DNA from: Candidatus Zipacnadum vermilionense
GTDB lineage: Bacteria; Armatimonadota; Zipacnadia; Zipacnadales; Zipacnadaceae
Direction of reading: 5' to 3'
Length of the DNA stretch: 34,404 nucleotides
Assembly (NCBI GenBank): GCA_029821755.1
Contig: JALGSV010000037.1
Span: 1 to 34,404, forward strand
Shown here: positions 1-34,404 of the stretch, in pieces
How the letters are laid out: the number at the start of each line of letters is the position of its first letter
Position numbering within the stretch: the first letter of the stretch is position 1
The notes under the pieces: generated by a model
Seen by the model: the letters and a program-made list of their open reading frames with translations, nothing else
The model's database searches: none
What the model was told of the DNA's origin: nothing
Position numbers and translations under genes: made by a program

Positions 1-1
1 C

Positions 2-112
2 AAGTTCCGCTTCGCCGATTCCGGCATGGCTCTGGACGCTTCCGGGAGCCTGTACCTCACGGACAACACCAACCGGCGAATCCGCCGCATCGACCGGATC
101 GCGGGCGAGTAG
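2..112 (+). CDS. C-terminal end of an NHL-repeat protein (partial)
   Basis: The last 36 codons of a gene that begins before the window, ending in TAG. The residues SGMALDASGSLYLTDNTNRR followed by IRRID match the NHL repeat consensus (G-aliphatic-D-x-x-G-x-L-Y-V-x-D-x-x-N-x-R-I-R). They would form one blade of a beta-propeller. NHL propellers of this kind are usually exported or surface binding proteins. Nothing about partner or ligand can be seen from this fragment. Confidence 0.8.
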   Translation, partial: KFRFADSGMALDASGSLYLTDNTNRRIRRIDRIAGE

Positions 113-142
113 CAACGCAGCGCCTCTCTGACGGCTGAGTAA

Positions 143-185
143 GGGCGGGCATTGCGCGAGCACACCCCCCCCGCGATGCCCGCCC
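143..185 (+). terminator. Hairpin after the NHL gene, possible terminator
   Basis: GGGCGGGCAT (143-152) pairs perfectly with ATGCCCGCCC (176-185), and the stem can extend inward through one G-U pair and GCG/CGC. It lies 30 bp after the NHL stop. It is followed by GTTCT rather than a clear T run, so intrinsic termination is possible but weak. Confidence 0.45.
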
Positions 186-362
186 GTTCTCCCGAACTGC
201 ATGCCGCCGATTTCGCCGCGCCCGGCTGCCTCCCCGCCAGAATACCCCTGCAAGCACCCGCGGGAACACCCAGGACCGGCCGGCAGGGCTAGGGCAGAGG
301 GGTATTCCCTGCCTGCCCCCGTAGGCTCTTGCAGGCCCCCGTTGCCCCCGCAGAGAGGCGTC

Positions 363-530
363 CTACGCCCTGGCCGGCGCAGAGCAGCGCGTCTCAAGGC
401 CGCAAGGCGTCGCTACTGCGGCGGCTTCTTCGCCGAGCCTGCTTGGTCTCCCCTGGCCCAGCAGGACCCATCCGCCCCCCAGAGCCGACAGCACGGCCAA
501 CAGCGCCACCGCTTCTCTCACGATCCGCAT
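363..530 (-). CDS. Possible 55-aa membrane micro-protein
   Basis: A short reading frame with a good ribosome site: GGAGG sits 6 bp before ATG (reading GAAGGAGGCGCACC then ATG on the minus strand). The product starts MRIVREAVALLAVLSALGGG and continues WVLLGQ, which would be one hydrophobic membrane segment or signal anchor at residues 4-25. A polar tail with two Cys follows. A TATAAT box on the same strand (625-630) overlaps the stop codon of the upstream gene, but it lacks a recognisable -35. No family is recognised. The well-placed Shine-Dalgarno and the hydrophobic start are the only support, and the tail has skewed composition. Confidence 0.4.
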   Translation of the reverse strand: MRIVREAVALLAVLSALGGGWVLLGQGRPSRLGEEAAAVATPCGLETRCSAPARA

Positions 531-625
531 GGTGCGCCTCCTTCACTACCCCCCCCCGGTTTCGGCTATTTCAGCCCCGGCCGAGGGGTGCTCTTCCTAC
601 GCTTGGGCTTCTTCCTCGGCGCTAA

Positions 626-1180
626 TTATACAAGGTCACGCAAGGAGATAGCCCGCGGCGCCGGCGCCGGCTTTCTACTCCTCAGCCGGCGCAGCTTCTC
701 CCTCAGCATGGCCAAGTATGCCTCGGGGTCCCGGCGCCACAGCGCATCCTGCTTGTTGTATTCCTGCCGACTACGGTAGCTAAGGTCGTGACAACGCCGG
801 CAGAGAAAGTACCTGCCGCCCGGTGGGAGGTATAGCTTCGCCACCCGCCGCTCGCCGCAACGCGTTCCGGGGCAGACGAATAGGGGTCTCTGCCCCCCGA
901 AATTGCAGGGTACCCAGACGACCGGCACCTGGTAGCTGACCTCCTCCGGCTCTTGGTTAAAGCGCCGGATCGTGTAGTACAGCCGGATCGCGTCGCCGGT
1001 CGCCGCGTACCCTATGCTGGCCACCTCGTTTCCCTGCCAGTCCGACCAGCGGCAGTTGCCCGTATAGCCGGTGCGCAGAAACCCTCTTTGGCGCAATGTA
1101 GCTATGTCCAGGATCCTGCGCTCCTCCACGGTAGCTTTCTTCGTGTAGCCGCTCCATCTTCCGCTGCCGTAGCCGCCCAT
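626..1180 (-). CDS. Zinc-ribbon protein of the MGGYGSGRW type, function unknown
   Basis: A 184-residue protein. The start is set by AAAGGAGC just before an ATG giving MGGYGSGRWS, an N-terminus typical of a family of unnamed proteins scattered in bacterial accessory regions. The C-terminal half carries NFGGQRPLFVCPGTRCGERR, then KLYLPPGGRYFLCRRC and HDLSYRS. These paired Cys (CPxxxCG and CRRC) should bind one zinc ion. The tail is rich in Arg and Lys. The reading frame stays open well upstream of this ATG, but that part has no protein-like features. The role is unknown; the patchy distribution I recall for relatives suggests a link with mobile DNA, which is inference. Confidence 0.8.
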   Translation of the reverse strand: MGGYGSGRWSGYTKKATVEERRILDIATLRQRGFLRTGYTGNCRWSDWQGNEVASIGYAATGDAIRLYYTIRRFNQEPEEVSYQVPVVWVPCNFGGQRPLFVCPGTRCGERRVAKLYLPPGGRYFLCRRCHDLSYRSRQEYNKQDALWRRDPEAYLAMLREKLRRLRSRKPAPAPRAISLRDLV

Positions 1181-1537
1181 TCTCGTGCTCCTTTTTTCCG
1201 AAATTCGTTGTGAAATGCAAGGCGCTTCCGAGCCATAAAGACCATGAATACGCCATTCATGCGCATTGATGATTGCCCCGACCTCTTTGAATCGGGACTG
1301 CCAAGCTGGCCGCCGCGGCGACCGCCGGTTGAGGTTGCGGCGGATAGAGGCCGGGCTCGCGCCCGGCCACGGCCCTCCTGGGCCTTCACGGAGCATCACG
1401 GTTGACCCAGCGCCTGTGACGCCAGCTCGAGGTTCCCGGTGATCGGGTGCCTGCCCTCGAACACGGCCCAAGAGACGGATTATCCCCGTCGGTAGACCAG
1501 GGGTGGAGACAACAAGCGAGCGTGAGGTGCAGATAAG
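1181..1537. other. Intergenic region, no gene seen
   Basis: A 357-bp gap between divergent genes. The only visible structure is a short palindrome, ATGAAT-5-ATTCAT (1244-1260), 64 bp upstream of the zinc-ribbon gene, which could be an operator. No convincing promoter pair or RNA gene was found. Confidence 0.4.
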
Positions 1538-1966
1538 ATGACCTGCCAGTTGGATCACGTGAACATCTCGGTCGTGGACATTGACCGGACGGTAGCTTTC
1601 CTGCGCATCGCCTTCCCCGAGTTCATTGTCCGCGGCGGCGGCCAGGGCGAATACCAGGGGGCGACGACTGCGTGGCTGCATCTGGGGATCGACGAGTTGT
1701 ATGTGTCGGTCAACACCACGAGCAAGACCGTGACGCGGCAACAGCCGCACGGGGTGCCGGAGACAGGTATCAACCACGTCGGCTTCATCGTCGAGAACGT
1801 TGATGATGTCCAGGGCAAGTATGAGGCGGCCGGGTTCAGGTGCGTGCCCGTGGACGAACTCCCCTCCCGCAAGCGGCTGTATGTAGATGACTCCGACGGC
1901 ATCCAATGGGAGTTCATCCAGTACATGTCAGACGATTTCGCCGTTCGCAACGACTACTCAATCTGA
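1538..1966 (+). CDS. VOC-superfamily (glyoxalase/dioxygenase fold) protein
   Basis: A 142-residue, single-domain protein of the vicinal oxygen chelate superfamily. It opens with LDHVNISVVDIDRTVAFL, the first beta-alpha-beta unit, and ends with SDGIQWEFIQY. His7, His80 (INHVGFIV) and Glu125 (QWEFIQY) sit where the metal ligands of the fold are expected, so metal binding is likely. Substrate cannot be told from sequence: relatives include glyoxalase I, fosfomycin-resistance and bleomycin-resistance proteins. A weak GAGGTG lies upstream of the ATG. No operon partner is evident. Confidence 0.85.
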   Translation: MTCQLDHVNISVVDIDRTVAFLRIAFPEFIVRGGGQGEYQGATTAWLHLGIDELYVSVNTTSKTVTRQQPHGVPETGINHVGFIVENVDDVQGKYEAAGFRCVPVDELPSRKRLYVDDSDGIQWEFIQYMSDDFAVRNDYSI

Positions 1967-2219
1967 CCCTTGCGTCCGTGCGGTCATCCCGGAGAGAGAG
2001 GCGGCGCCACGCCTGCCGCTCGCTGATCGCCCCCGACCCGCTGCCGTAGACTGCCCCACCTCACTGATCTTCCCCCTCACTGGCCCTCCGTTAGGGCACC
2101 CCGACCTGCAAGAGAAGGTGCCTGTGGTTCCCACGGCGCACCTGTCCGTCAGAGGGCGGTTGTTCAGCCCATGGGGAAGCACATTCCTCCGTCATGACCT
2201 TCCTGGATAGGAGGCTGAG

Positions 2220-5200
2220 ATGTTGACCTCAACTAGATACGTGCACAGAGCTATCGCTGCACTTCTGAGCCTGATGGCTCTCGCCGCGATGGGGGTGCCG
2301 GTCCTGGCCCAGCCCGGGCCGCCGCCGGCGCCGGCGATCTTGATCATTGATGAGTACCGCGGCGCCCACGAGTACTGAAACCCCCTCGGCCTCCAGGAGA
2401 TGCTCGACGCCGGCTGCCAGGTCGGCATGACCCCGACCGGCCAGACCCCCACCGACGAGCAGCTCCAGCGCTTCAATGTCGCGCTGGTCATCAGCGTCGC
2501 ACCCGACTTCGCCACTGACCTGGCGCCCAGGCTGGAGAAGTTCATGAACCAGGGCGGGGGCGTCCTGGTCGTTCCCCCCGGCAGCCAGCCCATCATGGAG
2601 GGCGGCCTCCTGCCCGTCCTCCAGTGGCTCCAGGGCCTGGGCGCCACGGCGCCGCTGCAGGGCGTCTTCGACCCCGACCGGCGCCAGGTGATCGACTGGT
2701 GCGAGTGGCCCGGCGCGCCCGAGTACGTCTGGACCTCGGAGATTGAGCCCTCCCCGGTCACCGCCGGCGTCAAGACCCTCTGGTATCGGACCGGCATCTT
2801 CGACAACTACAGGCCGCTCTCCGCGCCCTTCGTGCTGGACCAGCAGTGGACCCCCCTCGTGCTCACCGGCCCCCAGAGCTACACGGTGAGCTGGGCCGAA
2901 TGGCCCGAGAAGAGCTACAGTCCCATGACCCTGGTCCTGCAGCGCGCCTTCGGGGAGCTCTATACCGCGCCGGGCCGCAAGCAGGGCCGCCTCCCCCTGC
3001 TGGCGGTGCGTTCCTTCGGTGCCGGCCGCCTCGCCGTTTTCGGGTGCGCCCCCCAGGATTGGTTCTGGTCGCCCTATATTCCCGCGATGGGCGGCGTCGC
3101 CCTGCACCGTGGCTTCGGCGACCGCCCCAGCGACGGCTGGCAGCTCCTCTCCAACCTCTACCGCTATCTCGCCGAACCCTCCCTGGCCGGCACAGCGCTG
3201 GGCGGCGCCACCACCGACCGCGGGCAGCTCTTCCGCGCCGTCCCCGGCCCGCCGACGCCCTACGACTGGAAGAATGGCGCCGAGGGCGGCCTCGGCTCCT
3301 CCTTCGCCGGCGCCGATCCCTTGCTGACCGACAGCGTGGCCCCCGCCAGCAAGGTGTCCGCGACCGCCACCCTCGCCTCGGTCCCCCGCGGTTTGGTCGG
3401 CGCGCACACCACCTATTCCACCGGCAAGGGCACCGTCGCCGAGTGGGCCGCCGCCAAGGCCGTCGGCCTGGACTTCCTGGTCATCCTCGACGACATGGCC
3501 TACCTCAACGCCGAGAAGTGGGAACATCTCAAGGCCGACTGCAAAGCCGCTTCCACTGCCGACTTCCTGGCCTATCCCGGTTTCGAGTACAAGCAGGAAC
3601 TGGGCACCCGCGGCTACTTCCTCAACCGCGACTGGGTCTGGCCCGCCGACAAAGGCTTGTTCACCAAGGATGGCAAGCGGATCACTACCACCCACATCTA
3701 TGGCGCGGACACCGGGCCCCTGGTGCTGTGGCTGGGCTACGATCAGCCCGTCTTTAACGGCATGCAGTATACGGGCGGCTTCTTCTCCCACCGCACCGAC
3801 CCCACCCCGCCCTGGGGCCACCGCGCCTTCGGCTCCTTCGCCGTCTTCTCGCGTGACCGGGCCACGACCCTGGGTCAGATTGAGCAGACCCTGCCTGTCT
3901 TCCTCACGCTCCAGAGCCAGAAGCTCGTCATCAGCCCCATGGGCCTGTCGCTGATGTACGATCCGAAAGAGATCGCCCCCGCCGTCAAGCGCGGCGGCCC
4001 CTTCCTCACGCTCCTGGGGCAGAAAAAGGACATGGGCGACCTGCTGGACCACGGCGGCAACCACTGCAACGCCGGGCGCTCTTCCGGTCTGTGCGCGACG
4101 ACGGGTCCCAGTATTCTCACCTGGAACGGGAGCCACACGACTCCCTACGTCGTCCCCCGCTGGGACGTCGCCAAGCGCGAGGAGGACTTCTTCGTCCTGG
4201 ACAACTACCGCTTCCGGGTGCGTCTAGCCGCCGCCTCGCCGGTGGGACTGGCCGAGATCGTCATCTACGACGGCGACCACGGCCTCTACCGCCGCTTCCT
4301 CCCCGGCGGAAAGAAGCAGTTTGAGGCCACCCTCGACTTCTCCAACGACCAGGCCCGTCATATGGTCGCGGTAGTCAAGGACACGGCCGGCGGCGTCGCC
4401 GTCTCGCCGGAGATACAGACCGAGACCTGGCTCAACCGCCACTACCTCTGCTCCGACCGCTGCAACTTCGGCGCGGGCAACGCCGGCCAGGGGGGCTGGT
4501 ACACCTTCCCCGGCCCCTACACCACCCAGATCGGGCCTGAGACCATGTGCGTGGGGCGCTGGGCGCGGCCGGTGATCTCTACTGACGTCCTGGCCCTGCG
4601 CGCCGACCTGGATACCCGCTTTGAGACGGGCGGCGGGAATCAGTACATGTACGGCAACCCCTGGCACACCTACTTCCAGACCTGGCCGCTGGAGCAGATG
4701 AACCTGCACCGGACCACCTATTATTGGAAGGGAGAGTACGGCGGCGACATCTTCTTCAGGGAGGAGTACTGGCCCGCTGGCCTCGACAGCATATGGGATT
4801 TCCCCAAGCCCGCCCAGCCCTTCTACCCCGAGTGCCGCTGGACGCCCGACCCGAAAGACGCCGCCCTCCCGCACTGGCAGCTTACCGCCCACACTCTCAA
4901 CGAGGTCAACCTCACCTCCGACGTGATCTTCCAGCAGCCCTTCGTCGACGCCCTCACGGTAGCCAAGGACTACACGCCGGGGAAGGCCTCCTACGACTTT
5001 CGCGTGGCGGGCCGGCGCCTCACCGGGCCGCTGCCGGATCAGGGCGCCCCGGCCGTGGTGCAGGAGGGCCTCGCCCCCGCCGGCGGGCTCTTCTGCCTGA
5101 CCGGCGAGGCCGACAAGACCGGCTGGAGCTGGTTCGTGACCGGCGAGAATCTGACTTACCGCCTGCGCACGGAGGCGGGGAAGGCGACACTGCAGATCGG

Positions 5201-5804
5201 CTGGGCCGCCGCCGACAAGCTGGGGAAGAAGGGCGCCGGCTACCGGGCGGAGGTCTACGCCCTGGAGGGCGAGCCGACGGAGGCCGCTCTCGCCGGGATG
5301 CTCTCCCCGGCGGGCCTGCAGGCCACGGTCGGGACGCCGGTGGCTGCCCGCGTTCCCTACACCTTCTCGGCCCAGCAGGGCGCGGTTGCCCTCCACGTCA
5401 CCGACCTGAGCGGCATCCCCTTCGAGTGGATCCCGTTGGAGATTCGCGGCCTGCGCACCAACACCACCGCCTATTACCTGGAGAAGGGGACGGGCAAGAT
5501 CCGCCCGATCGGCGTGGACCCCGACGGGGTCGGCCGGGTCGTGCTCTGGCGCGGCAAGCGCAACGTCGACCTCTTCCTCGGCCACCCGATTCCCTGCTCG
5601 GACCCGGACCTGCGCTACGACGCCGTGCGCCTGGCGGACGGGACGTGGATTCTGGACGTGAACAACCCCACCGACCAGGACCGCAGCGTCCTCTTCTCCT
5701 GGAACCCGGCCGGGCCGGGCCGGGGGCCACTCCCCGCCAAGTTCACCCTCGCCCGCGGCGCCCGCGCCCAGTTCACCCTCAAGGAGGAACCTCATGCTTC
5801 CTGA
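2220..5804 (+). pseudogene. Large exported protein with amidotransferase-like and PHP-like parts, interrupted by in-frame TGA
   Basis: The frame from ATG 2220 (AGGAGG 8 bp upstream) to 5804 would encode about 1,194 residues. Residues 1-31 form a signal peptide ending VPVLAQP. Codon 53 (2376-2378) is TGA inside IIDEYRGAHEY-stop-NPLGLQEM, and the frame stays open for 1,141 more codons. Residues about 43-270 resemble a class I glutamine-amidotransferase/ThuA-like fold (FMNQGGGVLVVPPG). From about 393, GAHTTYSTGKGTVAEW and GLDFLVILDD resemble a PHP phosphoesterase domain whose metal-binding His are mostly lost. The rest looks like beta-sandwich. It overlaps the next gene by 11 bp. The TGA may be a fresh nonsense mutation (TGG to TGA is one step), a sequencing error or read-through. 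Function is unknown; carbohydrate-related export is inferred from the neighbours. Confidence 0.75.
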
Positions 5805-6750
5805 CCTTCGCATACTGCGCGGTATTTCCCCTCGGAACCCCCTCCTCCCGGCGTCCGCGCCGGGAGAGGGGGCAGGGGGTGAGGCGTCCCGGCCGCGGCG
5901 CGCTTACAAACATGCGAGGGCCAGTAGGAACACCGCGTGCCTCATCCTGGCCCTCCTCGCCGCCTCCGCCTCCGCCCAGGCGCCCGCGCCCTTCGTCAAC
6001 TCAGCGGGGATGAAGCTGGTGCCGATCAAAGCCGGTACGTACCTGTTCGCCGGCAAGCACCTTGACAACGTGTTCCTGTTCCCGCAGCCGGCCAGCTTCT
6101 CGGTGACGCTCGACCATGACTACTACCTGGGCACGACCGAGGTCACTCAGGCGCAATACCAGCAGGTCACGGGGACCAACCCCTCCGTTTTCCGCGCGCC
6201 GAATCGCCCGGTGGACAGCGTGAGCTGGGAGGAGGCCATGGAGTTCTGCCGCCGCCTGTCGGCGCTGGATGCGGAGAAGAAGGCGGGGCGGGTCTACTCG
6301 CTGCCCAGTGAGCGGCAGTGGCAATACGCCGCGCGGGCGGGGAGCGACCGGCTCTTCACCTACGGCAGCGACGACGAGACCAAAATCGCTACCGTTGCCG
6401 TCTGTCGGGACGCCTACACCGACGCGCAGCCGGCCGCGACCGCGCCGGTGGCCGGCAAGGAGCCGAACGCCTGGGGTCTGTACGACGTCCTGGGAAATGT
6501 CTACGAGTGGTGCCTGGACTGCCAGCCGCTGCTCGGCGCGCGGGGCGACTCCGTGGCGGCGAGCCTGCCGGGTAACTCCGGCAAGGACGTGGTGTGGGAC
6601 CAGGGGGAGGGCCGGGTGATTCTGGGCGGCGCCTGGGACAACGATTTTCGCGCCTGCAACCTGGCGGCGCGCTACGGCGTGTACCCGACGCGGAAGGCCA
6701 ACGACATCGGCTTCCGCGTGCGGTGCCTGGTAGGCGGGGACGCGAGTTAG
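5794..6750 (+). CDS. FGE-sulfatase (SUMF1)-fold exported protein
   Basis: A 318-residue protein with the formylglycine-generating-enzyme fold: GMKLVPIKAGTY, YYLGTTEVTQAQYQQVTGTN, RPVDSVSWEEAMEFCRRLS, YSLPSERQWQYAARAG, GLYDVLGNVYEWC, then VILGGAWDNDFRACNLAARY and IGFRVR. The Cys pair that does catalysis in true FGE is not present in the usual spacing (only one Cys near LAAR). It is therefore probably a binding or non-FGE member of the fold. The start at 5794 has AGGAGG upstream and overlaps the preceding stop, which implies translational coupling. The signal-peptide core (ACLILALLAASASAQA) lies at about residues 47-62, after an odd 46-residue leader that includes a palindromic repeat. Confidence 0.85.
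   Translation: MLPDLRILRGISPRNPLLPASAPGEGAGGEASRPRRAYKHARASRNTACLILALLAASASAQAPAPFVNSAGMKLVPIKAGTYLFAGKHLDNVFLFPQPASFSVTLDHDYYLGTTEVTQAQYQQVTGTNPSVFRAPNRPVDSVSWEEAMEFCRRLSALDAEKKAGRVYSLPSERQWQYAARAGSDRLFTYGSDDETKIATVAVCRDAYTDAQPAATAPVAGKEPNAWGLYDVLGNVYEWCLDCQPLLGARGDSVAASLPGNSGKDVVWDQGEGRVILGGAWDNDFRACNLAARYGVYPTRKANDIGFRVRCLVGGDAS
5839..5881. repeat. REP-like palindrome inside the leader of the SUMF1-fold gene
   Basis: TCCCGGCG (5846-5853), loop TCCG, CGCCGGGA (5858-5865), flanked by C-rich and G-rich runs (CCCCCTCC and GAGGGGGCAGGGGG). The form is that of dispersed intergenic palindromes of G+C-rich genomes. Here it is translated as part of the N-terminal leader. No second copy was seen in the window. 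Confidence 0.55.
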
Positions 6751-6900
6751 AGCCCCGAGCCCGACCTGCCTGTCCATGGCGGGTCCCTGGGATCTCCCGG
6801 GATCAAGACCGAAGAAGGGCTTTGCCCGACAGGCGGGGAAGGCTCTGCTGAGCCCTGCAGTCGGGAGGCTGATCTTGACTACTGTCCGGAGAACGGAGCC

Positions 6901-7095
6901 ATGCACAAGTACTTCCAGCGCGACTACTTCACCTTTGGCGGGAAACCGGTGTTCATCTTTGGCGGGGAGTTCAACTACACCCGCTGCTTTGCCGCCGACT
7001 GGCGGGACCGCATGCTCAAAATGCGCGCCGCCGGGCTCAACGCGGTCAACATGTACGCCACCTGGGGCTACCACGAGCGGAGCGAAGGGCAGTGG
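6901..7095 (+). pseudogene. GH35 beta-galactosidase, 5' fragment only
   Basis: The first 65 codons match the start of family 35 beta-galactosidases: FTFGGKPVFIFGGEFNYTR, then DWRDRMLKMRAAGLNAVNMY and TWGYHERSEGQW, which aligns with the usual W-N-x-H-E-P-x-E-G-Q-F segment. A ribosome site (CGGAG) precedes the ATG. After EGQW the similarity stops, and the frame runs through unrelated DNA to a TGA-free tail ending at 7218. The catalytic Glu residues, which lie further on in the family, are missing, so no enzyme can be made. It follows the exported protein and the SUMF1-fold gene on the same strand, suggesting a former glycan-processing cluster. Confidence 0.8.
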
Positions 7096-7098
7096 GGC

Positions 7099-7311
7099 CC
7101 CGTCCAGCCACGCCCCTTCCCGCACCGCGGCCTCCAGCCGCGGCGCCAGTTGGTTGTCTTCGTCTCTCAGACGGTCCGCATGGGAGTAGCAGTAACTTTC
7201 TCCTTCCTCCACGGGTAGGCCGCAGAGCTCCCGACGTTCGCGTGCGGAATCGAACTGACAGCGCTCAGAGCCCTCGGGGGCTTCGTTGGCGTAGCTTGGT
7301 TCGGCACCCAT
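7099..7311 (-). pseudogene. Truncated small zinc-motif protein (phage-like), C-terminus lost
   Basis: On the minus strand GAGGAG precedes an ATG giving MGAEPSYANEAPEGSERCQF. Cys18, Cys30, Cys41 and His44 (LCGLPVEEGESYCYSH) form the C-x11-C-x10-C-x2-H pattern seen at the front of many small phage and mobile-element proteins. About 70 codons later the frame enters antisense GH35 sequence, so the natural end was lost in the same join that cut the GH35 gene. It is the last gene of a three-gene minus-strand set. The function of the intact family is not clear to me. Confidence 0.5.
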
Positions 7312-7349
7312 AGCGTTCTCCTCGTTTGGCGCGGGTGTCCCGGCAACGC

Positions 7350-7538
7350 TCAGTGGTTGTCGTCGGCCGCCCAGGTAAGCACCGCCACCACGACCGCGCC
7401 GCTTAGGGCAAACATGCTGCTCAGGAAGCCGATCTGCCGGGCCGGGGTGAGAGTAGGTGCCCAGGCCAGAATCAGCACGACCGCGCCGGCGGCGATCCCC
7501 ACGAAGGCGACCAGCGCGGCGATAGGCCCCCTTCTCAT
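7350..7538 (-). CDS. Small two-helix membrane protein
   Basis: A 62-residue protein, starting MRRGPIAALVAFVGIAAGAV. It has two hydrophobic stretches (about residues 6-28 and 36-55) joined by a short polar loop (PTLTPARQ), and an acidic end (WAADDNH). Its ATG overlaps the TGA of the gene upstream (ATGA), so the two are very likely translated together. Size and topology recall phage holins or accessory membrane proteins, but no motif proves this. Confidence 0.6.
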   Translation of the reverse strand: MRRGPIAALVAFVGIAAGAVVLILAWAPTLTPARQIGFLSSMFALSGAVVVAVLTWAADDNH

Positions 7539-7735
7539 TCCTGAGCCTCGCGCCAGGTGTTGCACTCACACCCGCGGCAGTCCTCCGCTTTGAGACCCTC
7601 CGCGCGGGTGAACGGCACGACGGGATGGTCACCCATCATCCGCGGCTCCCACCTCTCTTCCGCGCTGCCGTCATCCGGTGCCAACAGCAACGCGGCAAGG
7701 TGGGGGCAGTCAACGTGCAGGGCGTCGTCTCTCAT
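7535..7735 (-). CDS. Small Cys-containing protein, unknown
   Basis: A 66-residue product starting MRDDALHVDCPHLAALLLAP, chosen because GGAGG lies 9 bp before this ATG; a start 8 codons earlier is also possible. The end reads ECNTWREAQE and the body holds several Cys (HVDCPHL, DCRGCEC), so a small metal-binding fold is plausible. It is the first gene of the minus-strand set 7735-7099 and overlaps the next start by ATGA. No family is recognised. Confidence 0.5.
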   Translation of the reverse strand: MRDDALHVDCPHLAALLLAPDDGSAEERWEPRMMGDHPVVPFTRAEGLKAEDCRGCECNTWREAQE

Positions 7736-7887
7736 GCTGGGGCGCCTCCGATTGTCCATTCCGTCTCACGCGGACCTATGCGCGCGGGGCGCAGCTCTCA
7801 CCGGTCCCGTCCACCATGTTCCCGGCGGTATACCCACACCTCAGTGAACCCACACTTGGCTGCGACTCTCACCGGTGTTCGGGCGTG

Positions 7888-7973
7888 CTAGTCCAGTTCG
7901 TTCACGTCCGCGCCCTTCTCGACGAGCTTCTTGACTCTGGCACGGCCCCGCGGTTCGCGGCCTTGTGAAGCTC
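7888..7973 (-). pseudogene. Ankyrin-repeat scrap with a frameshift
   Basis: The minus strand reads ELHKAANRGAVPE in one frame and VKKLVEKGADVNELD-stop in another. Together they make one near-perfect ankyrin repeat (LHxAAxxG...VKxLLExGADVN). The frames break at about 7925. No start or further repeats are seen, so this is the tail of a lost gene. Confidence 0.55.
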
Positions 7974-7975
7974 CC

Positions 7976-9437
7976 TTATGGTCTCAGCTTCTTGCGAGTG
8001 GGTGAGTTGGGGGGGGCATGGCGATAGGTCAACCAGTAACGCCACCATGCATCAGGAATTGTGGTCAAGTTCGGTGCGCTGTCTACCTCAGCGCGGATAG
8101 CGTGTGCTTCCTCCGTCAACGGCGGTTGAAGGCCGCCTAAGCCGAAGTCGCGTCCCACGGCCTCCCACTGCAACAACCAGGGCACCCCCCTAATGCTCCA
8201 TGTTTCGGTTCCCGCGCCCGGTCCGCCCAAGAGCCCGTTAGCCTCCAGGTACCTGAATTCCCGATCGGCGCGATGGTCATTCAACAAGACAGCGGGCAGG
8301 TTTACTGTCACTCCCAGCAGGATGAGCGGTAGCAGTAACCGGCCTCGAATCGCGGCACTCCCGATGGCGGCGAGAAGGAAGAGCGCAGGGAGCACCGGCA
8401 TCAAGAAGCGCGGCCCCCATCCGCCTACCCAGATCGGCCCTGTCTCAGTCAAGTCGTCAAACGAGCTGACCACCACCATGAAGGCCACCGCGAACGCAGC
8501 GGTGGACAGAGTGAACCAACCGTACCTCAGGGCGCGTCCCCGGGCCCCAAGGATGCCTAGCAGTAGCGGGAAGTACACCAGTATCCCTCTGCAGGGGGAA
8601 ACCGTCATCTGGATAAAGCCCCTGGATATGGCGCTTGGGCTCGCCAGCAATCGGGCGGTATCATGCGCCTGCGCATACAGCGTGTAGCCGGTAGTCAACG
8701 GTCCCCCAAACCGGGTGAGATTATCCCACACCCCCAAGCCCGCGGTGAAGGTGGCACCGACCAGGACAACGGCAAAGACGGCCCATCTTTGGCCCCTGGG
8801 CGCGGCGCCCCACAGATAGATGGCGACGATGGGAAAGAGTAAGGCAGCGGGGTAGCGCGTCAACCCCGCCCCAGCTGCCCCCAAGAGGGCCAAACACACA
8901 GTACCGGGTCCTCGGAGTACATCCCCACCTCAAGGCTCCATAGAGGGCGAGGGCGACGAAGAACATGCACAGCGATTCGCTGCCGGAGTACTTTGCGTAC
9001 ACGAAAGCGGGGCTCCCCAAGCAGTAGGCAAGGCCCAACGCGGTCACTCGCCGCGTGCTTAACCCCAGTAGGACAAGGCATTGCCAGAGCAGGCCCCCGA
9101 CAGCAGCCGCCGCAATGGCGCTGACCAGGGCCGCAGCGAACGCGCCCCCATTCACGCCCCGCACATTGACCCTCCCGGCGAGAGCATCCTCAATCAGGAC
9201 CGCCGGAACAAGCGCCGTCTGATAACCCGGGGCGTACATGCTTTGCAGGCCTTGCCCAGCCACGACCCCAAAGCGTCCGCCGGCCTCGTCCGGCTGCAAC
9301 TCCCAGGAGCCGCGCGACGCCATCGCCTTGGCGGCCGCGAGCATCGTCTGCCCGTCCCACGTCCGCATTTGACCACTGGCTGTGCTGAGATACACGGCCA
9401 GCAGCACGAGAGAGAACTTCACGGGGGCGCATTTCAT
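7976..9437 (-). pseudogene. Multi-pass membrane glycosyltransferase-like protein, frameshifted
   Basis: Two frames join into one protein of about 487 residues. The first (from ATG 9437) carries a start helix, then MRTWDGQTMLAAAKAMASRG, YAPGYQTALVPAVLIEDALA and several hydrophobic helices up to LYGALRWG. The second starts at about 8899 with CLALLGAAGAGLTRYPAALL and runs through six or more hydrophobic segments to RKKLRP. The break lies within TGTGTGTTTGGCC near 8890-8900, where a one-base slip restores the frame. The layout (N-terminal luminal-type loop, many helices, soluble tail) resembles the GT-C or dolichyl-phosphate-mannose transferase type, though no signature motif is certain. The gene follows a methyltransferase on the same strand. 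Confidence 0.6.
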
Positions 9438-9507
9438 TGTGAAGGCCGGACGGTGCTCGGCAATCCCGGGGAAGAGTCCCCGAGACCTCTCCGAGTGGGG
9501 ATGCGCA

Positions 9508-10383
9508 CTAGGCTTCCTCTCCCGATCGGGGGTTGTTTGTCGCCTCCGCTACCACGATCAGTGACTGGCCCAGTAGCCGACCGGTCAGTCTCTCTAGGAG
9601 TCGGAACAGGGGCGTCAGCCGTTCGTACAGCGCCAGCGACCGCTCCGGCAGCACCTGCTGGCAAGTCAGCCGGGAGGCCACCCACCAGCCCAGGACGCCG
9701 AAGAGATTGAAGTACCTGCTGCGCATGACCCGAAAGCCCGCTCCGGTGACCAGTTCGCACAGGGTGCGCCGTCGGTAGCGTCTGAGGTGCCCCAGGGCGC
9801 GGTCCAGGCTGCCATACAGCCAGGGATGGGCGGGGACGAGCAACAGCAGGCGCCCCCCCGGGAGCAGTGCCTCCCGCATACAATGCAGGGCGAGGGCATC
9901 CGCCTCGACATGCTCCAGCACGTTCAAGCAGATCACCGTGTCCGCGCCGCAGCGTCGCAACTCCTCCCCGTCCGTATCGGTTATGTCCGCCAGCAGGCAC
10001 TCTAGGTTGGCGTGTCCGCCGAACCGCCCGCCCAGGAATTCCAGACTAGCCGCGGACCGGTCCAGGGCCACCACGCGCTTACCCCGGCGCAGCAGCCACT
10101 GGGTGATGTTCCCGGTGCCGGCGCCCACCTCCAAAACGACCTGGCCCATATGAGGCTCCAGTTCGTCTACGAGCCAGTTGTTGAACCGGCTCATCCGCGA
10201 CACCCGGCGCAGCGTCTCGGCCCCGACATCCCAGTCGGTACCGGGACCGGGGGAACCGGGCGCGCTATCGTGCTCCTGCCGGGGGATGCTGTGTGGCCTG
10301 TTGCGCACGATCGGGCCATCTCCCTGCCGTCTACGGTCCCCTTGACCGGGACTATCCCTATCAAATGGGCCTTCCCCATTCAC
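9508..10383 (-). CDS. Class I SAM-dependent methyltransferase
   Basis: A 291-residue enzyme if it starts at GTG 10383, which has GGGAGG upstream; the frame is open to 10524, but that part is low-complexity. Motif I is VLEVGAGTGNIT (about residues 83-94). It is followed by VVALDRS (motif II acidic residue), a DTVICLNVLEHVE motif IV segment and LLPGGRLLLLVPAHPWLYG. This is the ubiquinone/menaquinone-type methyltransferase fold, common in glycan and lipid synthesis clusters. The C-terminal part is amphipathic (LTPLFRLLERLTGRLLGQ). The acceptor is unknown. The next gene on the strand is the broken glycosyltransferase-like gene 70 bp away, which suggests surface-polymer work. Confidence 0.8.
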   Translation of the reverse strand: MNGEGPFDRDSPGQGDRRRQGDGPIVRNRPHSIPRQEHDSAPGSPGPGTDWDVGAETLRRVSRMSRFNNWLVDELEPHMGQVVLEVGAGTGNITQWLLRRGKRVVALDRSAASLEFLGGRFGGHANLECLLADITDTDGEELRRCGADTVICLNVLEHVEADALALHCMREALLPGGRLLLLVPAHPWLYGSLDRALGHLRRYRRRTLCELVTGAGFRVMRSRYFNLFGVLGWWVASRLTCQQVLPERSLALYERLTPLFRLLERLTGRLLGQSLIVVAEATNNPRSGEEA

Positions 10384-10856
10384 AGGGCGCCCTCCCGCCG
10401 GCCGGTCACACTCCGGCGGCCTGCTTGAGTGTCGCCAGTTGTGCCTCCAGCGCCGCGATGCGCGCGGCCCGTTCCGGTATACTCGTTCGCGCTGGCTGCC
10501 CCTGGCCGGGGCGATGCGTGTCACGCGCCCCCAGCGATCTGCTGGTCGAACGCCGCCGCCCAGGTTCGGCCTCTGCCGCGTATGGTCAGACCTCCCGCCT
10601 CACGGTGCCCGCCACAGGAGCTGCCCGATATCATCAGAGAGCACTAGGCGCGGCTCGCCCTCCTCCAGGGCCAGACCTGCCCGAGGCACGCTCGCCGCAT
10701 GCTTAAGCGTCACCACCTGTGCCGCACTCTCCCGTTCTCCGCTGGCCCTCATCTCCTCCGCTCCCTCCCTGCCTTCGCCCCGGAGGCGCGCCCCAGGCCC
10801 GCTAGGCGCCGCCGTGGGGCCTTTGCGCTCCACAAAGCACAGGGCCCCCTGCCCAG
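10384..10856. other. Region of gene scraps, no clear gene
   Basis: On the minus strand, 10406-10486 encodes a coiled-coil tail (PERAARIAALEAQLATLKQ then AAGV-stop), with no start found. The frame 10600-10833 (possible GTG start) includes AAQVVTLKHAASVPRAG and ALEEGEPRLVLSDDIGQLLW, which looks protein-like but matches nothing I know. The two share a diverged 36-bp stretch (10409-10444 and 10687-10722). I regard the region as decayed coding DNA. Confidence 0.3.
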
Positions 10857-10979
10857 CCGCTACTTCGGCGTGGCAACGCCGGGATGGCCGTGTGCAACGC
10901 TTTTATGAACGGCGCGAACTTCGGTGGCAGCATGGGGACCGTGTTCGACCCGGTGCTCGGAGACTTGTTCCCTTCCTGA
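10857..10979 (+). pseudogene. Possible C-terminal gene fragment
   Basis: The plus frame reads GNAGMAVCNAFMNGANFGGS then MGTVFDPVLGDLFPS and TGA at 10977-10979. It is Gly/Asn-rich and looks like the natural end of a protein. Upstream it fades into unrelated sequence, and the IS3 remnant begins a few bases after the stop. An ATG at 10884 could start a 31-residue peptide but has no ribosome site. No family is recognised. Confidence 0.25.
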
Positions 10980-10984
10980 TTGCC

Positions 10985-11302
10985 CTCCCACGTATGTCAC
11001 GGCCGCCCGGCGCTTAGCCGGGCTCAGAAGTTCCCCGACACCGCCTCCCTCATGATCGCCAGATCCAGGGCCTGGTGAGCGACGATCCGTTTGAGGCGGG
11101 CGTTCTTCTTTCCCAGCTCCCGCAACCGCTTGGCCTGATCGACGCGCAGCCCGCCATATTCCTTGCGCCAACCGTAGTAGGTCTGGTCGGTGATTCCTAG
11201 CTTCCGGCACACTAGGGGAATCGTGGCGCCCTGGGCCAGCTCCACCTCGGCCTGCCGCAACATGTCAATGATCTGCTCCGGCGCGTACTGCTTCCTCGGC
11301 AT
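10985..11302 (-). mobile_element. IS3-family insertion sequence remnant
   Basis: It contains an intact orfA and the start of orfB. After the orfA stop, the -1 frame reads ELLSPAKRRAAVTYV, the usual start of the IS3 orfB (LLSPARRRRAV). Similarity stops at about 10990. The DDE integrase core is gone and no terminal inverted repeats were identified, so the element cannot move by itself. Confidence 0.75.
11024..11302 (-). CDS. IS3-family transposase OrfA
   Basis: A 92-residue helix-turn-helix protein starting MPRKQYAPEQIIDMLRQAEV, then CRKLGITDQTYYGWRKEYGG, a Leu/Lys coil (AKRLRELGKKNARLKRIVA) and the ending AIMREAVSGNF. This is the standard OrfA of the IS3/IS911 type, which binds the element ends and dimerises through the coil. 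AAGGGG lies 7 bp before the ATG. In active elements a -1 frameshift near the end fuses it to OrfB; here only the OrfB stump remains. Confidence 0.92.
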   Translation of the reverse strand: MPRKQYAPEQIIDMLRQAEVELAQGATIPLVCRKLGITDQTYYGWRKEYGGLRVDQAKRLRELGKKNARLKRIVAHQALDLAIMREAVSGNF

Positions 11303-11307
11303 CCTGT

Positions 11308-11871
11308 TTGCCCCTTCCTTCGAGCCCCAACTGCCCCTATACTAACCTATCCTCTGCTTTTGTAGCCGCGCTGGTGACGGGGCTGATTATGGCTATGATC
11401 AAGAATGTCTTTGAAGAGTCCACCTGGCGCGGTTACCTTGCCCCAAAAGTGTACTCGCTCAATATGAATATCTGGCTCTCGCATGCCATCGCTGGGCTGG
11501 TCTGGGGCGCCTGGCACTTACCGTTTGTCTTAGTATTGTGGCCCTACCTCACTGAGGACATGTTGTGGTACTTCGTCCCGCTTTTCTTGGTGGGCACCAT
11601 CAGCCAGAGTGTGGTTTACGGTGAAATCCGTCTGGCGACTGACTCAGTGCTGCCAGCATGGGCCATGCATACCATTGGAAGTGGCATCGGCAACGCGCTA
11701 GTTCTTAGCGGCTTCATCCTGTTTAGTCCGGGGAAGGAACTTTGGTTTTCTCCTGGTGTAGAAAGCGTAATTGGCATTATTCTGATGTCCGCCGCTGGAT
11801 ACTGGCTACATGTGACCCGCATCGCCCAGGCGACGTCTTCAGTGTCAAGCTCAACCATCCGGGGCGAGTGA
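11308..11871 (+). pseudogene. CPBP-family intramembrane protease, 5'-truncated
   Basis: The family's three motifs are present: FEESTWRGYL (EExxxR), GLVWGAWHLPF (His) and AWAMHTIGSGIGN (His/Asn). They are set in hydrophobic helices, as in the CPBP (Abi/CAAX) glutamic-type intramembrane proteases. The open frame begins at a TTG just beyond the IS3 gene, and the first protein-like residues are at about 11350. The first transmembrane helices expected before EExxxR are mostly missing. The loss was probably caused by the IS3 insertion. Base composition here is roughly half G+C, well below the flanks, which suggests a foreign source. If expressed from another start it might retain the active site, but that is doubtful. 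Confidence 0.7.
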
Positions 11872-12670
11872 AGGGCGGCGGCTCGAGGGATTCGTCGGAA
11901 CGCAGCCGCCAGGCAATGAGAAGAGGGATGGTCGCAGTTTCCGCGCGGCCCGACGAGTTTCCCTTGCAGTTCGTCTTCGCGCCGCGACTTGCCCCTTGCC
12001 GCATTGGGGGCCGGGGGCGAACCGAGGGGAACCGACGGGCCCAAGACGCAACCAACTCCATGCCCCGCCCACCCCATACTCGCTTGCGCCGCACCGGCAA
12101 GGATAGACCTTCTCAGAATGCCGCGTGCCTGGTGGCGCCGGTTGCTTGCGCCCTCTACCTCTACCCCCGTCCTTGTTGCCTTCGCCACGGCCCGCGACCG
12201 AGGCCTGTGCCTCTCCAGCATATCAAGCGCCGCCTGCTTGTCTGACACAGTAGGCGCACGGCTCACAGCCGACCGCCTAGGCGTCGTACTCGGGCCAGAA
12301 TCGCCGTCGGCCCTTCGGCGGCTCTCCCCCCAAGCTCCCGGCGCAGGCACTTCGACAGGGCTCATCCCCAACCACAGGGGCATCGGTACTCGCCACTGTT
12401 GGCCCCCAGGAGGTCGGTCAGCAGGCGCGAGCCAGCAGCGATGATTTGCTCGTGCGCCAACTAACACACCCCAGCCGAGAACGGCACCCGGAATCGAAGT
12501 GGGGGGGGGAGGGGGCACCGCGACACCGAGGGCACCCGCCCGCGCGCCCGTGGCCCTTACCGCGGCTGCCTCGGGCTAGACCGGTCCTGCGGTCCGCCAT
12601 GGGCGCACGGCATCGAGGCCACGCGGATACGCCCATCCTCTCGCATTACGCGTTTTTCGTGGGTCGTGGC
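11872..12670. other. 800-bp region without a recognisable gene
   Basis: The open frames on both strands are low-complexity (Pro, Arg, Ser, Gly) and look accidental. One stretch on the minus strand (12362-12460) reads HEQIIAAGSRLLTDLLGANS then GEYRCPCGWG-stop, a plausible protein tail with a CxC pair, but it is closed by a stop upstream. I see no RNA gene or repeat. Confidence 0.35.
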
Positions 12671-12699
12671 TTTACAGCAGCTCCTAAACTTCGTATAAT
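12671..12699 (+). promoter_or_regulatory. Sigma-70-type promoter of the short recombinase gene
   Basis: TTTACA (12671-12676), 17-bp spacer, TATAAT (12694-12699). The -10 is perfect and the -35 differs from consensus at one position. The start of transcription would be near 12706, giving a leader of about 28 nt with GAGGGAG before the ATG at 12734. Confidence 0.8.
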
Positions 12700-12733
12700 A
12701 CAGGAATAACGCAGTAAGAGGGAGAAATCGGCC

Positions 12734-13390
12734 ATGACCACCAACAGTAGGGGCAGACGTCTCCCGGTGACCCTTACTCAAGCGGAGGCCGAGGCGCTGG
12801 TGGCACGGGTGAACCCCCGATCCACGACAGGGCTGCGCAACCGGGCCCTACTCGCCGTCATGCTGGGCGCGGGCCTGCGGGTGTCGGAGGTCGCCGCCCT
12901 CAAGCCGGCGGACCTGGATCTGGCCCGGGGCACCGTGCGAGTCAACCTCGGTAAGAGCGGCAAGGACCGGATCATCCCCGTCGACGGTGAGACGAGGGGA
13001 TGGCTGCAGGCGTGGGCGGAGAAGCGCACGGCCTTGGGGCTCAGCGGCCGCCAGCCGTTCTTCACCCGCCTCAAGGGCGGCACGGGGACCGGCCTGTCGG
13101 TGCGCGCTATCCAGGATTGGCTCGCCCGTCTCGGGGAGAGCGCTGGGCTGGACAAGCGCATCAGTCCCCACGTCCTGCGCCACACCTACGCCACGCGGAT
13201 GCTCGACCAGGGCCTGACCCTGCGCGACGTGCAGGAGTTACTTGGTCACGCGCATGTCGCCACCACGGAAATCTACACTCATGTCAGCGACGAGGCCCTG
13301 AGAGCCAAGATCCAGGCTCCCCGGGCCGACCTGGCCGCGAAGATTGACGCCTTGGAGAAGCAATTGGCGGAGCTGAGGGCGCAGCTCTAG
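12734..13390 (+). CDS. Tyrosine recombinase consisting of the catalytic domain only
   Basis: A 218-residue protein with all catalytic residues of the XerC/D-like family: Arg49 (GAGLRVSEV), Lys in GKSGKDR (74-77), His146-x-x-Arg149 (HVLRHTYATR), His172 (LLGHAHVATT) and Tyr181 (EIYTHV). The N-terminal SAM-like core-binding domain (about 100 residues) is missing. The ribosome site and promoter directly before the ATG show that this short form is the real product. A coiled-coil tail (KIDALEKQLAELRAQL) may give multimers. It could act with a partner protein that supplies DNA binding. It converges on the PC4-like gene, the two TAG stops sharing CTAG. Confidence 0.9.
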   Translation: MTTNSRGRRLPVTLTQAEAEALVARVNPRSTTGLRNRALLAVMLGAGLRVSEVAALKPADLDLARGTVRVNLGKSGKDRIIPVDGETRGWLQAWAEKRTALGLSGRQPFFTRLKGGTGTGLSVRAIQDWLARLGESAGLDKRISPHVLRHTYATRMLDQGLTLRDVQELLGHAHVATTEIYTHVSDEALRAKIQAPRADLAAKIDALEKQLAELRAQL

Positions 13391-13602
13391 TCAGGCTCCT
13401 CCTGTTCCAGCTTGGCACGTACAGCCCCCAGGAACGCCTCCCCGTCCGCGATCGGGATCACCACACCACGCCTCGTGGGGCGCCACTCGCCGGCGTCGTC
13501 CAGGTACCACACCCGCACGTCGACCCGAGACTGCCCACAGTACAAGGCCCGCGTGACACGCAGGGCGGAACGGGATGAAATTGGGATTGCATACGCTGGC
13601 AT
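13387..13602 (-). CDS. PC4/p15-like ssDNA-binding protein
   Basis: A 71-residue protein. RVDVRVWYLDDAGEWRPTRR then GVVIPIADGEAFLGAVRAKL follows the PC4 pattern (I-D-I-R-x-Y...G-E-W-x-P-t-R-K-G-V). PC4-fold proteins bind single-stranded DNA as dimers and have been found in bacteria and phages as helpers of replication or repair. Here the gene is the last in the minus-strand set after the primase-helicase and repeat array, which would suit a single-strand binding role. The Shine-Dalgarno is weak (GAGG, 12 bp before ATG). The assignment rests on the GEWRPTRRGV core. Confidence 0.7.
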   Translation of the reverse strand: MPAYAIPISSRSALRVTRALYCGQSRVDVRVWYLDDAGEWRPTRRGVVIPIADGEAFLGAVRAKLEQEEPD

Positions 13603-13734
13603 CGCTTATTGTACCTCGCGCGCGTATCTGTGTTTCCGGCGGCCGCGATGAGGGGTCGTTTCCCCCAGGACGCCTTGTTCCGCGGCAGCGCGCCGGGGAG
13701 ACCCTTCTGCCACTTTCCACAGCCACGACGGATC

Positions 13735-14004
13735 CTAGTGGCCCCCACACATCTCGGACGCCCAGGCGCGCTCCCAGTCATCTCTCCACTGCCCTGCACC
13801 GGCCATGTGCCCAGTCCACTCCCGCGGGGCTACGGAGCCCCGGTGGTACAGGCAGACCAAGGGGCCTCAGCCGTCCTCCCCCGGTCTGCCCGTCTCGGCC
13901 CGAACGTGTATCAAGTCCCCCCCTGGTAGGGGCTGCGGTGGGGCTGCGGTGGACCCGCAATGTCTCCCAGCGATCTTCACGATCTCCCCGGTCTCATTCA
14001 TCAT
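13735..14004 (-). pseudogene. Small protein gene with an in-frame TGA
   Basis: GGAGAG lies 5 bp before ATG-ATG, giving MMNETGEIVKIAGRHCGSTA and so on. Codon 46 (13867-13869) is TGA. The same frame then continues GPLVCLYHRGSVAPREWTGH and WRDDWERAWASEMCGGH to a TAG at 13735. Both halves look like natural protein (Trp, Cys and charged residues), so an 89-residue gene with one nonsense codon is the simplest reading. The alternative is a 45-residue protein followed by chance reading frame. No family is recognised; it lies between the repeat array and the PC4-like gene. Confidence 0.4.
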
Positions 14005-14046
14005 CGTCACTCTCCTATCAGGGTGAACGCCCGACTCTCAAGAACA

Positions 14047-14141
14047 GGTCAATCGAGTCAATCGTCAACCGAGTCAACCATCCGTGGGTAGACCCGATTG
14101 ACTCAGTAGACCCCTAGTCTTCAGTAGACTCGATTGACTTC
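14047..14141. repeat. Iteron-like array: three tandem 18-bp repeats plus inverted GTCAA motifs
   Basis: Three head-to-tail 18-mers begin at 14088, 14106 and 14124: GTAGACCCGATTGACTCA, GTAGACCCCTAGTCTTCA and GTAGACTCGATTGACTTC. Copies 1 and 3 match at 15 of 18 positions. Upstream, GTCAA occurs four times in the opposite sense (14048, 14057, 14064, 14073), and CGAGTCAATCG (14054-14064) is the reverse of the CGATTGACT core. The last copy touches the stop codon of the primase-helicase gene. An origin (iterons) or recombinase arm sites are the likely roles. Confidence 0.7.
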
Positions 14142-14142
14142 T

Positions 14143-16032
14143 CTACATAGGGAGCACCCGGCGGTAGGGAATCTCCCTCCCCTGCCGTTCCCCTGTCACT
14201 AGCAGTCCCTTCCGCACCAGGGCGCGAAGCTCTCGGTGCACCAGGGCCTTGTCCTTGCCAAGGGCGTCGGCGACCTCCTTACAGGATGCGGAACCGCCCG
14301 CCGCGTCTATCGCTTCCAGCACCTTCGCCTGGAGGCTGTCTACGCGGATCCCATCCGCTCCCTGAGCAAGCTGCCAAGTCAGGGTGACGGGGTCCCGCTT
14401 GATCGAGACCTCGAACTGGTCGATGTCGCGTCCCTCCAGGCAGAGGGTCCAGCCTCGACCTCCTCCCGTCTGCTCAAGGACCATGAAGCCGTCCGCCACG
14501 CCCGCTATCGCCGTGCTGCCGAGGATCTTAGAGCCCTCGTCACCGGTCCCGATCTTCGTCGTGTGGGTCACGACCAGTATGGGGGTACCGGTCTCAAGCG
14601 CTAGGCGTTGGAGTTCCGCGAGCGCGGCGCTCATTACCGCATAGTCGTTGAAGTCCTTCCCGCCACCCAAGAAGCGCGCGAGGGTGTCGATGACAACCAG
14701 GCGGTACTGTCGCTCGCGCAGCCGCCGGGCAAGCGCCCGCATTCCGCCCTTGTCGAAAACCGGCCATGACAACTCTATCTCGCAGTTCGCGTCCGTCGGC
14801 CACCCCTGGTTGCGCATCCGCCCCTGCAGGCGCTTCTTGTTGTCCTCCAGGCAGAGGTACAGTGCCGTGCCCTTCTCGGTATTCACCCCAAAGAGAGAGC
14901 CGCCACTGCTGACCGCGCCGGCGATCTGTAGGGACAGGACGGACTTACCTCTCTTGGGTCGGCCGGCGAGTACCGTTAGGCCCTCCGGAATGACGTCCTC
15001 AACGGCCCATCTTGTCGGCTCAAACTCGGCGGTGAGGAGGTCTGCTGCCGTCCAGGAGGTTCGCTGTGCTAGCCGCGCTGACGCTGCTTCCCCCGTCGAT
15101 CCCTGCAAGGCGCCAATGGCGGGGGACGGGGGCTGCCACTCGTGGGCGCTTGCTAGCAGACCTTGCATGTCCTCCGCGGTTCCGCCCCCCGCAAAGAAGT
15201 CCGCCGCGTCACCCTTCGGCCGCGGGTCCTCCCAAGCTATCCCCCGCGCTGGAATTCCCATGCCCGCGAGTCGCGCGCCGATCTCGTTCATGTGATCGGC
15301 GCCCTCGGGGTCTGCGTCGGGCCAGAGCGCCACGCGGTACGGTCGCAGGAACTCAAGTGCCGCGTGGCCGGGAATAGGGTTGCCAGCGCCTGTCACGGTC
15401 CCCACGGCCAGGAACCCATGCTCGGCCAAGGCGTCGCAGGCCTTCTCGCCCTCAACCACGATCACAAGCTGGCCGGGCGGGGCTTCGAGAAGGTCCGGGA
15501 GACGGTAGAAGGACAGGTCCGCCGTCTTCAGGCCGTGCAAGCCCGGCTTGCCGTCACGCCACCACTCAAACCGCTTGCCCGCCTGGCTCTCTTCGTTCAC
15601 GAACTCAATCCGAACGTGCTCCGCGACAGGGCTCCCCTCAGCGTCAAAGATGGGATACACCTGGCGCCCAGTCTCCCGCTCCCGGTCCTTCTTGCCCCGC
15701 TCGCCGCCGCTATCGTTCACGCCGACGCCCAGCATCCGGCCGAGGTCCTCCACGACCTCGGCAGTCAGGTTCTCCAGTTTGTTGCGCCTGAGGTAGAAAT
15801 CAATGATCGTCCCGTTGGCCTTACACCCGAAACACTTGAACCGTCCCGCGTATTGGCCTTCAATGGCGATCTTGAAGCTGGGGGTTGAGTCCGAATGGAA
15901 AGGGCAGAGGCCGACGAGGTGGTTGCCTTCCCGCTGGAGAAGGCCAGCGAAACCGGCGCGCGTGAAGGCGTGTTGGGGATCCGCTTGCGCAGCGGTCTTG
16001 ATCTGTTGGATTGACGATGGCTTCTGACGCAC
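14143..16032 (-). CDS. Primase-helicase fusion (CHC2 zinc finger, Toprim, RepA/AAA_25 ATPase)
   Basis: A 629-residue replication protein. A CHC2 zinc finger has Cys43, His46, Cys67 and Cys70 (LCPFHSDSTPSF, FKCFGCKANG). A Toprim domain has the catalytic Glu195 (VVEGEKACDAL) and DxD (WPDADPEG, 239-241). A RecA-type ATPase has Walker A GRPKRGKS (357-364), Walker B LVVIDT (445-450) and ILVVTHTTK. A winged-helix end (about 565-629) includes CKEVADALGKDKALVHREL. Such fusions prime and unwind plasmid, phage or integrative-element DNA. The start is a GTG with GAGGAG 5 bp upstream, 17 bp after the recombinase gene, so the two are likely co-translated. The 18-bp repeats lie directly after its stop. No key residue appears lost. 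Confidence 0.92.
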   Translation of the reverse strand: MRQKPSSIQQIKTAAQADPQHAFTRAGFAGLLQREGNHLVGLCPFHSDSTPSFKIAIEGQYAGRFKCFGCKANGTIIDFYLRRNKLENLTAEVVEDLGRMLGVGVNDSGGERGKKDRERETGRQVYPIFDAEGSPVAEHVRIEFVNEESQAGKRFEWWRDGKPGLHGLKTADLSFYRLPDLLEAPPGQLVIVVEGEKACDALAEHGFLAVGTVTGAGNPIPGHAALEFLRPYRVALWPDADPEGADHMNEIGARLAGMGIPARGIAWEDPRPKGDAADFFAGGGTAEDMQGLLASAHEWQPPSPAIGALQGSTGEAASARLAQRTSWTAADLLTAEFEPTRWAVEDVIPEGLTVLAGRPKRGKSVLSLQIAGAVSSGGSLFGVNTEKGTALYLCLEDNKKRLQGRMRNQGWPTDANCEIELSWPVFDKGGMRALARRLRERQYRLVVIDTLARFLGGGKDFNDYAVMSAALAELQRLALETGTPILVVTHTTKIGTGDEGSKILGSTAIAGVADGFMVLEQTGGGRGWTLCLEGRDIDQFEVSIKRDPVTLTWQLAQGADGIRVDSLQAKVLEAIDAAGGSASCKEVADALGKDKALVHRELRALVRKGLLVTGERQGREIPYRRVLPM

Positions 16033-16049
16033 CAGTCTCCTCGTGGTAC

Positions 16050-17132
16050 CTACTCCATGCTGAGGGCCTGCCCCGTGGATGCCTCCGGAGCGGCCGTACT
16101 AAGGTCAAGCTCCTCGAGCTGACCCGTCTCCTGCTGTGTCGCCCAGGGTAGCTTCTCGACCGCAGCGTTCTTCGTGGTGGTGTCCGAATGGAGGCAAATG
16201 CTTGTAGTACTTATGTTCGAGTGGCCTAGGAGGTGAGAGACGGTGGCGACGTCTACCCCGGCCAAGACGAGTTGGGTCGCGAAGGCGTGCCTCAAGCTGT
16301 GGGGCGTAAGTCCCAGACCCTCCAGCCCCGCGCGCGCTAACAGTCGCCTGAAGAGCCTGTAGAAGCCGTTGGTGCACAGACGCCCGCCCTCCCTGCCTGT
16401 CACCAGGGGCCCGGCGTGTGGTTGTCGGTCTTGGAGGCAAGCCTTGACCGTGGCTTGGGCCGCACGACACAGGGGTACGACTCGCTCCCGGCGCCCCTTG
16501 CCCATCACGCGGACTTGCTCGTATCCGGCGCTGAGATCCCCGACGTTCAAACCAAGGACCTCCGCGCGGCGCAGTCCGGCCATGAGCATCAGCGTGAGAA
16601 TGAGTCGCTCGCGGTCGTTGCGGCAGGCCGCCAGAAGGGCGCCGCATTGTTCTAGGCTCGGGACCTTCGGGAAGACGACTCGGCGTTTGGGGAGTTCCAG
16701 GCCAGCCACCGGGTTCCGCGTGATGATCCCCAGGTCGAGGAGGTACCGAAACCAGCCTCTTAGGGCGTATGCCCGCCTTCGGATCGAGGCAGGCGCGAGG
16801 TGGGCGAGTTGTCCTGCATACCGGTGTACGTGCTGGGGTAGGACTTGCTCGACGCAAGCAACGCCCTCCTCTTCGAGAAACCGGATGAGCAGAAGGGCAT
16901 CTTGCTCGTAGGCCTTGACCGTTCTCGGAGAGCAGTCGCGGTAGTCGGCAAGGTGCGTCAGGTACTGCCGGAGGGCTGAGTGCAGTGCGGTTCCCGTCGA
17001 ACAGGCCCTTGGAAGTGCTCCGTCGCCTCCGGCAGGAGACGGCGGGACAGGCGCCCTCTGGAGTTCGCTGGGCGCTCCCTCTTCGATTGGGACCGTCACC
17101 GCAGCGGGAGTGTCGGAAGTCGATACGCTCAT
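16050..17132 (-). CDS. Tyrosine recombinase with the catalytic Tyr replaced by Cys
   Basis: A 360-residue XerC/D-like protein. The core-binding domain lies at about residues 48-140 (SALRQYLTHLADYRDCSPRT) and the catalytic domain follows, with Arg188 (AGLRRAEV), Lys212 (GKGRRER), His278-x-x-Arg281 (HSLRHAFATQ) and His304 (LLGHSNIS). Where the family has IYxH the sequence is STTSICLHSD. Codon 313 is TGC (16194-16196), one base from TAC, and no Tyr lies nearby. Strand cleavage by the usual route is therefore not expected; DNA binding could remain. The start at 17132 is chosen for AGAGGTG before ATG; the frame is open to a GTG at 17228. The gene lies upstream of the primase-helicase in the same operon. 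Confidence 0.88.
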   Translation of the reverse strand: MSVSTSDTPAAVTVPIEEGAPSELQRAPVPPSPAGGDGALPRACSTGTALHSALRQYLTHLADYRDCSPRTVKAYEQDALLLIRFLEEEGVACVEQVLPQHVHRYAGQLAHLAPASIRRRAYALRGWFRYLLDLGIITRNPVAGLELPKRRVVFPKVPSLEQCGALLAACRNDRERLILTLMLMAGLRRAEVLGLNVGDLSAGYEQVRVMGKGRRERVVPLCRAAQATVKACLQDRQPHAGPLVTGREGGRLCTNGFYRLFRRLLARAGLEGLGLTPHSLRHAFATQLVLAGVDVATVSHLLGHSNISTTSICLHSDTTTKNAAVEKLPWATQQETGQLEELDLSTAAPEASTGQALSME

Positions 17133-17182
17133 GGGTGCACCTCTTGACGTACCTACGGCCCAGGAGCGGGCCGGGTAGCACA

Positions 17183-17269
17183 AAGCCGGAACCGAGGGCG
17201 CCAGTCGCCCGGATGGTTCCGGCTTCACTTACTCGGACCCCAAGGGGGTCCTTCCGCTAACGCGGAAGG
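17183..17269. repeat. Three hairpins upstream of the recombinase gene
   Basis: AAGCCGGAACC (17183-17193) pairs with GGTTCCGGCTT (17215-17225), with GGGCG/CGCCC nested inside. GGACCCC/GGGGTCC (17235-17251) has a 3-nt loop, and CCTTCCGC-TAAC-GCGGAAGG spans 17250-17269. They fill the gap between the short ORF and the recombinase start. No T run follows, so they may be operators, leader structures or recombination sites rather than terminators. Confidence 0.55.
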
Positions 17270-17288
17270 TCAGTTGTCGTTGACCGTG

Positions 17289-17483
17289 TTACAACAATGC
17301 CAGCTTGCCCTTGCCCGTGATCTTCAGATGGTATTCGGTCGGCGGCCGACCCGCTCGGACGGCTTCAATGATCAAGATGCGAGGCGTGTCTGTCGGCAGC
17401 AAGATCCGGGTGGCCCGGGAATCGACGCGGACCTCCTCACCGGGGCATTCGGACGCGAGAGTTGCACACATCTCGGTCCGCAT
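17289..17483 (-). CDS. Short protein of unknown function
   Basis: A 64-residue product from ATG 17483, or 82 from a GTG at 17537 that lies 6 bp after the stop of the zinc-finger gene. The body RILLPTDTPRILIIEAVRAG and RPPTEYHLKITGKGKLALL looks like a small beta-rich protein. The overlap-like spacing with the gene upstream suggests a shared transcript. No family is recognised, and no strong ribosome site marks either start. Confidence 0.45.
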   Translation of the reverse strand: MRTEMCATLASECPGEEVRVDSRATRILLPTDTPRILIIEAVRAGRPPTEYHLKITGKGKLALL

Positions 17484-17543
17484 GTCGCTCGCCGGCGTCC
17501 TGACTGGCTGCGCTCCATGGCGTTGGTCGTGTTCCACAGCAGT

Positions 17544-18569
17544 CTACTTCTCCTTGTGCTGCCGGGGCGTTTGTCCCGCGTCCCCATGCTGTTGACCGCC
17601 TTGGCTGCCACGTCGGGCGCGGTAACGGTGCTGCTTGTGCGCGTTTGCGCACTTCGGGCTGCAGTGATCTTGGCGCGAGTTCTCTTTCTTGAACAGCTTC
17701 TGGCATTTCGGATGGGCACACCGAGTGTAGGTGTCGCTGCGGTCTACAGCAGCTGCAAGCTGATCCCATGCCCAGGTTACTGAGTTGGGAAGGCAATCCA
17801 GCATTATCTTGGTCACCCGGAAGGTCTCGAAGCCCACAGCGCCAAGCAAGACTACTAGCCGTCGCTGGCTGTGACTGGTGTTGCCAGCAAACCAGTCGAC
17901 GCTCTTCAGCGCGCTCCTCGCTTCCTGTACGACGGGGGCACCATTCTGGCTTTCTGACAGAGCTGCTGACAGATCGGACCTTGACGCCTCCAGTAGCAGC
18001 GCGTCAAACACTCGCCGAAGGGCGGCTTGGTTGTGGCGCATGAGCTGCATCGCGGTCTCCGGCGTCAAGGGCATCCAGTAGTACATTGCACCGTCTTGGT
18101 CGTGCAGTGCTACTTCCAGGGGCCGGCGATCTTCAGGAGCCTTCTGGAATCCTGGTTCCACGGAGGACTCCCACACATCCCTGTTGAAAGCCCTCACCAG
18201 GTCCGTCGATGCAGGGTCCACCGGCCTGAATGGAGCGTGAGGTTCGACGTACAGCGCGGCCCGACCACGCACGCTCCAGGTCAAAGGCCAGTTGCAGAAG
18301 AGGAGGAAGTCGTCGTCCACGAATCCTTGCAGTCCAGCGGGCAGCCCCCGACGAACGAATTCCGCGACCGCGGGGAGGTTTGCTGGACTTAGGTCAAGCT
18401 CGTAGAAGTCAAGAAGAAACGTCGGCCACCCGCCTGCAACGCGGGGGGAGCCTGATTCGCGGTAGAAGGCTGCCAGCACGTCGTCGTCGCCCGTGTCAAC
18501 GAGGTCTCCGACGGGAGGCGGATACGGTCCATCCCACTGCGGAAGTAACTTATCGGCTTGGTTACTCAT
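17544..18569 (-). CDS. CGNR-like zinc-finger protein
   Basis: A 341-residue protein. The C-terminal finger has Cys284, Cys289, Cys303 and Cys307 in RCAHPKCQKLFKKENSRQDH then CSPKCANAHKQHRYRARR. This is the CGNR-type pattern (C-x4-C...yC-s-x-x-C-a-x-x-x-x-x-R-y-R-x-R) found at the end of bacterial transcription regulators. The front (1-280) has no recognised fold; it is acidic and Trp/Leu-rich. A DNA-binding role is likely. The gene has its own promoter, which puts the transcription start only 2-4 nt before the ATG. Inverted repeats around that promoter suggest self-regulation. It lies between the two longer recombinase genes. Confidence 0.65.
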   Translation of the reverse strand: MSNQADKLLPQWDGPYPPPVGDLVDTGDDDVLAAFYRESGSPRVAGGWPTFLLDFYELDLSPANLPAVAEFVRRGLPAGLQGFVDDDFLLFCNWPLTWSVRGRAALYVEPHAPFRPVDPASTDLVRAFNRDVWESSVEPGFQKAPEDRRPLEVALHDQDGAMYYWMPLTPETAMQLMRHNQAALRRVFDALLLEASRSDLSAALSESQNGAPVVQEARSALKSVDWFAGNTSHSQRRLVVLLGAVGFETFRVTKIMLDCLPNSVTWAWDQLAAAVDRSDTYTRCAHPKCQKLFKKENSRQDHCSPKCANAHKQHRYRARRGSQGGQQHGDAGQTPRQHKEK

Positions 18570-18613
18570 GCTATTGGCACTTTACCACAAGTTTAGTAAC
18601 CAGTCAATAGCAT
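18560..18613 (-). promoter_or_regulatory. Promoter and candidate operator of the zinc-finger gene
   Basis: On the minus strand TTGACT (18602-18607), 17-bp spacer, TAAAGT (18579-18584). Transcription would begin near 18572, with the ATG at 18569, so the mRNA would be nearly leaderless. Two inverted repeats surround it: GGTTACT (18560-18566) with AGTAACC (18595-18601), and ATGCTATTG (18568-18576) with CAATAGCAT (18605-18613). A protein bound there would cover -35, -10 and the start codon. Confidence 0.65.
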
Positions 18614-18669
18614 AAGATGGTTATTTACTTGCCGAGCATCACGGTTCTTTTGCACACCGGCCGTGTGCG

Positions 18670-19584
18670 TTACCCCCCTGCCGCCGACGGGAAGTTCAGC
18701 AGCGGATGGCTTGCCACGGCATTTCGCAGCTCGGTTCCGCTGACGCTCAGATAGATCGCCGTGGTGTCCAGACGGCTGTGCCCTAGGAGCTTCTGGATTT
18801 CCAGGAGGCTTGCGCTCCCGCTCTGCAGCAGCAGCGTGGCCATGCTGTGCCGCAGCATGTGCAGGTGGGCCTTGTCCGCCTCGATGCCGCTGGCCGCCAG
18901 GATGCCTCGCCAGATGCGCTGCATCCCCGAGGGGTAGATGCGGTTGCCGTGGAAGGTAGTGAACAGGTAGTCGTGCGCGCACGCCGGACGAAACTCCAGC
19001 CAGTCGGCCACAGCGTCCACCACCTCATCCACCAGGGGGATCGCTCGGTACTTGCTCCCCTTCCCCTTGACCACCACGGGCTTGTCTTTCAGGCACACGT
19101 CGGTAAGGTGCAGACCGATCAGTTCGCCCCGGCGCATGCCGGTGAAGATCAGCATGGACATCATCGCGTAGTTGCGCAGGGCACAGCGAGCGGTGCGGTT
19201 CTGCTGGGCGCCGTCGAGGATCTGTTGGAGCACGTCCTTGTTAAGGTACCGGGGTATCCCACGCTGCTGACGAGGAACCGAGACGGGGCTGACCGGATCG
19301 CCCTGGGCGACGCCGATCTTCTGCAGGTACGACCAGAAGCTGCGCAGGGCGTACAGGTGGCGAGCGACGGTGTTGTTGACAAGGCCGCGGTGGTGCATGG
19401 AGATCACCCATTCGCGGACTAGGGTCGTGGTCACCTCGGAGGGCTCAGGGGAGACGCCCTGCTCGACGAGGAACTGGGAGAGTTAGTGGAGATCGTGGCG
19501 GTAGGAGCGGGCGGTGAGGGGGCTACAGCCGAGTTCGGCCTCCAGGTAAACCGCAAAATCCCGGACAAGTAGGTCTAGAAGCAT
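18670..19584 (-). pseudogene. Tyrosine recombinase with a nonsense codon in its N-terminal domain
   Basis: From ATG 19584 the frame would give 304 residues, the usual XerC/D length. It begins MLLDLLVRDFAVYLEAELGC, then SPLTARSYRHDLH, and codon 34 is TAA (19483-19485). The same frame continues LSQFLVEQGVSPEPSEV and then the whole catalytic domain: GMRRGEL (Arg), VKGKGSKYR (Lys), HMLRHSMAT (His, Arg), LLGHSRLDTT (His) and AIYLSV (Tyr). A restart at ATG 19434 would give 254 residues lacking half the core-binding domain. It is the gene nearest to rnpB, the place expected for an integrase next to its att site. Either it is dead, it restarts, or the stop is a sequencing error. Confidence 0.85.
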
Positions 19585-19591
19585 GGGGTTT

Positions 19592-19614
19592 AGCACACAC
19601 CTTTCTTGTGTGCT
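19592..19614 (-). repeat. Hairpin in the leader of the rnpB-proximal recombinase gene
   Basis: AGCACACA (19592-19599) and TGTGTGCT (19607-19614) form a perfect 8-bp stem. On the minus strand the loop is AGAAAGG, the only Shine-Dalgarno-like run before the ATG at 19584, so the hairpin could control translation or be an operator. Confidence 0.5.
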
Positions 19615-19662
19615 GCCCCTTGCGAAGACCGGTCACTTGGTCCGGGATCAGGCCGGTTCCCC

Positions 19663-19710
19663 GGAAAGTGGGTACATAAGCCTAGTAATGGAGCTTATGT
19701 TACCCACTTT
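19663..19710. other. Inverted repeat matching the rnpB 3' end, candidate attachment site
   Basis: AAAGTGGGTACATAAGC (19665-19681) and GCTTATGTTACCCACTTT (19693-19710) are inverted copies with one bulged base and an 11-bp centre. The left arm with flanks (19663-19682) matches the terminal 20 bases of rnpB (19748-19767) at 17 positions, in the same sense. The two lie 85 bp apart. Two inverted arms around a short centre is the layout of a tyrosine-recombinase core site. No T run follows, so it is a poor terminator for rnpB. Confidence 0.65.
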
Positions 19711-19746
19711 AGGGAAAACCGCATGAAATTCACCGAAAATAGGCCT

Positions 19747-20253
19747 CGGAGAGTGGGTCTATAAGCCGAATTCTGTACCCGGGGGTGCCGGGTGGCAGCC
19801 ATTTCTCTGGGGGTGCCGCTGGGCTTCCCACTTGCGGCCAACCCGGAAGTCAGGGGGCGGGCCACCCCTGCCCCCTCGCTCCCTGACCCCTCCCGCCTCC
19901 CGCTGGCTTCAGCATCAAGCCGCCTGCTCAGCGTGAGTGCGGTCAGGGAGCGAGAGGGCGCTTCCCTATTAGGCCTTGCTCCGAGCGGGGTTTGGCCGGC
20001 CGTCGCGTCTCCGCGACGCCGGTGAGCTCTTACCTCACCATTTCACCCTTACCGGGACCCGTGGGCCGCAGCTACGCCCTTTTGAGACGCGCCGCCTGCC
20101 CCGGGCTTGCGGCTCTACGCCGCCCCCGGCGGTATGTTTCTGTTCCACTGGCCGTCGGGTTGCCCCGCCTGGCATTTCGCCAGCGCTCTGCCCTGCGGAG
20201 TTCGGACTTTCCTCACCGGCTAGCGCCGGTGCGGCTGCCCGACCCACTCTCCG
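19747..20253 (-). ncRNA. rnpB: RNase P RNA, bacterial type A
   Basis: The catalytic RNA of ribonuclease P, which matures tRNA 5' ends. The minus strand shows the universal blocks: GAGGAAAGTCCGAACTCC near the 5' end (P4 strand and P5), GGTAAGGGTGAAATGGTGAG then GTAAGAGCTCACC in the specificity domain, and ACAGAATTCGGCTTATAG near the 3' end. Helix P1 closes the molecule: CGGAGAGTGGGT (5') with ACCCACTCTCCG (3'), 12 perfect pairs. About 507 nt is long for type A; the extra length is G+C-rich and lies in the variable part at about 19790-19960. A promoter lies just upstream. The element described above abuts the 3' end. Confidence 0.97.
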
Positions 20254-20258
20254 GCCAT

Positions 20259-20288
20259 ATTATACTGCGGAGACAGGGGAAAGTCGAA
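20259..20288 (-). promoter_or_regulatory. rnpB promoter
   Basis: On the minus strand TTCGAC (20283-20288), 18-bp spacer, TATAAT (20259-20264). The predicted start, 6-7 nt on, falls at 20252-20253, exactly where helix P1 begins. The perfect -10 suits a strongly expressed stable RNA. Confidence 0.8.
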
Positions 20289-20620
20289 CGTCACAAAGGA
20301 GGCGGGCCTTCTCGGCCAGGCGCACCGACACAGGCGGCGGCCAGCGCATGGGGCAAGACAAGTGCTCTGTCCGCTGCTAGCGGGCGAGCTGGAAGCGTGC
20401 CCCAGGCGGAGGGGAGGTTGCCACCCCGCGCCGGCGAGACGCCGGTGCCACTGGAGCACAGCGTCCCCACCTCGCGAGGGGCGAGAACGCCCATCGTACC
20501 CGAAGGGCGGGCGAGAAGGCCCCTGCGGGGGGAGGGGCGCGTGGGTAAGGGAATGGGGGAATATCCGGGCGATCCATCGTCCGCGCGGGCTAGTATAGCC
20601 CGCGACACGCCAAGGGGAGG
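20289..20620. other. Non-coding gap upstream of rnpB
   Basis: No protein-like frame. A perfect 9-bp hairpin, CGCGGGCTA-GTA-TAGCCCGCG, lies at 20584-20604, just after the terminator of the next transcription unit. The rest is G+C-rich with no recognised element. Confidence 0.45.
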
Positions 20621-20672
20621 CTAAAAAATATAGCAGCCGGATTCACTTCGGGGCAGAACGAATCCGGCTGCT
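20621..20672 (-). terminator. Strong intrinsic terminator
   Basis: AGCAGCCGGATTC (20632-20644) and GAATCCGGCTGCT (20660-20672) form a perfect 13-bp stem with a 15-nt loop. On the minus strand it is followed by ATATTTTTTAG. It ends a minus-strand transcript coming from about 20844. Confidence 0.88.
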
Positions 20673-20844
20673 GGGTACTCCGCCCTAGCTGCGGTTACGA
20701 CCAAGCTTCATCTGGGCGGAGACGGGCCCGATTTTGCAGGCGGGGCACCAATCGTGGGGGCGATGGAGAGCTGCATCTCGAGCCACGTTTTGTGGGGTAG
20801 TTGTCGCTTTGTATAAGTTCTGCTGCCTAAACCTGCTCAGGCTT
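20621..20844 (-). ncRNA. Short transcription unit, small RNA or micro-protein mRNA
   Basis: A near-consensus promoter and a strong terminator bound a transcript of about 225 nt that contains no known RNA family signature (not tmRNA, SRP or 6S by eye). A possible coding part exists: from a GTG at 20789-20791 the frame reads ARDAALHRPHDWCPACKIGP then VSAQMKLGRNRS-stop (20685), 35 residues with a CPAC pair. There is no Shine-Dalgarno before it, and the frame stays open upstream to the promoter. The stop is 12 bp before the terminator stem, as expected for a real gene end. I cannot decide between a structural RNA and a short zinc-type protein. Confidence 0.55.
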
Positions 20845-20850
20845 GCACAC

Positions 20851-20879
20851 ATGTTAGTCAGATCGCAGTGGTTTGTCAA
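20851..20879 (-). promoter_or_regulatory. Near-consensus promoter of the short transcription unit
   Basis: On the minus strand TTGACA (20874-20879), 17-bp spacer, TAACAT (20851-20856). The -35 is perfect and the spacing optimal. Start of transcription is predicted near 20844. Confidence 0.8.
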
Positions 20880-21244
20880 GGCCTCAGCACAGTTATTTTC
20901 GGGCGACAAGCACGACGGCAAGCACAAGGGCAGGCACGAGTATAATCGACGCCCCGGCGCTCTTCCGAGTGCACCCTTCCGGAGGGGTTGAGGGATAATC
21001 CTGCGTGGATGGCAGCCGGCAGACGGCGGGACATCTCCCGGCGGGGCAATTCCCTTGGGGTTCACCTGCCCCGCGGGTCGGGCAGGCGTCAGTCCCCGGG
21101 AGGGGGTACCGTCCCGGAGAGCAGTATCACTCGGGGGCTGAGGTTCCGGGTGAGGAAGAGGATTCCGAGGCGAGAGCGGGGAACTCTCGCACTGGCGAAG
21201 CGGTCCCAAGAAGTAAACCAGTTGGTGAAGATGAGGTCTCAGAT
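20880..21244. other. Intergenic region before the thioredoxin-like gene
   Basis: No credible gene. A perfect plus-strand TATAAT (20941-20946) could be the -10 for the following gene, but no good -35 lies 16-18 bp upstream, and the leader would be about 300 nt. Several short G/C palindromes occur around 21050-21180. Confidence 0.35.
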
Positions 21245-21703
21245 ATGACTGCAAGACCGTCGTGCGTCGCCGCGCTGCTAACGGCGGCGTTGCTGTTGAC
21301 CTATGCCGGATGCCCAGCTCCTCCCGAGGCCGGAGTGGACGAGATTGCCTGGATAACGTCTTTCCCGGAGGCCCTAGCCGCTGCGCAGGCGGCCCAGAAG
21401 CCCCTACTGATCGATTTCACCGCGGACTGGTGCGGTTTCTGCCACATGCTGGCCGAGCAGTCCTTTCCCCACCCCCGTATCCAGGCCCTCAAGGACGCGT
21501 TAGTGTGGGCTCGGATCGACGCCGAGCGCGAGGAGGCGCTGTTCGTCAAGTACCAGGTGCAGGGCCTGCCGACACTGGTGATGGTAGATGGCGAGGGGCG
21601 CGAGATCACGCGCCTGCGGGGGTTTGTCGACGGGAAGAACCTAGCCAACTTCATCGAGCAGGGCCTGACCAAGAGCCGGCTGCTACGACCGGGATCTGGG
21701 TAG
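21245..21703 (+). CDS. Thioredoxin-fold lipoprotein
   Basis: A 152-residue protein. Residues 1-23 are a lipoprotein signal with lipobox TYAGC (Cys23 would carry the lipid), so it should sit on the outer face of the cytoplasmic membrane. The thioredoxin fold follows: KPLLIDFTADWCGFCHML with the redox pair Cys63/Cys66, and GLPTLVMVDGEG with the cis-Pro. The WCGFCHM centre resembles the DsbD C-terminal domain and thioredoxin_7 proteins, which pass electrons to exported thiol proteins. The start is set by GAGG 8 bp before the ATG; the frame is open further up but without protein-like features. The partner is unknown. Confidence 0.88.
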   Translation: MTARPSCVAALLTAALLLTYAGCPAPPEAGVDEIAWITSFPEALAAAQAAQKPLLIDFTADWCGFCHMLAEQSFPHPRIQALKDALVWARIDAEREEALFVKYQVQGLPTLVMVDGEGREITRLRGFVDGKNLANFIEQGLTKSRLLRPGSG

Positions 21704-21875
21704 CCGGGCACCGGGCATTCGCGGAGGCAATCCCGACCGGCCCCACTCATTCCTCCCTCCTAGGTAGCCCTATTGCTACAGAAGAGAGGCCCTTGAGAGA
21801 CAGGGGGGCTTGTCGCGGCGGACGTGCAGCTCCTGGACAGATATTCACGGATTGGCGCCTCGGGAGGGGCAAACC

Positions 21876-22229
21876 ATGTCATACGCTGAACAAACGCCGC
21901 AACAGATCTGGGTGACGACGGCGAACAGCTTCGAGGGATACCGCGTGGGCAAGTACCTGGGGATCGTCCGCGGCCTCACGGTGCGGTCTCGGGGGGCCTT
22001 GGGGCAGATTGGGGCCAGTTTCCAGCGCATCGTGGGGGGAAACATCACGCTGTACACTGAGATGTGCGAACACGCCCGCGAGGAAGCCTTCGGCCTGATG
22101 TGTCAACACGCGGTGGAGAAGGGCGCCAACGGCATAGTGGCCATGCGCTACGACGCTACCGAGGTGGGCGACGGCACCACCGAGGTGCTGGCTTACGGGA
22201 CGGCCGTCGTGATCGAGGCGGAGCAGTAG
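21876..22229 (+). CDS. YbjQ/UPF0145-family protein
   Basis: A 117-residue protein with the YbjQ pattern: FEGYRVGKYLGIVRGLTVRS, GGNITLYTEMCEHAREEAFG, KGANGIVAMRYDATEV and EVLAYGTAVVIE. Members are small cytosolic proteins that form ring-like pentamers and are labelled heavy-metal-binding by structure; their role is not established. AGGGGC precedes the ATG and the length is normal. The EamA half-transporter gene starts 31 bp downstream, so the two may share a transcript. Confidence 0.9.
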   Translation: MSYAEQTPQQIWVTTANSFEGYRVGKYLGIVRGLTVRSRGALGQIGASFQRIVGGNITLYTEMCEHAREEAFGLMCQHAVEKGANGIVAMRYDATEVGDGTTEVLAYGTAVVIEAEQ

Positions 22230-22260
22230 ACAGCAAGTCTCCCGGCTAGGAGCCAGCACG

Positions 22261-22692
22261 ATGAACCCGACCGCATTTCTGTTGGCGCTAACGGCCTTCG
22301 TCCTGTGGGGAATGGCGCCCCTGTTCGACAAGCTGGGGATGCAGGGGCTGTCGCCTCTGGCGGGGCTGACGGTGCGGGCGATGGCGGCGGCGGCGATGGT
22401 CGCCGTGTATGCCACCATTGCGGGGGTGTGGAAGGAAATCGCCGCGGCGCCGCGCGCGACGGTGGGCTACCTCGTCCTCAGTGCAGCGTTCGGGGCCGTG
22501 CTGGGGCAACTGGCTTACTATGCGGCGCTCAAGCAGGAGGGGCTGGCAAAAGTGCTGCTGATCTCCGCCGCCTATCCGCTGATGGCCGTGGCGCTGGCCA
22601 TAGTCTTTCTGAAGGAAGACGTGACCGTGCCGAAGGTGGCAGGGGCGGTGCTAGTAGTGACGGGTATGGTGGTCATTAAGGGGTGGGGGTAG
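22261..22692 (+). CDS. EamA (DMT-superfamily) half-size transporter
   Basis: A 143-residue membrane protein equal to a single EamA repeat with five hydrophobic helices: AFLLALTAFVLWGMAPLFDK, GLTVRAMAAAAMVAVYATIA, GYLVLSAAFGAVLGQLAYYA, VLLISAAYPLMAVALAIVF and VAGAVLVVTGMVVIKGWG. YYAALKQEGLAKV before the fourth helix and P-L-M-A in it are typical. Larger members have two repeats; single-repeat ones work as dimers. AGGAG precedes the ATG. Substrate unknown; amino acids or metabolites are usual for the superfamily. Confidence 0.88.
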   Translation: MNPTAFLLALTAFVLWGMAPLFDKLGMQGLSPLAGLTVRAMAAAAMVAVYATIAGVWKEIAAAPRATVGYLVLSAAFGAVLGQLAYYAALKQEGLAKVLLISAAYPLMAVALAIVFLKEDVTVPKVAGAVLVVTGMVVIKGWG

Positions 22693-22820
22693 CAGGCGGA
22701 GGCGGGGCGGACCTAACCCGCCCGGGGGGGGCTAGGGGGTGTCGCGAGGAGATGGGGCAGTCCACAGCCCCAACCAGCTCCGGGCGGCCTTGAAAAGGCC
22801 ACCAATGCCGAGCGCAATGG

Positions 22821-22849
22821 TTGTCGGCGGGAAGAGGTTGTGCTATAAT
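22821..22849 (+). promoter_or_regulatory. rpmE promoter with extended -10
   Basis: TTGTCG (22821-22826), 17-bp spacer, TATAAT (22844-22849) preceded by TGC. Start of transcription is predicted near 22856, giving a leader of about 48 nt. Confidence 0.8.
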
Positions 22850-22853
22850 CATG

Positions 22854-22879
22854 AGGCCTCGGCAGAAGCGCCGGGGCCT
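22854..22879 (+). promoter_or_regulatory. Leader hairpin before rpmE
   Basis: AGGCCTCGGC (22854-22863), loop AGAAGC, GCCGGGGCCT (22870-22879): ten pairs with one G-U. It lies at the very start of the rpmE message, 24 bp before the ATG. It could stabilise the mRNA or be bound by L31 itself, as in other ribosomal-protein leaders; that is inference. Confidence 0.5.
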
Positions 22880-22903
22880 ATCGTGTTTTGAGGAGAGGTC
22901 AGC

Positions 22904-23152
22904 ATGAAGGCCGGAATTCATCCAAAGTACGTCGAAACCAATGTGATTTGCGCCTGTGGCAACACCTTTGTCACCCACTCGACCAAGCCGGAGATCAAGG
23001 TGGAGGTCTGCTCCAACTGCCACCCCTTCTATACGGGGCAGCAGAAGATGATCGACAGTGAGGGACGCGTGGACCGCTTCATCCGCCGCTATGGCCTGCA
23101 GGGACGCTACAAGCGTGCCCAGAAGGCAAAGTCGACGGGCGGGGAGCAGTAG
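22904..23152 (+). CDS. rpmE: Ribosomal protein L31, zinc-binding type
   Basis: An 82-residue large-subunit ribosomal protein. It starts [20 protein letters not shown] and has the zinc-type Cys16, Cys18, Cys36 and Cys39 ([19 protein letters not shown]). [13 protein letters not shown] is the typical end of the core; about 15 basic residues follow. GAGGAGAGG precedes the ATG. It has its own promoter, leader hairpin and terminator, and the following DUF1385 and prfA genes may receive read-through. Confidence 0.97.
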
Positions 23153-23178
23153 CAACCTGAGACGATTTACCACCGGGG

Positions 23179-23207
23179 AGCCCGGGCCCGAGGGTCCGGG
23201 CTTTCTG
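23179..23207 (+). terminator. Intrinsic terminator after rpmE
   Basis: AGCCCGG (23179-23185) and CCGGGCT (23196-23202) form the stem, with GCCC/GGGT able to pair inside, followed by TTCTGTGT. It lies 27 bp after the rpmE stop. The T run is short, so some read-through into the next gene is likely. Confidence 0.65.
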
Positions 23208-23226
23208 TGTGCGGGGGCTACCAACT

Positions 23227-24357
23227 ATGCCGGAACACGAAGACCAACACTACTACGGCGGTCAAGCCGTCATCGAGGGTGTGATGATGCGCGGCGTGGA
23301 CCGCTACAGCGTGGCAGTGCGACGTGACGATGGGGAGATGGTGACGCTCCAGGAGCCGCTGCGAGGGTTGGCGGTGAAGAAGGGCTGGCACAAGTGGCCG
23401 CTGATCCGCGGCAACTACATGCTAGTAGAGAGTCTGAGCCTGGGCTGGCAGGCGCTGCAGTTCTCGGCGAATGTACTCACCGTGGAGGAGAACGAGAAGG
23501 CGCGCGCCGCGTCACCGGAGCCTGCGGGGGAGGAGGGGCCCGAGCAGCCGGGAGCAGGAGCGGCCCCGGCGGGCGAAGATACCGAGAACAAGACACCGAC
23601 CAAGGAGCACGAGGAGCCGGCGCTGTTGGGGCGGGTGTGGATGGTGCTGACTACCCTCCTGTCGGTGGCGCTGGGAGTGGGGCTGTTCGTGGTGCTGCCG
23701 ACGGCGGTGCCTACTTGGATCTGGGGAGGGCAGACGGCGGGGATTGGGGCGCACAGCCTGCTGCTCAACGTAATCGAGGGCGGCATCCGGCTGCTGGTGA
23801 TCGTGCTGTACATCCTGCTCATCTCGCTGATGAAGTACGTGCGGCGGGTGTTCCAGTACCACGGGGCGGAGCACACCACCATCAACTGCTACGAGGCGGG
23901 CGAGCCGGTGACGGTGGACAACTGCGTGCGGTTCAGTCCGCTGCACCCGCGCTGCGGGACGACCTTCTTGTTGGTGGTGATCGTGGTCAAGATCATCGCC
24001 GGGTGGTTCTTCGGCTGGCCGGCGCCATGGGTGCGGATCGTGCTGCGGCTGGCGCTGCTGCCGCTGGTGGCAGCGGTGGCCTATGAGATTCTGCGCTGGG
24101 CGGGGCGGCACCGGGACTCGTGGTTCGCGCGGATGCTGGCGGGGCCGGGGTTGCTGCTGCAGATGCTGACCACGCGGCCCCCGGACCGAGAACAGATTGC
24201 CACAGCCATCTATGCGCTGGCCGCGGTGGCGCCGGAGGTGCCGCTGCCGGCAGACTTGCCACCGTCGCGCCGAGTGAATCAGTTCGTGCAGCCAGTGGCA
24301 GAACAGGAGCCAGCTCCCGCGACGGCCGGGGGAGTCGAGACCGATGGACATAGCTGA
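23227..24357 (+). CDS. DUF1385 membrane protein (YqhQ family)
   Basis: A 376-residue protein with the DUF1385 signatures: [15 protein letters not shown] at the front, and [18 protein letters not shown] followed by [17 protein letters not shown]. At least four hydrophobic segments are visible (about 138-160, 175-195, 245-262, 270-290). The conserved His, Glu and Cys could bind a metal; the function of the family is unknown. A Pro/Glu-rich insert at about 87-133 ([17 protein letters not shown]) is unusual. The start ATG has only a weak ribosome site. The end overlaps prfA by 14 bp, the usual position of this family next to prfA, so coupling is likely. Confidence 0.9.
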
Positions 24358-25429
24358 AGCGATGGGAAAACTGGAGGCGGAGATGCGGGAGCTGGAGGGG
24401 TCGCTGGCGGAGCCCAACGCGGCGGCTAACAGCAACCACTTCCGCGACCTGTCCAAGCGCTACGCGGAGATCCAGCCGGTGGTGGGCCTGTACCAAGAGT
24501 ACCGAGCGACCGGGCAGGAGACCATCGAGGCGGAGGCGTTGCTGGACGAGACCGAAGACGGGGAGATGCGGGAGTTCCTCACCACGGAACTAGAAACCGC
24601 ACGGAAGCGGCTGGCCCGGCTGGAGAAGGACATCCTGCTGGCGCTGGTACCGGGAGACCCGATGGCAGGGAAGAACGCCATTGTCGAGATTCGAGCGGGG
24701 ACCGGCGGGGATGAAGCGGCCCTGTTTGCCCGCAATCTGTTTGACATGTACACCCGCCTGGCCGAGCGCCGGGGCTGGAAGTCAGAGGTACTCGACCAGA
24801 GCGAGGCGGAGATGGGTGGCTTACGCGAAGTCATCCTCAAGGTGGCCGGGAAGGGTGTCTACGGGAGCCTGGAGCTGGAGAGCGGGGTGCACCGCGTACA
24901 GCGCGTGCCGGAGACCGAGTCCCAGGGCCGCATCCATACTTCCGCCGCGACCGTGGCGGTGCTGCCGGAGCTAGAAGAGGTGGACCTGACCATTGACCCC
25001 TCGGAACTTAGCATTGAGGCTTTCCGAGCGGGCGGGCCGGGTGGGCAGCACATGCAGAAGAACGAGACGGCTGTGCGCATCACGCACAAGCCCAGCGGTA
25101 TCAGCGTGGTCTGTTCCAGCGAGCGCTCGCAACTGCAGAACCGCGAGAGGGCCATGGGCATCCTGCGGGCGCGGCTGTACGAGCAGCGACGCCTGGAACA
25201 AGAGCGAGAACAGGCCGCCAAGCGCCGCCAGCAGATCAAGAGCGGCGACCGTAGCGAGAAAATCCGCACCTATAACTTCCCCCAGGACCGGCTAACCGAC
25301 CACCGCATCGGCCTGACACTACACAACCTCCCTGCCCTGCTGGGCGGGGAACTAGACGAACTTATCGACGCCTTGCGCGAATACAAAGAGAAGGAGCGAT
25401 TGACCGAAGTGGTGGAGGACGTGGCGTAA
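24344..25429 (+). CDS. prfA: Peptide chain release factor 1
   Basis: A 361-residue class I release factor that ends translation at UAA and UAG. The stop-codon-reading motif is Pro189-Glu190-Thr191 in [19 protein letters not shown]; PxT marks RF1, where RF2 has SPF. The GGQ motif that triggers peptide release is at 233-235 ([19 protein letters not shown]). Length and domains are normal. It overlaps DUF1385 at its start and shares TAATG with prmC, which encodes the enzyme that methylates the GGQ Gln. Since RF1 does not read UGA, it would not act at the in-frame TGA codons seen elsewhere in the window. Confidence 0.97.
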
Positions 25430-26343
25430 TGTCACCGACCTTGCAGCGGATGCTGGCGCACGCTGCGCAGGTTCTGCGCGAGGCGGGCGTGGATTCGCCC
25501 GAAGTGGAGGCGCGCTGGTTGGCGGAGGAGGCCCTGCGGCTGAGCCATGCGGAGGTTCTGGCGCAGCGAGACGAAGTGGTACCCGGGCCGCTGTCCGCGC
25601 AGTTCCAGAGCTTGGTGCAGCGGCGGGCGGCGCGGGAGCCGCTGGCGTACGTGCTGGGTCATGCGGACTTTTGCGGCCGGCGATTCCTGTGCGATCGGCG
25701 AGCGCTAGCACCGCGGCCGGAGACGGAGCTGCTGGTGGAGGCGGCCGGCGCGACGTGCCGGGACATAGAGCCGGGAGCAGTGGTGGTGGACGTGGGGCTG
25801 GGCTCCGGCGTGATCGCCTTGACCCTGGCGCTGGAGCATCCGCATCTGGCAGTCTGGGGAACGGAGATTTCCCCAGCCGCACTGCAACTGGCGCGGGCCA
25901 ACGCTGACTTCCAGCGGGTGGCGGACCGGGTGCGTCTGGAAGAGGGCTCGCTGCTGCAACCCCTGCGCGAGGCCGGTCTCGCGGACGAGGTGGCGGTGGT
26001 GGTGAGCAATCCGCCGTATGTGCGCAGCGGGGACCTGAAGACGCTGCAGCCGGAGGTGCGCAAGTGGGAGCCGCGCCTGGCACTGGACGGCGGGCCGGAG
26101 GGGCTGGACCTGTACCGGGCGCTGCTGGCGGAGTGCGCGGGCCTGCGAGGCCTGCAAACGATCTTCCTGGAAGTGGGCTACGACACCGCCGAGGCGGTGG
26201 TGGCGTTGGCGCACGAGACGTGGCCGACGGGCGAGACGCAGGTTCGTCCCGATCTGGCGGGGATATCCCGAGTGGTCACCATCTGCCCACAGCCGGTAGC
26301 GAGGCGCGAGGCGGAGGCACACGTCGCGGTGGAGGCAAGCTAG
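25429..26343 (+). CDS. prmC: Release-factor glutamine N5-methyltransferase
   Basis: A 304-residue enzyme that methylates the Gln of the GGQ motif in RF1 and RF2, using S-adenosylmethionine. The helical front (1-90) binds the release factor. LAPRPETELLVE, VVVDVGLGSGVIALTLAL (SAM site) and VVSNPPYVRSG (NPPY, 194-197, which holds the target Gln) are all present. The ATG overlaps the TAA of prfA and the stop overlaps the GTG of the next gene. The motif I reads DVGLGSG rather than the usual DxGTGSG, a mild change. Confidence 0.96.
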   Translation: MSPTLQRMLAHAAQVLREAGVDSPEVEARWLAEEALRLSHAEVLAQRDEVVPGPLSAQFQSLVQRRAAREPLAYVLGHADFCGRRFLCDRRALAPRPETELLVEAAGATCRDIEPGAVVVDVGLGSGVIALTLALEHPHLAVWGTEISPAALQLARANADFQRVADRVRLEEGSLLQPLREAGLADEVAVVVSNPPYVRSGDLKTLQPEVRKWEPRLALDGGPEGLDLYRALLAECAGLRGLQTIFLEVGYDTAEAVVALAHETWPTGETQVRPDLAGISRVVTICPQPVARREAEAHVAVEAS

Positions 26344-26984
26344 TGTCCACGCGTCTCCTGCGGCTGGAGGAGACGCCCCCCGAGAAGGCTCTGGCCGCCT
26401 TCGTAGAGACCGCCACGGCCGGAGGACTGCTGGTTTTTCCCACGGATACCGTCTACGGCCTGGGCGCACGCGCGGACCGCGAGGAATCGGTAAGACGGGT
26501 GTACGAGGCCAAGGGGCGACCAGCGGAGTTGGCGCTGCCCATCCTGGTGGGGTCGGTGGAGGGAGCGCGGCGCGTGGGGGCAGAGTGGTCCCCCGCGGCC
26601 CAGGAGCTGGCGCAAGCGTTCTGGCCGGGGCCGCTGACCATCGTGGTGCCCGCACGGGAGGGGCTGTCGCCGCTGGTGACGGCCGGTGGGGCCACAGTGG
26701 GGCTGCGCATGCCGGACTACCCGCCGCTGCTGCAGTGGCTAGCGGCGTGCGACTTTCCGCTGGCAGTAACCAGCGCGAATCGGAGCGGCCGGCCGGCGGC
26801 GGGGCGCGTGAAGGAGTTGCCGGCTAGGCTGCGGGAGGCGGTGGAGCTGATCCTGGACGGAGGCCCCTGTCCCGGCGGCACGCCCTCCTCGATAGTGGAC
26901 GTTACCTCTTCCCCACCTCAGATTCTCCGCGCCGGGCCCCTCGCGGAGCAGGATATCCTGCACACGGTCGCGAAGGTTGAGTAG
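26343..26984 (+). CDS. tsaC: L-threonylcarbamoyladenylate synthase (TsaC/Sua5/YrdC)
   Basis: A 213-residue enzyme of the YrdC fold that makes threonylcarbamoyl-AMP from Thr, bicarbonate and ATP for the t6A modification of tRNA position 37. Signatures: GGLLVFPTDTVYGLGARAD, RVYEAKGRPAELALPILVGS (the KGRP loop), FWPGPLTIVV, GLRMPDYPPLL and PLAVTSANRSG. The Sua5 C-terminal domain is absent. The start is GTG in TAGTG, overlapping the prmC stop, so it is coupled. The prfA-prmC-tsaC order is common in several phyla. Confidence 0.95.
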   Translation: MSTRLLRLEETPPEKALAAFVETATAGGLLVFPTDTVYGLGARADREESVRRVYEAKGRPAELALPILVGSVEGARRVGAEWSPAAQELAQAFWPGPLTIVVPAREGLSPLVTAGGATVGLRMPDYPPLLQWLAACDFPLAVTSANRSGRPAAGRVKELPARLREAVELILDGGPCPGGTPSSIVDVTSSPPQILRAGPLAEQDILHTVAKVE

Positions 26985-27091
26985 GAGGCACGGAGCCTCA
27001 CCCCCTGTCTTCTCTCTGCGCGGCTGCGTCTGGCAAGAGAGAGAGTAGCAGAGCAACCAACCGCACCATCCCATACTCGCGACTTCCACCT

Positions 27092-28147
27092 ATGAAGATC
27101 GGACTCGTGGGACTTCCTGGCAGTGGTAAGAGCACTCTCTTCCGCGCCCTTACGGGCAAGCGGGAGCACCTCGGGCATGCCGGAGATCTGGCCGTGGTAC
27201 CGGTGCCGGATCCTCGGGTGGAGCGGCTGGCGGAGATCTACCAGCCGGCCAAGATCACGCATGCCGAGATCACCTTCCTGGACTTGATGGCCGTACACGG
27301 CGGAGAGGATGGCTCGGCGGAGTCGCTGGAACTGGTCAAGATTGCCGGGGATGCGGAGGCATTCCTGCTGGTGCTGCAGTGCTACGGGGAATTGGACTGG
27401 TCGGGCAATCCGCTGGACCCCGCGGCCGACCTGGAGACAGTGCTGCTGGAGATGGCGCTGGGAGATCTGGAGATAGTGGAGACGCGGCTGAAGCGCATTG
27501 AGAGCCGGGGAAGCAAGAAGGAGATCCACGAGCGCTGGGAAGAGGAGCTGCTGCGCCGCTGTCAGGAGCACCTGTCCCAGGGCGGGGCGGTGCGGGATAT
27601 GGAACTGGCCGCCGATCAGGACAAGCACCTGCGCGGGTTCTCGCTGCTGACGCTCAAGCCGTGGCTGGTCGTGTGCAACGTGGCGGATGACGACCTGGCC
27701 AGCGAACGCGCGGCCAGCGCTCGGCGAGTGTGCGAGGAGCGGTGTCTGCGGTGGATCGCACTGTGCGCCCCGCTGGAGGAGGAGATCGCCCAGCTTCCGC
27801 CCGAGGAGCGGGCGCTTTTCGCCGCGGAGTACGGCCTGGAGGAACCCGCCCGCGACCGGCTCATCCACGCCGCCTACCGGCTGCTCGACGTCATCACTTT
27901 CCTCACCGGCGGTGACCAGGAGGTACACGCTTGGACCTTGACCGCCGGGGCCACCGCGCCCGAGGCGGCGGGCGCCATCCACAGCGACTTGCAGCAGGGC
28001 TTCATCCGCGCTGAGGTCATCCCCTATGCCGTACTGGATGGACTCGGGTCGGAGAAGGCCGTCAAGGAGAAGGGTCTGATGCGGGTGGAGGGGCGGAACT
28101 ACGTCATGCAGGATGGGGATGTGGTGTACGTAAGGTTCAGTCGGTAG
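27092..28147 (+). CDS. ychF: YchF/OLA1-family P-loop nucleotidase
   Basis: A 351-residue protein. The P-loop is G7LPGSGKS14, where the family usually has GLPNVGKS. Switch and partner segments include AEITFLDLMAVHGG, and LVVCNVADDDL stands where G4 (NKxD) is replaced by NxxE in YchF. The C-terminal TGS domain reads FLTGGDQEVHAWTLTAGATA, PEAAGAIHSDLQQGFIRAEV and YVMQDGDVVYVRF. YchF hydrolyses ATP rather than GTP and binds ribosomes; it acts in stress response. The divergent P-loop and the missing N-x-x-E Glu set this copy apart, so nucleotide choice is uncertain. It lies 107 bp after tsaC. Confidence 0.88.
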   Translation: MKIGLVGLPGSGKSTLFRALTGKREHLGHAGDLAVVPVPDPRVERLAEIYQPAKITHAEITFLDLMAVHGGEDGSAESLELVKIAGDAEAFLLVLQCYGELDWSGNPLDPAADLETVLLEMALGDLEIVETRLKRIESRGSKKEIHERWEEELLRRCQEHLSQGGAVRDMELAADQDKHLRGFSLLTLKPWLVVCNVADDDLASERAASARRVCEERCLRWIALCAPLEEEIAQLPPEERALFAAEYGLEEPARDRLIHAAYRLLDVITFLTGGDQEVHAWTLTAGATAPEAAGAIHSDLQQGFIRAEVIPYAVLDGLGSEKAVKEKGLMRVEGRNYVMQDGDVVYVRFSR

Positions 28148-28214
28148 GAGAGACCTTGCATGACCCCACGCTCTCCCCCGCGCCCGCGTAGGAGAGAATG
28201 GAGCGCGCTCAGCT

Positions 28215-29996
28215 ATGCTACAACTCCGTGGAGAAGTCGACGATCGCCGGGCTATGATCTACATGACCGGCGCGTTGTGCACTCAGCCGGTGCAGGTGCT
28301 GCAAAGTGCGCAAGCGCCCCGGGTGATACAGGGGTATCTGAACCGCCTGGTCGCGCGGGAGTCCGAATCGCTGGCGCTGTTCACCGGGCTGGACATTCAG
28401 AACAGCGAGGGCGGGTCCTCGCCGGTGGCCGAGCAATTGGCGCGACTGCTCAGCCTACTGGTAGACATGGCGCCGGCGGACCTGAGGGTCAAGGCGCCAG
28501 ATGTCGCCGGGTTGCTCAAGGACCGGACGGAGCTGGCGGAGTTCGTCGAGGGCCTATACGACTACTGGCGCGGCCTGGAACGGTACCTGATCTTTGAGGG
28601 CGGAGCGGATCAGTCGCGGGACCGGGCCGTGGAGGGGCACATGCCCTTCATTACCAACAACGAGGACCTGACGAACCTGATCCGCGAGGCCTACCGGCGC
28701 ATCGAGCGCCACCTGCGCGGCCACTGGCCCCGCGTCTACCGCCAGGTGCCGGCCGGGGTCAACATGAGCCTGCTGATCGACGAGGTGCACTGGCCCAATC
28801 CGGGCGGGGTCTATGAGGCCCTGCGCGAGATCCGGCAGGTGCGGCTGGCGCTGCTGGTGCTGCCGGTCATCCTCTACCCGCGCCGCAACACCCGGCAGGG
28901 CAAGTTCGTCCGCGTGGCGGAGAACCCCTTGACCGGGGTCCAGTTGGACCCGCAGCAGTGGTTCTGCCTGCCCATCCGCGTGGGGGAGTTGAACTTCCAG
29001 GTCTACTTCAACCGCGAGTTCCTGGGGATGGCGGTGAGCCTGGTCAACCTCTTCGAGCTCTCCGGGCACACCGAGGCGCGCTGCAAGCCCGACGGCATCG
29101 TGGTCTTCGGCCTGCCCGAGGAGCATATGAACGGGGAGCGGACCGTCTTCTACCTGGACGAGCAGGCGGACATCGCGGTCGGGGCGGTGGTCAACTCGGA
29201 GGAAGTGGACTACTTCGGCTACTTCAAGAAGATGATCCTGACGCTACACAACGCCATCATGATGCGGCGGGGGCGGCTGCCGCTGCACGGAGCGATGGTG
29301 CGGCTGCGGTTGCGGCGGGGGCCGGCGGTGAGTCTGGTCATCGTGGGCGACAGCGGAGCGGGCAAGTCGGAGACCATCGACGCCTTCAACTCCCTGGCCG
29401 CCGACTGGATCTCCGACATGACCATCGTCTTCGATGACATGGGGACGCTGGCGCTGGGGGAGGAGCAGAGGATTTGCGGCTATGGGACCGAGATAGGGGC
29501 TTTCGTGCGGCTGGATGATCTCGATCCCAGCTACGCCTTCGGACGGCTGGATCGGAGCATTCTGATGAACCCCCACCGGCAGAACGCGCGGGTAGTGCTG
29601 CCGCTGACCGAGTATGCCGACGTGGTGGCGGGATACCCGGTGGACCTGGTGATGTACGCAAACAACTTCGAGACCGTCAACGAGGAGCGCCCGCCCGTAG
29701 AGTTCTTCCAGACGTCGGAGCAGGCGCTGGAGGTCTTCCGCACGGGTTACCACGCCGCGAAGGGGACGACCGACGAGCAGGGGCTGGTCAAGTCGTACTT
29801 CGCCAATCCTTTCGGCCCGCCACAGATGAAGGACCTCCACGAGTCCCTAGCCAAGCGATACTTCGAGGCGGCCTTCGCGCAGGGGATTCCGGTGGGGCAG
29901 ATTCGCACGCGGCTGGGCATTCCCGGCTGGGAGCGCGAGGGGCCCCGAGCGGCAGCGGAGGCACTGTTTCAGCATCTTCTAGCGACGCGGGGATAG
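28215..29996 (+). CDS. P-loop protein of the HprK/PEP-carboxykinase-like fold
   Basis: A 593-residue protein. The C-terminal half has RLPLHGAMVRLRL then SLVIVGDSGAGKSETIDAFN (Walker A at 378-385) and SDMTIVFDDMG. This is the arrangement of HPr kinase and PEP carboxykinase: a His-containing strand, a P-loop with SGAGKSE, then Asp-rich metal residues. The N-terminal half (1-300) is not recognised and contains FVRVAENPLTGVQLDPQQWF. I recall long, poorly studied proteins of this type (DUF4914 or PEPCK-like) but cannot confirm membership. A kinase or nucleotide-dependent role is likely. The start at 28215 has no strong ribosome site; ATG 28254 is an alternative. It follows ychF by 67 bp. Confidence 0.6.
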   Translation: MLQLRGEVDDRRAMIYMTGALCTQPVQVLQSAQAPRVIQGYLNRLVARESESLALFTGLDIQNSEGGSSPVAEQLARLLSLLVDMAPADLRVKAPDVAGLLKDRTELAEFVEGLYDYWRGLERYLIFEGGADQSRDRAVEGHMPFITNNEDLTNLIREAYRRIERHLRGHWPRVYRQVPAGVNMSLLIDEVHWPNPGGVYEALREIRQVRLALLVLPVILYPRRNTRQGKFVRVAENPLTGVQLDPQQWFCLPIRVGELNFQVYFNREFLGMAVSLVNLFELSGHTEARCKPDGIVVFGLPEEHMNGERTVFYLDEQADIAVGAVVNSEEVDYFGYFKKMILTLHNAIMMRRGRLPLHGAMVRLRLRRGPAVSLVIVGDSGAGKSETIDAFNSLAADWISDMTIVFDDMGTLALGEEQRICGYGTEIGAFVRLDDLDPSYAFGRLDRSILMNPHRQNARVVLPLTEYADVVAGYPVDLVMYANNFETVNEERPPVEFFQTSEQALEVFRTGYHAAKGTTDEQGLVKSYFANPFGPPQMKDLHESLAKRYFEAAFAQGIPVGQIRTRLGIPGWEREGPRAAAEALFQHLLATRG

Positions 29997-30105
29997 GTGC
30001 GCGGGAGCGGATTTCGCGTTTCTCTGACCTCAAGCAGGAACCCTTTCTCTTCCCGGCGAAGGGCGCGCTATAGTACTAAGTAGCGCCGTCTGGGAGGGCC
30101 CCCCT

Positions 30106-30714
30106 GTGCCGCGTCGCGGCTTCACCTTGATCGAGCTACTCGTGGTTATCGCGATTATCATCATTCTCGCAGGTCTCCTGCTCCCGGTCTTTGAGCAGGT
30201 CACCAAGAAGGCCGAGAGCGTTGCGTGCCTCTGCAATATCCGCTCCCTGGTCATGGCTGCTGGCTTGTATGGGGACGACTGGGACGGCTACCTGCCCCCG
30301 GCCCTGGTTAAAGCCTCCCCCGCCGGCTGGTCCACCTGCTGGGATCGCACTCTCGATCCGTATCTGCGCAACAGCGACATGTACGTCTGCATCTCCGACG
30401 GAAAGCCCACGCCCGGGCCCTCCTTCACCTACTCCTACCCGCATAGCTACGGCATCAACCTAGCCCTGACCATGGTCGGCGGTTACCAGGCCTCTTCCCT
30501 GCGTTTCCAGCACCTGCGCGATCCGGCCAGTCTCATTCTCTTCTTCGACCTGAACCAGCCCTACAGCTATGGATGGCAGTCGGACTGGGGGAACGCCGCG
30601 CAGTACGTGGCCGAGCGGCATCTGGGCGGCGCGAACTTTGCCTTTTGTCAGGGGAATGCGAAGTGGCTGCGGCTAGAGGCGACGCTGCAAGGGACCGGCA
30701 TGTGGCAGAACTGA
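30106..30714 (+). CDS. Type IV prepilin-like (type II secretion pseudopilin) protein
   Basis: A 202-residue protein with the prepilin peptidase signal RRGFTLIELLVVIAIIIILA: cleavage would fall between Gly5 and Phe6, with Glu at position 5 of the mature protein. The hydrophobic helix is followed by KKAESVACLCNIRSLVMAAG and a beta-rich C-terminal domain ending FAFCQGNAKWLRLEATLQ. This layout fits the DUF1559-like pseudopilins that are numerous in Planctomycetes and Armatimonadota. The start is GTG with GGGAGG 8 bp upstream. A TATAGT (30069-30074) could be its -10. No secretion genes lie next to it. Confidence 0.88.
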   Translation: MPRRGFTLIELLVVIAIIIILAGLLLPVFEQVTKKAESVACLCNIRSLVMAAGLYGDDWDGYLPPALVKASPAGWSTCWDRTLDPYLRNSDMYVCISDGKPTPGPSFTYSYPHSYGINLALTMVGGYQASSLRFQHLRDPASLILFFDLNQPYSYGWQSDWGNAAQYVAERHLGGANFAFCQGNAKWLRLEATLQGTGMWQN

Positions 30715-30804
30715 CGACGGGGACCGAGGCAGGCGCAACGAGAGGGGAAACGGAGGGGGAGCGGCACTGTCTACTCGCCACTAACCGCTCGCCACTTCCG
30801 TATC

Positions 30805-31803
30805 CTATCCGTTCCTGCCGACGGCGTAGCGCACCAAGGCCTCGAGTTGGGGGCGGGCGGGGAGGTCGGGGAGGGCGGTTAGGGCTTCCTGAGCGTACTG
30901 GTTCATGTGCTCGGTAGCGTAGGCCTGGCCGCCCAAGTAGCGGGCGAGAATGGCGATCTCCGCGGCGAGGTTGTCGTTGTCCTCGCCCTGCCACATCTGG
31001 TCCAAGCGCTCGCGGACGGCCTCGCCGCCCAGGGCAGCGGCAGCCGCGATGACGGGGAGTGTATAGACGCCCGCCGCTAGGTCGTGGCGCACCGGCTTGC
31101 CCATGTCCCCCGACTCGCCGTACAGGTCCAACAGGTCATCTCGGATCTGGAAGGCCATCCCCAGAGCCGCGCCGTAGCGCCGCAGAGCCTCACGGTCGTC
31201 CAGGGGCAAGTCCGCCGCCAACCCGCCCAGGTAGGCGGATACCTCGAACAGCGCCGCGGTCTTGCCGTTGATGATCTGCAGGTACTCCGCCTCCGGCGCC
31301 AGTTGCCCCACCCTCGCCAACTCCTGAACCTCAGCCAAGGTCATGCGCACGACCGTCGCCACCAGCGCCTCCGAGGCGCCCAGTACCTGGGCCGCGCCCA
31401 CTTGCTGGTACGCCGTGGCGGCCAGATAGTCCCCGGCCAGCACCGCGCCGCGCTGGCCCAGGCTGGCGGGCGCCGAGGGCTGGCCCCGCCGCCGCTGGGA
31501 CTCGTCGATGACATCATCGTGGATGAGCGAGGCGACGTGCACCTCCTCCACCGCCGTCGCCAAGGCCACCGCTGCTTGGAGCCCCGAGGGACTATCCCCC
31601 GCGGTCAGCAACAGCACCAACGGCCGCAGGCGCTTGCCCGCACGGAGCAACCCGCCGGTGACGGCGGAGAGCTGTCCCGGCATGGTGTCAGCCAGCGCCG
31701 TCAGTCGCGCCTCCACCTCCGCCAGCGGTCCGGCCACGGTCGCGTGCAAAGCCAGCAAGGCATCCCCAACGCCTGGTGAAGTTGTCTCCGCTACTTGTGG
31801 CAT
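30805..31803 (-). CDS. Polyprenyl diphosphate synthase
   Basis: A 332-residue trans-prenyltransferase. The first Asp-rich motif is DDVID in SLIHDDVIDESQRRRG (about 96-100), the second is DDLLD in FQIRDDLLDLYG (222-226). GGLLRAGKRLRPLV carries the substrate-binding Gly-Lys-Arg. Such enzymes lengthen farnesyl or geranylgeranyl diphosphate with isopentenyl diphosphate to make the side chain of menaquinone or ubiquinone. The start at 31803 has AAGGCG upstream; a start 14 codons earlier is possible. It follows rex by 54 bp on the same strand and would share the respiratory operon, since complex I reduces the quinone. Confidence 0.92.
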   Translation of the reverse strand: MPQVAETTSPGVGDALLALHATVAGPLAEVEARLTALADTMPGQLSAVTGGLLRAGKRLRPLVLLLTAGDSPSGLQAAVALATAVEEVHVASLIHDDVIDESQRRRGQPSAPASLGQRGAVLAGDYLAATAYQQVGAAQVLGASEALVATVVRMTLAEVQELARVGQLAPEAEYLQIINGKTAALFEVSAYLGGLAADLPLDDREALRRYGAALGMAFQIRDDLLDLYGESGDMGKPVRHDLAAGVYTLPVIAAAAALGGEAVRERLDQMWQGEDNDNLAAEIAILARYLGGQAYATEHMNQYAQEALTALPDLPARPQLEALVRYAVGRNG

Positions 31804-31857
31804 ATCGGCTTGCGCCTTAGCAGGCCCAGGCGGGCACATGGGCACGCGCCTGCGAGC

Positions 31858-32538
31858 CTATCCTGTCGAATTGGTTCCGAAGGGTAGCGGTCCCGCAGTC
31901 ATTCCGCACTTAAGTTGGTAGTTGAGAATCTCGAGTTCGCCGCTAACGTCCATCTGGCGGACCTTCACACCGGGCGGCGCTTTCACGTGCACCGGCGCGA
32001 AGCTGAGCAGGCCACGCAGACCGGCCTGGCCGCACTGGTCGGCGGCCTCCTGCGCGCGAGCGGCGGGCACGGCGAGAATCGCCAACTGCACACCGGTTCC
32101 GACGACTGCCGCGGGCAGTTCGTTCGTGTGTCGCACGCGAATGCCCCGCAGGTGATGTCCCACTCGCGCCGGATTGCTGTCGAAGATACCGACCAACTCA
32201 TAGCCCAGCATCTCAAAACCGGCGTATCCGGCCAGGGCGGTGCCGAGAGGGCCGGCCCCAATGATCACCAGCGGCCGCGGCTCACTGGGGCCCAGCGTCC
32301 CCTGCAGCGCGGCCAGCAGGCCCTCCACCTCATACCCGACGCCACGCTGACCGACACAACCGAAGTAGGAGAAGTCCTTGCGCACCAGGGCGGCATCGGT
32401 GCCGGCCTCGTCTCCCAGTCGCTCGGAAGAGACGGTGGTCTCGTGGGCGCGACAAAGCTTCCGCAGCACCACCTGGTAGCGGTGCAGACGGGCGAGGGTA
32501 GGTTCGGGGATCTTGCGACCGTTGCTTGCCGAGCCCAT
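31858..32538 (-). CDS. rex: Redox-sensing transcriptional repressor Rex
   Basis: A 226-residue regulator. A winged-helix front (IPEPTLARLHRYQVVLRKL, VSSERLGDEAGTDAALVRKD) is followed by FSYFGCVGQRGVGYEV, a Rex hallmark. The NAD(H)-binding Rossmann domain has VIIGAGPLGTALAGY, LVGIFDSNP and LAILAVPAARAQEAAD. Rex leaves DNA when the NADH/NAD ratio rises, and so controls respiration genes. The ATG at 32538 has GGAGG 5 bp upstream. The gene lies 9 bp after nuoN, which suggests that it regulates the cluster it belongs to. I found no clear Rex operator in the window; the promoter of the cluster lies outside it. Confidence 0.95.
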   Translation of the reverse strand: MGSASNGRKIPEPTLARLHRYQVVLRKLCRAHETTVSSERLGDEAGTDAALVRKDFSYFGCVGQRGVGYEVEGLLAALQGTLGPSEPRPLVIIGAGPLGTALAGYAGFEMLGYELVGIFDSNPARVGHHLRGIRVRHTNELPAAVVGTGVQLAILAVPAARAQEAADQCGQAGLRGLLSFAPVHVKAPPGVKVRQMDVSGELEILNYQLKCGMTAGPLPFGTNSTG

Positions 32539-32547
32539 AGCCACCTC

Positions 32548-33993
32548 CTATCCGCCCCACAGGCTGCGCATGAGGTTTGCGGCGGGGTAGAAGTAGCTGG
32601 GGAAGAGACCCACGGCTACGACCGCCACCGCCAGGACCGCAATCACCGCCATCACCGGCCCGGGACGCGCGGCGACCCGCACCGGAGCGCCCTTACCGAA
32701 GAACATCTCGCGCGCCAGGTTCATGTAGTAGTAGACCGAAATGGCAGCGTTGAGGATGCCGACGATAGCCAACCAGCCCCAGGGCGGCGTGTTCAAGGCG
32801 GCACCAAAGAGCAGCAACTTGCCCATGAACCCGGCGGTCGGCGGAATGCCGATGAGGGAAACGAGAAACACCGTCATGGTCAACGCCAGACCCAAGTCGG
32901 TGCGAGCCAGACCGGAGTAGTCGGAGATCAGCTCCCGGCCGGTGTTGCGCTCCACCAGAAGGGCCACGGCGAAAGCGCCGATATTCATGATCAGGTAGGC
33001 GACGAAGTAGTACAGCAGCGCCTGCAGGTTGAAGACGCGGTCGCCCTGGCCGTAGATGACCACGCCGATGAGCAGATACCCGGCGTGGGCAACGGAGGAA
33101 TAGGCCAGCATACGCTTGACGTTGGTCTGCGACAGGGCCATCAGGTTGCCGGCGAACATGGTGATGGTGGCCAGCACGGCCAGCGCCGCGGGCCACATCG
33201 GGGCGAGATAGTCGCCCAGCGGCCCCAGGAACCGCAGCAGGAAAGCGAACCCGGCGGCCTTGGGGACCACCGAGAGGAAGGCGGTGACGGGGGTGGGGGC
33301 GCCCTCGTAGACGTCCGGCACCCAGGACTGGAAGGGCGCCATGGCTATCTTGTAGCCCAGGCCTACCAGGATCAGGGCCAGGGCGACGACCCCGCCCGGC
33401 GAGCCCGTGCTTATAGAGCGGGCGATCTCGCTGAGGTTGGTGGATTGACCCAGCCCGTACAGCCAACTGAAGCCATAGAGCATCACCGCCGAGGAGGCGG
33501 CGCCGTAGAGGAAGTACTTGAGCCCCGCCTCGTTGGAGCGGCGACTGAAGCGCAGGTAGCCGGCGAGGACGTAGGAGCTGAGGCTGATCATCTCAAAGGC
33601 GACCCAGACGACAATCAGGTCGCCGGCGGAGGCCAGCAGCGAGCAGCCCAGAACGACAATGACCAGCAGGAAGAAGTACTCGCCAAAGCCCTGGACCAGG
33701 TTACGGAAGTGGTCGTAGGAAAGCACGGCGACCAGGGCGCCGCCGACCAGGACGATCGCCTTGAAGAAAAGGGCGAGGATGTCCAGACGATATGCATCGC
33801 TGAAGGCCGTGGCCGGTTCCTGGCTCCACAGCAGCGCCACGGGTACCAGGCCGAGCAGGAGTCCTGCGGCGGTGATGAGGACCTTCTCCTTACGCCAGTC
33901 GCGCGGGAAGATCAGGTCGCACAGCAAGACGACCACAGCCAGCACGGCCAGGTAGAGGTCCACCATCGACGTTGTCAGGTCAATTGCCGGCAT
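32548..33993 (-). CDS. nuoN: NADH-quinone oxidoreductase subunit N
   Basis: A 481-residue antiporter-like membrane subunit of respiratory complex I, which moves protons as NADH is oxidised. About 14 hydrophobic helices are visible. Signatures: DLIVVWVAFEMISLSSYVLA (helix 5 Glu), EAGLKYFLYGAASSAVMLYG (Lys), LVGLGYKIAMAPFQSWVPDV then YEGAPTPVTAFLSVVPKAAG (Lys and Pro of the discontinuous helix), and TNVKRMLAYSSVAHAGYLL. GGAG precedes the ATG. Downstream rex is 9 bp away, upstream nuoM 67 bp. Confidence 0.97.
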   Translation of the reverse strand: MPAIDLTTSMVDLYLAVLAVVVLLCDLIFPRDWRKEKVLITAAGLLLGLVPVALLWSQEPATAFSDAYRLDILALFFKAIVLVGGALVAVLSYDHFRNLVQGFGEYFFLLVIVVLGCSLLASAGDLIVVWVAFEMISLSSYVLAGYLRFSRRSNEAGLKYFLYGAASSAVMLYGFSWLYGLGQSTNLSEIARSISTGSPGGVVALALILVGLGYKIAMAPFQSWVPDVYEGAPTPVTAFLSVVPKAAGFAFLLRFLGPLGDYLAPMWPAALAVLATITMFAGNLMALSQTNVKRMLAYSSVAHAGYLLIGVVIYGQGDRVFNLQALLYYFVAYLIMNIGAFAVALLVERNTGRELISDYSGLARTDLGLALTMTVFLVSLIGIPPTAGFMGKLLLFGAALNTPPWGWLAIVGILNAAISVYYYMNLAREMFFGKGAPVRVAARPGPVMAVIAVLAVAVVAVGLFPSYFYPAANLMRSLWGG

Positions 33994-34060
33994 AGTTCAC
34001 TCCGCGTGGGCCGGGCTTCCAGCCCGTCTGCTCGAACGGCGGGCGCAATGGGCTGCGCCT
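33994..34060 (-). repeat. Palindromic spacer between nuoM and nuoN
   Basis: On the minus strand GGCGCAGCCCATTGCGCC is a hairpin with mismatches, and CGGGCTGGAAGCCCGG is a second palindrome. The second resembles the dispersed CGGGCTGGAAGCCCG elements common in some G+C-rich phyla. It breaks an otherwise tight operon. Confidence 0.45.
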
Positions 34061-34402
34061 CTACCCCACTCCCATATACTTGGTGATCGTCTCCATAGCC
34101 GTGTTCATCAAGCGCAGGAGCGGCCAGGGGTAGATGCCTACCGCCAGCATGATGACCCCCAGGGGAATGACGGCGACGAGTTCGCCCCGGTCCATGTCCT
34201 TAAGGGCCTGCCAGCGAGGGTTGAGATCGCCCAGGAAGATGCGCTGGATCATCCAGAGCAGGAAGGCGGCCGTGATAACGACGCCGATCAGGGACAGGCC
34301 GGTGATGATCTGGTAGGCCAGCGTGGCCGCGCCGAAGCTACCCAGGAAGACAAAGAACTCGCTGACGAATCCCGCCAGGCCGGGCAGGCCCAGAGAGGCG
34401 AA
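34061..34402 (-). CDS. nuoM: NADH-quinone oxidoreductase subunit M, C-terminal part
   Basis: The last 113 codons of the gene, cut by the window end. It reads FASLGLPGLAGFVSEFFVFL, ATLAYQIITGLSLIGVVITA then AFLLWMIQRIFLGD, and ends MNTAMETITKYMGVG. SLGLPGLAGFVSEFF is the standard NuoM segment (helix with Glu), and WMIQRIFLG follows it in the family. It is the antiporter-like subunit next to NuoN in complex I. Order nuoM-nuoN is normal. Confidence 0.93.
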   Translation of the reverse strand, partial: FASLGLPGLAGFVSEFFVFLGSFGAATLAYQIITGLSLIGVVITAAFLLWMIQRIFLGDLNPRWQALKDMDRGELVAVIPLGVIMLAVGIYPWPLLRLMNTAMETITKYMGVG

Positions 34403-34404
34403 GG

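Follow-up and report, generated by a model that had tools for sequence, protein, structure and literature searches.

The window analyzed here, a whole contig of 34,404 bp (C28), belongs to a 4.39-Mb genome in 115 contigs (G000), whose order includes a candidate division WS1 MAG (PXBW01000223.1); 41 genomes of this order were searchable, and all the data are MAG contigs. Leftwards from rnpB, the minus strand carries recC, a CGNR zinc-finger gene, recB, a primase-helicase gene, a repeat cluster and a PC4 gene, followed by recA on the plus strand, where recA, recB and recC are labels for three tyrosine recombinases and do not denote the RecA or RecBCD proteins. All the parts of this block named in an earlier note on the same DNA were recovered with Rfam, Pfam, and TRF, with two exceptions in quality, namely the recC frame and the tandem repeats. 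A 46-bp palindrome between rnpB and recC was absent from that note. The features are the following:

12734..13390, plus strand: recA, a short tyrosine recombinase of 218 aa that has just the catalytic domain and converges on PC4 (PF00589; own clade)
13387..13602, minus strand: PC4-type ssDNA-binding protein, 71 aa (PF02229, 32.7 bits; PC4 is also beside a helicase in G007:C446 and near a helicase in G006:C56)
14047..14139, no strand: four near-copies of GTCAAYCGAGTC, two per orientation, a weak iteron or operator candidate (TRF)
14143..16032, minus strand: primase-helicase, 629 aa, with CHC2 zinc finger, RepA-like AAA_25 and C-terminal winged helix (Pfam; PHROG DNA primase/helicase)
16050..17228, minus strand: recB, second tyrosine recombinase, nucleophile Tyr changed to Cys (PF00589, alignment)
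17544..18569, minus strand: CGNR zinc-finger protein, 341 aa, possible regulator (PF11706, 26 bits against a cut-off of 24)
18670..19584, minus strand: recC, Xer-derived integrase, broken by a TAA, catalytic residues kept (PF00589, alignment)
19665..19710, no strand: 46-bp palindrome, AAAGTGGGTACATAAGC-N11-GCTTATGTTACCCACTTT, one arm resembling the rnpB tail
19746..20250, minus strand: rnpB, RNase P RNA, class A, whose 3' end is the putative attachment site (Rfam RF00010, 213 bits)
19748..19780, minus strand: attB-like core inside rnpB, whose right arm and spacer are found again at junctions of elements in relatives and at G000:C57:9275

Recombinases and replication genes beside rnpB

The maximum-likelihood tree separates the resident Xers and the three recombinases recA, recB and recC into four groups, with bootstrap support of 100 for each of the three recombinase groups and 93/88 for the Xers. 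The frames of recA and the primase-helicase are open. The earlier reading of the gene set has to be corrected for recC, which is not intact in the window: its frame starts with an ATG at 19584 and meets an in-frame TAA at 19483-19485, cutting off the start of the core-binding domain (the called ORF is 18670-19434); in G026, recC is frameshifted. The claim that one of the three recombinases lacks its nucleophile was borne out, as recB has a Cys codon (TGC, 16194-16196) where all the aligned homologues (15/15) have Tyr, and a G007 recB fragment, 67% identical, also keeps this Tyr. If these bases are right, neither recC nor recB of this element would be able to mediate its integration or excision, and the copy in the window looks dead; since they come from MAG contigs, the TAA and the Cys could also be sequence errors. 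Short recA-like recombinase genes are found on four contigs of G029 (C15, C147, C158 and C237; L269, L275-L277), cut by contig ends in three of them, which suggests a multi-copy mobile unit.

A primase-helicase combining CHC2 and RepA-like parts is what an autonomous replicon would carry; its Toprim motifs were seen by eye, without a Pfam call. PC4 and SSB bind single-stranded DNA, and a replication role for them therefore fits. The role of the CGNR protein is a guess, since it has no PHROG or PADLOC match; it has no homologue in 60 relatives and occupies the place where relatives have an unrelated protein of ~680 aa. The iterons proposed in the earlier note are a weak candidate: the array (TRF score 60, 2.9 copies, 69% match), whose four near-copies lie at 14048-14139, falls short of what would be called iterons, and the GTCAAYCGAGTC motif shows no enrichment over the whole window. 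Conjugation genes were not detected among the window proteins scanned with Pfam, which are a subset of the ORFs, the far part of the element lying outside the window. The left flank encodes an FGE-sulfatase domain protein (5794-6750), similar ones being found near recB in G028:C188 and inside the G006:C11 element. The GC skew changes sign near the block (15000-20000), from negative on the left to positive on the right, which may only reflect gene orientation.

Copies of the rnpB 3' end at other junctions

The attB-like core consists of a left arm, GGGTACAGAA (19771-19780), the spacer TTCGGC (19765-19770) and a right arm, TTATAGACCCACTCTCC (19748-19764). In 12 order-mates, the start of a recC-clade integrase gene lies about 100-210 bp beyond the rnpB 3' end, and the two genes share a strand; the 162 bp between rnpB and the recC start in the window correspond to the arrangement of an RNA-gene 3'-end integrase. 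When recC-family genes are not at rnpB, nearly all have, upstream and at a similar distance, a 17-bp copy of the rnpB 3' arm with the preceding 6-bp spacer. The motif GTGGGTNNATAAGC was discarded as a genome-wide search pattern because its matches were mostly due to chance, and a longer tail pattern was used instead. In total, 35 copies of the rnpB tail with a plausible spacer lie elsewhere in these genomes; for 26 of them, a recC-family gene of the same orientation is no more than 700 bp away, and nine have no adjoining recC. A second junction is present in the host genome itself (C57:9275); its spacer is TTCGGC, and the recC-family gene after it is truncated. Just before this junction are type I-C cas genes (Cas3, Cas5, Cas8c/Csd1; G000:C57:545-9295, L248), which may be cargo of an rnpB element.

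The first two bases of the spacer, which were outside the search pattern, vary between genomes (CT, TT, TC, CC). In all 13 genomes with a comparable rnpB, every away-copy read matches the 6-bp spacer of its own genome's rnpB, a comparison that leaves out some matches with up to three mismatches (permutation p 1.6e-4 for the first ten genomes). The spacer is CTCGGC in G003, G006, G008, G009, G033 and G035, TTCGGC in G000, G016, G017 and G026, TCCGGC in G007 and G024, and CCCGGC in G025. Kinship alone does not explain this identity, as three spacer types occur within the window's own family. Two tail copies with differing spacers were found in G031, where the rnpB was not found, and a three-mismatch match in G000:C104 lacks a spacer and was set aside as chance. 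Because the tail copies at element junctions carry the spacer of their own genome's rnpB, the rnpB end can be interpreted as a dif-like attB (arm-6-arm), and the suggestion that rnpB serves as insertion target is supported.

The bases preceding the spacer are ACAGAA or ACAAAA at rnpB and mostly ..ATAA, CTAA or GTAA at the other junctions, which we read as the end of the preceding element. At G006:C56, the junction has the form of an inverted repeat (14-6-14, two mismatches), similar in its arm-spacer-arm anatomy to the dif site, which is 11-6-11 in E. coli (PMC5357621). The 46-bp palindrome is a putative recC-binding or accessory att site.

A complete unit of 10.9 kb lies between two rnpB-tail junctions in G006:C11 (69141-80015; L229:3135-14036), containing, among others, recC, a predicted orphan methyltransferase and a SIR2-HerA defence pair. 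The gene-end repeat is therefore present at both ends of this unit, whereas the far copy is absent from the window: no far junction was detected within 19.7 kb, and position-weight scans gave only two sites, beside rnpB. The far part of this element may have been disturbed by an insertion sequence, an IS3-type transposase first-frame gene being located in the left flank (11024-11302). Regarding an empty site, a search of other loci for the ORFs that follow recC-less rnpB genes gave no clean allele pair in close relatives; G008 looks like a remnant instead of an empty site. The rnpB of many relatives is near a contig end, as expected if its tail is repeated, which also hides arrays. In G035:C96 (L128:500-1330), rnpB appears to be in two matching parts, separated by about 420 additional bases.

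In rnpB, the right arm forms the 3' strand of helix P1, and element-borne arms pair with the host 5' strand at 9-11 of the 11 P1 positions. In G006, the present rnpB arm, GACACACTCTCC, has 9 of its 11 positions paired, a poorer pairing than that of most element arms in this genome. It agrees with the arms found in another family (G033, G039), where the 5' strands carry a compensating change. The simplest reading is that the G006 rnpB end may have been imported with an element.

Gene order in relatives and competing interpretations

The possibility, raised in the earlier note, that the homologues of these genes never sit together does not hold in the relatives. In G030:C127, recC is followed by a 686-aa protein, recB and a CHC2/AAA primase, and in G006:C56 by a 683-aa protein, recB, a DnaB-like helicase, SSB and a PC4-like protein; G007:C446 has a 668-aa relative, a DnaB-like helicase, PC4, recA and a serine recombinase. 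At rnpB itself, G038:C30 presents recC, cargo, recB, a Prim-Pol and a recA-like gene. In G006, G038, G003 and G030, recB is downstream of recC in the same orientation, and further loci have recB followed by a large serine recombinase.

We consider it probable that the block represents the rnpB-proximal portion of an integrated replicon, probably immobile now, combining a replication module with a recC family that recombines at the rnpB 3' end and lets elements stack there. The description given previously, an integrative replicon or its remains, is in agreement with our results, and "remains" is apt, given the disabling changes present in recC and recB, two of the three recombinases. From what the sequences allow, recC would recombine an element-borne site with the dif-like site at the rnpB 3' end (ACAGAA, the 6-bp spacer and the right arm). 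The exchange would take place inside the spacer, leaving the element's own right arm on rnpB and rebuilding the P1 helix, with the old rnpB arm moved to the far end of the element. Further elements could enter at the rebuilt rnpB end, generating tandem arrays. recB, a primase and/or helicase and the ssDNA-binding proteins (PC4, SSB) would constitute a module for autonomous replication or maintenance, with recA next in some elements; the convergent recA may be a separate insertion.

It is unlikely that unrelated mobile pieces, carrying recC, recB with the primase, and recA, respectively, landed successively near rnpB and never worked together. The convergence of recA and its seemingly multiple copies in G029, the presence of recB with serine recombinases and far from recC, and a CGNR protein unique to the host genome among 61 would all be compatible with such a history, but the recC-X-recB-helicase order recurs in G030 and G006, helicase-PC4-recA in G007, and the shared orientation of recC and recB in the four genomes listed above also argues against it.

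Much less probable is that recC and the palindrome constitute a resident Xer/dif system with a single recombinase, comparable to XerS/difSL or XerH/difH, which resolves chromosome dimers and lies beside rnpB by chance, among unrelated neighbouring genes. The PDB proteins nearest to recC are XerD and XerA, and recC adjoins rnpB in many order-mates, just as the XerS and XerH genes adjoin their dif sites (PMC5357621). However, the host genome has two other Xer proteins that group with the Xers of relatives, while recC belongs to a clade apart, is multi-copy in several genomes with its own site per copy, is broken or frameshifted as described, and is followed by recB and a helicase in the same order in other genomes. 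Finally, an integron-like platform, with recC as integron integrase and the sites as attI and attC with gene cassettes, has hardly any probability: an integrase beside a fixed site and repeated sites in arrays recall it, but recC reaches 60 bits against a cut-off of 265 (integrase_gron), no arrays of sites sharing a single recombinase were seen, and most site copies have their own recC, indicating integrase-carrying elements and not cassettes.

Relation to known elements and implications

The integrated replicon that we favour is of an already known kind, the integrative elements in RNA-gene 3' ends, which classically land in the ends of tRNA and tmRNA genes; what seems to be new is the rnpB target. 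In the open full-text literature, outside which most subscription journals fall, we found no rnpB-targeted element, rnpB being present there only as gene, marker, promoter or in references. The islands and IMEs of tRNA and tmRNA 3' ends share with these elements a tyrosine integrase at the RNA-gene 3' end, the restoration of the gene end, tandem insertions and cargo, but here the target is rnpB, the integrase is of a short Xer type, and the site is dif-like (arm-6-arm). The Xer/dif systems (XerCD, XerS/difSL, XerH/difH; PMC5357621) have in common the protein family, the 6-bp centre and a recombinase gene beside the site; in contrast, the recC of the rnpB elements is multi-copy, carried on elements and separate from the resident Xers, and its site is embedded in rnpB. 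The IMEX elements, which use the host XerCD, present a dif-like attachment site and the same dimeric geometry, whereas the rnpB elements have a recombinase gene of their own and are targeted to rnpB rather than dif. The GInts (ginABCD), whose cargo ranges from 2.5 kb to at least 70 kb, and RIT elements also have several tyrosine recombinases per element (PMC5385486 for GInts). However, the three recombinase genes are here dispersed, split by CGNR, primase-helicase and PC4, with a replication module and a fixed rnpB target; membership in either group was rejected, as recC, recB and recA are not contiguous and form no single operon or trio.

At 80 loci in named genomes, no rnpB was found beside recC relatives using a profile trained on the rnpB of this order, although this profile could overlook strongly divergent rnpB genes and did not pick up the short tail in L135. 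No free forms were retrieved from viral contigs by the primase or by the exact tail pattern; plasmids and phages gave distant partial matches only, and identity to recC does not exceed 38% among its relatives in viral contigs.

The broader proposal, which we regard as evenly balanced, is that these elements constitute a new family of integrative replicons of the candidate division WS1 lineage, in which the conserved rnpB 3' core would be a dif-like attB, tandem arrays would form, some elements would carry defence cargo, and the three clade-specific recombinases would be recurring parts. Since each integration would swap the 3' strand of P1, such elements would exchange ribozyme ends between species and could leave a mismatched P1, as seemingly in G006. 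An essential ribozyme RNA, that of RNase P, would then be added to the landing sites of integrative elements, together with a dif-like core and an Xer-derived integrase. The contig-breaking repeats of rnpB ends could affect rnpB annotation in such MAGs, and the elements would offer a handle on the mobile gene pool of a WS1-containing lineage, defence systems included. It also becomes possible to test how one strand of an essential RNA helix may be rewritten by an element without the death of the host.

Follow-up and report, generated by a model that had tools for sequence, protein, structure and literature searches.

A probable integrative element at the 3′ end of the RNase P RNA gene of Candidatus Zipacnadum vermilionense (Armatimonadota)

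In Candidatus Zipacnadum vermilionense the gene of RNase P RNA, rnpB, is followed, about 160 bp past its 3′ end, by the start of a tyrosine recombinase gene, int1. The window considered here (the whole stretch of DNA analysed, 34,404 nucleotides) is the entire contig C28 of the assembly. The features that matter for what follows are these:

19746 to 20250, minus strand: rnpB, class A RNase P RNA gene (Rfam RF00010, 213 bits), the predicted integration target, with a host-specified 5′ part
19771 to 19780, minus strand: left arm of the core site, GGGTACAGAA, inside rnpB, read from the sequence; other arms (...ACATAA) occupy this place at ectopic copies
19765 to 19770, minus strand: 6-bp spacer of the core site, TTCGGC, the presumed strand-exchange region
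19748 to 19764, minus strand: right arm of the core site, TTATAGACCCACTCTCC, 3′ strand of rnpB helix P1 and putative int-proximal end of the element
19693 to 19710, plus strand: accessory inverted repeat, arm on the rnpB-distal strand, aligned across elements
19663 to 19682, minus strand: rnpB-3′-end-like copy, one arm of the accessory inverted repeat, a probable accessory integrase-binding site (predicted)
19592 to 19614, minus strand: leader hairpin AGCACACA-AGAAAGG-TGTGTGCT, with the Shine-Dalgarno sequence as part of its loop, 7 nt upstream of the int start codon
18670 to 19584, minus strand: int1, XerC-like tyrosine recombinase with one in-frame TAA at 19483-19485 (PF00589, 1.3e-35; TIGR02224, 187 bits, below cut-off)
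17544 to 18569, minus strand: CGNR zinc-finger protein (PF11706), putative element cargo or regulator
16050 to 17228, minus strand: int2, the putative element's second tyrosine recombinase (PF00589 and PF02899; INT2 group in the tree)
14143 to 16032, minus strand: primase-helicase-like protein (CHC2 zinc finger and AAA_25, from domain searches)

The rnpB gene of the window has a length of 505 nt. Long rnpB genes are typical of the order, from which rnpB genes and integrases were collected in 41 genomes, and in one of these (G035:C96:519-1331) the gene is seen as two Rfam matches some 320 bp apart. The catalytic R-K-H-R-H-Y set is present in int1 (invariant R151/R152, K175, H242, R245, H269 and Y278). 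Its in-frame TAA is codon 34, and the window copy is probably either a pseudogene or the source of a shortened product starting at GTG 19434; intact relatives exist. A second rnpB-adjacent integrase also carries a single in-frame stop (G024:C5:326003) and, given single stops in two such genes, resident elements may be decaying. Hairpins similar to that of the int1 leader are found in most of 32 elements, with stems that differ from one to the next (GCACACA, GTGCACA, GACAACGC, GTGCCATGACT and others), and translational control of the integrase is a possible role. In the tree, the int2 group joins the rnpB integrases of family f38 (Hebobacteria) and not int1 (99/93). A third, short Phage_integrase open reading frame lies on the opposite strand (12734-13390, plus), and the GC skew changes sign near 15-16 kb of the window, from where genes mostly diverge. 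None of 10 window proteins matched a structural PHROG, the island being incomplete in the contig; viral relatives of the integrase are at most 36% identical, and a search of plasmids gave no match.

The last 20 bases of rnpB (19748-19767) recur at 19663-19682 with 17 of 20 positions identical, as the first-pass annotation had noticed. Within three mismatches this is the one other place for them in the window (0 expected from 100 dinucleotide shuffles), and the sequence of the copy, sought across the organism's whole genome with up to three mismatches, occurs at these two places only. The inverted repeat reported together with the copy is also real: AAAGTGGGTACATAAGC (19665-19681) differs from the reverse complement of 19693-19710, AAAGTGGGTAACATAAGC, by a single extra A, and an ungapped repeat finder returned the same pair as 21 nt with 81% identity. 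Both stand upstream of the XerC-like integrase gene. Among 29 rnpB genes compared over their available downstream DNA (up to 250 bp), the strongest downstream copy is that of the window, a score reached in 0 of 200 shuffles; G003 and G036 have 16/20, and rnpB genes with no adjoining related integrase score 10-14, approximately the shuffle level. When the int-proximal arms of 14 elements are aligned, a conserved ATAA half-site appears near the position of the window inverted repeat, and several arms hold, at about the same place, a palindrome of the kind ACATAAC-N-TTATnnTACYCAC. A sister element, G007:C348, has a counterpart of the repeat at the same distance from the int start codon. Two explanations of the 85-bp spacing had been offered, a scar of repeated integrations or a composite site, and these alignments favour the latter: since the repeat keeps its place in G007:C348 and several other elements of the clade have accessory palindromes comparable to it, it would be an inherited pair of accessory half-sites inside the element arm, presumably bound by the integrase. 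The absence of a third copy at the far end was likewise confirmed; because the contig stops inside the island, at window position 1, the far end of this element is not visible.

The end of rnpB is a palindromic core, GGGTACAGAA-TTCGGC-TTATAGACCC, as read from the sequence, and we take the recombination site to be the rnpB end itself. At rnpB, this core falls in the conserved segment CAGAA-YYCGGC-TTAYNG together with helix P1, with arms of about 10 bp around a YYCGGC spacer. To the left of the spacer, CAGAA is found at rnpB; elsewhere a different arm takes its place, usually ending in ACATAA or similar. Since the left side thus differs between rnpB and other places while the right half is kept, the junction would fall within a dif-like palindrome, at its 6-bp spacer. 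The motif preceding integrases reads YYCGGC-TTAY-...-CACTYTCC, with variants. Of 26 displayed loci with an integrase, 25 have the rnpB 3′ end (spacer plus right half) ahead of the integrase in direct orientation, be it at rnpB or elsewhere, the sole inverted case being G030:C127. The real duplicated gene end would be this whole unit. Separately, at G018:C32:84772 a copy of the rnpB 3′ end points away from the adjoining integrase.

That the target would be RNase P RNA, with an attachment site at the rnpB 3′ end for an integrase-bearing element, had been suggested from the window; comparison between genomes bears this out. By record name, the closest relatives of the integrase belong to Candidatus Zipacnadia and candidate division WS1. 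Several genomes of different families have the start of a related integrase gene (34-59% identical) 165-235 bp beyond rnpB and in the same orientation, while other genes of the window share no place around rnpB between genomes. These integrases form one clade (support 98/97). Many of its members lie away from rnpB, and genomes hold from zero to several copies. A scan of the order for the site, allowing at most three mismatches, gave many ectopic copies and 0 matches with reversed-pattern controls. A scan of 291 genomes of the phylum placed multiple copies (at least two) only in this order, family f38 and G047; wherever else a match occurred, it was single. One f38 genome (G249) is a Candidatus Hebobacteria metagenome-assembled genome, and several of its copies also precede integrases. 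In G047, where no integrase of the clade was found, the rnpB 3′ end is doubled 526 bp apart (G047:C48:40205 and 40731) around a small putative HicB antitoxin gene. In family f2, a more diverged integrase lies about 100 bp after rnpB and has a different right half (G025:C323:12428). The first-pass annotation had further suggested a search of phages and plasmids; its 20-mer and the core right half had no exact match in IMG/VR.

All 31 ectopic copies tested, from 16 genomes, have the same spacer as the rnpB of their own host (1/20000 in a permutation at genome level), a figure to be read with only three spacer types present in the tested hosts and with same-family hosts not being independent. Host-family labels on the integrase tree need at least 12 changes. 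Because integrase lineages cross host families in this way, the spacer follows the host rather than the integrase, as would be expected if strands were exchanged at the host site. The same correspondence extends to helix P1: in the 23 ectopic copies for which the host 5′ strand is known, 11-12 of 12 pairs form with that strand. As cases in point, f5 hosts have GTGTGTC on the 5′ strand of P1 and their elements carry halves of the GACAC type, and a second covarying position is seen in G017 (GGGCC/GGCCC) and in f38. G006 departs from this: its own rnpB contains a P1 mismatch that comes from the resident right half. An f5-type spacer plus P1 copy was also met in an f6 genome (G031:C838:647), possibly through contamination or recent transfer.

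Both ends were resolved for elements of 11-73 kb bounded by core sites in G003 and G006, some of them in tandem. In G006, elements of 10.9 and 72.8 kb follow each other on contig C11 and one of 16.8 kb lies on C56; in G003, an element of 55.4 kb sits at rnpB. The latter is similar to the 72.8-kb element of G006 over the initial 1.1 kb (88%), a backbone of 8.2 kb (91%) and the terminal 185 bp (85%), and the two are, by this resemblance, the same element, found once at rnpB and once away from it. Far ends share a half-site layout when aligned. The cargo includes defence genes, SIR2-HerA in the 10.9-kb element of G006 (342 and 518 bits) and a Lamassu-like system in the G003 element, recognized through an LmuB-like SMC protein (207 bits). 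In the organism's own genome, a far-end-like arm on contig C57 (at 9270) runs into a further rnpB-like start whose spacer is TTCGGC; C28 and C57 show no direct overlap, and C57 starts with a candidate CRISPR repeat, GTTTCAATCCACGCCCCCGCGG. Two contigs of G028 have an overlap of exactly 127 bases at the core, the pattern that a fork in the assembly graph would leave, and this is suggestive of excision or integration; the genomes are metagenome-assembled, and some joins could be assembly artefacts. A circular-contig test of G028:C798 was negative.

We propose that the locus is, in all likelihood, the int-proximal end of an integrative element located at the 3′ end of rnpB, where the gene end is rebuilt by the element and an accessory repeat lies in its arm. 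A tyrosine recombinase of the int1 clade would recombine the dif-like core at the rnpB end, with int1 as the putative catalyst of integration in the window. The host 5′ part of rnpB would thereby be joined to the element's own spacer and 3′ strand of P1, so that the ribozyme gene would be rebuilt, not broken, and rnpB would presumably stay functional. The right half displaced in this way would come to lie at the element's far end, where ACATAA/TTATG half-sites form a set that ends in ...TAA. Further elements could insert at the same core, creating tandem arrays, and elements also occur at other ATAA-ended sites. Some 75-85 bp into the arm, the inverted repeat would serve the recombinase as an accessory binding site. 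Such elements may be mobile at present.

Other explanations have to be balanced against this one. An inverted repeat placed just past rnpB on the transcribed strand might be a processing or termination signal of that gene, the integrase being a chance neighbour, and the first-pass annotation had named what would speak for it, a repeat conserved after rnpB where no element is present. The repeat is absent from element-free rnpB loci, clear instances of which come only from classes outside Zipacnadia, with flanks that are not shared; no terminator is called at the repeat and comparable palindromes lie upstream of integrases far from rnpB, which leaves a mere signal scarcely credible. The 85-bp copy could instead be the scar of a second integration, a remnant of the start of an older element, and it does resemble real rnpB ends in relatives (the rnpB of G007 has TTATGTACCCACTCTCC). 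This is unlikely, though the best of the alternatives, for the copy has no YYCGGC spacer and, as seen above, its counterpart in G007:C348 stands at the same distance and the palindromes of other elements at similar positions.

The dif-like core and the XerC/D-like enzyme also invite the idea of a chromosome dimer resolution recombinase with its dif site at rnpB. Yet the int1 clade is separate from the Xer-like recombinases of the same order in the tree, the number of integrase copies differs between genomes, reaching several in some, the cargo differs too, and there are multiple core sites per genome, all of which makes this role extremely improbable. Finally, far ends that are palindromic, together with several sites in one genome, would fit a cassette platform of the integron kind in which rnpB acted as attI. 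By contrast, the resolved units are large and each has its own integrase, and the integron-integrase profile scores 60 bits on int1 against a cut-off of 265; the far-end repeat occurs only 3 times in G006 and once in G003, without a cassette array, counts too few for either the integron or a VCR-like array, and both ideas were dropped, the platform being very unlikely. An integrative element that restores the end of rnpB accounts for the locus far better.

Integration that restores a gene end is known from tRNA genes. As in the integrative elements of tRNA and tmRNA genes, the 3′ end of an RNA gene is targeted here and restored by the element, int adjoins the site and accretion is in tandem; unlike them, rnpB is the target, the donated part is one strand of a long-range helix, which must match the host 5′ strand, and the core resembles dif, with 6 bp between its arms. 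The recombinase family is related to that of the XerC/XerD-dif and XerH-type systems, which share the palindromic core with its 6-bp spacer, whereas the present enzymes make a separate clade and their sites are multi-copy, borne on large elements and directed to an RNA gene. With integrons (IntI/attI/attC) there are in common a tyrosine recombinase and several palindromic sites, but no IntI family match at cut-off and no cassette array, and the elements carry their own integrase. SGI1-type islands are described as site-specific and able to stack in tandem at one site (PMC2297512). Stacking at a single site is shared with the elements described here, which differ by target gene, by integrase family and by arrays that mix element lineages. 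The literature searched, with most subscription journals outside its scope, gave no report of an attachment site in rnpB or RNase P RNA. Systematic mapping of islands may list rnpB attachment sites. As a target rnpB appears to be new, while gene-end-restoring integration at RNA genes is of a known kind.

The host group is the little-known class Zipacnadia/WS1 of the Armatimonadota, and rnpB is the single gene for the RNase P ribozyme. A broader view, which we hold tentatively and at slightly less than even chances, is that at least two classes of Armatimonadota have in rnpB a general platform for integration, where competing elements would repeatedly swap the 3′ strand of P1, ribozyme structure and element host range would co-evolve, and defence genes would accumulate in tandem behind rnpB. 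With the locus read as proposed, the RNase P RNA gene joins the RNA genes used as integration sites. Because an element would donate one strand of a ribozyme helix, its compatibility with a host could be read from base pairing, and the rnpB 3′ end followed by int would provide a simple marker with which to find, in an uncultured class, large islands that carry defence genes.
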